The notes under the pieces: model-generated | What the model was told of the DNA's origin: nothing | Seen by the model: only the letters and a program-made list of their open reading frames with translations | Databases searched by the model: none | Shown: positions 1 through 64,000 of the stretch, piece by piece | Position numbering within the stretch: position 1 is the stretch's first letter | Layout of the letters: each line of letters opens with the position of its first letter | Assembly (NCBI RefSeq): GCF_004117855.1 | Contig: NZ_QWBW01000019.1 | Span: forward strand, 3,256-67,255 | DNA length: 64,000 nucleotides | Origin: Modicisalibacter coralii | Lineage (GTDB): Bacteria; Pseudomonadota; Gammaproteobacteria; Pseudomonadales; Halomonadaceae | Direction of reading: 5' to 3' | Position numbers and translations under genes: made by a program

Positions 1-1
1 G

Positions 2-3000
2 GCGTTGTCGAGCCACCTCGCGCGGGTCGGCGAACTCAGGCAGACGGCGCGCTGGCACGCCGAGTTCCGTGACGCGCATCCCGATACCTCGCCGGGCGAG
101 CTGCTGGCCCTGAAACGTGAACAGCACGAGGCCCTCGGCGAGGAGCGCGAGGCGCTCGACGCCGAACTCGCGTCGACGCGGACCCAGCGCGACGCCGCTC
201 GCGAGGAGCGCGATCGTCTGGCCGGCGAACGGGCGCGCCTCGAGGGCGAACGGGGTCTGCTGGCCCAGGGACAGGAGGCCTGGCAGGCGTTCGTCGACGG
301 TTGGCCCGACGCCTCGATCGAGGGGTTCTGGACGCGCCGCAAGACGGCGCTGGCCGACGCGCGTCAGGCCGAGCACGAGGCGCGCCGGCAGCGCGACGAG
401 TCACGCGCGCGGCATGCCCGACTGGCGCCGCTGGCCGAGGCCGCGGCGCGCTATGCCGAGCTGTACGGCGACGAGGACCCGGTGCACCTGCGCGATCGGC
501 TGCATCGCCAGGCTCGCGAGCTCGACGATCGCTGGCATCGCCTGGACAACGAGGAAACGCGCCTGCGCGGGCTGCACCGGGCCCGACTGGCCTTCGCCGA
601 GCTCGACGAGCGCGATCCGAAGCGCTGGCTCGAGGATGCCCGGGCGCGCTATCCGCGGCTGCTCAGCGAGGCCGAGACCCTGGACGCGCAGATCGATGCC
701 CGCCAGCGCTACCTGGAGAGCCTCTCCGGCGATCCGCTGGCGCGGCAGGTCGCCGAGGCCGAGGCCCATGCGCTGCTCGACGAACGGGCGATCGCCTTCG
801 TACCGCTCCACGAGGCGCTGAACCGCGAGTCCGTGGCTCCGGAACGGCGTCGCGACTGGCTGGCCCAGGCCGCCGGCCAGCTCTTTGCCCCGGTCGTCGA
901 GGGCGAGACCGCCGCCGAACGCGCCGCCGAGTGCCTCATCGAACACGGTCTGAACGTGCCGGTGGTCGAGGCCGGGCGGCTCGCGGAGTGTCTGACCGAT
1001 GGGCGGCCCCCGCTGGGCGCGGTTCAGGGCGTCGAGACGCTGGCGGTCAAGGCGGCGTTCGATCCCCAGTATCTGAGCGCGCTGCGCGACGAGACCCAGC
1101 GGCGGCTGGACGCCGAGCGTCAGCGTCGCGCGGCCCTCGACGCGGAGATCGAACGGCTCGATCCGCACGGCGAGCGTTTCGCCCTGGCGCTGGATGCTCG
1201 GCAGGCCGACGACGAGGACGTCGAGACGGCACTGGAGACGCTCGCCGACCAGCGCCGCGATCTCATGTCGCAGCGTCAGGCGCTCGCGCCGCGGCTCGAG
1301 GAGTCGGCACTGGCGACCATCGACGATTTCCAGCGCTACCTGCTCGAGGGCGGCGAGCGAGCGCTGGCGGAGGCCGCCGAGGGACTGGCCCGGGCGGAAA
1401 CCTGTCTCGCCGAACTCGGCCCGCGCATCCGGGCGGAAGAACGCGAACTGGAGACCCACGGGGCGACCTGGCTGGCCGCCGAGAAGTTCGCCGACGCCGG
1501 CGGGGTGGCACGCCTGGAAACACTCACGGCGCGGCTCGCCGAGCTGGGCGAGGCCCATGAACTCGCCGGCGAGCGGCTCGCCGAGGCCGACGAGCGAGCC
1601 GAGACGCTGGACCGGCGCCGCGCGGAACTCGACGCCCGCCTGCAGTCCCTGTTCGCCGACGGCGAACGCGAGCGCCTGCGCAGCCTCGAGGCGTTCGAGG
1701 CCGAGGGCGGCGTGGCCTTCATGGCCACGGCCGAGGCGGTCGAGGCCGAACTCGAGACGGCGCTGGCCACGGCGAACCGGCGGGCGGGCTTCGACTTCGC
1801 GCGGATCCGCGGCTATCTCGAGGTCCGCGATGACAGCGGCGGCAGCCAGAAGCTCGAGCGCGAGATCGCCCGGCTCAAGCGCGAGCGCGATGCGACGCGG
1901 GACGAGCGCCGGGCCCGAAGCCGTGAGCAGGAAACCGTCGAGGCGCGCCTGGCCGACAATCAGCAGGCGCTGGTGGCCTGTGACCAGCTGGCGGTGGCCT
2001 GGATGGAACGGGTGCGCGAGCTGCCCGGCGGTTGGACGACGCGCCTCGCCGCGCTCGATGACCTGACCGCGGCGAGTCGCTGGCCCCACGATCACCCGCA
2101 GCACGAGGTGCTCGACGCGGCACTCGACGACTGGCGGCGCCTGGCGGGCAGCATGGACGGCGATGCGGATCAGGCCGTCGATCTCGCCGCGCTGACCGCT
2201 TGCCAGCAGAGCCTGCTGGGTGCCCTGGGCGAGCTCAACCTGGGTGAACGGGCGCGCAACCGCGAGCGCCAGGCCCGCGAGGTGGCCCAGGGCGAACGCC
2301 ATCTGGCCGAGGCCGTCGCCGCCGCCGGCGAGAGCCGCGCCTTCAACGATACCGAGCGCGCCCGCCTGGCCTCCCTGGAGGGCGTCAGCGCGGCGGCGCT
2401 GGACGATCTGCGCGCGCTCTACGCCCAGCTCGACGATCAGCTCGCCGAACATCGCCAGCGAGTCGAGCGGCTGCACGCCACGCGCGAGCAGATCGAGGGC
2501 ACGCTGGTCGAGCGGCTGGGCTCGATCATCACCGATGCCGCCGGCAACCTCGACGTGCTGCGGCGCGTGGCGCGGCGCAGCAGCGAGGGCGGCGCCTATT
2601 TCGAGGTCCGGGCGGCGTTGATCGGCGACGCGGCGGTACGCGAGCTGATCCAGCAACTGCTCGCCGACATCGACGAACACCAGGCGGCGGCCCGCCGTCG
2701 CCTGGATCGCGACGGCGCGACGCCGGCCGGCGAGCAGCGGCGCCGCGACGAGGAGCTCGCCCGGCAGATCCGCCGACGCATCTACCGCGGGTTGTTCCGC
2801 GACGTGTCGATCCGCCTCAAGCACGACGCGATTCGTCCCCACGGGCGGCTGTTCTCGCTCAACGAGGACATGTCGGAGGGCCAGCGCGAGGCGGTGTCGC
2901 TGATGTGGCTGGTCAAGCTCTCGGAGTTCGCCATCGAGCGCGAACTGCGCGAGCTGCCGGGCCACCACAAGCGCCGTGCCCGGGCCGGGCGCGAGAGCGT

Positions 3001-3301
3001 GATCCTGCTCGACGGGCTGTTCTCCAAGCTCTCGCACCGGCGGCTGATCCAGGACTCGCTGGAGTCGCTGCGCAACACCCGCGGGCGCTTCCAGATGATC
3101 GGCCTGATCCACAATCCCAACTATGAAAATGACGCGGCGATCTTCCCCACCTACCTGGTGGGCAGCGTGATCGGCGGCGCCCAGGGGCAGGGCGGCCACG
3201 TGGTGGTCCGCGATGGCCGCGCGATCGCCCCCGAGGCGGTGGGACGCGGTCACGGCGAGGCCAGCCTGTTCGGCATTCACGTCACGGAGCCGTCGTCGTG
3301 A
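2..3301 (+). CDS. SMC/MukB-like ATPase (JetC-like), 5' end missing
   Basis: The reading frame is open from the window edge, so the N-terminal Walker A head lies outside; about 1098 residues are visible. Most of it is Arg/Glu/Ala-rich heptad sequence typical of long antiparallel coiled coils. A less charged globular insert at about residues 255-360 sits where an SMC hinge would be. The C-terminal head has an ABC-signature-like MSEGQREAVSL near residue 955, a Walker B-like strand VILLDGLFSKLS near 1000, and a following LIHNPNYEND segment. The stop overlaps the start of the next gene (GTGA), as expected for a translationally coupled pair. With a Toprim partner downstream, the best reading is the SMC subunit of a Wadjet/Mks-like DNA-clamping system. 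The MukE/MukF-like subunits would have to be upstream of the window. It does not show the SGGQ and DEA motifs of ordinary JetC. SbcC-like repair ATPases are the main alternative. Confidence 0.7.
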   Translation, partial: ALSSHLARVGELRQTARWHAEFRDAHPDTSPGELLALKREQHEALGEEREALDAELASTRTQRDAAREERDRLAGERARLEGERGLLAQGQEAWQAFVDGWPDASIEGFWTRRKTALADARQAEHEARRQRDESRARHARLAPLAEAAARYAELYGDEDPVHLRDRLHRQARELDDRWHRLDNEETRLRGLHRARLAFAELDERDPKRWLEDARARYPRLLSEAETLDAQIDARQRYLESLSGDPLARQVAEAEAHALLDERAIAFVPLHEALNRESVAPERRRDWLAQAAGQLFAPVVEGETAAERAAECLIEHGLNVPVVEAGRLAECLTDGRPPLGAVQGVETLAVKAAFDPQYLSALRDETQRRLDAERQRRAALDAEIERLDPHGERFALALDARQADDEDVETALETLADQRRDLMSQRQALAPRLEESALATIDDFQRYLLEGGERALAEAAEGLARAETCLAELGPRIRAEERELETHGATWLAAEKFADAGGVARLETLTARLAELGEAHELAGERLAEADERAETLDRRRAELDARLQSLFADGERERLRSLEAFEAEGGVAFMATAEAVEAELETALATANRRAGFDFARIRGYLEVRDDSGGSQKLEREIARLKRERDATRDERRARSREQETVEARLADNQQALVACDQLAVAWMERVRELPGGWTTRLAALDDLTAASRWPHDHPQHEVLDAALDDWRRLAGSMDGDADQAVDLAALTACQQSLLGALGELNLGERARNRERQAREVAQGERHLAEAVAAAGESRAFNDTERARLASLEGVSAAALDDLRALYAQLDDQLAEHRQRVERLHATREQIEGTLVERLGSIITDAAGNLDVLRRVARRSSEGGAYFEVRAALIGDAAVRELIQQLLADIDEHQAAARRRLDRDGATPAGEQRRRDEELARQIRRRIYRGLFRDVSIRLKHDAIRPHGRLFSLNEDMSEGQREAVSLMWLVKLSEFAIERELRELPGHHKRRARAGRESVILLDGLFSKLSHRRLIQDSLESLRNTRGRFQMIGLIHNPNYENDAAIFPTYLVGSVIGGAQGQGGHVVVRDGRAIAPEAVGRGHGEASLFGIHVTEPSS

Positions 3302-4392
3302 GTCACCTTAGCGAGCGCGCCGAGGCGGTCAAGACCCGACTCGAGGGCGAGTGGTCCCGACATCGTCAGCGCGGCAGGCTCAAGCGCTGGAACAGTTCGA
3401 CGCTGGCACGGAATCTCAAGCACGAGGGGCCCTGCGAGACCGAGTTCGAAGCCTGGCAGGTGCTGGCGGAGCTGGCGGCGGCGGGGATCGTCGAAGCGCC
3501 GGCGGCGTCCCTCAGGCATCAGGTCTCCTTGACGCTGGGACTCTCGGAGGCCGTTCGTCATCGCCTGGCGTCCGAGGCGGTGCCGGTCGATGCGTCGCTG
3601 GGTCTCGACGCCGGTCAGGCCGCGGCGTGGCGCCATGCCCTGGCGGAGGGGCTCGAGGAGTGGTCGCTCGCCGACCAGCGCCGGCTCGCGGAGGGGTTGA
3701 GAGCGCTGGCGGCGGCGCTGCCCGATGCCTATGCCACCAGCGCCTTCACGGCCAGTGCACGCTACCTGCTGGGCAGCAGCAAGCTGCTGGATGCCCTGCC
3801 GGCGCCGCTGGTGCGGGCCTTCGGTATCGATCGCGGGGCCTTCAGCGAGTCGTGCAGCTGGGTGCTGGCGTCGGTGCCGACACACCCCGAGGGGCTGTTG
3901 CTGATCGAGAACCCGCAGAGTTTCGAACAGGCCTGCCGGGTGGGGGTGGGCGACCGTCAGGCGCTGATCTGCAGTTTCGGTTACGGGCTCTCGCTCGCCC
4001 GGGCGCTGGCCGAACCGGAGCGGGTACGCCTGATCGGCGAACGGGCCTCGCGTTGCTCCCTCGCCGAACTCATGGCGTTGCCGACGGCGACCTTCTGGGG
4101 CGATCTTGATCCCGAAGGGCTGCGCCAGTTCCGTCGGTTGCGCGCGAGCCTGCCGGGGCTGCGGCTCTCCGCCCTCTATGCGCCGATGGCGGCGGCCGAG
4201 GGGCATCCGCTGCACGTGCTGACCGGCAAGGGCGGCCAGCGCCCGGGAGGCGACTGGGCAAGGGGCGTCGACCAGGAGGCGATCGACGACGCGACGCTGC
4301 TCGAGCTGGCCGGGGGCGCGCTCGATGAGGCCCGGGAGCGGCGCTGGCTGGCGGCACTCGACGCGCCGCCGGGACCGAGCGCGTTCGGCTGA
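3298..4392 (+). CDS. Toprim-domain protein, JetD/DUF2220-like
   Basis: A 364-residue protein starting at a GTG that overlaps the SMC-like gene's stop codon by four bases. The N-terminal third looks like a winged-helix DNA-binding region (basic segment RGRLKRWNSSTLARNL). The C-terminal half carries Toprim landmarks: LLLIENPQSFE, giving the conserved Glu, and FWGDLDPEGLRQFRRLRASLP, giving the Asp-x-Asp pair in the arrangement seen in Wadjet JetD/MksG nucleases (GDLD..G). In Wadjet systems this subunit cleaves plasmid DNA trapped by the SMC complex, so a nuclease role is inferred here. It converges on the diguanylate cyclase gene with only five bases between the stops. I am fairly sure of the Toprim fold. 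The assignment to a specific Wadjet type is open. Confidence 0.7.
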   Translation: MSHLSERAEAVKTRLEGEWSRHRQRGRLKRWNSSTLARNLKHEGPCETEFEAWQVLAELAAAGIVEAPAASLRHQVSLTLGLSEAVRHRLASEAVPVDASLGLDAGQAAAWRHALAEGLEEWSLADQRRLAEGLRALAAALPDAYATSAFTASARYLLGSSKLLDALPAPLVRAFGIDRGAFSESCSWVLASVPTHPEGLLLIENPQSFEQACRVGVGDRQALICSFGYGLSLARALAEPERVRLIGERASRCSLAELMALPTATFWGDLDPEGLRQFRRLRASLPGLRLSALYAPMAAAEGHPLHVLTGKGGQRPGGDWARGVDQEAIDDATLLELAGGALDEARERRWLAALDAPPGPSAFG

Positions 4393-4397
4393 CAGGC

Positions 4398-6410
4398 TCA
4401 ATCGCCGTCGCTGGAGACCCGGTTGCGCCCGCCTCGCTTGGCGTCGTAGAGCCCGCGATCGGCGCGCTCGAGCAGGGCATCGAGGCTTTCGCCGTCGCGA
4501 TACTCGGCGACGCCCAGGCTGGCGGTGACCGCGCCGCGGGGGACACAGAAATCGTGTTCGGCGACGGCCCGGCGCAGGCGTTCGGCGAGCCGCAGGCCCT
4601 GGTCGAGCGGCGTCAGCGGCAGCAGGATCGCCAGTTCCTCGCCGCCGAAGCGGGCGATGATGTCTTCCTGGCGCAGGGTGTCGCGACATAACTGGGCCAG
4701 CCGCTCGAGGACCTGGTCGCCGGCGACGTGCCCCCAGGTGTCGTTGATGCGCTTGAAGTGATCGAGATCGAGCAGGATCAGCGACAGCGTCGACCCGTGA
4801 CGCCGGGCACGCGAGGTCTCTTCCTCGAGGCCCTTCATCAGGCGGCGACGGTTGGCCAGCCCGGTCAACTCGTCGGTGTCCGAGAGCGTGCGCAGGCGCT
4901 GTTCGCGGGCGATCTGCTCGCTGACGTCGAGCAGCACCCCGTGCCACAGCGTGCCATCGCCATTGCAACGTTCCGGCTGGGCGCGAATCAGCAGCCAGCG
5001 GATCGATTCGTCGAAACCGTGCAGCCGCAACTGCAGCGACACGGGCGCGAGCGACTCGGCGGAACGCTCGAGCGTCGCCATCAGTCGCGGGCGGTCCTCG
5101 CTGACCACCCGCCCGAGCACCGGGTGGGCGTCACGGCGCAGACCCTCGGTATCGAGGGTGTCGAGAATCCGGTCGTTGCCCGCCAGGTAGGGGAAGCGCA
5201 TGCCGCCCTCGGCACCGCGGTGCAGTTGAAAGATCAGCCCGGGAATGCGGGTGGTCATCAGCTCCAGCTGGGCCAGCAGCTCGGCTTCGCGACTCACGTC
5301 GAGCAGGGTCCCGACCAGCTCGGGCTGGCTGTTCGAGACGCGTGGCCGCGACAGTCGCGCCTGGTTCTGTAGCGTCAGGTAGTGGCCGTCGGCATGTTGC
5401 AGCCGGTAACGCAGGGTTCGACGCCCTTGATGATGGTGCGTGAAGTTGCCGAGCCAGGCCGTGAGCGGATCGCGGTCGTCGGGATGCACGCGTTCCAGCA
5501 GGGTGTCGGGCGAGCTGGCCTTGTCGTCGAGCCCCAGCAGCCGGCGAACGTTGCGGCTGATGTAGTTGAACGACCAGGGGGTGTGCGGGTCGCAGGCGTA
5601 GAGAACGGCCGGACTGGTATCGAGCAGGTGACGCAGGCGGCGATGGGCGTTGGCGGCGGTCTGGCGGGCGCTGTCGAGTTCGGTGAGATCGTGGACGAAG
5701 CCGATCACGAACTCGTGGGCGACACTGGGCTCTCCGAGGGTGATCAGGGTGGTCTGGATGTTGTAGCGCTGCTGTGAGTAATTGAGGGTTTCCTCGTAGG
5801 TGACTGGACGCTGATACGTCAGACAGGCGGCATAGCGCTTCTCGAGGCGCCCCCCGCGATAGTCGCCGAAGGCTTCCTGCGGGGAGCGCCCGAGTAGCGA
5901 CTCGCTGCCGAAGCGCTCGGCCAGGAAGGGGTTGGCGTAGCAGTAGCGAAAGCGCTTGGCGGTCGGCTCGCGTCGGGCGATGAAGGCGCAATGAGGCAGC
6001 TTGTCGAGTAATTGCCGGCAGAGCCCGTCCAGCGGCGGGGGGAGTGCTGTCATGGCCGCCGGCCGCTGAAGACGGCGGATCAAGCCGTACCAGCCCCCGT
6101 CCCGGTAGCTGATCTGCTCGTCGAGCCAGTGGGTATCGCGGTCGACGACGACGCTGTAGCGTGCCTCGCTGTTGCCGTGCCGGCGGGCGTGTTCCATCAG
6201 CGTTGCCCGGCGCGGCGGGTCGCGTTCCTCGCTGCAGCCCGGCCAGTCGGCCTCCGCTGGCAGGGCGAGAAAGTCCGCCTCGCTGAGGCCCAGCAGGGGC
6301 CGGGGGTTGCCGGCCATCAGCCGTCGCTCCTGCCCCGATGTCGGTACATGCCAGACCAGAAGGTCGAGACTCTCGGCGGCATGGGCGAGCGAAGCATCGA
6401 GGCGGGACAT
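4398..6410 (-). CDS. PAS-PAS-PAS-GGDEF diguanylate cyclase
   Basis: A 670-residue sensor-type diguanylate cyclase that should make cyclic di-GMP from two GTP. The C-terminal GGDEF domain begins at the linker LSDTDELTGLANRR and has the active-site motif GGEEL at about residues 589-593. RQED sits exactly five residues before it and matches the allosteric RxxD inhibitory site, so product feedback is likely. Upstream are at least three PAS-like modules (roughly 130-255, 260-385 and 385-510); the first 120 residues may form a fourth. There are no obvious membrane segments, so it is probably cytoplasmic. A longer frame exists, but I chose the ATG at 6410 because AGGGAG lies 10 bases upstream. No EAL domain is present. 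Confidence 0.9.
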   Translation of the reverse strand: MSRLDASLAHAAESLDLLVWHVPTSGQERRLMAGNPRPLLGLSEADFLALPAEADWPGCSEERDPPRRATLMEHARRHGNSEARYSVVVDRDTHWLDEQISYRDGGWYGLIRRLQRPAAMTALPPPLDGLCRQLLDKLPHCAFIARREPTAKRFRYCYANPFLAERFGSESLLGRSPQEAFGDYRGGRLEKRYAACLTYQRPVTYEETLNYSQQRYNIQTTLITLGEPSVAHEFVIGFVHDLTELDSARQTAANAHRRLRHLLDTSPAVLYACDPHTPWSFNYISRNVRRLLGLDDKASSPDTLLERVHPDDRDPLTAWLGNFTHHHQGRRTLRYRLQHADGHYLTLQNQARLSRPRVSNSQPELVGTLLDVSREAELLAQLELMTTRIPGLIFQLHRGAEGGMRFPYLAGNDRILDTLDTEGLRRDAHPVLGRVVSEDRPRLMATLERSAESLAPVSLQLRLHGFDESIRWLLIRAQPERCNGDGTLWHGVLLDVSEQIAREQRLRTLSDTDELTGLANRRRLMKGLEEETSRARRHGSTLSLILLDLDHFKRINDTWGHVAGDQVLERLAQLCRDTLRQEDIIARFGGEELAILLPLTPLDQGLRLAERLRRAVAEHDFCVPRGAVTASLGVAEYRDGESLDALLERADRGLYDAKRGGRNRVSSDGD

Positions 6411-6595
6411 CGGCGGATCACTCCCTGCTTTCGAGTCGTTGCGTGGGTGACGGAGAGGCCTGGCGGCGCCTCCGGATACAAAACGCAACACTATACTCGC
6501 AAAGAGAAACACCCGTCATTCTACGGAAGATGTAAGCGATTGCTGCAGAATCGACGAGGAGATTTCCTACAAGCGCATCCCCACCAGGGCAGGCC

Positions 6596-7747
6596 TCAGC
6601 GTGGGCTGTCGTAGCGTCCCGGGCGCCCCTTTGAGTAGACCACCTGCCAGAGCTGGATGTCGCGGGCCCGGAAGGCGCCGGCACAGACCCCCAGATAATA
6701 GCGGAACATGCGGCGGGTCTTTTCGTTGTAGTTGGCGGCGATCTCGTGCCAGTGGGCGTCGAAGTTCTCCTGCCAGGCCATCAGCGTGCGGTCGTAATCG
6801 GCCCCGAAGTTCTGCCAGTCCTCCATCAGCAGGCGTCCTTCGGTGGCCTGGGCGATGTGCTTGATCGAGGGCAGGATGCCGTTGGGGAAGATGTACTTGT
6901 TGATCCAGGGGTCGGCACTGATCTCGGAGCTGTTCGAGCCGATGGTATGCAGCACGAACAGGCCGTCGTCGGCGAGCAGGCGCTCGACGGTCTCGAAATA
7001 GGTGCGGTAGTTGCGGTGGCCGACGTGTTCGAACATGCCGATCGAGACGATGCGGTCGAAGCGGCCCTCGAGATCACGGTAATCCTCGAGGATGATCTCC
7101 ACCGGCAGCCCTTCGCAACGCTTGCGGGCGAGTTCGGCCTGCTCCTTCGAGATGGTGATCCCGGTGACTTCGGCACCGTAGTGCCGGGCGGCGTGTTCGG
7201 CGAAGCTGCCCCAGCCGCAGCCGATGTCGAGCACCTTCATGCCCGGTTCGATGCGCAGCTTGCGGGCGGCCAGGTCGAGCTTGGCGACCTGCGCCTCGTG
7301 CAGGGTCTCGGCGTCCTTCCAGTAACCGCACGAATAGCACATGGTGGGGTCGAGCATGCGCTCGAAAAGATCGTTGCCCAGGTCGTAGTGCGCCTCGCCG
7401 ACGATGTAGGCCCGGGCCTTGCTCTGCAGGTTGAAGAAGCCGGACTGGAGCCGGTACATCAGCCGCTCGGAGGGAGTGTGGGCGCGTTCGCCGAGGCCGT
7501 GTCGCAGCATGCGATGGGCCATCTCGTCGATGCGCTCGCAATCCCACCAGCCTTCCATGTAGGACTCGCCGAGCCCCAGCGTGCCCTGGTGGAGAACGCG
7601 GGAAAAGAAATCGGGGTGCAGGACCTGGATGTCCCAGGGCGAGGAGCCGTTCAGGGTGACTCCCGAACCTTTCAGAAGGTCCTCGACGATGCGTCGGGAG
7701 CGGGTGTCGGGAAGGGCGACGGGGCCGATGCGTGTGTCACTGGTCAT
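6596..7747 (-). CDS. cfa: Cyclopropane-fatty-acyl-phospholipid synthase
   Basis: A 383-residue SAM-dependent methyltransferase that adds a methylene bridge across the double bond of unsaturated phospholipid acyl chains, usually as cells enter stationary phase or meet stress. The SAM-binding motif I, VLDIGCGWGSFAEHAA, lies near residue 170, followed by the family's GVTGI/TGITIS strand. The C-terminal AFRARDIQLWQVVYSKG is typical of Cfa. Its length is normal for the enzyme. The frame continues 23 residues upstream, but the ATG at 7747 follows GGAG at a good distance and gives the usual N-terminus. It is a single-gene unit, divergent from the thiamine-binding protein gene. Confidence 0.95.
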   Translation of the reverse strand: MTSDTRIGPVALPDTRSRRIVEDLLKGSGVTLNGSSPWDIQVLHPDFFSRVLHQGTLGLGESYMEGWWDCERIDEMAHRMLRHGLGERAHTPSERLMYRLQSGFFNLQSKARAYIVGEAHYDLGNDLFERMLDPTMCYSCGYWKDAETLHEAQVAKLDLAARKLRIEPGMKVLDIGCGWGSFAEHAARHYGAEVTGITISKEQAELARKRCEGLPVEIILEDYRDLEGRFDRIVSIGMFEHVGHRNYRTYFETVERLLADDGLFVLHTIGSNSSEISADPWINKYIFPNGILPSIKHIAQATEGRLLMEDWQNFGADYDRTLMAWQENFDAHWHEIAANYNEKTRRMFRYYLGVCAGAFRARDIQLWQVVYSKGRPGRYDSPR

Positions 7748-7954
7748 GCCGAACTCCGGTATCAGGATGCGGGATGAGAGCCGCGATACGGTTTCGGGCA
7801 AGGCGGTCCTTGCCACTGTTCAGTGTTTGCAATTAGTTTGCTAATCAAGGCTGCGGACTGCAAGCGTCGCAGTCTATGGTGTCGATAGCTTTTCGAAAAA
7901 GCATAGCTCAAGGCGAGCGATCCGTTCTGAATCGCGTGGACGAGGAGAGGCGAC

Positions 7955-8257
7955 ATGCAGGTGATCGTGGATTTTTGCATCGTGCCGATGGGCGTGGGGG
8001 TGTCGGTGTCGCGTTACGTGGCGGCGTGTCAGCGGATCATCGAGGAGGCCGGCCTGGTGCATCGCATGCACGCCTACGGCACCAACATCGAAGGACCCTG
8101 GGATGCCGTCTTCGCGGTGGTCAAGCGCTGCCACGAGGAGGTACATGCGATGGGCGCGCCGCGCATCAACACCACGCTCAAGGTGGGCACGCGGACCGAC
8201 CGTGAGCAGACCATGGACGACAAGGTGTCGAGCGTCGAGGCGATCCTCAACGGCTAA
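7955..8257 (+). CDS. MTH1187-family thiamine-binding protein (DUF77/YqgV)
   Basis: A 100-residue protein beginning MQVIVDFCIVPMGVG and continuing with VSRYVAACQRIIEEAGL and MHAYGTNIEGPWDAVFAVVK, the conserved signature of the MTH1187/YkoF-like family. Members form small ferredoxin-like tetramers, and several bind thiamine or related pyrimidines, but the physiological role is not settled. AGGAGAGG lies just upstream of the ATG. It stands alone between the divergent cfa gene and a convergent lipoprotein gene, so context adds little. Confidence 0.9.
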   Translation: MQVIVDFCIVPMGVGVSVSRYVAACQRIIEEAGLVHRMHAYGTNIEGPWDAVFAVVKRCHEEVHAMGAPRINTTLKVGTRTDREQTMDDKVSSVEAILNG

Positions 8258-8260
8258 GCT

Positions 8261-8593
8261 CTATTCGCAGCGATACCGCCAGACCAGCCCGGCTTGTTCG
8301 CCTTCGTGGGTGGCGGCGGCGTATTCGGCGACTTCGCTGGCATCGGCGGGCAGGTCGGCATCGACGCGGAAATCGGGCGTCTCGGCGCGTCGGCGACTGT
8401 CGAGGACGACCGGCGTGGCGTCCCCGCAGCGTTGCGCGGCACGGTGCTCGGCGGCCTTGCGGGCGGCGCCGAGCGTGTCGGCGTGGACCTCGAGATGATG
8501 TGCCGGGGCCGGGGGTGGCGCGCTCCGGCAGCCGCCGAGGGTAGCGGCCGCCAGCAGCAGAGTCAGCGTGACGGGGGCGAGCTTGATATCCAT
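8261..8593 (-). CDS. Small outer-membrane-type lipoprotein of unknown function
   Basis: A 110-residue protein starting MDIKLAPVTLTLLLAA with a hydrophobic signal segment and lipobox LGGC at about residues 18-21, so it should be processed by signal peptidase II and lipid-anchored. The mature part is short, Ala-rich and mildly acidic, with two other cysteines (RCGD, YRCE) that could form a disulfide. The frame extends upstream, but the extension is Arg/His-rich and non-native, so I place the start at 8593. No family is recognised. It converges with the MTH1187 gene, three bases between stops. Confidence 0.65.
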   Translation of the reverse strand: MDIKLAPVTLTLLLAAATLGGCRSAPPPAPAHHLEVHADTLGAARKAAEHRAAQRCGDATPVVLDSRRRAETPDFRVDADLPADASEVAEYAAATHEGEQAGLVWRYRCE

Positions 8594-8745
8594 GCGGCGG
8601 GTCTCGTCGGGATGGCGGGGATGTCTCGAATGGGCATGTCGATGCCTCTTTGAGCATAGTTGGCCGCCCCGGGCCGCGACTAGTCTGGAGGACGACGTCA
8701 CCGCCGTGGGCAGTGACGCGCCCACAACGACAAAGGATGCCAGCC

Positions 8746-9939
8746 ATGAGTCAAGCCAACCGCGGGGTCGTGTACCAGGGCCCCGGCCACGTCGAGGTGC
8801 AATCCATTGCCTTTCCCGAGCTCGCCCTGGGCAAGCGCCAGTGCCACCACGGGGTAATCCTCAAGGTACTCACCACCAACATCTGCGGCAGCGATCAGCA
8901 CATGGTGCGCGGTCGGACCACGGCACCGGCGGGGCTGGTGCTGGGTCACGAGATCACCGGCGAGGTCATCGAATGCGGCCGTGACGTCGAATTCCTCAAT
9001 GTCGGTGACGTGGTGTCGGTCCCCTTCAACATCGCCTGCGGGCGTTGCCGCAACTGCAAGGAGGGCAAGACCCACATCTGCCTGAACGTCAACCCGGCGC
9101 GGCCCGGCGCCGCCTACGGCTATGTCGACATGGGCGGCTGGGTCGGCGGGCAGAGCGAGTACGTCATGGTGCCCTACGCCGACTTCAACCTGCTGCGCTT
9201 CCCCGACCGGGATCGCGCCATGGAGAAGATCCGCGATCTGACGATGCTCTCGGACATCTTCCCCACCGGCTTCCATGGCTGCGTGACCGCCGGCGTGCAG
9301 CCGGGCAGCACGGTGTACATCGCCGGCGCCGGCCCGGTGGGGCTGGCCGCGGCGGCGTCCGCGCGTCTGCTGGGAGCGGCCTGCGTGATCGTCGGCGACC
9401 TGAACCCGCAGCGACTCGATCAGGCGCGCAGCTTCGGCTGCGAGACCCTCGATCTGCGTCAGGACACGCCGATGCCGGACATGCTCGAGGCGATTCTCGG
9501 TGAGCGCGAGGTCGACTGCGCCGTGGATGCGGTGGGTTTCGAGGCACGCTGCCACGGCCACAACCACGCGCACGAGCAGCCGGCGACGGTGCTCAACGCG
9601 ATGATGGACGTGACCCGGGCCGGGGGGCAGGTCGGTATCCCGGGGCTCTACGTCACCGAGGATCCCGGTGCGGAGAGCGACGATGCCAAGCACGGCAACC
9701 TGTCGATGCGTTTCGGCCTGGGCTGGGCCAAGGCTCACTCCTTCCACACCGGCCAATGTCCGGTGATGCGCTACCACCGGCAACTGATGCAGGCGATTCT
9801 CTTCGAGCGCGTCAATATCGCCGATGCGGTGAACGTGCAGGTGATCTCGCTGGACGAGGCGCCGCAGGGCTACGCCGACTTCGATGGCGGGGTGGCGAAG
9901 AAGTTCGTCATCGACCCGCACGGCAGCGTGGCGGCCTGA
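8746..9939 (+). CDS. fdhA: Glutathione-independent formaldehyde dehydrogenase
   Basis: A 397-residue zinc-dependent medium-chain dehydrogenase of the Pseudomonas putida formaldehyde dehydrogenase type, oxidising formaldehyde to formate with tightly bound NAD+. The catalytic-zinc region is NICGSDQHMVRG with LVLGHEITGEV. The structural zinc lobe is CGRCRNCKEGKTHIC. The dinucleotide fold is GAGPVGLAAAASARLLGA. The long insert with HGHNHAHEQPATVLNAMMDV separates it from ordinary alcohol dehydrogenases. The start is fixed by AAAGGATG upstream of the ATG at 8746, although the frame runs further up. It is probably a detoxification enzyme here; no other C1 genes are adjacent. Confidence 0.93.
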   Translation: MSQANRGVVYQGPGHVEVQSIAFPELALGKRQCHHGVILKVLTTNICGSDQHMVRGRTTAPAGLVLGHEITGEVIECGRDVEFLNVGDVVSVPFNIACGRCRNCKEGKTHICLNVNPARPGAAYGYVDMGGWVGGQSEYVMVPYADFNLLRFPDRDRAMEKIRDLTMLSDIFPTGFHGCVTAGVQPGSTVYIAGAGPVGLAAAASARLLGAACVIVGDLNPQRLDQARSFGCETLDLRQDTPMPDMLEAILGEREVDCAVDAVGFEARCHGHNHAHEQPATVLNAMMDVTRAGGQVGIPGLYVTEDPGAESDDAKHGNLSMRFGLGWAKAHSFHTGQCPVMRYHRQLMQAILFERVNIADAVNVQVISLDEAPQGYADFDGGVAKKFVIDPHGSVAA

Positions 9940-9964
9940 TCGCGGTGGTCGAGCCGGCGTCGCT

Positions 9965-10870
9965 TCAGGACGTCGCCGGCTCGGCAGCGAACGGAGTCAG
10001 CCATTCGCCGCAGTGGCGCAACAGGTGGCCGGTCAGCGCCTCGAGCATCTGGCCGCCATGGCGCCAGTGATGCCAGTAGAGTGGCACGTCGATGAAGCTG
10101 GTCGGATCGAGGTCGACCAACGTTCCCTCCGCCAGTTCCCGGGCCACCTGACGCTCGGGGATCAGCCCGTAGCCCATTCCCGCCTGAGCGAGCCGGATGA
10201 AGCCTTCCGACGAGGGGCAGAGGTGATGCGGAAACGGTTCCTGGAAGCCGCGCATCTCCAGATAGCGGTGCTGGAGTCGGTCATCGGGGCCGAAGACGAT
10301 CGCCGGCGCCTCGCGCAGGGCGGCGTGGTCGAGCCCCCGTGGAAAGTGTCGCGTGACATAGTCGGGACTGGCCAGGGCCCGGTAGCGCATGTTGCCCAGG
10401 GGGTGCTGACGCGCGCCCTGGACCGGGCGTGGCGTGGCGCAGATACAGCCGGCCACTTCGCCGTCGCGCATGCGCTTGAGCGCCACGTCCTGGTCCTCGA
10501 CGACCAGGTCGAGCAGGATGCCCTGATCGCGGCAGAAGGCGCCGGTCACCGGCGACCACCAGGTCGCCAGGCTGTCGGCGTTGATCGCCAGACGTAGGCG
10601 CTGTTCGCGCTCGCCCAGCGCGGGGACCTGATCGAGCAGGTCGTGCTCGAGTAACCGTACCTGCTGGACGTGGTTGAGCAGCCGCCGGCCCAGGGCGGTG
10701 GGCGCCAGCTTGGGGGCACGCACCAGGACCGGCTGGCCGAGGCGCGCCTCGAGCAGTTTGATGCGTTGCGAGACCGCCGACTGGGTCAGGCCCAGATGCT
10801 TGGCGCCCCGCTCGAAGCCGGATTGATCGATCACGGCCGCGAGGGCCTGCAGGAGTTTGTAGTCAAGCAT
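9965..10870 (-). CDS. argP: LysR-family regulator ArgP
   Basis: A 301-residue LysR-type regulator. The N-terminal helix-turn-helix is GAKHLGLTQSAVSQRIKLLEARLGQPVLVR, followed by a periplasmic-binding-protein-like effector domain with the ArgP hallmark NADSLATWW. In enterobacteria ArgP responds to arginine and lysine and activates the exporter gene argO. Here argO lies divergently 92 bases away, the classical arrangement, with an AGGTTAAT/ATTAACCT inverted repeat between them. Full length; start ATG at 10870. Confidence 0.92.
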   Translation of the reverse strand: MLDYKLLQALAAVIDQSGFERGAKHLGLTQSAVSQRIKLLEARLGQPVLVRAPKLAPTALGRRLLNHVQQVRLLEHDLLDQVPALGEREQRLRLAINADSLATWWSPVTGAFCRDQGILLDLVVEDQDVALKRMRDGEVAGCICATPRPVQGARQHPLGNMRYRALASPDYVTRHFPRGLDHAALREAPAIVFGPDDRLQHRYLEMRGFQEPFPHHLCPSSEGFIRLAQAGMGYGLIPERQVARELAEGTLVDLDPTSFIDVPLYWHHWRHGGQMLEALTGHLLRHCGEWLTPFAAEPATS

Positions 10871-10875
10871 CAGCC

Positions 10876-10932
10876 AGGTTAATCATCCATTCCCTCAATT
10901 AATTTCACTTATTCTAGCGCCAAAATTAACCT
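10876..10932. promoter_or_regulatory. argP-argO divergent control region with AGGTTAAT inverted repeat
   Basis: AGGTTAAT (10876-10883) and its complement ATTAACCT (10925-10932) flank an AT-rich core containing TATTCT, which could be an argO -10 box. The position between argP and argO suits an ArgP operator. LysR sites normally have T-N11-A cores, so the exact footprint is a guess. Confidence 0.45.
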
Positions 10933-10962
10933 GCCGTCTCCTCGTTCACCGGGAGACACCTC

Positions 10963-11556
10963 ATGTTGTCATCCGCCATTCAGGGGCTGGGCACCGGTGC
11001 CGCCCTGATCGTCGCCATCGGCGCGCAGAATGCTTTCGTCCTGGGACAGGGGCTGCGCCGACGTTCGCCGTGGCTGGTAGCGGCGATCTGCAGCGGCTGC
11101 GACGTGTTGCTGATCGCCCTGGGCGGGTTGGGGCTGGGGCCGTTGATCGCCGGGCAGGCGACCCTGATGCAGCTGGCGCGCTGGGGCGGGGCGGCTTTCC
11201 TGCTCTGGCAGGCCGGGCACGCCTGGCGCCGGGCCCTGGTGCCGAGCGCGCTGACGGCCGAAGCGACACCGGCGACCCGCCAGCGGGTGGTGGCGGCGAC
11301 GCTGGCGGTGACCCTGCTCAACCCGCAGGTCTATCTGGATACCGTGGTGATGCTGGGCGCGATCGGGGCCGTACAGGCCAGCCCGATGGGCTTCTATCTC
11401 GGCGCCATGGTGGCCTCGCTGCTGTGGTTCTTCGCCCTGGTGGCGGCGGCCGGCTGGCTGGCGCCGCGTCTCGCCCATCCCGCTGTGTGGCGCGTGATCG
11501 ATGGGCTCATCGGCACGGTGCTGATCGTCGTCGCCGGGCACCTGCTCGGCGGATAG
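10963..11556 (+). CDS. argO: LysE/ArgO-type amino-acid exporter
   Basis: A 197-residue integral membrane protein of the LysE superfamily, exporting arginine and possibly lysine or canavanine. It begins LSSAIQGLGTGAALIVAIGAQNAFVLGQGLRR; the AIGAQNAFVLxQG stretch is the family signature in the first helix. Five to six hydrophobic segments follow, including LNPQVYLDTVVMLG in the central region. GGGAG precedes the ATG. Transcribed divergently from argP, which is its expected regulator. Confidence 0.93.
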   Translation: MLSSAIQGLGTGAALIVAIGAQNAFVLGQGLRRRSPWLVAAICSGCDVLLIALGGLGLGPLIAGQATLMQLARWGGAAFLLWQAGHAWRRALVPSALTAEATPATRQRVVAATLAVTLLNPQVYLDTVVMLGAIGAVQASPMGFYLGAMVASLLWFFALVAAAGWLAPRLAHPAVWRVIDGLIGTVLIVVAGHLLGG

Positions 11557-11798
11557 GTGGCAGGTTTTCTTGACGCCCTGTCAGGGTTTTCGGCCGCTGC
11601 AGGGGCCTGTCATACCGAGGGTGGTGGCGTGTCAACTTTGCGTTACGAGCGGCCCGCGAGAGTCATCGCGCCGGGGGCTCGCGCGGGTCGGTGGCGGGAT
11701 TCCCGGCGGCGATGGGCGCGCCTAGGCTGAACGCATGCGTCGTCCGACGACGATCGAGACGCCATGGCTCGTCTGCCAACGTTACAAGGAGAATACGC

Positions 11799-12902
11799 AT
11801 GACTGCACCGGCCGCCATTTCCGCCAACGACAATCAGACCAATCCGATCGGTACCGACGGCTTCGCGTTCGTCGAATTCACCGCGCCTTCCGCCGAGGAG
11901 CGCGACGCGTTGCGTCGGCTCTTTGCCCGGATGGGCTTCACCGAAACCCGCAAGCATCGTTCCAAGGCGGTATCGCTGTTCCAGCAGGAGGGCATCAACT
12001 TCGTGCTCAACGGCGAGCCGAACAGTCATGCGGCGGCCTTCGCCGCAAAGCATGGCCCCAGCGCCTGTGCCATGGCCTGGAAGGTGGCCGATGCCCGCCA
12101 GGCCTTCGAGCACGCCGTGGCGCGCGGCGCCGAGCCCGTCGACAATCCGGTGGGGCCCGGCGAGGCGGGGATCCCGGCGGTCAAGGGGATCGGCGGCTCG
12201 CTGCTCTACTTCGTCGACGACAAGCGCGACGCCGACGGACGCAGTATCTACGAGATCGATTTCGAGCCCATCGCGGGTGCCGAACGCAACGCGCGCAGCG
12301 TGGGCCTGAAGGTCCTCGACCACCTGACCCACAACGTCGACCGCGGCCAGATGGATGTCTGGGCCAACTTCTACACCGACATCGCCAATTTTCGCGAGAT
12401 CCGCTACTTCGACATCGAAGGCAAGATGACCGGGCTGCACTCCCGGGCGATGACGGCGCCCTGCGGCAAGATGCACATCCCCATCAACGAGTCGGCGGAC
12501 GACCAGTCGCAGATCGCCGAATTCCTGCGCGAGTACAACGGCGAGGGGATCCAGCACCTGGCCCTGGCCACGGACGATATCTATGCCACGGTCAAGGCGC
12601 TCAAGGCCAACGGCGTCTCGTTCATGACCACGCCGGCGACCTACTACGAGAAGGTCGATGAACGCGTGCCCAACCACCAGGAGAATCTGGAGGATCTCAA
12701 GGCGCTCAACCTGCTGGTCGACGGGGCGCCGCAGGAAGGGGTCCTGTTGCAGATCTTCACCGACACCGTGATCGGGCCGATCTTCTTCGAGATCATTCAG
12801 CGCAAGGGCAACAAGGGCTTCGGCGAGGGCAACTTCAAGGCGCTCTTCGAGTCCATCGAGGAGGACCAGATCCGGCGTGGGGTTCTCAAGGGCGACGAAT
12901 GA
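11799..12902 (+). CDS. hppD: 4-hydroxyphenylpyruvate dioxygenase
   Basis: A 367-residue non-haem iron dioxygenase converting 4-hydroxyphenylpyruvate to homogentisate in tyrosine catabolism. It has the double vicinal-oxygen-chelate layout. The two iron-binding His lie in LDHLTHNV and EGIQHLALATDD, and the Glu is in GPIFFEIIQRKG. The C-terminal lid GFGEGNFKALFESIEEDQIRRGVL is well conserved. AAGGAG is seven bases before the ATG at 11799; the 36 codons upstream in the same frame are not part of the protein. No homogentisate pathway genes are adjacent, so it is probably expressed alone. Confidence 0.96.
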   Translation: MTAPAAISANDNQTNPIGTDGFAFVEFTAPSAEERDALRRLFARMGFTETRKHRSKAVSLFQQEGINFVLNGEPNSHAAAFAAKHGPSACAMAWKVADARQAFEHAVARGAEPVDNPVGPGEAGIPAVKGIGGSLLYFVDDKRDADGRSIYEIDFEPIAGAERNARSVGLKVLDHLTHNVDRGQMDVWANFYTDIANFREIRYFDIEGKMTGLHSRAMTAPCGKMHIPINESADDQSQIAEFLREYNGEGIQHLALATDDIYATVKALKANGVSFMTTPATYYEKVDERVPNHQENLEDLKALNLLVDGAPQEGVLLQIFTDTVIGPIFFEIIQRKGNKGFGEGNFKALFESIEEDQIRRGVLKGDE

Positions 12903-12924
12903 TCCCCGGTCGCGTGATTGAAGC

Positions 12925-12955
12925 GCATCGCCCCGTCCTGTCGGCGGGGCGATGC
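12925..12955. terminator. Hairpin between convergent hppD and small acidic gene
   Basis: An 11-base-pair stem (GCATCGCCCCG / CGGGGCGATGC) with a nine-base loop just after the hppD stop and just past the end of the convergent 67-residue gene. There is no good T-run on either side, so it may be a bidirectional or 3'-end-protecting structure rather than a strong intrinsic terminator. Confidence 0.55.
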
Positions 12956-12969
12956 TACTTCGGCAGACC

Positions 12970-13173
12970 CTAAAGGCCGTATTCGTCCGGGTCCTCGCCC
13001 TGCTCGCGCAGGAAGGCGGCGACCAGATCCTCGTCGCCGTCGTGGTCGGACCCGTGGCGGTAGGCGAACTCGATCAACTGCTCCTCCTCAAAGCCGTCGT
13101 ACCAGCTCATGTCCTTGTAATCACTGGTGGCGTACCAGTCACTCGCCGCTTCGTAACTATCGAACAATGGCAT
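12970..13173 (-). CDS. Small acidic protein, unknown function
   Basis: A 67-residue, strongly acidic protein beginning MPLFDSYEAASDWYATSDYK and rich in Asp, Glu and Tyr, including the segment DHDGDEDLVAAFLREQGEDPDEYGL. No signal peptide, cysteine or membrane segment is visible. The start at 13173 has GGAGAG nearby; the frame extends 19 codons upstream without a better site. It lies on the same strand as the XRE regulator, 64 bases downstream of that gene's end, so they may be co-transcribed. I do not recognise a family. Confidence 0.6.
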   Translation of the reverse strand: MPLFDSYEAASDWYATSDYKDMSWYDGFEEEQLIEFAYRHGSDHDGDEDLVAAFLREQGEDPDEYGL

Positions 13174-13237
13174 CACATCTCTCCTTGCGAACCTGACCTG
13201 CAACGTAGATCGGCCCGCGAGACGACGCAATGCAGGA

Positions 13238-13846
13238 TCACTGCTGGATCAGATGCCAGCGGGCCCGGATCTGAGCCAGCAGGCGGAAGGGGAGGGCGCT
13301 CAGGGGCACGGTCTCGATCTCGTGATACTCGTCACTGATGCGTACCTGGCCGTCGCTGCGCTTCTCGAGACGCCGGACGACCAGCTGGTCGAAGTGCTCG
13401 AGGATGTAAAGACCATCGTCGAGGAATGTCGTCAGCGGGTACACCGCGGCCAGGTCGCCGTTGGCGAGAAAGTCGAAGCTTTCACCGTAGGCGGGCGTCA
13501 CCAGGTGGCAGTCTGCGGTGACCTGACGCAGGGGCAGGCCGTCGAGCAGCGGCATGAGCCCGGCACCCTGACGAATCCAGGGAGCCGGTTGCCGGGACCG
13601 GAGATGCAGGATCCCCGACGAACTCGGGGGCGCTGGCGTGCCTTCCAGAAGGTCGCTGAGCGAACAGTCCAGGGCCTCGGTCAGCGCCACCAGGCGCTCG
13701 TGCCCGATCTGCTTGATGGTGCCCGATTCCCAGTAGGAGATCGTGACATCCGAAACGCCCACTCGTCGGGCGAGGGCAGCCTTGCTCAGGTTGGCCTTCA
13801 GTCTTAGCGCTTTTATGCGGGAACCCAATGCATCCATCGATTGCAT
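13238..13846 (-). CDS. XRE-family regulator with S24/LexA-like C-terminal domain
   Basis: About 202 residues. The N-terminal Cro/C1 helix-turn-helix runs IKALRLKANLSKAALARRVGVSDVTISYWESG. The C-terminal part (GESFDFLANGDLAAVYPLTTFLDDGLYILEHFDQLVVRRLEK) has the strand order of the S24 peptidase fold of phage repressors. A Ser sits where the nucleophile would be, but there is Arg-Arg where the catalytic Lys normally lies, so self-cleavage is doubtful. The start could be 13846 or 13837. Such repressors are common in phage remnants, but no other phage gene is adjacent. Confidence 0.75.
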   Translation of the reverse strand: MQSMDALGSRIKALRLKANLSKAALARRVGVSDVTISYWESGTIKQIGHERLVALTEALDCSLSDLLEGTPAPPSSSGILHLRSRQPAPWIRQGAGLMPLLDGLPLRQVTADCHLVTPAYGESFDFLANGDLAAVYPLTTFLDDGLYILEHFDQLVVRRLEKRSDGQVRISDEYHEIETVPLSALPFRLLAQIRARWHLIQQ

Positions 13847-14199
13847 CTCGCCGTAACGTGAACGCCTAGCATAGCCACTCGTCACCGAAGTATGTTTCGG
13901 GTTGGATGGCACTCACTTTACTGAGAAAAACAAAGGCTTGTGCTGCCATGACGGGGGACCTCCGGGGCACTTTCACGGGCTGTCATTTCGTGCGCTAACC
14001 CTGGCCATACGGGCCGACGATCCATTGGATTGGTTTTTTTCCGACAGGTTTCACGACGGCGAGTCCTTATTGATCCTACATGACGAATCATGGCGGAAGC
14101 GAAGCGCGTTGCCCGGTGAGGTCCGGACCTCGGACGACAACCTTGACGCGCAACGGCGGCAGGCACCGCGCTTGGTGGTAACCCGAGGGAATCATGGGG
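13847..14199. other. Intergenic region upstream of XRE regulator, no gene seen
   Basis: Open frames here (for example a 124-residue one from 13902) have no recognisable domain, skewed composition and no convincing ribosome site. The part nearest the XRE gene should hold its promoter, but I cannot pick one out with confidence. Confidence 0.5.
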
Positions 14200-14318
14200 A
14201 AAAAAGCGCCGGTTGCTCGAGCGAGCAACCGTCGGCGCACAAGGGTGATGCACTGAAGGCTCCATCGGCAAGATAGCGCCGCCGATGGTGCTTCAGGGGT
14301 CCTGTGACCGCCCGAAGT
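14200..14318 (-). ncRNA. Candidate small RNA with two hairpins and intrinsic terminator
   Basis: Read on the minus strand: a TATACT -10-like box (14325-14330) is followed by a region with a first stem-loop (CTGAAG..CCATCGGC pairing with GCCGATGG..CTTCAG, 14255-14297). A very stable second hairpin follows: arms CGGTTGCTCG/CGAGCAACCG, 14210-14231, with flanking GCGCC/GGCGC extending it. A run of six T residues (14200-14205 on the plus strand as A) ends it. No protein gene ends here on that strand, so the terminator has no other obvious purpose. The -35 box is poor and no known RNA family is recognised. Confidence 0.45.
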
Positions 14319-14429
14319 GAGCGCAGTATAGGCAGTCGTACTTTGCGGAATAAGTGGGTACAATCGAAAACCAGTGTTTCTGTATTGGAAACATGGCGCG
14401 TTGCAGCGTTTCGGAGGCAGTGACGACTC

Positions 14430-15326
14430 TTGGCGACCCTGGATGCCCTGAAGGTTTTCGTCGAAGTGGTGCGTGCGGGCAGCTTCACGGCCGCGGCACG
14501 GCGGCTGGGCATCTCCAAGTCGCTGGCGTCCAAGCGCCTCGCCGCACTGGAGGAAGAGCTGGGGGTCAGCCTGCTCAACCGCTCGACCCGCTCGCTGCAT
14601 CTCACCGAGGCGGGCCGGATCTACTACGAACATGGCCTGCGTATTCGCGAGGAACTGGCCGCGGCGGAGGCCCAGGTCCAGTCGGTCACTGCGCGTCCGC
14701 GCGGCCAGCTCAAGGTCAGTGCCCAGGTGAGCTTCGGCTTCATGTATCTGGCGCCGCCCACCACGGCCTTCATGCGTCGCTATCCGGATGTGGCGGTCGA
14801 GATCCTGCTCGAGGATCAGCGCTTCGAGCCGATCGATGATTCCGTCGATCTGGCGATCCGTATGGGGCCGCTGCCTGCGTCGAGCCTGGTGTCGCGCCCG
14901 CTGTGCAAGGTGGTCTACGGCCTCTACGCCGCCCCTGACTATCTGGCCCGCGCCGAGCGGCCCCAGCACCCCCGCGACATCGAGGCGCATGACAGCGTCT
15001 TCTACGGCAACTATGACCTCGGCGCGCACTGGCGTTTCTCGCTCAATGGCCAGCCCTTGGACATCGAACCCAACTCGCGCCTGGTGATCAACAATCTGCT
15101 GGGTGTGGTGGAGGCGGCCAAGGCGGGATTCGGGCTGGCCTACCTGCCCACCTTCGCCGCGCAGTCGGCGGTGGCCGAGGGGGAGCTGGTGCCCTTGCTG
15201 CAGCCCTACTGGAACGAGCACGGCAGCATGCTGGTCCTGTTTCGCTCGCGCAAGTATCTGCCGGACAAGACCCGGGCCTACCTGGACTTCATTACCGACT
15301 GGTTTCGCGAACGCCTGGTGCTGTAG
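14430..15326 (+). CDS. LysR-family transcriptional regulator (DNA-binding, CrgA/AaeR type)
   Basis: A 298-residue regulator beginning at TTG, the first start after an in-frame TGA, with GGAGG upstream. Its N-terminal helix-turn-helix is GSFTAAARRLGISKSLASKRLAALEEELGVSLLNRSTRSLHLTEAG. The effector domain includes EILLEDQRFEPIDDSVDLAIRMGPLPASSLVSRPL, typical of the large LysR group often called CrgA/DsdC-like that controls neighbouring oxidoreductases or efflux genes. The gene next to it is a convergent SDR; no clear target can be named. Confidence 0.9.
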   Translation: MATLDALKVFVEVVRAGSFTAAARRLGISKSLASKRLAALEEELGVSLLNRSTRSLHLTEAGRIYYEHGLRIREELAAAEAQVQSVTARPRGQLKVSAQVSFGFMYLAPPTTAFMRRYPDVAVEILLEDQRFEPIDDSVDLAIRMGPLPASSLVSRPLCKVVYGLYAAPDYLARAERPQHPRDIEAHDSVFYGNYDLGAHWRFSLNGQPLDIEPNSRLVINNLLGVVEAAKAGFGLAYLPTFAAQSAVAEGELVPLLQPYWNEHGSMLVLFRSRKYLPDKTRAYLDFITDWFRERLVL

Positions 15327-15354
15327 GGCGGCCGCGACGATCCAGCACGCTCGT

Positions 15355-16095
15355 CTACCAGTCGATGGGCTCGCCCGCCCAGTCCCAGAAACTGCCGGTC
15401 TCCTCGGGCCTGCGCTCGCCCATCACCGCGATCAGCCGCTCGGCGACGAAATCGGTGCTGAACAGCTTGCCTGCGGGCACCCGGGACTGGAAGGGAGCGG
15501 AAAGTGCCGTATCGGTGGTTCCCGGATGCAGGCACAGCACGATCGCCCGGCGGTTGTAGCGGGCCAGTTCGATGGCGGCGGTGTGCAGCAGCATGTTGTG
15601 GGCCGCCTTGCTCGCCCGATAGGCGTACCAGCCGCCCATTCGGTTGTCGCCGATCGAGCCCACCCGGGCCGAGAGGCTGGCGACGATCGCCGGATGCTGA
15701 CCCTTGAGACAGGGGGCCAGGGTCTGGACGAGCAGCACCGGCGTGGTGGCGTTGACATGGAAGAGTGTCGCGAGCGTGTCGGCATCGAGATCTTCGAGCC
15801 GTTTCTCGGGATGAATCCCGCCCGGCTCGTCGTGCAGCATCCCGATGGCGTTGAACAGCAGATGCACCGTCTCGCCCGCGAGTCGCTCGGCCAGGGCTTG
15901 GCGCCCCGAGGGTGTGGTGACATCGGCGACCAGGGTTTCCAGGCGGGCGTCATCGAGGTCGGGGGGCGTGCGCGATACGGCCAGCACACGGCCGGGCCTG
16001 GGGCTGGCCAGCAAATGGCGCACCATGGCGCGGCCGATACCGCCGCCGGCACCGGTCACCACGGCGGTGAAATCGTCGGGAAGCGGCTCCAGCAT
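15355..16095 (-). CDS. SDR-family oxidoreductase (C-factor/CsgA-like)
   Basis: A 246-residue short-chain dehydrogenase. The cofactor-binding motif TGAGGGIG lies at about residues 14-21. The NxxG-type strand FNAIGML and the catalytic YRASK (in YAYRASKAAHNMLLHT) are present, with a Ser upstream in SLSARVGSIG. The pattern and length resemble the CsgA/C-factor branch, whose substrates are mostly unknown. It converges on the LysR gene and is divergent from gltX. Confidence 0.85.
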   Translation of the reverse strand: MLEPLPDDFTAVVTGAGGGIGRAMVRHLLASPRPGRVLAVSRTPPDLDDARLETLVADVTTPSGRQALAERLAGETVHLLFNAIGMLHDEPGGIHPEKRLEDLDADTLATLFHVNATTPVLLVQTLAPCLKGQHPAIVASLSARVGSIGDNRMGGWYAYRASKAAHNMLLHTAAIELARYNRRAIVLCLHPGTTDTALSAPFQSRVPAGKLFSTDFVAERLIAVMGERRPEETGSFWDWAGEPIDW

Positions 16096-16151
16096 GGGAT
16101 CTCCTCGTGGGTGGCGGTCGACCGACGGCTGATGGGTCGAGGCGAGGTGCG

Positions 16152-16157
16152 TATAAT
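16152..16157 (+). promoter_or_regulatory. Likely -10 box of the gltX promoter
   Basis: A perfect TATAAT 24 bases before the gltX start, in the 86-base gap to the divergent SDR. No good -35 hexamer is seen at 16-18 bases upstream. Confidence 0.5.
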
Positions 16158-16181
16158 GCCGGCATTCATTGAACCAACGGA

Positions 16182-17672
16182 ATGCCTGTCATGACCACCG
16201 TACGAACACGCATCGCGCCGTCGCCGACCGGCGATCCGCACGTGGGTACCGCGTATATCGCCCTGTTCAACCTGTGCTTTGCCCGCCAGCACGGCGGCCA
16301 GTTCATTCTGCGTATCGAGGATACCGATCGTCAGCGTTCCACCGACGAGTCCGAGCGCATGATCCTCGATTCGCTGCGCTGGCTGGGACTCGAATGGGAC
16401 GAGGGTCCGGATGTCGGTGGTCCGCACGGCCCCTACCGCCAGAGCGAGCGCGGCGACATCTACGCCGAATACGCCCGCCAGCTGCTCGAGGCCGGCCACG
16501 CCTTCAAGTGCTATCGCACCAGCGAGGAACTCGACGAGCTGCGCGAGCGACGCAAGGCCGAGGGGCTCCATCTGGCGCTCAAGCCGGCCGATCTGGCGCT
16601 GCCGGCCGACGAGCAGCGCCGCCGCGAGGCCGAGGGCTGGCCCTACGTGGTGCGCATGAACGTGCCCGCCGAGGGCACCTGCGTGGTGGAGGACATGCTG
16701 CGTGGCGAGATCGAAGTGGAGTGGGCCCAGGTCGACGCTCAGATCCTGCTCAAGTCCGACGGCATGCCGACCTATCATCTGGCCAACGTGGTCGACGATC
16801 ACCTGATGGGGATCACCCATGTGCTGCGCGGCGAGGAGTGGATCAACTCGGCGCCCAAGCACAAGCTGCTCTATGAGTACTTGGGCTGGGAGATGCCTGC
16901 GCTCTGCCACATGCCGCTGCTGCGCAATCCCGACAAGTCGAAGCTCTCCAAGCGCAAGAACCCGACCTCGATCAACTACTATCGGCGCATGGGCTTTCTG
17001 CCGCAGGCCGTGACCAACTACCTCGGCCGCATGGGCTGGTCGATGCCCGACGATCGCGAGAAGTTCACGCTCGACGAGATGATGGCCCACTTCGACATCC
17101 AGCGGGTGTCGCTGGGCGGCCCGGTCTTCGATCTGCAGAAGCTGACCTGGCTCAACGGCGTCTACATCCGCGAGGATCTCGACGATGCGGCGCTGCTGGC
17201 GGCGCTGCGCGACTGGGCCTTCAACGAGGCCTATGTCGGCCAGATCCTGCCCCAGGTGCGCCCGCGTATCGAAACCCTGGCCGACGTCACGCCGCTGGCG
17301 GGGCATTTCTTCTCGGGGCTGCCGCGTCTCGACGAGCAGAGCTTCGCCGACGTCAAGCTCGAACGCGAGAACCTGGTCAAGCTGCTGCAGTTCCTGGTCT
17401 GGCGCTTCGAGGGTGTCACGCGCTGGGAGAAGGAAAGCCTGCTCGCCGAGGTCAAGCGACTCTGCGAGTACTTCGATCTCAAGATGAAGGCCCTACTGGC
17501 GCCGGTGTTCATCGCCATCACCGGCTCGGCGAGCTCGACCTCGGTGATGGACGCCATGGCGATACTCGGCTCCGACGTGACCCGGGCCCGGTTGCGTCAC
17601 GCCATCGACGTGCTGGGCGGGGTTTCCAAGAAGCAGGCCAAGCGCTTCGAGAAGGAATACCGGGAGCTGTAA
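16182..17672 (+). CDS. gltX: Glutamyl-tRNA synthetase
   Basis: A 496-residue class I synthetase charging tRNA-Glu with glutamate. The HIGH-type motif is in [13 protein letters not shown] (residues 13-25) and the KMSKS-type motif is KLSKR (residues 254-258). The discriminating insert and C-terminal helical anticodon-binding domain, with [13 protein letters not shown] near the end, match gammaproteobacterial GltX. The start may be 16182 (MPVMTT) or the Met three codons later. Its cognate tRNA-Glu gene lies about 300 bases downstream, behind a separate promoter. Confidence 0.96.
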
Positions 17673-17753
17673 GACGCGGCTGCGCCGCTTGAAGAGGGAA
17701 GAACGGCGCTTCGCGCCTGGAAGAGGGCTGACAAGGGCAGGACAACGCCAATG

Positions 17754-17806
17754 CCTTCTTCCTTCTTCCTTCTTCCTTCTTCCTTCTTCCTTCTTCCTTC
17801 TTCCTT
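17754..17806. repeat. Heptamer tandem repeat, unit CCTTCTT, seven copies plus four bases
   Basis: Seven perfect copies of CCTTCTT (17754-17802) followed by a partial CCTT, immediately upstream of the tRNA promoter and 81 bases after gltX. Such pure pyrimidine repeats are prone to copy-number change. It resembles two other arrays in this window with different units. Confidence 0.95.
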
Positions 17807-17814
17807 GGGAAGGG

Positions 17815-17843
17815 TTGACGAATTCGGGGCTAATCAGTATCAT
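17815..17843 (+). promoter_or_regulatory. Sigma70 promoter of the tRNA-Ala/tRNA-Glu operon
   Basis: TTGACG (17815-17820), a 17-base spacer, then TATCAT (17838-17843), followed by a GC-rich discriminator (ACGCCCC), as expected for stringently controlled stable-RNA promoters. It lies 32 bases before tRNA-Ala. Confidence 0.85.
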
Positions 17844-17875
17844 ACGCCCCGTTCTCGCGAAAGACGCCGACGTTC

Positions 17876-17951
17876 GGGGCCTTAGCTCAGCTGGGAGAGC
17901 GCGACACTGGCAGTGTCGAGGTCACCGGTTCGATCCCGGTAGGCTCCACCA
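17876..17951 (+). tRNA. tRNA-Ala (anticodon GGC)
   Basis: A 76-base cloverleaf with acceptor GGGGCCT/AGGCTCC, which includes the G3:U70 pair that identifies alanine tRNAs. The D arm is GCTC/GAGC, the anticodon stem CGACA/TGTCG with loop CTGGCAG (anticodon GGC), and the T arm ACCGG TTCGATC CCGGT. The 3' CCA is encoded. Confidence 0.97.
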
Positions 17952-17977
17952 ACATCGGCTTCGCGACATCTTCTTGC

Positions 17978-18053
17978 GTCCCATTCGTCTAGTGGTCCAG
18001 GACACCGCCCTTTCACGGCGGTAACAGGGGTTCGAACCCCCTATGGGACGCCA
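17978..18053 (+). tRNA. tRNA-Glu (anticodon TTC)
   Basis: A 76-base tRNA nearly identical to Escherichia coli tRNA-Glu: acceptor GTCCCAT/ATGGGAC, anticodon loop CTTTCAC with anticodon TTC, T loop TTCGAAC and encoded CCA. It is 26 bases after tRNA-Ala and presumably co-transcribed with it. The neighbouring gltX encodes the enzyme that charges it. Confidence 0.98.
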
Positions 18054-18082
18054 CTTCCTGCTGTTCTCTCAAGACCGCTGCG

Positions 18083-18119
18083 AGCGTCGCCGACCAGACG
18101 CTGTCAAGATGCGTTTTTT
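18083..18119 (+). terminator. Possible terminator of the tRNA operon
   Basis: A six-base-pair stem (AGCGTC/GACGCT) followed, 11 bases later, by GCG and six T residues. The gap between stem and T-run makes it a weak candidate. Confidence 0.4.
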
Positions 18120-18201
18120 CAGTCCGGTGCCGGGTTTTTACCCGTCAGGCGCTTGACTTCGCACGTCAGTTTTCCCCACGTTACGCTTTTCTTTCCTCTC
18201 T

Positions 18202-18439
18202 TGTGCATAATCGCTCCGCCAGGCCCGTGGTTGGGCATGCTTTCTTGAAATGTATTTAAAATCAGTATCTTACGGTTGATCAAAAAATAGCCGATTTGTA
18301 GGCAGGCCGCTTGTCATGGCGATCGTGCGACCTTTTCGAGAGCTTATGAACAAGGTTATCCACAGAATGTGTGGAAAAGCGCCGGGGTGCGGGAAATACG
18401 AAAAATCCGAGTCCTTTCGCCGCTCCCCGGTGTGGAAAA
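18202..18439. other. AT-rich gap with DnaA-box-like sites
   Basis: The roughly 390-base gap between tRNA-Glu and the dehydrogenase gene holds a perfect DnaA box TTATCCACA (18356-18364). TTATGCACA lies on the minus strand (18202-18210), and TTTTCCACA occurs twice on the minus strand (18370-18378 and 18431-18439). An AT-rich stretch (18241-18300) lies between the first two. No coding sequence is convincing here. The arrangement resembles a small replication-origin or DnaA-titration site, but no dnaA, dnaN or gidA gene is in the window. Confidence 0.4.
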
Positions 18440-18447
18440 TCGAACCG

Positions 18448-19329
18448 TCAATCGCGCTCCAGGCGCTTGAGCAGCGACGACGTATCCCAGCGGCCGCCGC
18501 CCATGGCCTGAACGTCGCCATAGAACTGGTCGATCAGGGCGGCGACCGGCAGGCGCGCGTCGATGCGTCGAGCCTCGGCCAGGCAGATGGCCAGATCCTT
18601 GCGCATCCAGTCGACGGCGAAGCCGTGGTCGTACTCGCCGTCGATCATGGTCTTGTGACGGTTTTCCATCTGCCAGGAGCCGGCCGCCCCCTGGGCGATG
18701 ACCTCGACGACCCGTTCACGGTCGAGTCCCGCCTTGCCCGCGAAGTGCAGGCCCTCGGCCAGGCCCTGGACCAGGCCGGCGATGCAGATCTGGTTGACCA
18801 TCTTGGTCATCTGCCCGGCGCCGGCGTCGCCGAGGCGCGTCACGGCGCGGCCGTAGTGGGCGAGCAGCGGGCGAACCTCGTCGAAGGTGGCCTCGTCGCC
18901 GCCGCACATGACCGTCAGGGTGCCGTTCTCGGCGCCTTGCTGGCCGCCTGACACGGGGGCGTCGATGAAGCGGGCGTCGCGCTCCCGACACGCCTGTTCG
19001 AGTTCCCGGGCGAGATCCGCCGAGGCGGTGGTGTGATCGACCAGCACTGCGCCGGGCCGCATGCCGGTCAGCGCGCCTTGGGGGCCGGTGGTGACGGCGC
19101 GAACGTCATCGTCGTTGCCGACGCAGACCAGGACCAGGTCGGCGCCCTGGGCGGCTTGTTCGGGGGTGTCGTGGCGGCTGCCGCCATGGGTGTCGACCCA
19201 CTGCCTGGCCTTGTCCGGGCTGCGGTTGTAGACACGCATCTCGAGGCCGGCGCGGGCCAGGTGGCCGGCCATGGGGAAGCCCATCACGCCGAGGCCGATG
19301 AAGGCGGCCGTACGAATCGTCTGGCTCAT
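18448..19329 (-). CDS. Beta-hydroxyacid dehydrogenase (3-hydroxyisobutyrate dehydrogenase family)
   Basis: A 293-residue NAD(P)-dependent enzyme. The Rossmann motif is AAFIGLGVMGFPMAGHLARAG at the N-terminus. The substrate-binding signature is FIDAPVSGGQQGAENGTLTVMCGG. The catalytic Lys is in GAGQMTKMVNQI, and DWMRKDLAICLAEA is in the all-helical C-terminal domain. Members act on 3-hydroxyisobutyrate, tartronate semialdehyde, glyoxylate/succinic semialdehyde and related acids; sequence alone does not decide. The start at 19329 is preceded by AGG. Same strand as gltA's neighbourhood but after gltA's terminator, so it is a separate unit. Confidence 0.88.
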   Translation of the reverse strand: MSQTIRTAAFIGLGVMGFPMAGHLARAGLEMRVYNRSPDKARQWVDTHGGSRHDTPEQAAQGADLVLVCVGNDDDVRAVTTGPQGALTGMRPGAVLVDHTTASADLARELEQACRERDARFIDAPVSGGQQGAENGTLTVMCGGDEATFDEVRPLLAHYGRAVTRLGDAGAGQMTKMVNQICIAGLVQGLAEGLHFAGKAGLDRERVVEVIAQGAAGSWQMENRHKTMIDGEYDHGFAVDWMRKDLAICLAEARRIDARLPVAALIDQFYGDVQAMGGGRWDTSSLLKRLERD

Positions 19330-19410
19330 GGAGAGATACCTCGCGGTAAGTGTGTGGCGCATGCCGACATCAGCGTAGGCGAGGGGAGGGCCGGTCGGCA
19401 GGGCCTGACG

Positions 19411-19435
19411 AAAAAGGCCGCCTTGCGGCGGCCTT
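19411..19435 (-). terminator. Rho-independent terminator of gltA
   Basis: On the minus strand: AAGGCCGCC, loop GCAA, GGCGGCCTT followed by further T residues, 15 bases after the gltA stop. A strong GC-rich stem with U-tail. Confidence 0.9.
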
Positions 19436-19449
19436 GGAGAGAAACCCGG

Positions 19450-20739
19450 TTACTTCTGGGTCGGGTAATCGCGCTTGGCGTAGCCGGTGTAGAGCTGACG
19501 CGGGCGACCGATGCGGTAGCCGTTGCTGATCATCTCGTTCCAGTGCGAGATCCAGCCGATGGTCCGCGAGACGGCGAAGATCACCGTGAACATGTTGGTG
19601 GGGATGCCGATCGCCTTGAGGATGATCCCGGAGTAGAAGTCGACATTGGGATAGAGCTTGCGCTCGATGAAGTAGTCGTCTTCCAGGGCGATCTCCTCGA
19701 GCCGCTTGGCGATCTTGAGCTTGGGATCGTCGGCCATGCCCAGTTCGCTGAGTACCTCGTCGCAGGTCTCCTTCATGACCTTGGCGCGCGGGTCGAAATT
19801 GCGATAGACGCGGTGGCCGAAGCCCATCAGGCGGAAGGGGTCGTCCTTGTCCTTGGCGCGATCGATGTAGCGCTGGATGTTTTCTTCCGACTCGTCACCG
19901 ATCTCGTCGAGCATGTTGAGCACGGCTTCGTTGGCCCCGCCGTGGGCCGGCCCCCACAGGGCGGCGATGCCGGCGCTGATGCAGGCGAACGGGTTGGCGC
20001 CGGTGGAACCCGCCAGGCGCACGGTGGACGTCGAGGCGTTCTGCTCGTGGTCGGCGTGGAGCATGAAGATGCGATCCATGGCCTTGGCGAACACCGGATT
20101 GATCTGGTACTCCTCGCAGGGATTGCCGAACATCATGTAGAGGAAGTTCTCGGCGTAGCTGAGGTCGTTGCGAGGATAGTTGAAGGGCTGGCCGATGTTG
20201 TACTTGTAGCACATGGCGGCCAGCGTGGGCATCTTGGCGATCAGGCGGACGGCGCTGACCCGACGCTCCTCTTCCTTGGTGATGTCCAGGTTGTCGTGGT
20301 AGAAGGCTGCCAGGCCGCCGACCACGCCGCAGAGGATGGCCATGGGGTGGGCGTCGCGACGGAAGCCCTTGAAGAAGTTGGCCAGCTGTTCATGGACCAT
20401 CGTGTGGTTGCGGATGGTCTTCTCGAAATTGGTGTACTCGTCCTCGCTGGGCAGCTCGCCGAAGAGCAGCAGGTAGGAGAGTTCGACGAAGTTGGAGTTG
20501 TCGGCCAGCTGGTCGATCGGGTAGCCGCGGTGCAGCAACATGCCCTGGGCGCCGTCGATATAGGTGATGCCGGACTCGGTGGCGGCGGTGGCGACGAAGC
20601 CGGGGTCGTAGGTAAAGAGGCCTTCGGCGGTGAGGCCGCGTACGTCGACGACGTCGGGCCCGACAGTGCCTGAATAGACCGGCAACTCGAGGGTCTTGTC
20701 CAGCCCTTCCACTGTCAACTGCGCTTTCCTGTCAGCCAT
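19450..20739 (-). CDS. gltA: Citrate synthase (type II, hexameric)
   Basis: A 429-residue citrate synthase catalysing oxaloacetate plus acetyl-CoA to citrate. Catalytic residues are visible in [19 protein letters not shown], in [16 protein letters not shown], and as Asp in [10 protein letters not shown]. Length and N-terminal domain match the gram-negative hexameric enzyme that is usually NADH-inhibited. GAGGAGG lies just before the ATG at 20739. It is divergent from the sdh-suc operon, sharing an upstream region of about 410 bases with separate promoters. Confidence 0.97.
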
Positions 20740-20812
20740 GATGGCCTCCTCTTGTCTCGATACTTGACGTAACTCGTTGTCCTGCCTGCTTACGGGCAAA
20801 AAAGGTTCGCCT

Positions 20813-20840
20813 ACTATAGAAATGTCCCGAGTATTGTCAA
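20813..20840 (-). promoter_or_regulatory. gltA promoter
   Basis: On the minus strand TTGACA (20835-20840), a 16-base spacer, then TATAGT (20813-20818), 74 bases before the gltA start. A near-consensus sigma70 promoter. Confidence 0.8.
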
Positions 20841-20938
20841 TTCACCCATAGTGGTTGGTGCGGCGGTGCAGCAAGCCATACGGGCGATGACGGACACTGC
20901 TGCAGGGGATCGGTTTGCTGCTTGGCAGCAAGAATACC

Positions 20939-20980
20939 TGTTACCAAGGGTAACACCAAGGTGGCGTTACGGCGGTAACG
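20939..20980. promoter_or_regulatory. Two GTTAC dyads upstream of the sdh promoter
   Basis: TGTTACCAAGGGTAACA (20939-20955) and CGTTACGGCGGTAACG (20965-20980) share the half-site GTTAC/GTAAC. Their centres are about 25 bases apart, and they end two bases before the -35 hexamer. This is the layout of tandem operators for a dimeric regulator that would activate or repress the TCA operon. The protein is not identifiable from the window. Confidence 0.65.
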
Positions 20981-20982
20981 AT

Positions 20983-21011
20983 TTGTCATGCCACGGCCCA
21001 GTCCCTATAAT
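20983..21011 (+). promoter_or_regulatory. sdhC (TCA operon) promoter
   Basis: TTGTCA (20983-20988), a 17-base spacer and a perfect TATAAT (21006-21011). The 5' leader to sdhC is about 130 bases. Confidence 0.85.
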
Positions 21012-21149
21012 CGTAACCCGCGCGACTGGCGGGAAGGCGGTGATCGATGCCACCTGGACTGGCCAACCATCGCTCTTCCTCAAACCACCGCCCGCTCTAA
21101 CCGTGCCCGACCGGAAGCATGAGCGGGCCAAGAGAGTGTGTAGAGAGCC

Positions 21150-21527
21150 GTGAATAGCAAAAGACCCGTAAACCTAGACCTTTCCACGATAAATTTCCCA
21201 CTTCCTGCGTTAACCTCCATTGCTCACCGTATCACCGGCATCATCCTGTTCATTGGCCTGATCTTCGGCTTCTGGGCGCTGGATGCCTCGCTGTCCTCTC
21301 CGGAAGGCTTCGAAGCCGTCCGTGACGTGCTCGCCCACAACTTCCTGGCCAAGCTGGTCGCCTGGGGGCTGCTGTCGGCACTGGCCTTCCATTTCGTCGC
21401 CGGCATCAAGCATCTGCTGATGGACGCCGGCTATGGCGTCGACCTCGAAGGCGGCTACAAGAAGGCTCAAATCACCGTGGTGGCAAGCGCGGTTCTCGTG
21501 GTACTGGCAGGAGTCTGGGTATGGTAA
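21150..21527 (+). CDS. sdhC: Succinate dehydrogenase cytochrome b556 subunit
   Basis: A 125-residue membrane anchor of complex II with three hydrophobic helices. The conserved SIAHRITGIILF motif and HFVAGIKHLLMD carry the residues for quinone and haem b binding. It starts with GTG (MNSKRPVNLDLSTINFPLPA). Its 3' end overlaps sdhD by seven bases. First gene of the sdhCDAB-suc run. Confidence 0.95.
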   Translation: MNSKRPVNLDLSTINFPLPALTSIAHRITGIILFIGLIFGFWALDASLSSPEGFEAVRDVLAHNFLAKLVAWGLLSALAFHFVAGIKHLLMDAGYGVDLEGGYKKAQITVVASAVLVVLAGVWVW

Positions 21528-21868
21528 CCAACATCACGAATCTCGGTCGCAGCGGTCTTTCCGACTGGCTGATACAGCGGGTTTCGGCCGTCGTCCTGGC
21601 GCTTTACGCCGTCTTCATGGTCGGCTACCTGCTCTTCCATCCCGACCTCGACTACGCGACCTGGCACGGTCTCTTCTCGCAGACCTGGATGCGCATCTTC
21701 TCCCTGCTGGCCTTCGTGTCGCTGGCGGCCCACGCCTGGATCGGGCTGTGGACGGTGGTCACCGACTACATCAAGCCGACCGGCATCCGTTTCATCGTGC
21801 AAATCGCCATCATCATCGCCATCTTCATCTTCCTGGTGTGGGGCGTACAAGTTCTGTGGGGAGCCTGA
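21521..21868 (+). CDS. sdhD: Succinate dehydrogenase membrane anchor subunit
   Basis: A 115-residue, three-helix membrane protein (for example WLIQRVSAVVLALYAVFMVGYLL and the central LLAFVSLAAHAWIGLWTVVTDYIKP), whose His in AAHAWIG contributes to the haem site. Together with SdhC it anchors SdhAB and carries electrons to ubiquinone. It overlaps sdhC and is four bases from sdhA. Confidence 0.94.
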   Translation: MVTNITNLGRSGLSDWLIQRVSAVVLALYAVFMVGYLLFHPDLDYATWHGLFSQTWMRIFSLLAFVSLAAHAWIGLWTVVTDYIKPTGIRFIVQIAIIIAIFIFLVWGVQVLWGA

Positions 21869-21871
21869 TCC

Positions 21872-23644
21872 ATGTCTACCATGCGTAGCCTGACATTCGA
21901 CGCAATCACCATCGGCGGGGGCGGCTCCGGCCTGCGTGCGGCGCTGGAGCTGGCCAAGTCCGGCAAGAAGACCGCGGTCATCTCGAAGGTCTTCCCGACC
22001 CGTTCGCACACGGTGTCGGCCCAGGGCGGCATCACCTGCGCCATTGCCTCCGCCGACCCCAACGACGACTGGCGTTGGCACATGTACGACACCGTCAAGG
22101 GCGGTGACTACATCACCGACCAGGACGCCGCCGAATACATGTGCTCCGAAGGCCCCAAGGCGGTCTTCGAGCTCGAACACATGGGGCTGCCGTTCTCGCG
22201 CTTCGACAACGGTCGCATCTATCAGCGTCCGTTCGGCGGCCAGTCCAAGGATTTCGGCAAGGGCGGCCAGGCGGCCCGTACCTGCGCCGCGGCCGACCGT
22301 ACCGGCCATGCGCTGCTGCACACGCTGTATCAGAACAACCTGAAGAACAACACCGTGTTCCTCAACGAGTGGTACGCGGTGGATCTGGTCAAGAACGCCA
22401 ACGGCGACGTGGTCGGCTGCATCGCGCTGTGCATCGAGACCGGTGAAGTGGTGCACATCAAGTCCAAGGCCACCGTGCTGGCGACCGGCGGCTCCGGGCG
22501 TATCTACTCCTCGACCACCAACGCCCTGATCAACACCGGCGACGGCATCGGCATGGCGCTGCGCGCCGGCCTGCCGGTCCAGGACATGGAGATGTGGCAG
22601 TTCCACCCCACCGGCATCCACGGTGCCGGGGTGCTGGTGACCGAGGGCTGCCGCGGCGAGGGCGGCTACCTGATCAACAAGGATGGCGAGCGCTTCATGG
22701 AGCGTTACGCGCCCAATGCCAAGGACCTGGCCGGTCGCGACGTGGTCGCCCGCTCCATGGTCATGGAGATCCTCGAGGGGCGTGGTTGCGGCGAGAACGG
22801 CGATCACGTGCTGCTCAAGCTCGACCACCTGGGCGAGGAAGTCCTCGGCAAGCGCCTGCCGGGCATCGTCGAGCTGGCCAAGACCTTCGCCCATGTCGAT
22901 CCGGTCAAGGAACCGATCCCCGTGGTGCCGACCTGTCACTACATGATGGGCGGGCTGGCGACCAACGTGCACGGTCAGGTGATCTCCCGCGATGGCGACG
23001 GCAACGATCAGATCGTCAACGGTCTGTTCGCCTGCGGCGAGGCGGCCTGCGTCTCGGTCCACGGCGCCAACCGTCTGGGCGGCAACTCGCTGCTCGACCT
23101 GGTGGTCTTCGGTCGCGCCGCCGGCATGTTCATCGAGAGCGCGCTCAACGAAGGCGTCGACTACCTCGACGCGGCCCAGTCCGACGTCGACCAGGCGCTG
23201 TCGCGCATGAACCGCTGGAACGAGTCGAGCGGCGGCGAGTCGGTGCCTGCGCTGCGTACCGAGCTGCAGGAAACCATGCAGAAATCCTTCGGCGTGTTCC
23301 GCCAGGAAGACCACATGGAAGAGGGCGTCAAGAAGGTGGCCGAGCTGCGCGAGCGCATCGCCAACGCCCACCTGGGCGACAAGTCCCACGCCTTCAACAC
23401 CGCGCGCGTCGAGGCGCTGGAACTCGACAATCTGCTGGAGGTCGCCGAGGCGACTGCCATCTCTGCCCTGGAGCGTAAGGAAAGCCGCGGGGCGCATTCC
23501 CGTTACGACTATCCGGACCGTGACGACGTCAACTGGCTGAAGCACTCCATCTATACCCCGGCGGACAAGAAGCTGGGCAAGCGTGACGTGAACTTCCAGC
23601 CGAAGACCGTCGACACCTTCGAGCCGAAAGTCCGGACTTATTAA
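21872..23644 (+). CDS. sdhA: Succinate dehydrogenase flavoprotein subunit
   Basis: A 590-residue flavoprotein oxidising succinate to fumarate. The FAD-binding N-terminus is [17 protein letters not shown], with the covalent-FAD His at residue 46 in [11 protein letters not shown]. Substrate-binding regions are [21 protein letters not shown] and [22 protein letters not shown]. The C-terminal helical domain ends [17 protein letters not shown], as in all SdhA. Normal length. Confidence 0.97.
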
Positions 23645-23655
23645 GGGGGCAACCG

Positions 23656-24366
23656 ATGTCCATGCTTCAGGTATCCGTCTATCGCTACAACCCGGAGACC
23701 GACTCCGCGCCGTACATGCAGGAGTTCCAGGTGGACACCCAGGGCCGTGACCTGATGGTCCTGAACGTCCTCGAGATCATCAAGCAGCAGGACAGCTCGA
23801 TGGCCTACCGCCGCAGCTGCCGCGAGGGCGTGTGCGGCTCCGACGGGATGAACATGAACGGCACCAATGGTCTGGCCTGCGTCACCGCCCTGTCGGACGT
23901 GGTCAAGAACGACAAGCTGGTGCTGCGCCCGCTGCCGGGCCTGCCGGTGATTCGCGACCTGGTGGTCGACATGGGGATCTTCTACAAGCAGTACGAGCGC
24001 ATTCAGCCGTACCTGCAGAACGATGAGAACCCGCCGGCGATCGAGCGTCTGCAGTCGCCGGAGGAGCGCGACAAGCTCGACGGCCTCTACGAGTGCATCC
24101 TGTGCGCCTGCTGTTCGACCTCCTGCCCGTCGTTCTGGTGGAACCCGGACAAGTTCGTCGGACCGGCCGGCCTGCTTCAAGCCTATCGCTTCCTGGCCGA
24201 TAGTCGTGATACGGCGACGCGCGAGCGGCTCTCCGAGCTCGAGGATCCGTTCAGCGTGTTCCGCTGCCGCGGCATCATGAACTGCGTGGCGGTCTGCCCC
24301 AAGGGGCTCAACCCGACCCGCGCGATCGGCAAGATCCGCGAGCTGCTGCTGGCGAATGCCACTTAA
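23656..24366 (+). CDS. sdhB: Succinate dehydrogenase iron-sulfur subunit
   Basis: A 236-residue protein carrying electrons from FAD to quinone. The 2Fe-2S ligands are in CREGVCGSDGMNMNG with a later Cys in NGLAC. The 4Fe-4S and 3Fe-4S clusters are held by CILCACCSTSCPSFW and CRGIMNCVAVCPKGLNP. It follows sdhA by 11 bases. A 256-base gap with stable hairpins separates it from sucA. Confidence 0.97.
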   Translation: MSMLQVSVYRYNPETDSAPYMQEFQVDTQGRDLMVLNVLEIIKQQDSSMAYRRSCREGVCGSDGMNMNGTNGLACVTALSDVVKNDKLVLRPLPGLPVIRDLVVDMGIFYKQYERIQPYLQNDENPPAIERLQSPEERDKLDGLYECILCACCSTSCPSFWWNPDKFVGPAGLLQAYRFLADSRDTATRERLSELEDPFSVFRCRGIMNCVAVCPKGLNPTRAIGKIRELLLANAT

Positions 24367-24448
24367 ACCGTGGCTCGCGGCTTGTTATCATTGGTCCCCG
24401 TTCCTGGCTGCGGTCGAGTGTCGCAGCCGGGGGCGGTCCAAGCGTGGA

Positions 24449-24474
24449 GAGCCGGTGCCCTGGTGCACCGGCTC
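24449..24474 (+). other. Stable hairpin between sdhB and sucA
   Basis: A ten-base-pair stem, GAGCCGGTGC/GCACCGGCTC, with a six-base loop, preceded by another inverted repeat (GGCTGCG/CGCAGCC around 24404-24429). Only two T residues follow, so it is more likely an RNA-processing or partial attenuation element than a full terminator. Confidence 0.55.
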
Positions 24475-24622
24475 TTGACGATCATTGCCGCCGAAACTCG
24501 TCGACGACGCCCGTTCGCACAGAGCCGGTCGAGTCGGTGCAAGTGCCAGTAAAGAGTGACGTCGGAGTCTCAAGCGCAACTCCGGCGCCGACACCACCCC
24601 ATCAGTGCAGGGTGACCGAAAC

Positions 24623-27457
24623 ATGCAAGAAGGCATAATGGAGTTGATGTGGCGCACCTCCCATATGAGCGGCGGCAACGCTCACTATGTGGAAGCGCTG
24701 TATGAGCAGTATCTCGTCGATCCCAACGCCGTGCCGGACGAATGGCGTAACTACTTCGACAAGTTACCCCGCCCGGAAGGCGCCCCCTCTCACGACGTAC
24801 CTCTCAGCCCGATTCGCGAGCAGTTCTACCAACTGGCCCAGCAGCGCCGCAACGGTGCTGTCGCTCCTGCGACCGACAGCGGCGAGAGCAAGAAACAGGT
24901 CAAGGTCCTGCAGCTGATCAACGCCTACCGCTTCCGGGGCCATCAGAAGGCCGACATCGATCCGCTCGACCTGCGCAACCCGGTGCCGGTACCCGACCTC
25001 GACCTGTCCTTCCACCAGCTGTCCAAGTCCGACCTGGACACCGAGTTCCAGACCGGCTCGCTGTTCCTGGGCAAGGACAAGGCGCCGCTCAAGGAGATCG
25101 TCGACGCGCTGGAGAAGACCTACTGTCGCTCGATCGGCTGCGAGTTCATGCACATCGTCGACACCGAGGAGAAACGCTGGCTGCAGCAGCGCTTCGAGTC
25201 GGTGCGCAGCGCGCCCAAGTACAGCGATGACGTGCGCATGCACGTCCTGGAGCGTCTGACCGCGGCGGAAGGCCTGGAGAGCTACCTGGCCTCCAAGTAT
25301 CCGGGCACCAAGCGCTTCGGCCTGGAAGGCGGCGAGACCTTCATTCCGATGATGGACGAGATCATCCAGCGTGCCGGCGGCTACGGGACCAAGGAAGTGG
25401 TCATCGGCATGGCCCACCGTGGCCGTCTCAACCTGCTGGTCAACATCCTCGGCAAGAGTCCCTCCGAGCTGATCGACGAGTTCGACGGCAAGAAGGTGAT
25501 CGAGAAGGGCTCGGGCGACGTCAAGTACCACCAGGGCTTCAGTTCCAACGTGATGACGCCGGGCGGCGAAGTCCACCTGGCGCTGGCCTTCAACCCGTCG
25601 CACCTCGAGATCGTCTCGCCGGTGGTCGAAGGCTCCGTGCGTGCCCGTCAGGATCGCCGCGACGATGCCGAGGGCGACAAGGTGCTGCCGATCAACGTCC
25701 ACGGCGACGCGGCCTTCGCCGGCCAGGGCGTGGTCATGGAGACCTTCCAGATGTCGCAGACCCGCGGTTACAGGACCGGCGGCACGCTGCACATCGTGAT
25801 CAACAACCAGGTCGGCTTCACCACCTCGAATCCGCAGGACACGCGCTCGACCGAGTACTGCACCGACATCGCCAAGATGGTTCAGGCGCCGATCTTCCAC
25901 GTCAACGGCGACGACGCCGACGCGGTAATCCATGCCACCCAGGTGGCGCTCGACTACCGTCAGCAGTTCCACAAGGACGTCGTCATCGACCTGGTCTGCT
26001 ATCGTCGGCGCGGCCACAACGAGGCCGACGAGCCCTCCGGCACCCAGCCGATGATGTACAGCAAGATCAAGTCGCACAAGACGTCGCGCGCGCTGTACGC
26101 CGAGCGTCTGATCGAGGCCGGGCTGCTCAGCGAGGAGCAGGCCAAGGACCTGACCGAGAAGTACCGCGAGGATCTGCTGGCCGGCAACCACGTGGCCAAC
26201 GCCCTGGTCAAGGAGCCCAATACCGAGCTGTTCGTCGACTGGACGCCCTACCTGGGTCATGAGTGGACCGGCGACGCCGATACCGCCATCGACATGAAGC
26301 GCATGCAGCATCTCGCCGCGAAGATGTGCGAAGTGCCCGACGGCGTGCAGATGCAGCGCCAGGTCAGCAAGATCTACGAGGACCGCCGCAAGATGCTCGC
26401 CGGCGGCATGGCGCTGAACTGGGGCTTCGCCGAGACGCTGGCCTACGCCACGCTGCTCGACCAGGGGCACCCGGTACGCCTGACCGGCCAGGATTCCGGC
26501 CGCGGCACCTTCTCGCATCGCCACGCGGTGGTGCACAACCAGAAGGACGGCAGCACCTTCGTGCCGCTCGAGCATATCCGCGACGGCCAACCGCGCTTCA
26601 CCATTCACGACTCCTTCCTCTCCGAGGAGGCCGTGCTGGCGTTCGAGTACGGCTACGCCACGACCATGCCCACCGCCCTGATCATCTGGGAGGCGCAGTT
26701 CGGCGACTTCTTCAACGGCGCTCAGGTGGTGGTCGATCAGTTCATCTCCTCCGGCGAATCCAAGTGGGGCCGGCTGTGCGGGTTGACCCTGCTGCTGCCG
26801 CACGGGTACGAGGGCCAGGGGCCGGAGCACTCCTCGGCGCGACTCGAGCGCTTCCTGCAGTTGTGCGCCGAGCACAACATGCAGGTCTGCGTGCCGACCA
26901 CCCCGGCGCAGATCTTCCATCTGCTGCGTCGCCAGGTGATCCGCCCGCTGCGCAAGCCGCTGGTGGTCATGTCGCCGAAGAGCCTGCTGCGCCACAAGGA
27001 AGCCACCTCGACCCTCGAGGAACTGGCCAACGGTCGCTTCAACATGGTGCTCGCCGATCAGGGCAACCTGGACGCCGAGGCGGTCAAGCGCGTCGTCCTG
27101 TGCGCCGGCAAGGTCTATTACGACCTGGCCGCCTATCGGGCCGAGAACGAGCGCGAGGACACGGCGATCGTGCGTGTCGAACAGCTCTACCCCTTCCCCA
27201 AGGAGGAGCTCTTCGATGCCCTCAAGGGCTTCACCAACCTCGAGCAGGTGGTGTGGTGTCAGGAGGAACCGCTCAACCAGGGTGCCTGGTACCAGAGCCA
27301 GCATCATATGCGCGTGGTCGCCGACATGCTGGCGGATGGCCTGGGTCGCGAACTCAAGTTCGCCGGTCGCCCGGCATCGGCCGCCCCCGCCGCGGGCTAC
27401 ATGTCCGTTCATGTGGAACAACAGCGCCAACTGGTGGACGACGCCTTCAACGCCTGA
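24623..27457 (+). CDS. sucA: 2-oxoglutarate dehydrogenase E1 component
   Basis: A 944-residue thiamine-diphosphate enzyme decarboxylating 2-oxoglutarate and transferring the succinyl group to the E2 lipoyl arm. The N-terminus MQEGIMELMWRTSHMSGGN matches the Pseudomonas-type start, and AGGGTGA precedes the ATG at 24623. Recognisable segments include GMAHRGRLNLLVNILGK, VHGDAAFAGQGVVMET, the ThDP-region stretch GHNEADEPSGTQPMMY, and GQDSGRGTFSHRHAV. Full length; part of the sucAB-lpd complex genes. Confidence 0.97.
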   Translation: MQEGIMELMWRTSHMSGGNAHYVEALYEQYLVDPNAVPDEWRNYFDKLPRPEGAPSHDVPLSPIREQFYQLAQQRRNGAVAPATDSGESKKQVKVLQLINAYRFRGHQKADIDPLDLRNPVPVPDLDLSFHQLSKSDLDTEFQTGSLFLGKDKAPLKEIVDALEKTYCRSIGCEFMHIVDTEEKRWLQQRFESVRSAPKYSDDVRMHVLERLTAAEGLESYLASKYPGTKRFGLEGGETFIPMMDEIIQRAGGYGTKEVVIGMAHRGRLNLLVNILGKSPSELIDEFDGKKVIEKGSGDVKYHQGFSSNVMTPGGEVHLALAFNPSHLEIVSPVVEGSVRARQDRRDDAEGDKVLPINVHGDAAFAGQGVVMETFQMSQTRGYRTGGTLHIVINNQVGFTTSNPQDTRSTEYCTDIAKMVQAPIFHVNGDDADAVIHATQVALDYRQQFHKDVVIDLVCYRRRGHNEADEPSGTQPMMYSKIKSHKTSRALYAERLIEAGLLSEEQAKDLTEKYREDLLAGNHVANALVKEPNTELFVDWTPYLGHEWTGDADTAIDMKRMQHLAAKMCEVPDGVQMQRQVSKIYEDRRKMLAGGMALNWGFAETLAYATLLDQGHPVRLTGQDSGRGTFSHRHAVVHNQKDGSTFVPLEHIRDGQPRFTIHDSFLSEEAVLAFEYGYATTMPTALIIWEAQFGDFFNGAQVVVDQFISSGESKWGRLCGLTLLLPHGYEGQGPEHSSARLERFLQLCAEHNMQVCVPTTPAQIFHLLRRQVIRPLRKPLVVMSPKSLLRHKEATSTLEELANGRFNMVLADQGNLDAEAVKRVVLCAGKVYYDLAAYRAENEREDTAIVRVEQLYPFPKEELFDALKGFTNLEQVVWCQEEPLNQGAWYQSQHHMRVVADMLADGLGRELKFAGRPASAAPAAGYMSVHVEQQRQLVDDAFNA

Positions 27458-27499
27458 GGCGTCCAACCGGGACGAGAGAGAACTCACTAAGGAAACGAA

Positions 27500-29089
27500 A
27501 TGGCTACCGAGATCAAAGCGCCCAGTTTTCCGGAATCCGTCGCCGAAGGCACGGTTGCCGCCTGGCACAAGAAGGCCGGCGACAGCGTCGAACGCGACGA
27601 GCTGATCGTCGAGATCGAGACCGACAAGGTCGTCCTCGAGGTGGTGGCACCGGAAGCGGGCACGCTGTCGGAGATCAAGGTCGAGGAAGGCGAAACCTGC
27701 GAATCCGAGCAGGTCCTGGGGATGCTCGGCGAGGCTCAGGAAAAGGCCGACGAGGCCCCGGCCGAGGACGAGAAGCAGGCCGACGACGCCGAGAAGAAGA
27801 GCGACAAGGGCGAGAAGAAGGCCGACAAGCCGGCGGCGTCGGGCAAGAGCCATGACGTCAAGGCGCCGTCCTTCCCCGAGTCCGTCCAGGAAGGCACCGT
27901 GGCCACCTGGCACAAGAAGGTCGGTGAGTCCGCCAAGCGTGACGAGGTGCTGGCCGACATCGAGACCGACAAGGTGGTCCTCGAGGTCGTGGCGCCCGCC
28001 GACGGCGCGCTGACCGAGATCAAGGTCGAGGAGGGCGAGCAGGTCGAATCCGAGGCGCTGCTGGCGGTCTTTGCCGAGGGCGCCGGCGGTGACGATTCGG
28101 CGAGCGGCGAGGAATCGGCCGACGAGGGTGACGAGGCGTCAGCCGAGAAGGACGAGAAGGTCGGCGACAAGATCCTCGCCCCGGCGGCGCGCAAACTGGT
28201 CGCCGAGCACGATCTCGATGCCAGCAAGATCGAGGGCACCGGCAAGGGCGGCCGTGTTCTCAAGGAAGACGTGCAGAAGGCGATCAAGGACGGCTCGGCG
28301 AAGAAGGCGGCCAAGTCGTCAGCCGACAAGCCGGCCTCGGGTGGCACCACCAAGGCTGCGGCAGCCGCGGCACCGGCGGTGGAGGGCGAACGCCCCGAGA
28401 AGCGCGTGCCGATGAGCCGCCTGCGTCAGACCATCGCCAAGCGGCTGGTCCAGGCCCAGCAGACGGCGGCCATGCTCACCACCTACAACGAGGTGGACAT
28501 GAGCGCGGTGATGGCCCTGCGCGCCCAGTACAAGGACACCTTCCTGAAGGCCCACGATACCAAGCTGGGCTTCATGGGCTTCTTCGTCAAGGCGGCCACC
28601 GAGGCGCTCAAGCGCTTCCCGGACGTCAACGCCTCCATCGACGGCACCGATATCGTCTACCATGGCTACCAGGACATCGGGGTGGCCGTCTCCACCGACC
28701 GCGGTCTGGTGGTACCGGTATTGCGCGATACCGACAGCATGAAGCTGGCGGACGTCGAGAAGACCATCGTCGACTTCGGCAAGCGTGCCCGCGACGGCAA
28801 GCTTGGCATCGACGAGATGCAGGGCGGCACCTTCACCATCACCAATGGCGGCATCTTCGGCTCGCTGATGTCGACGCCGATCCTCAATCCGCCGCAGACC
28901 GCGATCCTGGGCATGCACAAGATCCAGGAGCGTCCCATGGCGGTCAACGGCAAGGTCGAGATCCGTCCGATGATGTACCTGGCCGTGTCCTACGATCACC
29001 GCATGATCGATGGCAAGGATGCGGTCCAGTTCCTGGTCACGATCAAGGAACTGCTCGAGGATCCGGCGCGCCTGCTGCTGGATGTGTGA
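27500..29089 (+). CDS. sucB: Dihydrolipoamide succinyltransferase (E2) with two lipoyl domains
   Basis: A 529-residue E2 core protein. It has two near-identical lipoyl domains, with modified Lys at residues 43 and 158 in the repeated ETDKVVLEV motif, separated by a Lys/Glu/Asp/Ala-rich flexible linker. A peripheral subunit-binding domain ([22 protein letters not shown], about 224-260) follows, then the catalytic acyltransferase domain with [17 protein letters not shown] near residue 500. Enterobacterial SucB has a single lipoyl domain and is about 400 residues, so this one is enlarged. The linkers are highly charged, fitting a salt-adapted proteome. Confidence 0.95.
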
Positions 29090-29124
29090 TGCGTCGCCAA
29101 GCCAACCAGATCGAACAGGAATGA

Positions 29125-30567
<1,443 letters not shown>

Positions 30568-30586
30568 CAATCACCGCTGTAAACCC

Positions 30587-30606
30587 ACGCCCCCGCCCGG
30601 GGGCGT
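30587..30606 (+). other. GC-rich hairpin between lpd and sucC
   Basis: A nine-base-pair stem ACGCCCCCG/CGGGGGCGT with a two-base spacer, 20 bases after lpd. It lacks a T-run, so it may stabilise the upstream transcript rather than end it. sucC starts 100 bases later. Confidence 0.55.
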
Positions 30607-30705
30607 GTCGTCCGCTCATGGGCGAACGGGGGTGGCCCGAACCGAAGCCTGGCAAGGGCGTTCGCGGCCATCGTTCGAGTCACATGCAACCAATGGCATG
30701 ACACG

Positions 30706-31871
<1,166 letters not shown>

Positions 31872-31872
<1 letters not shown>

Positions 31873-32744
31873 TGAGTATCCTGATCGACAAGAACACCAA
31901 GGTCATCTGCCAGGGCTTTACCGGTGGCCAGGGGACCTTCCACTCCGAACAGGCGATCGCCTACGGTACCCAGATGGTCGGCGGCGTGACGCCGGGCAAG
32001 GGCGGCCAGGAGCATCTGGGTCTGCCGGTGTTCAACACCGTCAAGGAAGCGGTCAAGGAGACCGGCGCCGAAGCCTCGGTCATCTACGTGCCGGCACCGT
32101 TCTGCAAGGATTCCATCCTCGAAGCCGCCAATGCCGGTATCAAGCTGATCGTCTGCATCACCGAGGGTATTCCCACCCTCGACATGCTCGACGTCAAGGT
32201 CAAGTGCGACGAGCTGGGCGTGCGCCTGATCGGCCCGAACTGCCCGGGCGTGATCACGCCGGGCGAGACCAAGATCGGCATCATGCCGGGCCACATCCAC
32301 AAGCCGGGCAAGGTGGGCATCGTCTCTCGCTCCGGTACCCTGACCTATGAAGCGGTCAAGCAGACCACCGATCACGGCTTCGGTCAGTCCAGCTGCGTGG
32401 GCATCGGTGGCGACCCGATCCCGGGTTCCAACTTCATCGACATCCTCGAGCTGTTCGAGAAGGATCCGCAGACTGAAGCGATCGTGATGATCGGCGAGAT
32501 CGGCGGTACCGCCGAAGAGGAAGCGGCTGCCTATATCAAGGAGCACGTCAGCAAGCCGGTGGTGGCCTACATCGCCGGCGTCACGGCGCCTCCGGGCAAG
32601 CGCATGGGCCATGCCGGTGCCATCATCGCCGGTGGCAAGGGCACGGCGGACGAGAAGTTCGCGGCCCTCGAGGCAGCCGGCGTCAAGACCGTACGCTCGC
32701 TGGCCGAGATCGGTGATGCGCTGAAGGAAGCGACCGGCTGGTAA
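31872..32744 (+). CDS. sucD: Succinyl-CoA synthetase alpha subunit
   Basis: A 290-residue subunit binding CoA ([20 protein letters not shown]) and carrying the phosphorylated His at residue 247 in [12 protein letters not shown]. Other signatures are [12 protein letters not shown] and [16 protein letters not shown]. Last gene of the TCA run, followed by a strong terminator. Confidence 0.97.
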
Positions 32745-32782
32745 TCGCGTCTACCGCATTGTCGTCAGGCCCGGCCTGACCG

Positions 32783-32809
32783 AAAAGGGCACCTCCGGGT
32801 GCCCTTTTT
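32783..32809 (+). terminator. Rho-independent terminator of the sdh-suc run
   Basis: AAAAGGGCACC, loop TCCG, GGTGCCCTTTTT, 38 bases after sucD. Textbook stem with five T residues; the A-run on the left lets it work on the other strand too. Confidence 0.93.
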
Positions 32810-32830
32810 ACATTCTGACAGGGATAGGAT

Positions 32831-32893
32831 CGCCTTCCGCCTTCCGCCTTCCGCCTTCCGCCTTCCGCCTTCCGCCTTCCGCCTTCCGCCTTC
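32831..32893. repeat. Heptamer tandem repeat, unit CGCCTTC, nine copies
   Basis: Nine perfect consecutive copies of CGCCTTC, directly after the sucD terminator. Not a CRISPR: there are no spacers. Same length class and pyrimidine bias as the arrays at 17754 and 49291, but a different unit. Confidence 0.95.
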
Positions 32894-33131
32894 CAAACGT
32901 ATCACTGCCGTTGCATCGCTTGCCTGCCGTCTTCGCCGTCATTGTTTTTGAGTTTTCTAATACTTTTTCTCAACAGTCCCGTTAACAACAGGATTAGTCG
33001 TCCATTAATGGTGCTGTTTTTGCGGTATTAGGGGATTGAAGAAAGGTGGTTATTGCAAAAAATAACCCTTTTTTTTCCATGAAAAGACTCTAGCATGACC
33101 TAAAGTGGAGACAGACAGATACATACATATA

Positions 33132-33158
33132 CCTTTCGATTACAAAGTAATCGAAAGG
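33132..33158. promoter_or_regulatory. Perfect inverted repeat upstream of capsule operon A
   Basis: CCTTTCGATTAC (33132-33143), spacer AAA, GTAATCGAAAGG (33147-33158). Twelve-base perfect arms; it could be a regulator's operator or a leader hairpin placed before the ops element. No T-run follows immediately. Confidence 0.6.
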
Positions 33159-33224
33159 ACGTTTTCCTGAAAAAATAGAGAAATCAATCATTAATGGCGC
33201 TGGGGAAAGCCGATCAACCGCCGG

Positions 33225-33236
33225 GGCGGTAGCGTG
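33225..33236 (+). promoter_or_regulatory. ops element (RfaH recruitment site), operon A
   Basis: GGCGGTAGCGTG matches the consensus ops element, where paused RNA polymerase recruits the antiterminator RfaH to allow transcription of long polysaccharide operons. It lies 174 bases before wza. An identical copy stands before operon B. Confidence 0.9.
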
Positions 33237-33409
33237 GTCGGGAATCACCGTCTCGATGGCCTCAGGGCATGGTGCAATAAGGATGTCTGCGAAGCAGGGA
33301 CGTGATGGTCGTTATTTCGCGGAATTAATGACGGTGAGCGTGGTGCATTAACGCCTCGCACATGAAAGACAAGACAGGGGCTCAATGTGAATTGCATGGG
33401 GACAGGATC

Positions 33410-34558
33410 ATGGCTTCTAGGTTGAACAACATCAAATCACGGTGGGGCTTGCCGGTCATGGGAGTGGCCATGATCGTCTGGCTTTCCGCTTGTGCGGCGG
33501 CCCCCGGGGCTCGCGTTCCCTATGACACGGGCGTGGAGCCTCTCGCTGCCAACGTCGAGGTCGAACCCATTACCATCGATCTGGTCAACGCCATGCGGGC
33601 CACGCCCCGGCCGGAAGCGATCGATCACGTCGGCAGCGAGGACTCGGGCCAGACAACCTTTACCAGGGTGCCCGAGGATTACGACTATCGGATCGGGCGC
33701 GGCGATGTCCTCAATGTCATCGTCTATGACCACCCGGAACTCACCATTCCTGCGGGCAGCGAACGCAGTGCGGAGGAATCGGGCAACGTGGTGCATGCCG
33801 ACGGCAGCATCTTTTATCCGTACGTGGGGCAGATCAAGGTAGCCGGGCGCACGGTCCGCGAGGTCAGGTCGGAGATTCAGCGGCGCCTGTCCGGTTTCAT
33901 CGCGGAGCCCCAGGTTGACGTCAAGGTCGCCAGCTACAACGCGCAGAAGGTCTACGTGACGGGACAGGTCAAGGATCCGGGTGTCTTCTCGGTGACCAAC
34001 GTGCCGGTCCACGTGCTCGACGCCATCAGCGATGCTGGTGGCCTGACGGAAACGGCCAACTGGCACGACGTGGTACTCAGCCGTGATGGGCAGGACCTGC
34101 ATCTGTCCCTCTATGACATGCTGGTCAACGGCGATCTCGAGCAGAACCTGCGCCTCAAGGATGGCGATGTCGTTCATGTCCTGGACGTGGGCAACCAGCA
34201 GATCTATGTGATGGGCGAGGTCAACGAGCCCGCCGCCCTGCCGATGGGAAACAGCGCGTTCTCGTTGACCACCGCCATTGCCCAGGCCAGGGGAATCCGC
34301 GAAGAAAGTGCGGACGCCTCCGGGATCTTCGTCATCCGCCGCAATCCGGAGCCCAGCAAGGCCTACGCCACCGTCTATCAGTTGAATGCCAAGAATGCGG
34401 CGGCCTTCGTCCTCGGCTCGCAGTTCATGCTTCAGCCGGCAGACGTGGTCTATGTCACGGCGGCACCGGTGTCGTTGTGGAACCGTGTCCTGAATCAGAT
34501 CCTGCCGTCGCTGACGACGATCTATCAGGCCACCGAAATCCACCAGAACCTCAAGTGA
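33410..34558 (+). CDS. wza: Polysaccharide export outer-membrane lipoprotein Wza
   Basis: A 382-residue protein forming the outer-membrane channel for capsule export. Signal segment residues 1-27 with lipobox LSAC and lipidated Cys28. The polysaccharide-export domain (YRIGRGDVLNVIVYDHPEL) is followed by SLBB-type repeats (VYVTGQVKDPGVFSV, IYVMGEVNEPAALPM). The C-terminal amphipathic helix is VSLWNRVLNQILPSLTTIYQ. The start at 33410 follows ACAGGATC; an upstream in-frame ATG at 33362 would spoil the signal peptide. Its stop overlaps wzb (TGATG). Confidence 0.94.
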   Translation: MASRLNNIKSRWGLPVMGVAMIVWLSACAAAPGARVPYDTGVEPLAANVEVEPITIDLVNAMRATPRPEAIDHVGSEDSGQTTFTRVPEDYDYRIGRGDVLNVIVYDHPELTIPAGSERSAEESGNVVHADGSIFYPYVGQIKVAGRTVREVRSEIQRRLSGFIAEPQVDVKVASYNAQKVYVTGQVKDPGVFSVTNVPVHVLDAISDAGGLTETANWHDVVLSRDGQDLHLSLYDMLVNGDLEQNLRLKDGDVVHVLDVGNQQIYVMGEVNEPAALPMGNSAFSLTTAIAQARGIREESADASGIFVIRRNPEPSKAYATVYQLNAKNAAAFVLGSQFMLQPADVVYVTAAPVSLWNRVLNQILPSLTTIYQATEIHQNLK

Positions 34559-35007
34559 TGCAATTCTCCCGGGTGCTCGTCCTCTGCACGGGCAATACCT
34601 GCCGGAGCCCGGTAGCCGAGGCCCTGTTGAGGGCTCGGTTACCCCATCTGACGATCCAATCGGCGGGGCTCGGCGCCCTGGTCGACCATCCCGTGGAGGC
34701 TCAGGCCAGGCATCTCGTCGAAGGCATGGAAGGGCTCGATCTGAGCCGGCACCGGGCACGTCAGGTGACCCAGGAGATGATCCAGCAGGCCGATCTGATT
34801 CTGGTCATGACCGAGCGACAACGACTGGCCGTGGCCAAGATGCATCCTTCCATCATGGGAAAAGTGCTGCTGTTCGGTCGCTGGCTGGACAACGACGGCA
34901 AGGGCAAGGAGATATTAGACCCCCACGGAAAGAGCCATGAGGTCTTCGAATACATTCATGGGCAGCTCGTACAAGCCGCCGATAGCTGGGCGCGCAAGCT
35001 CGCCTAG
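34558..35007 (+). CDS. wzb: Low-molecular-weight protein-tyrosine phosphatase Wzb
   Basis: A 149-residue phosphatase that removes phosphate from the Wzc tyrosine cluster. The catalytic loop VLCTGNTCRSP has nucleophile Cys10 and Arg16. The general-acid Asp lies in LDPHGKS (DPxG variant of the usual DPxY). The start overlaps the wza stop, so translation is coupled, and wzc follows after 42 bases. Confidence 0.94.
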   Translation: MQFSRVLVLCTGNTCRSPVAEALLRARLPHLTIQSAGLGALVDHPVEAQARHLVEGMEGLDLSRHRARQVTQEMIQQADLILVMTERQRLAVAKMHPSIMGKVLLFGRWLDNDGKGKEILDPHGKSHEVFEYIHGQLVQAADSWARKLA

Positions 35008-35049
35008 CGCCTGATCGTCATATTCTACATTACTTGTTTCGGGGGTCGC

Positions 35050-37311
35050 ATGGCTCAGAGTAACAATGAAATTCGCTCATCGTCGGACAATGATGAGCTG
35101 GATATCGGACGGCTCTATGGCGCGCTGAAGGACAATGTCTGGACCATTGCAGCCATCACCCTGATGTTTGCCATGGCGGGAATCATCTATGCATTCCTGG
35201 CGACACCGATATATCGTGCCGATGCCCTCGTGCAAATTGAAAAGGCGACACCCAAGAACCCACTCTCGGAGGTCACCAGCTTGCTGGGCGAGGAACCCCC
35301 TTCGGAGTCGGAAATAGAGATCATACGCTCGCGCATGGTGCTGGGGCGTGCAGTCGACATACTCAACCTCGACCTGTTGGTGGAGCCCGTGCAGGTCCCG
35401 GTCATAGGTGGGTTCTTGCATAGAGTCGGGATGACTCGACCGGATTCTTTCATCGAAAATGTGCTGAATGATATCGGCGTCGATGGCAAGGCGTTCATGA
35501 AGAGTTTCGATTATGCCTGGGCGGGTGAGTCTATCGACGTCGCGAGTTTTTCGGTATCCGACAAGTTTCTCAATGAGAATTTCGTGGTGCGTGTGGAGAA
35601 TGGCTCGCGCTATGAACTCTTGCATGACGGAACCGTGATTGGTTCGGGTGTCGTTGGCCAGCAAGAGGAGTTCGACAAGGGTGAAATCGGCATCAATGTG
35701 AGCGCCATCAATGCGTCTCCGGGAGCGGGATTCATCGTCAGGAAAATACCGCGATTGATGGCGATCAGTGATCTTCGCAAGCATCTCAGCATCAATGAAC
35801 AAGGTGAAAAGACGGGTATTCTGAACTGGGGGCTCACGGATGCCAACCCGGTACTGGCGGAACGTGCCCTGGGTACCATCGCCGATATCTATGTGACACA
35901 AAACATACAGCGGCAGTCTGAAGAGGCACGCAAGAGTCTGGAGTTCCTGCATGGCCAGCTTCCCCATGTCAGGGATGAGTTGGGCACTGCCGAGGATCGT
36001 CTCAATAAATATCGTACCGACAGTGATAGCGTGGATCTGTCCCTGGAAACCCAGTCGATCCTGGAACGACTGGTCAATCTCGAATCCCAGTTGAATGAGC
36101 TCGCGTTTTCCGAGGCGGAAATATCGCGGCGCTTTACGCCCAGCCACCCAACGTATGCAGCGCTGCTCGAAAAGAAAAGACAGTTGAAGAAAGAACAGGC
36201 GAACCTGGAAAGTAAGATAAATGGCCTGCCGAAGACCCAACAGGAGATCTTGCGCCTCCAGAGAGATGTGTCGGTCAATCAGGCAATCTATGTACAACTA
36301 CGCAACAAGGTTCAGGAGATGCAGATTGCCGAAGCGAGTACCGTCGGTAATGTGCGCATGCTGGACGATGCCAAGGTATCGCCAATACCGGTCGAGCCCA
36401 ACAAGAAACTCATCGTCGCTCTGGCAACATTGCTTGGGGGCATGACGGGCGTGGGCATCATTCTACTGCGAGTCGCCCTGAGCCAAGGCGTCGAGACACC
36501 CGACCAGTTGGAACAGCTTGGACTTCCCGTCTATGCAACCGTTCCTCTTTCGACCGAGCAGGCCAAACTCAACAAGCGAGTCAGAAGAACGGGGGGCGAA
36601 GGTTACAGCATCAATACCGGTGTGCTAGCCGAAAAGAATCCTACCGATATCTCCGTCGAGGCGTTGCGTGGCCTGAGAACGAGCCTCTATTTCGCAATGC
36701 TGGAAGGGGCCGACAATCGGCTGATGATTACCGGGCCAAGCCCAGCCAATGGCAAAAGCTTCGTTGCCATCAACCTGGCGGCCGTTTGTGCTCAGGCAGG
36801 CAAGAATGTCCTGATAATCGATGGCGACATGCGCAAGGGGCATATACATAGCGTATTCGGCGAGCATGCGGAGGGCGGCTTGAGCGAGGTGCTCGCCGGT
36901 CGTCAGAAAGTGCAGGACGTGATTCGTGCGGTAGATGGTATTGATAATTTACATTACCTGTCACGTGGCATCGCGCCACCCAACCCTTCGGAATTGCTGG
37001 TGACGACCGGCTTTAGTGAACTGCTGGATGTCGTCAGTGATTATTATGACCTGGTGATCATTGACTCCCCCCCGGTGCTTGCCGTGACGGATGCCGCAAT
37101 CATTGGCAAGAATGTCGGTACCACATTGATGATTGCCCGTTTCCAGGTGAACTCGCCGCGGGAAATAAAGCTTGCACTCAGGCGTCTCGATGTGGGCGGG
37201 GTAACCGTCAAGGGGGCCGTTTTGAATGCCGTCGAACAAAAGTCTGCCTTGGCCTACGGTTACGGCTATTACAATTACGTATATACCAATGTTGGCAGCA
37301 GTGCATCTTGA
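35050..37311 (+). CDS. wzc: Polysaccharide co-polymerase and tyrosine autokinase Wzc
   Basis: A 753-residue inner-membrane protein controlling chain length and export. An N-terminal transmembrane helix (VWTIAAITLMFAMAGIIYAFLA), a long periplasmic domain with coiled coil, and a second helix (LIVALATLLGGMTGVGIILL) are followed by a cytoplasmic BY-kinase. The kinase has Walker A GPSPANGKS near residue 561, Walker A' VLIIDGDMRKG near 590 and Walker B LVIIDSPPVLAV near 667. The C-terminal tail has six tyrosines between residues 736 and 745, the autophosphorylation cluster. Base composition is more AT-rich than in the TCA genes. Confidence 0.95.
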   Translation: MAQSNNEIRSSSDNDELDIGRLYGALKDNVWTIAAITLMFAMAGIIYAFLATPIYRADALVQIEKATPKNPLSEVTSLLGEEPPSESEIEIIRSRMVLGRAVDILNLDLLVEPVQVPVIGGFLHRVGMTRPDSFIENVLNDIGVDGKAFMKSFDYAWAGESIDVASFSVSDKFLNENFVVRVENGSRYELLHDGTVIGSGVVGQQEEFDKGEIGINVSAINASPGAGFIVRKIPRLMAISDLRKHLSINEQGEKTGILNWGLTDANPVLAERALGTIADIYVTQNIQRQSEEARKSLEFLHGQLPHVRDELGTAEDRLNKYRTDSDSVDLSLETQSILERLVNLESQLNELAFSEAEISRRFTPSHPTYAALLEKKRQLKKEQANLESKINGLPKTQQEILRLQRDVSVNQAIYVQLRNKVQEMQIAEASTVGNVRMLDDAKVSPIPVEPNKKLIVALATLLGGMTGVGIILLRVALSQGVETPDQLEQLGLPVYATVPLSTEQAKLNKRVRRTGGEGYSINTGVLAEKNPTDISVEALRGLRTSLYFAMLEGADNRLMITGPSPANGKSFVAINLAAVCAQAGKNVLIIDGDMRKGHIHSVFGEHAEGGLSEVLAGRQKVQDVIRAVDGIDNLHYLSRGIAPPNPSELLVTTGFSELLDVVSDYYDLVIIDSPPVLAVTDAAIIGKNVGTTLMIARFQVNSPREIKLALRRLDVGGVTVKGAVLNAVEQKSALAYGYGYYNYVYTNVGSSAS

Positions 37312-37355
37312 TCGTTTTGCAAGTTTTCAAGAATATAATCTATCAGGATGTTGTC

Positions 37356-38273
37356 ATGTCATCTCGAGAATCGATCGTCTTCATCGTTACCAAGCCACTG
37401 CAGATCATGATGGCGATGGTGATCAGGGATTCCTTTAAATCCGGCACCAGCTGTCATCTTTACATAGTCAATGATTTCTTCAATGTGGCTGAGGTTTCGC
37501 AGCGATTGACGAATCATGATCTTCAGTGGCGCTCAGTGACGAATTTTCCGACACGGCAGGCGGCGATAGATCATCTCCAATATCGGAGTGTGGATAATGT
37601 ATTCATCGATTCGGATGTCGGGATAAGGCTTTACTTGAGCCTGCGAGCGGCCAAGCGGCGCTCGAAAGGACTCAAGATATCCGTGTATGAGGAAGGCTGC
37701 GGGACCTATCAGGATGATTATTACCCACCTCTCAAGGCTGGCTTCTTGAGATTGCTGGGGGTCGGGGACAGGTTGGGAGGATGCCATCTCACCGATGAGA
37801 TCTGGCTATACGAAAAAAATGAATATCTGGAAATATTCCCCGCAACGAAAACGCTGGTGCGCGAGATAAGACAACCTTTGCATGATTTTTTGAAAGCCAA
37901 TATGGGGCTGTTGAAGAAGATATTCGTCGGCAACGATGAAGTCATTCCGAGTGGTTCTGAGTCGAATGGGGATGCCTGCATTATCTATCTTTCCAGTTGG
38001 CGGGTTTATGAAGAGGTCGTCAGTGATCTCCAGCAGGAAAAGAAGGACCTTTACATAAAACTTCATCCTCACATCAAGAATTACGATTCGCGTTGGATCA
38101 GTGGGCATTGTCGGATGTTGCCTTCTGCCGTACCCGCGGAAATAGCCATCATGGATCTGGCAAAACATTATCTCGATATCCTCGTGTACCATCATGACAG
38201 CAGCGTAGCGCGTTATGTGTCATTAGAGAATCTACGCTTCGTCAATCTCGGGGACAGTGATCCGTTACCTTAG
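37356..38273 (+). CDS. Sialyltransferase-like GT-B glycosyltransferase
   Basis: A 305-residue protein beginning MSSRESIVFIVTKPLQIMMAMVI; the TKPLQ/TPLQ start is common in GT52-type and polysialyltransferase-type enzymes. It carries the paired motifs shared by bacterial sialyltransferases: an acidic-acidic-Gly motif in VYEEGCGTY and a His-Pro motif in IKLHPHIK. A Ser-rich HHDSSVAR lies further on. I infer that it transfers a nonulosonic acid from its CMP form, which fits the CMP-sugar pathway in operon B. AGGATG precedes the ATG; the frame continues upstream into wzc. Notably AT-rich, suggesting recent acquisition. Confidence 0.6.
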   Translation: MSSRESIVFIVTKPLQIMMAMVIRDSFKSGTSCHLYIVNDFFNVAEVSQRLTNHDLQWRSVTNFPTRQAAIDHLQYRSVDNVFIDSDVGIRLYLSLRAAKRRSKGLKISVYEEGCGTYQDDYYPPLKAGFLRLLGVGDRLGGCHLTDEIWLYEKNEYLEIFPATKTLVREIRQPLHDFLKANMGLLKKIFVGNDEVIPSGSESNGDACIIYLSSWRVYEEVVSDLQQEKKDLYIKLHPHIKNYDSRWISGHCRMLPSAVPAEIAIMDLAKHYLDILVYHHDSSVARYVSLENLRFVNLGDSDPLP

Positions 38274-38576
38274 AACCATTTCCAAACTCTCGGATGATGG
38301 GCACCGGTGGCAGGGCAAAGCGAGGGTCCTTTGCCATGGCCGGAAAATGCTCCTTTCCATTCCGGCATTACCGCTATCCATGGCGGTCAGATAGCAGAGG
38401 TAGCGCCCAGGGAGGGGTTTACAGCGCCCTCGCGACGCCCTGCCGCCGGAGAAGCCCACTTCGTCTAGCGGTTGTGAAAGGCGTTCTTAATGACGCGGGC
38501 TCTTGACCCTAACATTACCGAATTCCCGGACTGCTTGTCCTTGCTGCTGTGCCGATGACGTTGCTCTTCTCCATTC
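38274..38576. repeat. Intergenic segment with palindromic dispersed-repeat look
   Basis: A 303-base gap between two glycosyltransferase genes in an otherwise tight operon. It includes a palindromic core GCTATCCATGGCGGTC (around 38388) next to a GC-rich stretch with AGGGAGGGGTTTACAGCGCCC. This resembles the CCATGG-centred intergenic repeats I know from marine gammaproteobacteria, from memory only. Short ORFs on both strands have no recognisable domains. No second copy was seen in this window. Confidence 0.35.
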
Positions 38577-39872
38577 ATGGTGTCGATGATGCGTAAGCTG
38601 TATGCCTTTTCCTTCTCCTTCGAGCGTGGAGGAGCCGCGATAGCCGCCAGGAAATTTTCCAGACTCGCTGCCGAGTTTTCCGATGTTACCTGCGTGTCGG
38701 TCGACGCGGTGAACCATCTGGCACGCGATGCGGTGAGTGAAGCCCGGACCGCCCGGCTCTCCCGGGGCATTCATTTCTTGAAAAGGGTCATTTCTTATAT
38801 TCTGGTCAAGGGTATGAGAGACGGCAATATATCCAAGCATTCGCTGAACCTGTTCTCATCTTCCGTTTTTTTGAAAAATATGCGCAAGGCGGCCCAGGAG
38901 CGCGCAATCTGCCATTTTCACTGGATCAACAATGATTGTTTGAGTCTTTTCGATTTCAAGAAAATCCCTCCGAAGTCGATCATTACCTTGCATGATGAGT
39001 GGCTTTATTGCGGCACCGAGCACTATCACGACCTGCTGGGACAGGAAGTGTTCGTTTCCGGTTATCCCTTTAGGTGTCGAACGACCAAAGGCCTGAACTG
39101 GAACTGGTTTGCCTGGAAGATGAAGTGTCTGACGTTGTCGGGGCGTACGGACCTGCTGATAACCGTACCATCACTTTGGATGCATGAGCGTGCCAAGCGC
39201 AGCCATCTATTGTGCCAGCATACCGTGGAATTGCTGCCCAATCCGATAGAAACGCAAGATTTCCATCCGTCGAATATCTTGGAAAGACAGCACTCCAGAA
39301 TTTCCCGAGGGATTCTCAATTCACAGCTCGTCATCGTGACCGGCGCGGTGGATGGCAAGAAGAATCCGGTAAAAGGATTTGATCTTCTCGAAAAGGCGCT
39401 CGAGATCGTTTCCCGGGAGGTCTCTGACGACGTCTTGCGGAAAGTGATTCTCGTGTCGTTCGGCGGTAGCGAGGTTGGCAGGGGAGAGTTTGGCGGTATT
39501 GAAGTCATTTATCTGGGCAAGATCAGGGAAATAGAAACGTTGAGACGCGTTTATGCCATGGCGGATTTTGCGGTCGTGCCTTCGCTTGTCGAATCGTTCG
39601 GCCAGGTGGCGGCCGAAGCGCTGGCGTGTGGAACGCCGGTCGTCGCTTTCCGTTGCTCAGGCTTGCAGGATATCGTCATTCATCAAGTCACGGGTCTGTT
39701 GGCGGACCCCTTCGAACCTCGTTCGTTGGCCGAAAGGATCATCGAGCTGATTCACTGCGCTCCGGAAGTAAGACAGCACTTGGGACATAACGGCAGGGAG
39801 TACGTGGTGAACAATTTCTCGTCAGAAGTCATTGCCAGGCAATATAAGGAAATCGTCAGCTCTTTGTGCTGA
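38577..39872 (+). CDS. Glycosyltransferase family 4
   Basis: A 431-residue GT-B glycosyltransferase. The C-terminal nucleotide-sugar-binding region contains the family E-x7-E pattern in [51 protein letters not shown] is the N-terminal acceptor-side loop. [12 protein letters not shown] in the middle is typical of WcaL/WcaC-like enzymes of colanic-acid-type pathways. The donor sugar cannot be read from sequence. Starts at codons 1, 4 or 5 are possible. Lower GC than the flanking sugar-nucleotide genes. Its stop lies 30 bases before gmd. Confidence 0.85.
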
Positions 39873-39901
39873 CCGTCAATAACGATGAGGTAGTTGTCGC
39901 C

Positions 39902-41023
39902 ATGCTAAAAAAAGCGTTGGTTACCGGGGTTACGGGTCAAGATGGATCCTATCTCGTGGAATACTTGCTGGCCAAGGGCTATGAAGTCCATGGGATCAAG
40001 CGCCGTGCGTCCTTGTTCAATACGCAAAGGATCGATCATGTCTATCAGGATCCGCATGACAAGCATCAGCGCTTTGTGCTGCACTATGGGGATATGACTG
40101 ATTCGTCCAATCTCATTCGTCTGGTGCAGCATATCCAGCCGGACGAGGTCTACAATCTTGCCGCTCAGTCCCATGTGGCCGTGAGTTTCGAGTCACCCGA
40201 ATATACCGCGGATGTCGATGCCCTGGGCACATTGCGGCTCCTGGAGGCGATAAGGCTGCTGGGGCTGGAAGGCAAGACGCGCTTCTATCAGGCCTCGACG
40301 TCAGAGTTGTACGGGGCCGTACAGGAAATACCGCAAAGAGAGACTACCCCCTTTTATCCCCGGTCACCCTATGCCGTGGCCAAGCTGTATGCCTACTGGA
40401 TTACGGTCAATTATCGCGAATCCTACGGCATGTATGCCTGCAATGGCATTCTCTTCAACCATGAGTCACCGCGGCGTGGCGAGACTTTCGTGACACGCAA
40501 GATCACCCGTGGCCTGGCGAATATCGCCCAGGGGCTCGAGAACTGCCTGTTCCTGGGTAACCTCGACTCGTTGCGTGACTGGGGGCATGCCAAGGACTAT
40601 GTGCAGATGCAGTGGCTCATGCTGCAGCAGGAGAAGCCGGAAGATTTCGTCATCGCGACTGGCAAGCAGATGTCGGTGCGCGATTTCATCCGTCTGAGTG
40701 CCGCCGAGCTGGGCATCGGGCTGATATTCCTCGGCAAGGGTGTCGATGAGTATGCGGTCGTCGACACCGTCGTCGGTAACAAGGCCCCGGCGGTGGTACC
40801 CGGCGATGTACTCGTTCGCGTCGATCCTCGCTATTTCCGGCCGGCCGAAGTGGAGACGCTACTCGGTGACCCCTCGAAGGCCCGGCGCAAGCTGGGCTGG
40901 GAGCCTAGTATCGGCGTACAGGAAATGTGTCGGGAGATGGTGGCCGAGGACCTCAGGTCGGCCCGGCGTTTTGCACTGCTCAAGGAACACGGGTACGAAC
41001 TGCCCGTGGCGATGGAGGGCTGA
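39902..41023 (+). CDS. gmd: GDP-mannose 4,6-dehydratase
   Basis: A 373-residue SDR-type enzyme converting GDP-D-mannose to GDP-4-keto-6-deoxymannose. The NADP-binding motif [28 protein letters not shown] is characteristic of Gmd. The catalytic region has STSELYG and [10 protein letters not shown], and the C-terminus has the [27 protein letters not shown] signature. ATG at 39902; an earlier in-frame GTG overlaps the upstream gene. Followed by fcl after two bases. Confidence 0.96.
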
Positions 41024-41025
41024 AC

Positions 41026-41991
41026 ATGCACAGGGAAAGAATCTTCGTTGCCGGGCATCGAGGCATGGTCGGCTCGGCGCTGGTGCGGTCTCTCGAGGCG
41101 CGGGACAGGCTCGAAATCGTCACCGCCGAGCATGCGCAGCTCGACCTCACACGGCAGCAGGACGTCGAGGCCTTTCTGGGGGATCTTCGCGTCGACCAGA
41201 TCTATCTGGCGGCGGCCCGGGTCGGTGGCATCCATGCCAACTCCACGTATCCCGCGGATTTCATCTACGACAATCTGATGATCGAGGCGAACGTGATCGC
41301 TGCCGCGCATGCAGCCGACGTCAAGAAGCTGCTGTTTCTGGGCTCGTCGTGCATCTATCCACGGCTCGCGTCACAGCCGATGGCCGAGGAGGCCCTGCTC
41401 ACGGGCCCCCTCGAGCCCACGAACGAACCCTATGCGGTGGCCAAGATCGCCGGGATCAAACTCTGCGAGAGCTACAATCGGCAGTATGGGCGAGACTACC
41501 GTAGCGTCATGCCCACGAGTCTTTACGGCCCCAACGACAATTTCCACCCCGAGAACTCCCATGTGATCCCCGCCCTGATGCGACGCCTTCACGAAGCCCG
41601 GCAGAGCGACGCGGGCGAGGTGGTCATCTGGGGCAGCGGGACGCCCCGGCGCGAGTTTCTGCACGTCGACGACATGGCCAGTGCCTGCGTGCACCTGATG
41701 AACCTGGATACGGCGACCCAGGCGCGTCTCACCCGGCCGATGCTCTCGCATATCAACATCGGCAGCGGCATCGAATGCACCATCCGCGACCTGGCCGAGA
41801 CCATCGCCCGGGTGGTCGGCTTCGAGGGGCGATTGACTTTCGATGCCGACAAGCCCGACGGCGCCCCGCGCAAGCTGCTCGACATCTCGCGGCTGCAGGC
41901 CACGGGGTGGCGCCCGAGCGTGCTGCTGGAAGACGGGCTGCGGATGACCTATCAGTGGTTTCTGGAGAATCAGTACCGCTTCCGCGGTTGA
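41026..41991 (+). CDS. fcl: GDP-L-fucose synthase
   Basis: A 321-residue epimerase-reductase making GDP-L-fucose from the Gmd product. N-terminal [14 protein letters not shown] (Rossmann, GHRGMVG is specific to this family), [30 protein letters not shown] and [13 protein letters not shown] give the catalytic triad. It also carries [31 protein letters not shown] sits before the ATG at 41026. With gmd and manC this supplies fucose or a related 6-deoxyhexose to the glycan. Confidence 0.96.
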
Positions 41992-42019
41992 ACCCTCGAC
42001 GGACACGAAAGGTGACACG

Positions 42020-43429
42020 ATGATAACGCCCGTGATTCTGGCCGGGGGCAGCGGTTCCCGGCTATGGCCCTTGTCCCGCCAGTTGCGGCCCAAGCAGTTC
42101 CTGTCGCTGTTCGGTGAGGCGAGCCTGCTGCAGGAGACGCTGGGCCGACTGTCGGCGCTCCCGCACCGGCCGCCCGTGGTGATCTGCAACGAGGACCATC
42201 GTTTCCTGGTTGCCGAGCAACTGCTTCAGTCGCAAAGCCCGGACGCCTGTATTCTCCTCGAGCCGGACGGACGCAATACGGCGCCGGCCATCGCCCTGGC
42301 GGCCCTGCGTGTCCAGGCGGAAAACCCCGAGGCCCTGTTGCTGGTGCTGGCGGCGGATCATGTCATCGACGACGTGGAGGCCTTTCACGGCAGCATCGAA
42401 GGGGCAAGGCAACTGGCCGTCCAGGGGGACCTGGTGACCTTCGGTATCGTGCCCCAGCACGCCGAGAGTGGCTATGGCTACATCCAGCGCGGCGATCCTC
42501 GCGGCGACCACGGCTTCGCGGTCAAGCGCTTCGTGGAAAAGCCCGACCGGGCCACCGCCGAGGACTATCTCTCGACTGGGGACTACTACTGGAACAGCGG
42601 CATGTTCCTGTTCCAGGCCGGACGCTACCTGGAAGAACTGGAGGCCCACGCACCGGAGATCGTCCATGCCTGCCGGCAGGCCATGCAGGGCGCCCATCGC
42701 GATCTGGATTTCACGCGACTCGACGCCGAGGCCTTTCGGCGTTGCCCGTCCGACTCGATCGACTATGCGGTCATGGAGCGGACCCAGCGTGCCAGTGTCG
42801 TGCCGCTGGATGCCGGCTGGAGCGATGTCGGGAGCTGGTCGACGCTCTGGGAAATCGGCGAGCAGGACGCAAACCGCAACGTCACCCGCGGCGACGTGGT
42901 CTGCCACGACGCGCACGATCTGCTGGTCCAGGCCGATCATCGGCTGGTGGCGGCGGTGGGGATCGAGAACCTGGTCATCGTGGAAACCAAGGATGCGGTG
43001 CTCGTCGCGCACAAGGACCGCGTCCAGGAGGTCAAGCGCATCGTCGAACGCCTCAAGCGGGAGGGGCGCGGCGAGTATCTCGATCATCGCGAGGTCTATC
43101 GGCCCTGGGGCGTCTACGATTCGATCGATCGGGGCGGGCGCTATCAGGTCAAGCACATCACCGTGAAGCCGGGCGCCCGGCTCTCGGTCCAGATGCACCA
43201 CCACCGCAGCGAGCACTGGGTGGTGGTCTCGGGGAGCGCGAAAGTCACGGTGGGAGACAAGACCTACCTGGTCGCCGAAAACGAGTCGACCTATATCCCC
43301 ATCGGCGAGATCCATGCCCTCGAGAACCCCGGCAAGATCCCCCTGGAACTGATCGAGGTGCAATCGGGTTCCTATCTGGGGGAGGACGACATCGTGCGCT
43401 TCGACGACCGCTATGGACGCTGCCAATGA
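42020..43429 (+). CDS. manC: Mannose-1-phosphate guanylyltransferase / mannose-6-phosphate isomerase
   Basis: A 469-residue bifunctional enzyme supplying GDP-mannose to Gmd. The nucleotidyltransferase motif is [23 protein letters not shown], and [14 protein letters not shown] is the second signature. The C-terminal cupin ([31 protein letters not shown] with [10 protein letters not shown]) carries the isomerase metal site. The stop overlaps the next start (ATGA). A phosphomannomutase gene (manB) is not in the window. Confidence 0.95.
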
Positions 43430-44175
43430 CCACACCGACGTTTTCCATCATCACCGCCTGCTTCAACAGCGAGAAAACCATCGCCGATGCCATCGCCAGC
43501 CTCAAGTGCCAGACCTGGCCCGGGGTCGAGCACGTGGTGATCGACGGCGCCTCCCGCGACGCGACCGTCACCATTGCCCGCGAGCGACTCTCAGCTGCCG
43601 ACGTGCTCGTCTCCGAGCCCGACCAGGGGATCTTCGATGCGCTCAACAAGGGCCTGGCGCGTGCCACCGGGGACGTGATCGGCTTTTTGAACTCGGACGA
43701 CCTGCTGGCCGACGAACAGGTCCTGGCCAGGGTCGCCGCCAGCTTCGAGTCCGATGCGGTGGGGGCCGTCTACGGTGACCTGCAGTACGTCAGCGCCAGC
43801 GACCCGGATCATGTCATCCGCCACTGGCGTTCCGGCGACTTCCAGCGCCCCAAGCTGCGACGTGGCTGGATGCCGCCGCACCCCACCTTCTTCATGCGCC
43901 GTGAGCTGTACTGGACGCTGGGCGGCTTCGATGCCAGTTTCCGTATCGCCGGCGACTACGAAGCGCTGCTGCGCTACCTGAGCCATGAGGCGCTGACCAT
44001 CCGCTACATTCCCGAGGTGCTGGTCAGGATGCGCCTGGGAGGCGCCAGCAACGGCAGTCTCAAGGCGATCTTCAACAAGTCCCGCGAGGATGTCCGCGCG
44101 ATGCGCAAGAACGGCATCAACCCGCTGCTGGCGTTGCCCTGGAAGAACCTCTCCAAGCTACCGCAGTTCTTCTGA
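43426..44175 (+). CDS. Glycosyltransferase family 2
   Basis: A 249-residue GT-A enzyme beginning [26 protein letters not shown]. The Asp-containing motifs [27 protein letters not shown] and [11 protein letters not shown] (the DxD equivalent) and the acceptor-side [11 protein letters not shown] are typical of WcaA/WbbD-type transferases with the SDDxl motif. Four-base overlap with manC, so translationally coupled. The sugar added is unknown. Confidence 0.9.
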
Positions 44176-44297
44176 ACGCCGTCACTCCCCCCAACGACTC
44201 ACCCCGCATCGTCCGAGCGCCCGCGTGTCATCGCCGTGGTGTCGCTGTGCTCGGCCCTGCTCATTGTCACTTACCTCCTGGTCGAAGGAGCTGCTCG

Positions 44298-45473
44298 ATG
44301 CTGAACACGCCGTTTTCCCCCTGGCCCTGCTTCACCGAGGAAGAGGCCGACGCGGTGAGGCGCGTCCTGCTCTCCAACCGCGTCAATTACTGGACGGGCG
44401 GCGAGACCCGGGCCTTCGAGCGGGAATTTGCCGAGGCCACGGGCTGCGAGTTCGCGATCGCCGTGTCGAACGGCACCACCGCACTCGATCTGGCGTTCAA
44501 GGGGCTGGACATCGGCGCGGGCGACGAGGTGCTGGTGACCTCGCGGACCTTCCTCGCCTCGGTCTCGAGCATCGTCACCGCCGGGGCGATACCGGTCTTC
44601 GTCGATGTCGATCGCGAGACGCAGAACATCGCGCCCGAGGCCGTGCGCGAGGCGATCACGTCACGCACGCGGGCGATCGTCGCCGTGCATCTGGCCGGCT
44701 GGCCGTGCGACATGGCGGCCTTGATGGCGATCGCCGAACGCCATGGGCTGTGGGTGATCGAGGACTGTGCCCAGGCGCATGGTGCGCGCTATCGGGGGCG
44801 CAGTGTCGGGAGCATCGGGCATGTGGGCTGCTGGTCGTTCTGCCAGGACAAGATCATCACCACCGGGGGGGAGGGGGGCATGGTCACCACCCATGATGAA
44901 GCGCTGTGGCGACGCATGTGGGCCTACAAGGATCACGGCAAGAGCTGGCAGGCCGTCTACGAGCGCGAGCATCCCCCCGGCTTCCGCTGGCTGCACGAAA
45001 GTTTCGGGACCAACTGGCGGATGACCGAGATGCAGGCGGCCATCGGACGCATTCAACTCACGCGCCTGGACGAGTGGCAGGCGATTCGCCGCCGCAATGC
45101 CGAACGAATATGGCGAGCCGCGGCGGAGTGCCGGGGGCTGCGAGTGGCCGACGTGCCCGACGACATTCGGCACGCCGCCTATAAATGCTACGTGTTCGTC
45201 GACCCCGGTGCGCTCAAGGAGACCTGGAGTCGCGATCGTATCCTGGAAGAACTGACGCGACTGGGCGTGCCCTGCTTTTCAGGATCCTGCTCGGAAGTCT
45301 ATCTCGAGAAAGCCTTCGACAACACGGGCTGGAGGCCCGGCCGAGCGTTGCCGGTCGCCAAGGAGCTGGGAGAAACCAGCCTGATGTTCCTGGTTCATCC
45401 GACACTGACATCGGAAGAAATCGAAAAAACATGCGCGGCGCTGTCCGCCATCATGTCGCAGGCCGCCGCTTGA
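44298..45473 (+). CDS. DegT/DnrJ/EryC1/StrS-family sugar aminotransferase
   Basis: A 391-residue PLP enzyme transferring an amino group from glutamate to a nucleotide-keto-sugar. The internal-aldimine Lys is residue 185 in CWSFCQDKIITTGGEGGM; ECATGxEFAIAVSNGTTALD and VIEDCAQAHGA bind PLP. The retained Lys rules out a ColD-type dehydratase. Given gmd upstream it could make GDP-perosamine-like sugar. Given operon B it could instead be the LegC that acts after LegB. AAGGAG lies eight bases before the ATG. It is the only such enzyme in the window. Confidence 0.88.
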   Translation: MLNTPFSPWPCFTEEEADAVRRVLLSNRVNYWTGGETRAFEREFAEATGCEFAIAVSNGTTALDLAFKGLDIGAGDEVLVTSRTFLASVSSIVTAGAIPVFVDVDRETQNIAPEAVREAITSRTRAIVAVHLAGWPCDMAALMAIAERHGLWVIEDCAQAHGARYRGRSVGSIGHVGCWSFCQDKIITTGGEGGMVTTHDEALWRRMWAYKDHGKSWQAVYEREHPPGFRWLHESFGTNWRMTEMQAAIGRIQLTRLDEWQAIRRRNAERIWRAAAECRGLRVADVPDDIRHAAYKCYVFVDPGALKETWSRDRILEELTRLGVPCFSGSCSEVYLEKAFDNTGWRPGRALPVAKELGETSLMFLVHPTLTSEEIEKTCAALSAIMSQAAA

Positions 45474-45523
45474 TCCTCGAGAACTCGGCCGCGATGACGC
45501 GTCACTCGCTAGGGGCCACCGGA

Positions 45524-46867
45524 ATGTCGATAAAGAAAGTCGATGTCATGATCTTCGTGGCACTGTGTTCTTTCATTTTCATCAACTCTTTCTTCATACA
45601 TCGAGTGAGTTTCGTCGATTCGGTCGCGTTTTTCCTGGTGTGCACCAGTTCGGCCGCGGTCATATTCCTGTATCGCCAGAAAGGGGCCACGCTGCTGAAG
45701 CTGTTCTTTCTGTTCAGCTTCCTGTTCTTTGGCTTCGTCCCGCCGCTGGAACTCTATTATGGGGAGGTCTATTGGGGAGGCAGGCCCTTCAGTGCCGGTG
45801 ATTATGGTTATGCGGCGCTGCTGGTGTTGTTCTTCAATGTCGTGGTTTTCGTGAGCTATCTGTTGACCAGCCGGTCGGGGTACCTGTCCTCCGAGACCGA
45901 TGCGCGTCTCCCCGAGCAAGATCGGGTGCGCCTGGAGTTCATTCAGGTCCTGCTCCTCGTTGGCGTATCCGCCATGGCCTGCCTGTTGATTCTCTACATG
46001 AATGATTTCAATGTGTATTCCCTCGTCTTCCGAGGTGGAGAGCTGGTCCAGAGAAAAAGCCTGGATAGCGTGTCCTCGTCACTGCTGTATGGCTTTTTCA
46101 TTCGGTTCATACCGATCAGTACGGCCATCGTCATGTTGTTCATGGTACGCGGCATGTGGCCTATCAAGGCGCTACTGCTCGTCATCGGTGTCGTCTCGGC
46201 GTTCCCCACCGGACTGGCCAGGCTTTCGGTGCCGACCTATTACTTCCCGCTGCTGTTTTTCTTTTTCCCGAGGTTGCTGAAAAACAATCGGGTGCCGTTG
46301 CTGGTTTCCCTGGGGATCGTCTTCGTCTTCCCGTTTCTGGAAGGATTCAGGCGCTATTCGTCGGAAAGCGGGTTGAGTTACTCCCTGGACTACAAGTTCT
46401 TGTTGGCGGGGCATTTCGATGCCTTCCAGAATTTCACGCGTATCATAACCGACGACTTCGTCTCCTATGGATACCAGCTGCTGGGGGTGCTCTTCTTCTA
46501 CGTGCCCAGAAGCTTCTGGTCTTCCAAGCCGGTGGGTACCGGACATGCGCTGGCCGAACAGGAAAATTACAACCTGGCCAATATCTCGGCGACCTGGTAT
46601 GCGGAAGGCTGGGCCAATTTCGGTTTCCTGGGCGCCTTGCTGTTTTCCGTGCTGATCGGCGTTGTCATGGCCAAGCTGGACAGGAAGTACTGGCTGGGGC
46701 ATTCACGACCCTTTTTCAGGATCATGTATCTGGTGCTGCTGGGCTATGTGTTTTTCCTGCTCAGAGGCGATCTGATGTCGGGGATGGCTTTCCTGATCGG
46801 GACCATGATGGCCATTGCCGTTCCCTATTTGATCATCAGTCGGGTCAGGCTGCACCGATTCCTCTAG
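45524..46867 (+). CDS. wzy: Wzy-like O-antigen/capsule polymerase
   Basis: A 447-residue protein with about eleven hydrophobic segments and a large polar loop near the C-terminal half (LEGFRRYSSESGLSYSLDYKFLLAGHFDAFQNFTRII, YVPRSFWSSKPVGTGHALAEQENY). This is the topology of oligosaccharide-repeat-unit polymerases, which join lipid-linked repeat units in the periplasm. The frame starts far upstream inside the aminotransferase gene, but the ATG at 45524 with AGGGG before it begins the hydrophobic part. Wzy sequences vary greatly, so this rests on topology, loop features and position next to wza-wzc. Last plus-strand gene of operon A. Confidence 0.8.
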   Translation: MSIKKVDVMIFVALCSFIFINSFFIHRVSFVDSVAFFLVCTSSAAVIFLYRQKGATLLKLFFLFSFLFFGFVPPLELYYGEVYWGGRPFSAGDYGYAALLVLFFNVVVFVSYLLTSRSGYLSSETDARLPEQDRVRLEFIQVLLLVGVSAMACLLILYMNDFNVYSLVFRGGELVQRKSLDSVSSSLLYGFFIRFIPISTAIVMLFMVRGMWPIKALLLVIGVVSAFPTGLARLSVPTYYFPLLFFFFPRLLKNNRVPLLVSLGIVFVFPFLEGFRRYSSESGLSYSLDYKFLLAGHFDAFQNFTRIITDDFVSYGYQLLGVLFFYVPRSFWSSKPVGTGHALAEQENYNLANISATWYAEGWANFGFLGALLFSVLIGVVMAKLDRKYWLGHSRPFFRIMYLVLLGYVFFLLRGDLMSGMAFLIGTMMAIAVPYLIISRVRLHRFL

Positions 46868-46889
46868 AGGTGATGCCCTTTGATGGAGA

Positions 46890-47033
46890 TTATCTTCGCG
46901 GACTCAAGACGACGATGGCGTCAGGGCTGGTGATCCGTAACGTTCGGGATGGCAGGCCATCGCTGAACGTCGTTGTCGACAAGGGCCATAGCACCGCCCC
47001 GGTCAGGAGCTGCAGGAAGGTTCGACGAGTCAT
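46890..47033 (-). pseudogene. Short twin-arginine-signal ORF, probably a gene remnant
   Basis: A 47-codon frame beginning MTRRTFLQLLTGAVLWPLS, a good Tat signal (TRRTFLQL, then a hydrophobic core), followed by only about 25 residues ending VVLSPRR. A Met 19 codons earlier (47090) could also start it. It lies on the same strand as the tailspike-like gene and 50 bases after that gene's stop. A Tat signal with almost no mature protein suggests the 5' remnant of an exported enzyme truncated by the capsule operon. Confidence 0.35.
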
Positions 47034-47140
47034 CAGGAGCGCGTCGGGGTCGCTGGCTCGATCGATTGCCTTTTGAGGGGGTGTCTTCATGCGATGGTTG
47101 GCCCGGGTGGTGGGTGCCGATGATGAGCCCGCCGAGCGTT

Positions 47141-49279
47141 TCATAGGTACTTGACCCCCACCCAGCCGACGAAGCCCGAGCCGGTGGTTTCGACATAGAG
47201 TCTTCCTTCCCGCCAGCCGTCGCTGCCTGCCTGAAATTGGCCCCCGAAGTCGTGGCTGGTCAGCCTCACGCACGCCTCGTAATAGCCCGCGCCGGGGGAC
47301 GCCTCGATTTCCGCGATCAGCCGGGCATCGCTGCCGGCGTCGAAGGTGGCGTCCTGCCACCTGTCGCGGTCCTTGACGGCGTACAGGCGATGGGTGGTGG
47401 CCTGCCAGGCTTCCGGCTGCTTGAACGCCCAGAACTTGGTGGGCCGCGCATGCGTCGGCAGTTTCATCTTCAGGCGGTGCCTTTCCATGACGGCTTCAGC
47501 GACGCCGAACGTCACGGTCTTTTCTTCCACTCCGAGCGACAGACCGGCTCCCAGTTCGGCACAGGCGGGGTTGCGGGGGTAGAAAAAACCCTCGCCGTCA
47601 ATGGTGTAGGCGCCGCCGGTCTCGATATGGGGTGAGGAAATGGAGACGACGCCCGTCAAGTTCTCGTCATGGGTGCCGGCGTAGGGCGTCGAGCGGGCGC
47701 GCTGGTAATGGATGCCGGCGCTGTGGGTCACGTAGACGGACGACATGCCGCCGCGGGTCGCACTGCCCGAGAGGTTGGAAGTCGGGTGTTGGCGAATGAT
47801 CCCGCGTCCATAGGTGAAGACCACATTCTCGAGCCGGGCGTTGAGCTTTCCGGCGTAATGGAGCAGGTCGACATCCTTGCCGTCGGCGTTGATCTGCACA
47901 TCGGAAAGGTTGAGGGTCAACATCCTGCTGCGGTTCCCCTGTGTCGCATGATCCTCCTGGCACAGGGCCCTTTCCCCGGGCGCGCTTCTGGCCTCCCAGC
48001 GGCTCGACAAGAACGAGACCTTGCCGGAATACCACAGGTTCCTGGCGGTATCAGGGTATATCCACGAGTAGAAGGTACCGCGGCCGATGAAACTGCCGCC
48101 AAACACCTTGATTTCTCCTCCCGCCTCATCGCGTATCAGGGTGTACCGCTCGGCGCTGTCGTCATTTTCCATGTCCGTATCGATGAAGGTCGTGTTGACG
48201 GCCTGCAGGTTGTTGTTCAGGAAAGACGTCCGGCAGTTTCTGAATTTGCAATTGAAGAACAGGGTTTCAGACGCCCACCCGTGAGTACTGCCATCGAACG
48301 GATTCTGTGTCGTCGTCATGGCGCCTATGGCGAAATCCCTCAACTCGACTCTGTCGAAGCGGTTTTTCCAATTCGGGATGCCGGCCGACAGCGAGGAGGA
48401 AATCGCGATGCCGACGGACGTCCCGGCCGTCTCGGCCACTAGCTGAATGTTTTTCAGCAGGCTGCCGCTGGAGGTCTCCGAATAATGGAAGGCCTGTTTC
48501 GCGGAGGATCCGGTTGCCGATTGGCTCCGGAAGATGATGGTCGTTCCGCGCTGTGACGATAAACCCTCTATCCAGCTGGTGGACCGACTGTCGATGACGC
48601 ACGTTCGGGAGATGACGATACGGATGTCGCCGAGATAGAGGGGAAGATGATATTTCTCGGCCGCTCTTTTTGCCGAGAAGAATTTCTCGGTCTGGTCTTC
48701 GGTCACGCTGTCGATCAGATCGAACCAGTCCGAATAGATGGCCCCTGCGGGAAGACGGATGAACCTTCCGGGCCGTGCCTCCGTGCCAAAGACCGTGCCG
48801 CCATCCACGGCTTGCGTACTGTTGGCCGACCAATAGAACTGGCCGCCCCCGCCTTCTCGATTCTGCCGAAAACGCTTGATGTAAAGCGTCTGGCCATCCA
48901 GCAATCGCCGTGTGTCCAGTTCCTGCAGTGCGTTCACGCATTCCACATAGAGTGTCCTGCGATCCAGTGCCTCGACCAGTTGCTGTGACCCGGAGGAGGT
49001 CGAAACGCTCAATGAATTGGCATCGTCGATGTCGAAGAACTGAACCTTCAGCGTTTTTTCCAGGTTTCCCTTCCGGATATGAATGTCGTACTTGCCGTTA
49101 GGCGCCGAGAATTGCAGGAGACCCTCGTGGTCCGATTTGAGCGGGTTCGTGAGGGGGATATCGGCTGGTCCCTTGAGATCGTCCACCAGGCGAGTGGTGT
49201 CAGCATGATAGACATGCGCGGTGGCATCGGCGAGTAACGCGCCATCGTCACTCTGTATGAATAGGGTCTTCAGCTCCAT
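47141..49279 (-). CDS. Phage-tailspike-like parallel beta-helix protein
   Basis: A 712-residue protein on the strand opposite both capsule operons. Residues 1-85 (TLFIQSDDGALLADATAHVY ... GKYDIHIRKGN) look like a tail-fibre/baseplate-type adaptor. Then FYWSANSTQAVDGGTVFG and GRFIRLPAGAIYSDWFDLID match the neck that precedes pectate-lyase-like beta-helices in tailspikes. The remainder has many short Asn/Ser/Gly-rich beta-turn repeats with no signal peptide. The C-terminus (GWREGRLYVETTGSGFVGWVGVKYL) resembles a fibre tip domain. Likely role is capsule binding or depolymerisation; active residues cannot be assigned. No head, portal or lysis genes are nearby. Confidence 0.65.
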   Translation of the reverse strand: MELKTLFIQSDDGALLADATAHVYHADTTRLVDDLKGPADIPLTNPLKSDHEGLLQFSAPNGKYDIHIRKGNLEKTLKVQFFDIDDANSLSVSTSSGSQQLVEALDRRTLYVECVNALQELDTRRLLDGQTLYIKRFRQNREGGGGQFYWSANSTQAVDGGTVFGTEARPGRFIRLPAGAIYSDWFDLIDSVTEDQTEKFFSAKRAAEKYHLPLYLGDIRIVISRTCVIDSRSTSWIEGLSSQRGTTIIFRSQSATGSSAKQAFHYSETSSGSLLKNIQLVAETAGTSVGIAISSSLSAGIPNWKNRFDRVELRDFAIGAMTTTQNPFDGSTHGWASETLFFNCKFRNCRTSFLNNNLQAVNTTFIDTDMENDDSAERYTLIRDEAGGEIKVFGGSFIGRGTFYSWIYPDTARNLWYSGKVSFLSSRWEARSAPGERALCQEDHATQGNRSRMLTLNLSDVQINADGKDVDLLHYAGKLNARLENVVFTYGRGIIRQHPTSNLSGSATRGGMSSVYVTHSAGIHYQRARSTPYAGTHDENLTGVVSISSPHIETGGAYTIDGEGFFYPRNPACAELGAGLSLGVEEKTVTFGVAEAVMERHRLKMKLPTHARPTKFWAFKQPEAWQATTHRLYAVKDRDRWQDATFDAGSDARLIAEIEASPGAGYYEACVRLTSHDFGGQFQAGSDGWREGRLYVETTGSGFVGWVGVKYL

Positions 49280-49290
49280 GGCGCGGTTTC

Positions 49291-49332
49291 GTCTCCCATC
49301 TTCTATCTCCCATCATCCGTCTCCCGTCTCGA
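49291..49332. repeat. Degenerate heptamer repeat, unit close to GTCTCCC, six copies
   Basis: Six contiguous heptamers (GTCTCCC, ATCTTCT, ATCTCCC, ATCATCC, GTCTCCC, GTCTCGA) starting 12 bases upstream of the tailspike-like gene. An eroded version of the same kind of array as those at 17754 and 32831. Confidence 0.75.
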
Positions 49333-49938
49333 TAGCTAGGGTAGAGGGTTTTCAGGCGATTTTCCGCGATGCCCCACCATGCTCGGAGGCTGGTCCCGGG
49401 CACGCTCTAGGCTCGGGTTCAGCGGGCCATTCTGGCGCGCCGTCACAAGCCTGACGAACCTTGGCCGTATCGCCCCTAGCGTCGGGCTTCACCTCATGCG
49501 GCAAGGATGAATCATCTCAGTATCCGACCATCCCGAGCGATGAAAAAACACATCGAGTGAATGGTTGTAGTGTGAGGATAAACAACGCCGCGGATGGCTT
49601 AAAAAACCCTGCTTATTAGTCATTCAATTGGGCCTGTGAAATCCGGATTTGTCTGTAACAATATGTAGTCAGTGGTTTGGGTCCGATCGATATTTGTTCG
49701 AAAAATCCGTCAGTTGCAGAGGGGTTACGACCCTTCGGGGCGGTAGCGTGGTTTTCGGGAAGCGATAAAACGGTACCTGCCCGCAGTGCTGCAACAAGAA
49801 TGATCGCCAGTGATTTGGGGTAATGACTGTCGAGTTGGCAATGAGTCGCCGGTTCATCGATGGGGCCGACTTCCGGAACAGTGAAGTGGCTCGTTCTCGA
49901 TTCTTCTTTTTCACGGTTCGTCGACGCGAGAAAAACTC
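49333..49938. other. Leader region of capsule operon B
   Basis: About 600 bases without a gene between the divergent tailspike-like gene and legB. AT-rich around 49560-49690, where the operon promoter should lie, though no clear hexamer pair stands out. The ops element is near 49740. A 74-residue ORF from 49823 looks spurious. Confidence 0.55.
49739..49750 (+). promoter_or_regulatory. ops element (RfaH recruitment site), operon B
   Basis: GGCGGTAGCGTG, identical to the copy at 33225, 188 bases before legB. This marks the start of a second long RfaH-dependent transcript. Confidence 0.9.
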
Positions 49939-50949
49939 ATGGAGCTGCAGGGCAAGCGGATACTGGTCACGGGCGCGGACGGTTTCATCGGTTCCCATCT
50001 CACCGAGCGACTGGTCGAGACCGGTCACGACGTGCGGGCCTTCGTGATGTACAACTCCTTCAACAGCTGGGGATGGCTCGACAGCGCGCCGCTCGAGGTG
50101 CGACGCAATCTGGACGTGGTGGCCGGCGACATTCGCGATCCCTACGGCGTGCGGCGGGCCGTCGAGGGGTGTGACGTCATCCTCCACCTCGCCGCCCTGA
50201 TCGCGATTCCGTATTCCTATCACTCGCCCGACGCCTACGTGGACACCAACGTCAAGGGCACGCTGAACATCGTTCAGGCGGCGCGCGACCTGGGCGTCGA
50301 AAAGGTGGTGCATACCTCGACCAGCGAGGTCTACGGCACCGCCCGTCAGGTACCGATCACCGAAGCGCATCCCTTGTGCGGGCAGTCGCCCTATTCCGCC
50401 TCCAAGATCGGCGCCGACCAGATCGCGCTGTCGTTCCAGCGCTCCTTCGCGACACCGGTCGCGGTGATCCGGCCGTTCAATACCTACGGGCCGCGTCAGT
50501 CGGCGCGAGCGGTCATCCCCACGATCATCTCCCAGCTCATCGCCGGACAACGGGAGATCCACCTGGGGTCGCTGCATCCCACCCGGGACTTCAGTTACGT
50601 CGACGACACGGTGAGCGGCTTCATCCGGGTCGCCGAGAGCGAGGCGGCGATCGGCGAGGTGGTCAACGTGGGCAGCGGTTTCGAGATCAGCATCGGCGAC
50701 ACCGTGGGCATGATCGCCGACCTGGCGGGCCGCGAGATCACCATCACCACTGATGAACAGCGGCTGCGCCCCGCCGGCAGCGAAGTCGAACGCCTCTGGG
50801 CGAGTACCGACAAGGCCGTCCGTCTGCTCGGCCATCAGCCGGCCTTCGGCGGCCTCGACGGCTTGCGGCGCGGCCTGGCGAGGACCATCGAGTGGTTCAG
50901 CGATCCCGCCAACCTGGCCCGCTACAAGGCCCATCTCTACAACATCTAG
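49939..50949 (+). CDS. legB: LegB-like NAD-dependent nucleotide-sugar 4,6-dehydratase
   Basis: A 336-residue extended SDR. TGADGFIGSHLTERLVE binds NAD, and MYNSFNSWGWLD is the hallmark stretch of LegB proteins. HTSTSEVYG and YSASKIGADQIALS are catalytic. In legionaminic acid synthesis LegB dehydrates GDP-GlcNAc to the 4-keto-6-deoxy sugar, which a PLP aminotransferase (LegC) then aminates. First gene of operon B, with only a weak ribosome site. Next gene starts 31 bases on. No legC follows, which is unusual. Confidence 0.88.
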   Translation: MELQGKRILVTGADGFIGSHLTERLVETGHDVRAFVMYNSFNSWGWLDSAPLEVRRNLDVVAGDIRDPYGVRRAVEGCDVILHLAALIAIPYSYHSPDAYVDTNVKGTLNIVQAARDLGVEKVVHTSTSEVYGTARQVPITEAHPLCGQSPYSASKIGADQIALSFQRSFATPVAVIRPFNTYGPRQSARAVIPTIISQLIAGQREIHLGSLHPTRDFSYVDDTVSGFIRVAESEAAIGEVVNVGSGFEISIGDTVGMIADLAGREITITTDEQRLRPAGSEVERLWASTDKAVRLLGHQPAFGGLDGLRRGLARTIEWFSDPANLARYKAHLYNI

Positions 50950-50979
50950 CGCAATGGATGCGCCGGGAGCGGTGACGAG

Positions 50980-51609
50980 ATGGCGGACTATTACGTATTG
51001 GGGGGCGGGGGCCAGGCGAGGGTCCTGGTGCATTGCCTCGTGGCCCTGGGCCACCGGGCACGCGGCTACACGGCGCCGCAGGCCTCGCAGGGCATGCCCG
51101 GCGTGGCCTACCTGGGCACGGACCGCGACATCCTGGCCCGGGACCTGCCCCCCGGCGAACGCCTGGCGGTGATCGGGGTGGGCAAGGTGGACGCTCACGC
51201 CGACCGCCTCGGGCTGCTGTTCCGTTACCAGGCACGAGGCTTCCACTTTCCGGCCCTGGTGTCGCATGCCGCCATCGTGCACGCCGATGTCGTCTGCGGT
51301 GACGGCAGTGTGGTGCTCGACGGCGCTGTGGTGGTCACCGGCGCGCGGCTGGGGCGGGCCTGCATCGTCAATACCCGCGCCGGCGTCGACCATGACTGCT
51401 GGCTGGGCGACGACGTCCACATCGCGCCGGGCGCCACCCTGAGCGGCGGGGTCCACATCGGTGACCACTGCCTGATCGGTACCGGCGCCAACCTGATCCA
51501 TTCGGTCTCGGTCTGCTCGGGCGTGGTGGTGGGCGCGGGGGCCACGGTGGTCGGCGACATCAACGAACCCGGCGTCTACGTCGGGACCCCGGCAAGGAGA
51601 ATCGCATGA
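50980..51609 (+). CDS. NeuD/PglD-family sugar acetyltransferase (LegH-like)
   Basis: A 209-residue enzyme with the two-part PglD/NeuD build. The N-terminal Rossmann-like piece is YYVLGGGGQARVLVHCLVALGH, and the left-handed beta-helix of hexapeptide repeats starts around residue 100. The repeat region includes NTRAGVDHDCWLGDDVHIAPGATLSGGVHIGDHCLIGTGA, where the His of VDHDC is the usual base. It would N-acetylate the 4-amino sugar in the nonulosonic acid route. Four-base overlap with neuB. Confidence 0.87.
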   Translation: MADYYVLGGGGQARVLVHCLVALGHRARGYTAPQASQGMPGVAYLGTDRDILARDLPPGERLAVIGVGKVDAHADRLGLLFRYQARGFHFPALVSHAAIVHADVVCGDGSVVLDGAVVVTGARLGRACIVNTRAGVDHDCWLGDDVHIAPGATLSGGVHIGDHCLIGTGANLIHSVSVCSGVVVGAGATVVGDINEPGVYVGTPARRIA

Positions 51610-52622
51610 AGGAACCGCTTTGTACCTACGTGATCGCCGAGGCGGGGGTCAATCACGACGGCTCCCTCGAACAGGCCTTCCGCCTGGTCGAGCAGGCCGT
51701 GACCTGCGGGGCCGATGCCATCAAGTTCCAGGCCTTCAGCGCCGACCGGCTGGTGACGCGGGCGGCCGCGACGGCGACCTATCAGCGCCGCACGGCGGCG
51801 GTGGCGTCGCAGTACGAGCTGCTCAAGGCGCTCGAACTCGACGCCGAGGCGTTCCAGCGCCTGCAGGCCCATTGCCGGGCGCTGGGTATCGAATTCCTGG
51901 CCAGTCCCTTCGACGAGGAGAGCGTCGACTTCCTCGCCGACCTGGGCGTGCGCTCGTTCAAGATTCCCTCCGGCGAGATCACCAATACGCCCCTGCTCGA
52001 GCGCATCGCCGCTCATGGCAAGCCGGTGATCCTCTCCACCGGCATGTGCTGGCTGGCGGAGGTCGATACCGCGATCCGCACTCTCGATGCCGCCGGCGCC
52101 GGCGAGATCACCCTGCTGCATTGCGTGACCGAGTATCCGGCACCCTTCGAGCAGATCAATCTCTCGGCGATGCACACCCTGGCCAGTGCCTTCGGCCGCC
52201 CGGTGGGTTATTCGGACCACACCGCGGGCATCGACATGGCGATCGCCGCCGTCGCCATGGGCGCCCGGGTGATCGAGAAGCATTTCACGCTGGATACCAC
52301 GCTGCCCGGGCCCGACCACGCCGCCTCGCTGGCGCCCGGCGACTTTCGCGCCATGGTCGAGGCGATTCGCCACGTCGAACTGGCGCGCGGCGACGGCATC
52401 AAGCGTCCGGCGCCCTGCGAGCTCGACAACATGCGGGTGGTGCGCAAGAGCATCGCCGTGGGGCGCGACATCGCCGCCGGCGAGATCCTGTCGCGGGCCG
52501 ATCTGACCCTCAAGCGGCCCGGTTCGGGGATGCCGCCGTCGCTGCTCGAGACGGTGGTGGGGCGCCAGGTCGTTCGTGCGATCCGCAGCGACGACCTGCT
52601 CGACTGGCGGGACCTGGCATGA
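51606..52622 (+). CDS. neuB: Nonulosonic acid synthase (NeuB/LegI family)
   Basis: A 338-residue enzyme condensing phosphoenolpyruvate with a free aminosugar to form the nine-carbon acid. TIM-barrel segments include IAEAGVNHDGSLEQAFRLV, AIKFQAF, SPFDEESVDFL, KIPSGEITNTPLL, LLHCVTEYPAP, GYSDHTAG and VIEKHFTLD. The C-terminal SAF antifreeze-like domain (RKSIAVGRDIAAGEILSRADLTLKRPGSGM) is intact. Whether it makes neuraminic or legionaminic acid depends on its substrate; context favours the legionaminic type. Overlaps its neighbours by four bases on each side. Confidence 0.95.
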   Translation: MKEPLCTYVIAEAGVNHDGSLEQAFRLVEQAVTCGADAIKFQAFSADRLVTRAAATATYQRRTAAVASQYELLKALELDAEAFQRLQAHCRALGIEFLASPFDEESVDFLADLGVRSFKIPSGEITNTPLLERIAAHGKPVILSTGMCWLAEVDTAIRTLDAAGAGEITLLHCVTEYPAPFEQINLSAMHTLASAFGRPVGYSDHTAGIDMAIAAVAMGARVIEKHFTLDTTLPGPDHAASLAPGDFRAMVEAIRHVELARGDGIKRPAPCELDNMRVVRKSIAVGRDIAAGEILSRADLTLKRPGSGMPPSLLETVVGRQVVRAIRSDDLLDWRDLA

Positions 52623-53839
52623 GCCGGCGACTCTGGGTCCTGACCACCACCCGGGCCGACTATGGGCTGCTCTACTGGCTGCTGCGCGAGATCGACGACG
52701 ATCCGGCCCTGGAACTGATGCTGGCAGTGACCGGCAGCCACCTGTCCCGCGAATTCGGCCACACCGTCGACGACATCGAGCGCGACGGCTTCGCCATCCA
52801 CCGGCGCCTGGAGATCCTGCTCGCCTCGGATACCCGCACGGCGGTGACCAAGGCGATGGGGCTGGCCATGCTCGCCTGTGGCGATGCCCTGGCCGAGGAC
52901 CGGCCCGACGCGGTGGTGGTGCTCGGCGATCGCTTCGAGATCGTCCCGGTGGCGCTGGCGGCCGTGGTCCAGGGGATCCCCGTCGTGCATCTGCACGGCG
53001 GCGAGATCACCCGGGGCGCCCTCGACGACTACTTCCGCCATGCGGTGACCAAGCTCGCCTCGCTGCATTTCCCGGCCACCGAGGCCTATCGCCGCAACCT
53101 GCTGCAACTGGGCGAGGCACCGGAGGCGATCTTCAATCACGGTGCCCCCGGGCTCGATCACCTGCACCGCAGCGAGCGGCTCGACCGCGAGACGCTGGCG
53201 CAGGCCCTGGGGCTGGCGTTGACGCGCCCCACGGCCCTGGTGACCTGCCACCCGGTGACCGCGGAGAGCGACGCCGATTCCATGGCGACGGTACAGGCCC
53301 TGCTCGAGGCGCTGGAAGCCATCGATGGACTGGATCTGGTGATCACCAAGGCCAACGCCGACAGCCAGGGGCGACAGATCAACGCCTGCCTGACCGCGTG
53401 GTGCGCGCGCCACGCCGACCGCGCCCGGCTCTTCGACAACCTGGGGCCACGGCGCTACCACGCCTGCCTGGCCCATCTGGATCTGATGATCGGCAACTCG
53501 TCGAGCGGGCTGATCGAGGCGCCGTCGTTCCGCCTGCCGGTGGTCAACATCGGCAGCCGTCAGGCAGGGCGACTGACGGCGGCCAACGTGATCACGGTGG
53601 TCGCCGAGCGCGAGGCGATCCGCGCGGCCATCGAACGCGCCTCGAGCGACGACTTCCGGCGCTCGCTGGCCGGTCTCGAGAATCCCTACGACCGTCATGG
53701 CGACGGCAGGACGTCCTGGCGGATCAAGGAAACCCTCAAGGCGTTTCCCCTGGACCCACACCCCAAGAAGCGGTTCGTCGGTACGCCCTTCGGCGTCGCG
53801 AGTGCCTGCGAGGAGGCAGAATGTTCGAGAAGCTATTGA
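52619..53839 (+). CDS. neuC: Hydrolysing UDP/GDP-sugar 2-epimerase (NeuC/LegG)
   Basis: A 406-residue GT-B-fold epimerase that inverts C2 and releases the nucleotide, giving the free mannosamine-type sugar used by NeuB. Signatures: TTTRADYGLLYWLL, VVLGDRFEIVPVALAA, PVVHLHGGEITRGALDDYFRHAVTKLA, VTCHPVT and IGNSSSGLIEAPSFRLPVVNIGSRQ GR-type segment near the C-terminus. Its last 19 bases overlap the next gene. ATGA overlap with neuB. The preceding frame extension is a shadow inside neuB. Confidence 0.94.
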   Translation: MSRRLWVLTTTRADYGLLYWLLREIDDDPALELMLAVTGSHLSREFGHTVDDIERDGFAIHRRLEILLASDTRTAVTKAMGLAMLACGDALAEDRPDAVVVLGDRFEIVPVALAAVVQGIPVVHLHGGEITRGALDDYFRHAVTKLASLHFPATEAYRRNLLQLGEAPEAIFNHGAPGLDHLHRSERLDRETLAQALGLALTRPTALVTCHPVTAESDADSMATVQALLEALEAIDGLDLVITKANADSQGRQINACLTAWCARHADRARLFDNLGPRRYHACLAHLDLMIGNSSSGLIEAPSFRLPVVNIGSRQAGRLTAANVITVVAEREAIRAAIERASSDDFRRSLAGLENPYDRHGDGRTSWRIKETLKAFPLDPHPKKRFVGTPFGVASACEEAECSRSY

Positions 53840-54882
53840 CCCCGCCGCAACGCAACGTGCTGGAAGCCCTCCACCAACTGGAGGAAACCCGGCGCAAGGT
53901 CCTGTTCGTGGTCGATGACAACTCGCGACTGCTGGGCACGCTCACCGACGGCGACGTGCGCCGCTGGATCCTGGGCGGCGGCGATCTGGCCGGCCAGGTG
54001 GGGGCGGTCTGCAACACCGCGCCGTTCACGGCGCGGGAAAACGACGACCTTGCCGAGGTCGGCCGGACGATGCGCCGGCTGCAGATCACCGTGGTACCGG
54101 TGGTCGACGACGGCGGGCGCGTGGTCGATGCGCATTTCTGGGAGTCGCTCTGTCAGGAGGGCGGGGAGCGTTCGCCGCGCCATCATCTGAACCTGCCGGT
54201 GGTGGTCATGGCGGGGGGCAAGGGCACGCGCCTGGCGCCGTTCACCGACGTCCTGCCCAAGCCGTTGATTCCGGTCGGCGACAAGACCGCCATCGAGATC
54301 ATCCTCGATTCCTTCGTCGACTACGGCGTGGACGACTTCTACCTCTCGGTGAACTACAAGTCGCGGATGATCCAGGCCTACTTCGAGGAGCGGGAACCGG
54401 CCTACCGCCTCCAGTACCTCTACGAGGAGAAACCGCTGGGCACGGGCGGCAGCCTCAGCGCGCTCAGCGGCAAGCTCGACGGCGACCTGATCGTGACCAA
54501 CTGCGACGTGATCGTGCGGGCGGACTACCACGCCATGGTCGAGCACCACCGTCGCGAGGGCAACGACATCACGGTGGTCGTGTCGATGCGTTCCTACGAC
54601 ATTCCCTACGGCATCTGCGACATCGTCGACAACGGTCAGCTGTGCGCCATGCGCGAGAAGCCGCACTACGACTTCATGGTCAATACCGGCCTCTATATCC
54701 TGCGCGCCTCGACCCTCGATCTGATCCCGCCCAACACCTTCTACCACCTGACCGACCTGATCGACGACGTCAGGGCGCGCGGCGGGCGGGTGGGGGTCTA
54801 CCCGATCAGCGAGAAGGCCTGGCTGGACACCGGGGAATGGCGTCAGTACTGCGAGACCCTCTCGCAGATCAAGTCGGCATGA
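53821..54882 (+). CDS. ptmE: CBS-domain nucleotidyltransferase (PtmE-like)
   Basis: A 353-residue fusion. Two CBS motifs (VVDDNSRLLGTLTDGDVRRWIL and ITVVPVVDDGGRVVDAHF) fill the first 110 residues. A sugar-phosphate nucleotidyltransferase domain follows, with VVMAGGKGTRLAPFTDVLPKPLIPVGDKT, YLYEEKPLGTGGSLS, TNCDVIV and an NTGLYIL stretch. In Campylobacter PtmE makes GDP-GlcNAc precursors for legionaminic acid, so here it likely provides the substrate for LegB. CBS domains may sense a nucleotide. Overlaps neuC by 19 bases. Confidence 0.88.
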   Translation: MFEKLLTPPQRNVLEALHQLEETRRKVLFVVDDNSRLLGTLTDGDVRRWILGGGDLAGQVGAVCNTAPFTARENDDLAEVGRTMRRLQITVVPVVDDGGRVVDAHFWESLCQEGGERSPRHHLNLPVVVMAGGKGTRLAPFTDVLPKPLIPVGDKTAIEIILDSFVDYGVDDFYLSVNYKSRMIQAYFEEREPAYRLQYLYEEKPLGTGGSLSALSGKLDGDLIVTNCDVIVRADYHAMVEHHRREGNDITVVVSMRSYDIPYGICDIVDNGQLCAMREKPHYDFMVNTGLYILRASTLDLIPPNTFYHLTDLIDDVRARGGRVGVYPISEKAWLDTGEWRQYCETLSQIKSA

Positions 54883-54931
54883 CCTCTCTGCTCTGTGCCT
54901 TTCGGCGCCACTTCGACAATCGGGTGAATTC

Positions 54932-55645
54932 ATGATCGGTGACAAAAGAGTCGTGGCCATCGTGCCGGCCCGCGGCGGCAGCAAGTCGGTGCCCGGCAAG
55001 AACATACGTGATCTGGGCGGACGCCCGCTGATCGACTGGACGTTGCGCATGGCGCTCGACAGCGACGCCATCGATCGCGTCATTGTCTCCACCGACGACC
55101 GCGCCATCGCCGAGGTCGCCGAACGCTGCGGTGCGGAAGTCATGTGGCGTCCCGCGGCGCTCGCCACCGATACGTCCCGGGTTCTCGATACGGTCGTCGA
55201 CCTTGCCGAGCGCCTCAGGGGCGAGGGGGAGCGTGCCCCCTATGGCCTGCTTCTCGAACCGACGAGCCCGTTTCGCAGGCCCGAAGTCATCCAGCAGTGT
55301 CTGGCGCGCCTCGAGGAGGGGCTGGACTCCGCGGCGACGTTCAAGCCCGCCGAGCTCAATCCCCATCGGGCCTGGAGACTGGCGGACGGGAAGCTCGAGA
55401 CGTTCATTGACGGGGCCATCCCCTGGCTGCCCCGGCAGGCGTTGCCGGAGGCCTACCAGCTCAGCGGCGACGTCTACGCCTTCCGGCTAGACCGGCTGCG
55501 CACCGACTGCCAGGCGTTGCTCTTCGGGCGCATGGGCGCAGTGGTGATCGACGGCAGCCGCTCGCTGGATATAGACACCCTCGAAGACTTCATGATTGCC
55601 GAATACCTGGTGAAAGGAATCGACCATGAACCGACCATTGCATGA
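54932..55645 (+). CDS. neuA: CMP-nonulosonate (acylneuraminate) cytidylyltransferase
   Basis: A 237-residue enzyme activating the nonulosonic acid as its CMP derivative for transfer. N-terminal [31 protein letters not shown] is the CTP-binding signature. [25 protein letters not shown] and [21 protein letters not shown] complete the family pattern. It lies 49 bases after ptmE and overlaps the next SDR by 20 bases. LegF is the alternative name if the product is legionaminic acid. Confidence 0.94.
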
Positions 55646-56423
55646 CTTGTTCGATCTCTCCGGCCGTACGGCGCTGATCAGCGGCGGCGCGGGCTATCTC
55701 GGCCTGGCCATGGGCGAGGCCCTGGCCGAGCTGGGGGCCAGCGTGGTGGTGGCTAGCCGTGACGGAGAGGCCTGCGCAGAAGCCGCACGGCATCTACGTG
55801 AACACTTCCCCGGGGGAGAGCATCGTGGCATGGCGCTGGACGTTACCGATGCCGACTCGGTCACGGACTGCGTCGAACGCCTCGACGGCGAGGCCGGTGG
55901 CCTCGACATTCTGGTCAACAACGCCTGGTCGGGACGCAAGAACAGCTGGCAGAGCATCGACGAGGAGGACTGGTATTACGACGTGGATATCAGCCTCAAT
56001 TCCGTGTTCCGCATGGTCAAGCACTTCCACCCGCTGATTCGGGAACGGCATGGATGCATCGTCAACATCGCCTCCATGTATGGCCACGTAGCGCCCGACT
56101 ATCGACTGTATGTCGGAACCGACCATGCCAATCCGCCCAGTTACGGGGCCGCCAAGGCCGGTGTACTGCAGTTCACCCGTTACCTTGCCAGCTTCCTGTC
56201 TCCCGACGCGATCCGTGTCAACGCGATCAGCCCGGGTGCCTTCCCGCATACCGTGACCCGTGACAACGAGAGCTTCATGCAGCGTCTCCGGGACAAGGCC
56301 CCTCTGGGGCGCCTGGGCCAACCGGAAGAACTGAAGGGGGCGATCGCGCTTCTGGCAAGTGACGCCGGCAGCTACATGACCGGCCAGAATCTGTGCGTCG
56401 ACGGCGGATGGGCTGTCTGGTGA
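55626..56423 (+). CDS. SDR-family oxidoreductase, PtmA-like
   Basis: A 265-residue SDR with cofactor motif [20 protein letters not shown] in place of NNAG, Ser in [12 protein letters not shown] and catalytic Tyr-Lys in [16 protein letters not shown]. The C-terminus ([39 protein letters not shown]) is classical. PtmA-type SDRs accompany PtmE in legionaminic acid loci and may act on precursor amino sugars. The exact reaction is unproven. Confidence 0.88.
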
Positions 56424-56481
56424 GGGCCCTGATGATGGCTTCACCTGCCAAGCGCGGGTCGATTTTCTCGTGGGAGGCAGC

Positions 56482-57417
56482 ATGACGACGAACGTGGGCA
56501 TCATCGGCCACAGCCCCGGCAATGGCCACCCCTTTTCCTATTCGGCGATCCTCAACGGCTATGACGATACCGGGCTGCGCGAGGCCGGCTGGCCGGTGAT
56601 CCACGGCTACGTGCGCCGCCGCCATGCCTCGGAGTTCGGCGTCGGCGATCTGCGGGTAAGCCACGCCTGGACGCAGGACCCGGCGGTGACCGAGGCGCTG
56701 TGCCGGGCGGCGAACATCGCCAACGCCGTGGCCGCTCCCGGCGCGATGCTCGGCGAGGTCGATGCGGTGATCATCGCCCGCGACGATGCCGCCTCGCACC
56801 GCCAGCTCGCCGCGCCCTTCCTCGAGGCCGGGGTGCCGGTGCTGATCGACAAGCCGCTGACCCTCGATGCCGCCGAGCTCGACTATTTCGCGCCGTTTCT
56901 GGCCGCCGGCACGCTGATGTCCTGCTCGGCCATGCGTTACGCCCGCGAGCTCGACGACGTGCGCGCCGAACTCGCCGACTACGGCCGCCTGAGCCTGGTC
57001 CGCGGCACCATCGTCCAGGAGTGGGCGCGCTACGGCGTGCACCTGCTGGATGCCATCGTTCCGCTGCTGCAGGCGCGGCCGGTCACGATCCGGGCCCTGC
57101 CGTGCGACCACGATGCCCTGGCGATCACCCTGGACGACGGCGCGCTGATCACCATCGATACGTTGCCCGACTCGCCGCCGGTGTTTCGTGTCGACGTCTA
57201 CGGCAGCCGCCGGCGCAGCCATCACGACATCACCGACAACTTCTCGATGTTCCGGCGTCTGCTCGGCGAATTCGCGACGATGGTCGAGACATCGCGTCCC
57301 GGCGAATCCGCGGCGGCCACGCCCGTCGTCATCCGCACGCTGATCGCCGGTCAGCAGGCTCTCCAGACCCGCAGCGAGGTGGCGATCGATGATGCCAAGC
57401 TACAGGCGGTTGTTTGA
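56482..57417 (+). CDS. Gfo/Idh/MocA-family oxidoreductase (PtmF-like)
   Basis: A 311-residue protein. N-terminal nucleotide fold NVGIIGHSPGNGHPFSYSAIL, with the family EKP motif as IDKPLTLDAAELDYF and the later catalytic His candidate in RYGVHLLDAIVPLLQ. GGGAGG lies before the ATG at 56482. It is 58 bases after the first SDR and overlaps the second SDR by 29 bases. Placed with PtmA/PtmE-like genes, it matches PtmF of flagellin-glycan loci. Confidence 0.85.
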   Translation: MTTNVGIIGHSPGNGHPFSYSAILNGYDDTGLREAGWPVIHGYVRRRHASEFGVGDLRVSHAWTQDPAVTEALCRAANIANAVAAPGAMLGEVDAVIIARDDAASHRQLAAPFLEAGVPVLIDKPLTLDAAELDYFAPFLAAGTLMSCSAMRYARELDDVRAELADYGRLSLVRGTIVQEWARYGVHLLDAIVPLLQARPVTIRALPCDHDALAITLDDGALITIDTLPDSPPVFRVDVYGSRRRSHHDITDNFSMFRRLLGEFATMVETSRPGESAAATPVVIRTLIAGQQALQTRSEVAIDDAKLQAVV

Positions 57418-58213
57418 ACTCGACGGCCGGGTGGCCGTCGTCACCGGCGGCCTGGGAATCCTCGGGCGACACTTCTGTCGCGCCCTGGCCGAGTTCGGCG
57501 CTCACGTGGTGGTGGCCGACGTCGACGGCGAGGCCGCCGAAGCGCTGGCGACGCAGCTTGCCGCGGCGTATCGCGTCGACTGCCTGGGGCTGGCCTGCGA
57601 CGTCAGCGAGGAAGCCTCGGTGGAAGCCCTGGTGGCGCGCGTCGTCGAGCGTTTCGGGCGGATCGACGTCCTGCACAACAATGCCGCCAGCAAGTCCCCG
57701 GATCTCGCGGCCTTCTTCGCCCCGGCGGAGGAGTACGCCCTCGAGGAGTGGCGACGCATCATGGCGGTGAACCTGGACGGGGTGTTCCTCGTCGCCCGCA
57801 CCGTGGGCCGGCAGATGATCGCTCAGGGCCACGGCGGCAGCATCATCCATACCGGCTCGATCTACGGCCATCTGGGCAGCGATCCCGCCATCTACGAAGG
57901 CTCGGAATACCTGGGCGTGGCGATCAACACGCCGCCCGTCTATGCCGCCTCGAAGGCCGGGGTGGCGGGGCTCGCCCGCTATCTCGCCACGCTCTGGGCA
58001 GGGCACGGCATTCGCGTCAACACCCTGGTGCCCGGCGGTGTGGCGAGCGGCCAGAACGCCGAATTCCAGCGTCGCTACGCCGCGCGGATTCCCATGAAGC
58101 GCATGGGCGAGGCCGAGGAACTCACCGGGGCGCTGATCTATCTGGCGTCCGACGCCTCGCGCTACGTGACCGGGCAGACCCTGTTCGTCGATGGCGGTCT
58201 CAGCGCCTGGTGA
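57389..58213 (+). CDS. Second SDR-family oxidoreductase in operon B
   Basis: A 274-residue SDR: TGGLGILGRHFCRALAEFG, HNNAASKSP, HTGSIYGHLGSDP, YAASKAGVAGLARYLATLW and RMGEAEELTGALIYLASDASRYVTGQTLFVDGGLSAW. The SIYGH/SMYGH stretch and the C-terminus are very like the SDR at 55626, pointing to duplication and divergence. Together with the Gfo/Idh protein between them this makes a three-enzyme redox module that would modify the sugar or its precursor. Confidence 0.88.
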   Translation: MMPSYRRLFELDGRVAVVTGGLGILGRHFCRALAEFGAHVVVADVDGEAAEALATQLAAAYRVDCLGLACDVSEEASVEALVARVVERFGRIDVLHNNAASKSPDLAAFFAPAEEYALEEWRRIMAVNLDGVFLVARTVGRQMIAQGHGGSIIHTGSIYGHLGSDPAIYEGSEYLGVAINTPPVYAASKAGVAGLARYLATLWAGHGIRVNTLVPGGVASGQNAEFQRRYAARIPMKRMGEAEELTGALIYLASDASRYVTGQTLFVDGGLSAW

Positions 58214-58262
58214 TGAACGACGAGCCATGAATCGACAGCAGGGACAAGGAGGCAAGACAACC

Positions 58263-59255
58263 ATGAGCGATGCGTTGACGATCGTGATGTACCACTATGT
58301 CCGGCCCATGCCCCGGTCGGCCTTCCTGACGGTCAAGGGGAGGGCGCTCGATGAGTTCCAGGGGCAACTGGATTTTCTCGCACGCCACTATCGGGTCGTG
58401 CGCGTCGAGGAGGTGATCGCCGCCATGCGCGGCGAGGCGACGCTGCCCGACAACGCGGCGCTGCTGACCTTCGACGACGGCTATACCGATCACCATCGCT
58501 ACGTGCTGCCCGAGCTGGTGGCGCGCGGCATGCAGGGCAGTTTCTTCCCGCCCGCCTGTTCGGTGCTCGACGGCCGCGTGCTCGACGTCAACAAGATTCA
58601 TTTCGTGCTCGCCAGCGGCGTCGCGCCGTCGCGTCTGGTCAGCGAGATATTCGCCGCCCTGGACGAGCTGCGCGATGCCCATGACCTGAAATCGAACGCC
58701 GAGTACTACCAGGCCCATTCGCAGGAGAGTCGCTACGACACACCCGAGGTGACCTTCATCAAGCGTCTCTTGCAGAAGGGACTGCCGTTGGCGTTGCGCA
58801 GCGAGATCGTCGACCGGCTGTTCCGGCGCTACGTGACCCGCGACGAGCGGGATTTCGCCGCCATGCTCTACATGGACCGCGAGCAGTTGCGCGACTTGCG
58901 CGAGGCCGGCATGTGTCTGGGCAGTCATGGCGACCAGCATCGCTGGCTCAACACCCTCGACGCCGACGAGCAACGTCGCGAGATCGACCGCAGCCTGACC
59001 TTCCTCGGCGAGCTGGGGGTGCCCGAACGGGACTGGGTGATGTGCTACCCCTACGGTGGCTATGACGATTCGCTGCTGACACTCCTGCGCGAGAAGCGCT
59101 GTGCCCTGGGGCTCACCGTCGAGGTGGGCGTGGCCGATATCGTCCGCAACGATCCGCTGCGGCTGCCGCGGCTCGACACCAACGACGTGCCGGTCGACGC
59201 GAGCGTGCCGCTCGAGACGTTCGGCTGGGCCGGCGTCTCGCCGGTCGGCGCCTGA
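58263..59255 (+). CDS. Polysaccharide deacetylase (NodB-type)
   Basis: A 330-residue cytoplasmic-type deacetylase beginning IVMYHYVRP. The catalytic LTFDDGYTDHH gives the Asp-Asp pair, and the metal-binding His lie in LGSHGDQHRWLN. CYPYGGYDDSLL is the third motif. It removes N-acetyl groups from an amino sugar. There is no signal peptide, so it probably acts on a lipid-linked or free precursor inside the cell. AAGGAGG precedes the ATG at 58263, though the frame is longer. Confidence 0.87.
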   Translation: MSDALTIVMYHYVRPMPRSAFLTVKGRALDEFQGQLDFLARHYRVVRVEEVIAAMRGEATLPDNAALLTFDDGYTDHHRYVLPELVARGMQGSFFPPACSVLDGRVLDVNKIHFVLASGVAPSRLVSEIFAALDELRDAHDLKSNAEYYQAHSQESRYDTPEVTFIKRLLQKGLPLALRSEIVDRLFRRYVTRDERDFAAMLYMDREQLRDLREAGMCLGSHGDQHRWLNTLDADEQRREIDRSLTFLGELGVPERDWVMCYPYGGYDDSLLTLLREKRCALGLTVEVGVADIVRNDPLRLPRLDTNDVPVDASVPLETFGWAGVSPVGA

Positions 59256-59272
59256 GAGTCGGGGGCACCACG

Positions 59273-60565
59273 ATGTACGACATGATGAAACTGCTGGCCG
59301 ATCTCACGCCGCTCAACCGGGTGATCTGTTCCAGCGACTACGATGCCACCATCGATTACATGAAGGCGGTGCTGCCGTTTCGCGAGCTGTGCTATCCCGA
59401 TAGCGACGACTACAACGGCTGGGTGATCCCGCCCAAGTGGGACGTGACGCAAGCCCGCATCGAGTACCGCGGCGAGACGATCTACGACGGGCGGCATCAC
59501 CCACTGGCGGTGATGGCGCTGTCCGCGCCGTTCTCCGGCAGCGTCTCGCGCGAGGAGCTGCGCCGGCACCTGCACTACGATCATCGTTATCCCGAGGCGA
59601 TTCCCTTTCATTTCCGGCAGCTGTTCCGCAGTTGGGATCGCGACTGGGGCTTCTGCGTCCCGCGGACCTTCTTCGATTCGCTCGCACCGGGGGAGTACCG
59701 GGTCACCATCGAGACCCGCGAGGCGCCCGGCACCCTGCGGGTGCTCGACTACACCCTGGAAGGGCGCTCGCCGGAAACCATCGTCTTCGGTGCCAACCTG
59801 GATCACCCCGGCGTGGCCAACGACGGGCTGTCCGGCGTGGCGGTGGGGGTGGCGCTGTTCGAGGCCCTGCGTCGGCGCGGTCGGCAGCTCAACTTCAGCT
59901 ATCGGCTGGTGCTGGCGCCGGGGATCATGGGCAACGAGTACTACCTGGGACGTCTGCCCGCGGCGGAGCGCGACACCCTGCTCGAGGGGGTGATGCTGGA
60001 AATGCTCGGTTCGCCCACCGAGCTGGCCCTGCAGTTCTCCCGCCACGAGCAGGCCAACATCGAGATCGCCCTCGCCGATGCCCTCGAGCAGCTCGAATTC
60101 CGCCACCACACCGGCGCCTTCGAGAGCGCGCTGCTCAACGACGAATATATCTGGGAGGCCTACGGCATTCCCATGGCGTCGTTGTCCCGCTATCCCTACC
60201 CCGAGTACCACACCGATCGCGACAGCATCGAGCTGATGGATCCGGGGTGCCTGGAGGAAGCGGTGACGGCGTTGCTGGCGGCGATCGACGCCCTGGAAGC
60301 CAGCGCGGTGGTACGCAAGCGCTTTTCCGGCAACATCTGCCTGTCGCATCCGCGCTACGACCTCTACGTCGACCCCGGCCAGGTCGCCTTCGGTGACGGG
60401 CCGGACGAGCAGCGCCGTCGACTGCGCCTGTTGATGGACACCGTCCCCACGCTGACCCGGCCCACCAGCATGACGCTGCTGGCGCGCCGGGTCGGCCTGC
60501 CGTTGCCCATCGTCGAGGCCTATCTCGCGCGCTGGGCACACCATGGGCTCGTCGAGATTTCCTGA
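59273..60565 (+). CDS. DUF4910/M28-type peptidase-like protein
   Basis: A 430-residue protein with an N-terminal DUF2172-type module, an M28-like zinc-hydrolase core and a C-terminal winged-helix-like end (LLARRVGLPLPIVEAYLARWAHHGLVEIS). Metal-site residues appear in ANLDHPGVANDGLSGVAVG, VMLEMLGSPTE and PYPEYHTDRDSIE. Such proteins recur in nonulosonic acid and O-antigen loci, where they may hydrolyse an amide on a modified sugar rather than a peptide. The function is not established. It follows the deacetylase by 17 bases. Confidence 0.8.
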   Translation: MYDMMKLLADLTPLNRVICSSDYDATIDYMKAVLPFRELCYPDSDDYNGWVIPPKWDVTQARIEYRGETIYDGRHHPLAVMALSAPFSGSVSREELRRHLHYDHRYPEAIPFHFRQLFRSWDRDWGFCVPRTFFDSLAPGEYRVTIETREAPGTLRVLDYTLEGRSPETIVFGANLDHPGVANDGLSGVAVGVALFEALRRRGRQLNFSYRLVLAPGIMGNEYYLGRLPAAERDTLLEGVMLEMLGSPTELALQFSRHEQANIEIALADALEQLEFRHHTGAFESALLNDEYIWEAYGIPMASLSRYPYPEYHTDRDSIELMDPGCLEEAVTALLAAIDALEASAVVRKRFSGNICLSHPRYDLYVDPGQVAFGDGPDEQRRRLRLLMDTVPTLTRPTSMTLLARRVGLPLPIVEAYLARWAHHGLVEIS

Positions 60566-60745
60566 GACACCGACCGGTTCCATCCCTGACGTCGTCGCCG
60601 CCCTTCGCCGGGCGGCACCCGTTCCGATTCCGTTCAAGGTGGCGTCCGCCATGACAACAACCCGCCGGCACCCCGACGTGCCGGACGGACGCCGGGCCTT
60701 GGTCTTTTCCCCGTTGTCGAAGGCTCCAACAAGCAGGGAGGCCTC
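60566..60745. other. 180-base gap with GC-rich hairpin inside operon B
   Basis: Contains CCGGCAC/GTGCCGG (around 60663-60684) and further GC-rich dyads but no T-run. It may mark an internal processing site or a secondary promoter for the two membrane genes that follow. Confidence 0.4.
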
Positions 60746-62125
60746 ATGCTGGCTAACGTCAAAAAGCATCTGAACGATTCGTCGACACAATGGCAGGCGT
60801 CGGCACTCGCGGGCGGCGAGCACGTCTTGTCCGCCGATGGACTCGATACCCAATGGCTCGATCGCAAGCGGCGTCATTCACGACCCTGGGAGCGGCTGCT
60901 GGTCAATCCGGCGACCCACCTGCTGACCGGCTGGTTGATGGCCATCGGTGCGCCGGCGTTGATGATGTGGGGGGCAGGCTTCTGGGAGGGTATCGCCGCC
61001 GAGCGACATATCGCCCTGCTGCTGGGGACACTGAGTTATCTGCTGGCGTTTTGGGTCGTGCAGCGGCTGTCGCGGCTGCCGGGCGTCAAGGCGCCGGTCT
61101 GGATCGTGCCCTGTCTGGCGGCCGGTTACGGGGCCTCGGCGCTGGGGCTGCACCTTGTCGAACTGCCGTTCGACGGCGCCTATCTGCTGGCCAGCTTCGC
61201 CACCGCCTGCGTGACCGGCTTCCTGTCGTTCTTCCTGCTCGCCGGGGCCTGGCGGCCGCTGCTGGCCATCGTGCCCTTCGGGCGCGCCGCCGCGCTGTGC
61301 CAGGACCCCGGGGTGGGCTGGTGTCCGCTCGATGCGCCCAGCCTCGAGCGGGTGCGCGTCAACGCCGTGGTCGCCGACCCCCGCGCGGAACTCGGCGACA
61401 GCTGGCAGCGTTTCCTGGCCGAATGCACCATCCACCGGATTCCGGTCTATACCGAGAGTCGGGCGCTGGAATTGCTTTACGGCCGCATTCCGCTCGACCA
61501 GCTTCCCGAGGAGGTCCGCCACGGCAGCCTGTCACCCCATGAGGGCTACGAGATCGTCAAGCGTGGTCTGGACCTGTTCGGCGTGCTCTGCCTGCTGCCG
61601 CTGGCGCTGCCGGTGATGGCGGTCACCGCGCTGGCGATCCGCCTGGACAGCCCGGGGCCGGCGTTCTTCACCCAGCGGCGCATGGGGCTGTGCTGTCGTC
61701 AGTTCACGCTCTACAAGTTTCGCAGCATGTACAGCGACCGTGCCGGTGGCGGATTCACCGCCGCCGGCGAGGATCCGCGGGTGACCCGTGTGGGGCGGGT
61801 GATCCGCAAGTATCGCCTCGACGAGCTGCCGCAGCTGTTCAACGTGCTCAAGGGCGACATGAGCCTGATCGGCCCGCGTCCCGAATCGATGGCGCTGACC
61901 GAGTGGTACGGTCGGGAAGTGCCGTACTTCCACTATCGCCACGTGGTTCGCCCGGGCATCTCCGGCTGGGCCCAGGTCATGCAGGGATACGCCGCCGAGG
62001 TCGACGGCATGGTCGGCAAGCTGGAATACGACTTCTACTACATCAAGAACGTGTCCTTCTGGCTCGATGCCCTGATCGTGCTGCGTACCCTCAAGACACT
62101 CCTGACCGGTTTCGGCGCGCGATGA
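60746..62125 (+). CDS. Polyprenyl-phosphate sugar-1-phosphate transferase (WbaP/WcaJ family)
   Basis: A 459-residue initiating glycosyltransferase. An N-terminal membrane part with about four hydrophobic segments and a CoA-binding-like region ([34 protein letters not shown]) precede the conserved catalytic domain. That domain has [73 protein letters not shown] and [14 protein letters not shown]. It places the first sugar phosphate on undecaprenyl phosphate. GGGAGG precedes the ATG. Confidence 0.94.
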
Positions 62126-62160
62126 GCGCGCGTCACCGGCCGCCTTCACGGTGACCCGAC

Positions 62161-63963
62161 ATGCTCAAGAGTCTCGCTGAACTCTATACGTTGCTGACCG
62201 CCGAGCAGCGCCGCAAGCTCCTGCGCCTGCAAGGGCTGGTCATCCTCATGGCCTTCGCCGAGATCGCCGGCGTGGTCTCCATCGGGCCCTTCATGGCGCT
62301 GGTCGGCGACATGAGTCAGCTGCAGGGCGACGGCATGGTGGCCGAACTCTACCGCGCCAGCGGGGCCGGCTCGCCCACCCGGTTCCTGGTCTGGGTGGGC
62401 ATCGGTGTGCTGATCGCCCTGACCCTGGCGGCGATGATCTCGATGTTCACCATCTGGCGACTGTCGCTGTACGGCGCGCGGGTCGGGGTCGAGCTGGGCA
62501 ACCGCCTGTTCCGCCATTACATGCACCAGCCCTGGATCTTCCATGCCAGCGGCAACAGCGGTCATCTGATCAACCAGATCACCCAGGAGTGCCAGCGCAT
62601 CACGGTCAAGGTCATCAACCCGCTGATGCAGATGAACGCCAAGCTGGTGATGGCGCTGTTCATGCTGGTCGCGGTGTTCGTCTACAACCCGCTGGTGGCG
62701 GTGGCCGGCCTGCTGGTGTTCGTCAGCGCCTACCTGCTGCTCTACGTGACCGTGCGTCGCCGGCTGATCGGCAACGGCCGGGCGATCTCCGAGGCCCAGA
62801 CCCAGCGCTATCGGCTGATGGCCGAAGGCTTCGGCGGCATCAAGGACGTGCTGGTGCTGGGGCGTCAACGCATCTTCACCGGCCGCTTCGGCGAGGCCAG
62901 CCGGCGCTACGCCGACGCCGAGGGCGTCAACCAGGCCCTGAGTCAGGTCCCGCGCTACGCCATGGAGCTGGTCGCCTTCGGCAGCGTGATCTTCCTGGTG
63001 CTCTATCTGCTCGCCGCCTATCAGGGCAATGTCGGCAGCATTCTGCCGGTGCTCTCGGTGTACGCCCTGGCCGGTTTCAAGCTGCTGCCGGCCTTCCAGC
63101 AGGTCTATTTCAGCATCTCGCAGATCCGTGGTGACCTGGCCGCCTTCGACGCCCTGCGCGAGGATCTCCTGGGCAGCGTCCGGGAAAGCGGCGACGACGT
63201 CATCGACCCCGAGGCTGCCGGTCGTTGGGTGCCGCGCCAGGCGGTCAGCCTGCGCGACGTGGTGTTCCGTTACCCGGGCAAGGCGGAGGCCGCCCTCGAC
63301 GGGCTGACCCTGGAAATCCCCGCCAACCGGGTGGTGGGGCTGGTGGGGGCCTCGGGCTCCGGCAAGTCGACCACCATCGATCTGCTGCTGGGCTTGATCG
63401 AGCCGCAGTCGGGGGCATTGCTGATCGACGGCCGGTCGCTGGATTCGGGCGACAGGCGGGCCTGGCAGAATGCCCTGGGCTTCGTGCCCCAGAGCATCTT
63501 CCTGACCGATGCGACGATTCGCGAGAACATCGCCTTCGGCCTGCCGCCCGAGGAGATCGACGATCTGCAGGTGCGTCGCGCCGCCTCGATGGCACATCTC
63601 GACGATCTGCTCGCCGAGCTGCCCCACGGTCTCGACACGCGTGTCGGCGAGCGCGGCGTCCAGCTTTCCGGGGGGCAGCGCCAGCGCATCGGCATCGCCC
63701 GGGCGCTGTACAGCGATGCCGAGGTGATGGTGCTCGACGAGGCGACCAGCGCCCTGGACGGCATCACGGAGAAGCGGGTGATGGATGCGGTGCACGAGTT
63801 CTCGGGCAAGAAGACCACCATCATCATCGCCCACCGCCTGGCCACGGTCCGTCAGTGCGACTGCATCTACCTGATCGACCGCGGACGCGTCATCGACGCC
63901 GGTCGTTACGAGGAATTGCTGCAGCGCAACGAGATGTTCAAGCGCATGGCCGCCCATGCCTGA
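62161..63963 (+). CDS. ABC transporter with fused permease and ATPase (PglK-like flippase)
   Basis: A 600-residue half-transporter with six transmembrane helices in the first 330 residues. The ATPase has Walker A GASGSGKSTTIDLLLGL, Q-loop GFVPQSIFLTDATIRENIAFG, signature LSGGQRQRIGIARAL, Walker B VMVLDEATSALD and switch IIAHRLAT. It resembles PglK and MsbA-type exporters of lipid-linked oligosaccharides. No Wzx-type flippase is seen in the window, so this may flip the repeat unit. Last complete gene of the window. Confidence 0.9.
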   Translation: MLKSLAELYTLLTAEQRRKLLRLQGLVILMAFAEIAGVVSIGPFMALVGDMSQLQGDGMVAELYRASGAGSPTRFLVWVGIGVLIALTLAAMISMFTIWRLSLYGARVGVELGNRLFRHYMHQPWIFHASGNSGHLINQITQECQRITVKVINPLMQMNAKLVMALFMLVAVFVYNPLVAVAGLLVFVSAYLLLYVTVRRRLIGNGRAISEAQTQRYRLMAEGFGGIKDVLVLGRQRIFTGRFGEASRRYADAEGVNQALSQVPRYAMELVAFGSVIFLVLYLLAAYQGNVGSILPVLSVYALAGFKLLPAFQQVYFSISQIRGDLAAFDALREDLLGSVRESGDDVIDPEAAGRWVPRQAVSLRDVVFRYPGKAEAALDGLTLEIPANRVVGLVGASGSGKSTTIDLLLGLIEPQSGALLIDGRSLDSGDRRAWQNALGFVPQSIFLTDATIRENIAFGLPPEEIDDLQVRRAASMAHLDDLLAELPHGLDTRVGERGVQLSGGQRQRIGIARALYSDAEVMVLDEATSALDGITEKRVMDAVHEFSGKKTTIIIAHRLATVRQCDCIYLIDRGRVIDAGRYEELLQRNEMFKRMAAHA

Positions 63964-64000
63964 CGCATGCCGGGAGACGAGGGCGTGACGTCGCGAATCG

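Follow-up and report, generated by a model that had tools for sequence, protein, structure and literature searches.

Organisation of the locus

The window analysed here, 64,000 nucleotides of Modicisalibacter coralii contig NZ_QWBW01000019.1 (G000:C11:3256-67255), opens on an SMC-like reading frame followed by the gene of a Toprim protein. In window coordinates, the locus has the following features.

2..3301 (+): 3' two thirds of the gene of an SMC-like ATPase (JetC/MksB position); full gene 1631 aa; 80 C-termini aligned
2870..2884 (+): ABC signature M-S-E-G-Q, SMC residues 1489-1493; S, G and Q in 80/80, E in 78/80
3011..3034 (+): Walker B and D-loop D-G-L-F-S-K-L-S, SMC residues 1536-1543, assigned by motif order and spacing
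3110..3112 (+): switch (H-loop) histidine, SMC residue 1569, in 80/80
3298..3301 (+): GTGA overlap of the SMC stop and the jetD start
3298..4392 (+): JetD-like Toprim nuclease, 364 aa (Pfam JetD_C, PADLOC JetD1, type I JetD profile)
3907..3909 (+): codon of the Toprim acidic residue E204 (IENP; ENP at 3907-3915), invariant in 11/11 aligned JetD
4099..4110 (+): Toprim GDLD (D269, D271), invariant in 11/11 aligned JetD

The original prediction, made from the letters of the window, had coupled the two genes through the GTGA overlap; this arrangement is confirmed, with the motifs MSEGQ, DGLFSKLS, ENP and GDLD present. The SMC frame, of which 1099 aa lie in the window, is open at the left edge and truncated solely by it. 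The base just 5' of the window is a single N; followed upstream, the frame begins at L002:1661, 1595 bases before window base 1, which makes a protein of 1631 aa, including an X where the N falls. Directly upstream of the SMC gene is found gene E (307 aa), preceded by the 3' part of gene F (247 aa). The assembly splits the latter: the contig begins within F, whose N-terminal part closes another contig (C21:6-1040). An operon of four genes, F-E-SMC-JetD, is completed by the SMC and Toprim genes and recurs with identical gene order in relatives, indicating that the pairing of these two is more than chance.

The JetD-like nuclease

Sequence comparison identifies the Toprim protein as a relative of the Wadjet nuclease JetD, as originally predicted. 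It scores over the Pfam JetD_C cut-off (24.8 bits vs 22), matches PADLOC JetD1 (E 1.6e-13), and aligns by profile with a single type I JetD group (E 2.2e-12). In the profile alignment with that group E204 falls on IEN and GDLD on GDLD; the Toprim glutamate and the DxD of a Wadjet nuclease are both present. JetD proteins of relatives match PADLOC JetD1 or JetD3. The JetD3 models hit those of L215 (3.7e-13) and L024 (6.1e-6), to which the JetD2 models give weaker matches (5.2e-4 and 5e-5). A housekeeping Toprim protein was rejected, no DnaG or topoisomerase family matching the window JetD.

The SMC-like ATPase

Walker A, signature S-x-G-Q, the Walker B aspartate and the switch histidine follow each other in the expected order and with SMC-like spacing, Walker A reading N-G-x-G-K in 78/79 aligned sequences. 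The absence of the usual SGGQ and DEA motifs had been noticed in the window protein; the alignment confirms it and reveals that the loss of the catalytic glutamate is family-wide, which the earlier reader could not see. The Walker B consensus is D-G-L-F-S-x-L-S, with glycine in the place of the catalytic glutamate in 82/82 sequences including that of the window (80 aligned C-termini and 2/2 further sequences). This glutamate is thought to be essential for ATP hydrolysis. The D-loop aspartate is replaced by serine (S1543) in 79/79, and the switch histidine is kept in 79/79 of the aligned family. The count for the histidine becomes 80/80 with L170, a locus of genome G892 whose SMC ORF of 1094 aa was excluded from the trees and the 79-row alignment and included in the 80-row count; two doubled loci (L014/L183 and L015/L184) were reduced to single copies before that count. 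The JetC controls carry D-E at Walker B and proline at the switch in 16/16; four of these 16 were scanned and are type I, types II and III lying outside the control set. A glycine replacing the catalytic glutamate in Walker B of such an SMC family was not found in the literature searched.

Since glycine stands at this position throughout the family, ATP hydrolysis is probably slow or aided by the histidine. A further step would be that the switch histidine, or another invariant acidic residue, makes up in full for the glutamate-to-glycine change, leaving an ordinary extruder driven by ATP and, in the system as a whole, simply a fourth Wadjet type. The histidine, invariant here and a proline in the JetC controls, speaks for this reading, as do the invariant acidic residues found in both heads (e.g. 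E92, D205, E219, E247, E251, E1507). Against it, no structure places any of these residues near the gamma-phosphate, and the D-loop aspartate is lost too. We regard full compensation as unlikely, if still a serious candidate.

In profile comparison, a stretch of 53 columns surrounding Walker A in the N-terminal head of the SMC protein aligns with one JetC group (E 4e-7, prob 92.8), whereas the C-terminal head matched no JetC or SMC head. TIGR02168 gives E 0.0049 and 14.6 bits vs a cut-off of 567, and ABC_tran (0.071) and AAA_23 (0.26) give sub-threshold matches at Walker A. The SbcC/Rad50 repair family, proposed beforehand as an alternative home for the protein, was rejected since nothing matched above threshold.

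The putative subunits F and E

The original prediction had placed MukE/MukF-like partners, if there were any, outside the window. Two genes do lie just upstream, and their likeness to MukE and MukF is weak. For the E model the four top-ranked PDB matches are MukBEF (two), Nse1-Nse3-Nse4 and MukE-MukF, with a non-significant best E of 0.02; for the F model the top match is a chain of the MukBEF head module, also non-significant (best E 0.1). The other matches are mostly common winged-helix regulators for E and unrelated helical proteins for F, and confidence in the two models is low (pLDDT 62.7 for E and 53.7 for F). Profile comparison of F and E with type I JetA and JetB gave no similarity, a test in which 4/6 known JetA group pairs and 2/6 JetB pairs also fail. 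Position in the operon, taken with these fold matches, weakly suggests that F may be kleisin-like and E KITE-like.

Relation to known systems

No PADLOC model of JetA, JetB or JetC (types I, II and III) matches the window F, E or SMC at E up to 1, and Pfam and NCBIfam give no useful match to the three proteins. Among relatives, the JetA, JetB and JetC models hit solely the SMC of L215, where JetC matches (E 0.014 and E 0.17) fall within the presumed arm and amount to a coil-level similarity. The SMC profile aligns to four type I JetC groups with a best E of 2e-5, compared with 1.6e-16 or better for those groups among themselves. The SMC protein matches no JetC model beyond coil level, in line with the original prediction. 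Model scans and profile comparison together led to rejection of a known Wadjet type, types II and III having been compared through PADLOC models only; no type II JetC over the TIGR02680 cut-off was found for comparison in 200 genomes. The JetA3 model has no match in the M. coralii genome and is also silent in every control genome. A sequence search yielded no solved structure.

The system shares with Wadjet type I (JetABCD; DUF3375 and DUF5716 PADLOC subgroups) the order of four genes, a JetD-type Toprim nuclease in last position and a distantly similar SMC N-terminal head. It differs in that F, E and SMC have no JetA1, JetB1 or JetC1 match, in the length of the SMC protein (1631 aa vs 1121 to 1223 aa for the 16 control ORFs), and in having D-G and a switch H where controls have D-E and P. 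Likeness to types II and III comes from the JetD3 and weaker JetD2 matches of L215 and L024 and, for type III, from the length of the JetC3 model (1473 positions), whereas no JetA, JetB or JetC matches in the window, and the one such match among relatives is to JetC3 (E 0.17), within the presumed arm. MksBEF and MksBEFG resemble it in combining an SMC with two small subunits and a nuclease (MksG there) that is present or absent, but here JetD presence switches many times within one bacterial family. No MksB, MukB or MukEF family model in Pfam or NCBIfam matched, kinship being judged from family models alone.

The loss of the glutamate recalls Lamassu LmuB, in which, according to the review PMC10586767, glutamine occupies this position. 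The SMC could by this likeness be a Lamassu- or Rad50-like sensor that binds ATP without hydrolysing it and responds to DNA ends or structures and not to the size of a plasmid. Weak matches to LmuB (E 2.7e-3 with the window part, 5.2e-4 with the complete gene) and one to TrlF (2.5e-6, 26.5 bits vs a cut-off of 350) point the same way. However, it is in the presumed arm that the LmuB matches fall, and the TrlF match, spanning full-gene residues 1142-1501, covers mainly arm and goes no further than the signature. At about 650 aa (same review), LmuB is moreover shorter than the 1631 aa here, and differs in its partners, nuclease and replacing residue. The F-E-SMC-JetD gene set with its JetD-like nuclease also argues against a sensor of this kind, which we find improbable. 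Membership in Lamassu proper (LmuB, LmuA and LmuC) was rejected, the LmuB matches being weak (E 5e-4 to 2.7e-3) and the gene set another.

Distribution and evolution

The SMC gene is found in 77/250 Halomonadaceae genomes and missing from 173/250 at E 0.001. A JetD of the window kind occurs in 24/250, six weak matches (E 1e-4 to 8e-4) among the 30 obtained being left uncounted. One weak match is in G812, an SMC-bearing genome, on a different contig. The remaining 53 of the 77 SMC-bearing genomes have no JetD of the window kind and keep the core: E and SMC are present in 53/53 and F in 52 (in G889 it falls beyond the contig end), suggesting that the core has a job without JetD. No common fourth gene was found after SMC in the JetD-less loci (in G017 the contig ends 205 bases past SMC), and replacement of JetD by another effector was rejected on the lack of a shared gene 3' of SMC. 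A patchy JetD over a retained SMC core was not found in the literature searched.

Selection was estimated on the closest pairs with the same JetD label, dropping values with dS outside 0.02-1. The SMC dN/dS median is 0.094 in JetD-less genomes (20/24 pairs usable) vs 0.137 in JetD-bearing ones (10/11; p 0.08); that of F is lower in JetD-less genomes (0.101 vs 0.155, p 0.02), and E does not differ. As judged from these values, the F-E-SMC core is under purifying selection in JetD-less genomes, and no relaxed selection on F, E or SMC is seen after JetD loss. A dying defence system with non-functional JetD-less copies could explain the JetD fragments in 2/53 JetD-less loci, the broken copies in L017 and L018, and the single short SMC ORF (L170). 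It is already contradicted by SMC ORFs of more than 1600 aa in 52/53 JetD-less loci, by their low SMC dN/dS and by the invariance of the ATPase motifs, and is very improbable.

Placing the JetD label on the SMC tree requires 14 changes. Outside Halomonadaceae, JetD is present in 5/5 complete operons seen (four found by SMC, L016 by JetD), so that repeated loss is likely, rather than gain, a direction we infer. SMC and JetD are largely co-inherited (Mantel r 0.86 in 24 genomes; 0/2000 permutations as high) and their trees agree in deep order. The trees disagree for G918 and G984, sisters by SMC and not by JetD, and for G009, whose SMC groups with that of G000 but whose JetD groups with that of G018; some JetD genes may therefore have been exchanged or regained. 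None of 26 candidate stretches for relatives on viral contigs was confirmed.

Frequent neighbours of the operon are what we take from their sequences to be ArgP, CFA synthase, DUF77, GGDEF, truncated globin and LysE genes, the GGDEF protein alone having been scanned against Pfam. At least one of four common neighbours (ArgP-, LysE-, CFA-synthase- or DUF77-like) stands at 64/77 loci, a pattern more like that of a resident gene set than of a roaming defence system.

The retained core, its often recurring neighbours and an SMC dN/dS no looser without JetD than with it would fit a chromosome-organising condensin of the MksBEF kind, with JetD a minor add-on and plasmid restriction not the main role. 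P. aeruginosa MksBEF, according to PMC7485682, acts in chromosome segregation beside SMC-ScpAB. Against such a role stand the absence of the SMC from 173 of the 250 genomes, and the presence of JetD in every complete operon seen outside the family and its largely shared inheritance with SMC. A canonical SMC is moreover found alongside in the M. coralii genome, and its model scores over cut-off in 21/23 genomes searched, indicating that the window SMC is not the main condensin. We judge the condensin reading rather unlikely; the alternatives weighed here are not all mutually exclusive. The original prediction of a divergent Wadjet/Mks defence module is partly supported: the Wadjet-like kinship stands, and a defence role is conjectural. 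In the 53/77 genomes that do without this JetD, the F-E-SMC core presumably serves some purpose without the nuclease.

Proposed role and significance

We favour the hypothesis, probable in our estimation from the sequence data, that the operon represents an unclassified Wadjet-like SMC-nuclease lineage, separate from the PADLOC-modelled types I to III, and that its core has an independent function. The operon, JetD kinship, residue changes, patchy JetD and purifying selection are seen in sequence; subunit roles, substrate, cleavage and ATPase behaviour are what we infer from them. In the JetABCD/MksFEBG layout, a kleisin-like F, a KITE-like E and the SMC ATPase of about 1630 aa would form a ring or clamp on DNA, with a JetD-type Toprim nuclease as fourth component. 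In JetD-bearing genomes the state reached on small circular DNA would activate JetD and lead to cutting, as in Wadjet; restriction of small circular DNA is thus suggested by analogy. ATP would probably be hydrolysed slowly, or with help of the retained switch histidine, and the complex may be more an ATP-gated DNA clamp than a fast loop extruder. Without JetD, the core would most likely act on chromosomal or invading DNA, much as MksBEF does in P. aeruginosa.

In a bolder version, the glutamate being absent from both composite sites of the homodimer, this SMC family would dispense with canonical ATP hydrolysis and act as a one-shot switch or as a DNA clamp gated by ATP. The nuclease, a plug-in, would have disappeared some dozen times, so that many Halomonadaceae would retain on their chromosome an SMC clamp that works alone and does not extrude. 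We hold this version to be rather unlikely.

In the leading model for how Wadjet discriminates plasmid from chromosome, as given in PMC10586767, an ATP-driven SMC motor achieves total loop extrusion. A natural relative without the catalytic glutamate would make this model directly testable, with hydrolysis run differently or circles sensed without hydrolysis. MksG of C. glutamicum was able to cleave DNA in vitro when the MksBEF ATPase was absent (PMC10123090), which makes the link between hydrolysis and cutting a tentative one. Defence finders based on PADLOC JetA-C models would overlook such operons. Patchy loss of the nuclease with retention of the core within one family would provide natural pairs, with and without JetD, to follow transitions between defence SMC and chromosome-organising SMC.

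Operon organization

The window (G000:C11:3256-67255, on contig C11 of the source genome G000) starts inside a long open frame and is immediately preceded by an undetermined base (N). Reading from the contig start (stretch L002) gives four genes in the order F, E, SMC and JetD on the + strand, with a four-base overlap at every junction:

L002:1-744, + strand, end of the gene of the kleisin-like F, 247 aa
L002:741-1664, + strand, KITE-like E, 307 aa
L002:1661-6556, + strand, SMC, 1631 aa including one X
L002:6553-7647 (window 3298-4392), + strand, JetD-like Toprim nuclease, 364 aa

Contig C21 ends with the N-terminal part of F, which overlaps the C11 start over ~90 profile positions, showing that the F gene is split by an assembly break, the C11 start and the C21 end both lying inside F. 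The operon is followed by an antisense gene for a PAS-GGDEF protein and by an ORF that, from our reading of its sequence, presumably encodes a relative of cyclopropane fatty-acid synthase. A canonical SMC is present in the same genome, and 21 of the 23 genomes searched contain a match above the cut-off of its model; the operon SMC is thus an additional SMC beside the canonical one.

Distribution of the core and of JetD

With a profile of the SMC C-terminus, matches numbered 3 in 369 genomes from the class, 3 in 398 from the phylum and 5 in 293 from the order, each count including the source genome; in the family Halomonadaceae 77 of 250 genomes matched. The profile built on 11 JetD sequences matches in 30 of the 250 family genomes and strongly in 24, all of them SMC-bearing. 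Retrieval of all 53 SMC-only and all 24 JetD-bearing loci showed that E is present at the 77 loci and F at all except G889, where the contig begins too late. G889 also has two SMC copies of equal score, on C6 and C27, either a true duplication or an assembly artefact. No common fourth gene follows SMC in the JetD-less loci (at G017 the contig ends too early to tell), two of which, G885 and G966, retain jetD fragments. At least one ArgP-, LysE-, CFA-synthase- or DUF77-like neighbour lies within the retrieved stretch at 64 of the 77 loci, suggesting that the loci share a chromosomal site. Outside the family JetD is found in 5/5 complete operons seen, one located via its JetD (L016) and four via their SMC (L024, L025, L215, L216).

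Relation to Wadjet subunits

The JetD product is recognized by Pfam JetD_C (24.8 bits, cut-off 22) and by PADLOC JetD1 (E 1.6e-13). The 11-sequence profile aligns over 189 columns with one type I JetD group (E 2.2e-12), the ..IENP.. glutamate and GDLD lining up with their type I counterparts, and reaches the three remaining groups with E 1.6e-7 to 3e-4. Residues E204, D269 and D271 are unchanged in 11/11 sequences; we infer that they include the equivalents of E236 and D279, the positions mutated in C. glutamicum MksG (PMC10123090). JetD of two relatives (L215:6674-7714 and L024:4329-5408) matches the PADLOC JetD3 and JetD2 models too, showing that PADLOC's division of JetD into types is not clear-cut in this lineage.

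F, E and SMC of the window operon match no PADLOC JetA, JetB or JetC model at E up to 1 and no Pfam or NCBIfam family above cut-off. Likewise no useful match was obtained for the three proteins of L026, L016, L024 and L215, nor for F of L025, the sole JetC matches (E 0.014 and 0.17) falling in what is presumed to be the SMC arm of L215. The controls were 16 JetC ORFs adjoining JetD_C matches in the class; the four scanned, one from each of four groups, are all PADLOC type I. In profile-profile comparison the SMC family reaches these groups with E 2e-5 at best, versus 1.6e-16 or better among the groups themselves. Its N-terminal head alone matches one JetC group (E 4e-7, probability 92.8) over 53 columns around Walker A. 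Its C-terminal head has no profile match, and those of the JetC groups likewise remain unmatched to canonical SMC.

AlphaFold models were poor, with mean pLDDT of 53.7 for F (eight relatives) and 62.7 for E (seven relatives), and Foldseek gave no significant match for either among 350,542 chains. Below significance, the E model ranked MukBEF first and second, Nse1-Nse3-Nse4 third and MukE-MukF fourth, ahead mostly of winged-helix regulators, while the F model hit a MukBEF head-module chain (rank 1, E 0.1) and then unrelated helical proteins. These top ranks are suggestive. We regard a kleisin role for F and a KITE role for E as likely.

ATPase motifs of the SMC

The Walker B region of the window SMC, assigned like those of its relatives from motif order and spacing, reads VILLDGLFSKLS. 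A glycine directly follows the Walker B aspartate in 80/80 distinct SMC sequences, window included, and in two found later, hence in 82/82, of which 29 have an adjoining JetD and 53 do not. In a 79-row alignment the signature S, G and Q and a switch histidine 33 residues past the Walker B aspartate are invariant (79/79), the D-loop aspartate is serine in 79/79, and 78 rows retain the Walker A lysine. The sole exception is Halomonas beimenensis (L015), with arginine at residue 49 and a JetD whose C-terminus is divergent too in alignment. The JetC controls have D-E-A-F in 16/16; proline occupies the switch position in all 16 (L048-L063), the reverse of the SMC family. Canonical SMCs, in four examined of ten fetched, carry D-E-V-D and a histidine 32 residues further. 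The SMC family therefore lacks the glutamate of these JetC controls and has the histidine that they lack.

Gain or loss of JetD

A FastTree of 81 SMCs requires 14 changes of JetD label, 13 forced by well-supported branches, versus ~24 for shuffled labels, and the 79-row tree gives 14 versus ~23; change counts alone cannot separate gain from loss, some branches are long, and placement at the deepest nodes is uncertain. Across 24 genomes, distances for JetD correlate with those for SMC (r 0.86, equalled in 0/2000 permutations), and both trees have the same deep order of three outgroups, then G1128/G1167, then Halomonadaceae. Together with the presence of JetD in outgroups, this favours loss as the probable history. 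Seven pairs in which JetD is far more diverged than SMC, and conflicts between the trees, e.g. at G918/G984 and G009, make some exchange or regain likely besides loss.

In G876 (L185) a two-gene cassette follows jetD, and in G966 (L179) the same cassette lies behind a jetD stub of 35 aa, a pattern that a deletion of most of the gene would leave; we take the cassette to resemble an Xre-RES toxin-antitoxin pair. A broken operon comprising an SMC tail of ~317 aa and a JetD gene is found close to a Tn3-family transposase and mercury genes on the 490-kb conjugative P. aeruginosa plasmid pPUV-6 (L018, NZ_MT732184.1, about 235-237 kb); the plasmid record NZ_MT732186.1 gives matches equal in length and identity. 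Another broken copy is L017:7569-10666 of Parachitinimonas caeni, where an apparent IS transposase separates F-like and JetD-like genes and a long SMC ORF is lacking.

Possible function

No description of this SMC family was found in the titles and abstract openings of the papers listed for Wadjet, JetD, Mks and Lamassu, a set with few subscription papers, so that an earlier mention is possible. Searches on Wadjet with Halomonas and SMC returned nothing, and Chromohalobacter appeared in none of the MksB matches listed.

In some ABC ATPases the switch histidine can carry much of catalysis. Lamassu LmuB has glutamine for the glutamate, and equivalent changes drastically slow ABC ATPases (PMC10586767). 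Loss of the glutamate makes fast ATP hydrolysis by the SMC doubtful, and slow or histidine-assisted hydrolysis or an ATP-gated clamp would be the two main options. By analogy with JetABCD (same source), the SMC core would act as a circular-DNA sensor that activates JetD; for the source genome, with its complete set of four operon genes, we consider this the best guess.

The median SMC dN/dS is 0.094 in JetD-less genomes (20 pairs) versus 0.137 in JetD-bearing ones (10 pairs; p 0.08), and JetD itself gives 0.269 (6 pairs); the core is under purifying selection also without JetD. Its maintenance in 53 genomes devoid of JetD argues for a second role, which may resemble that of P. aeruginosa MksBEF, reported to share chromosome organisation with SMC (PMC7485682).
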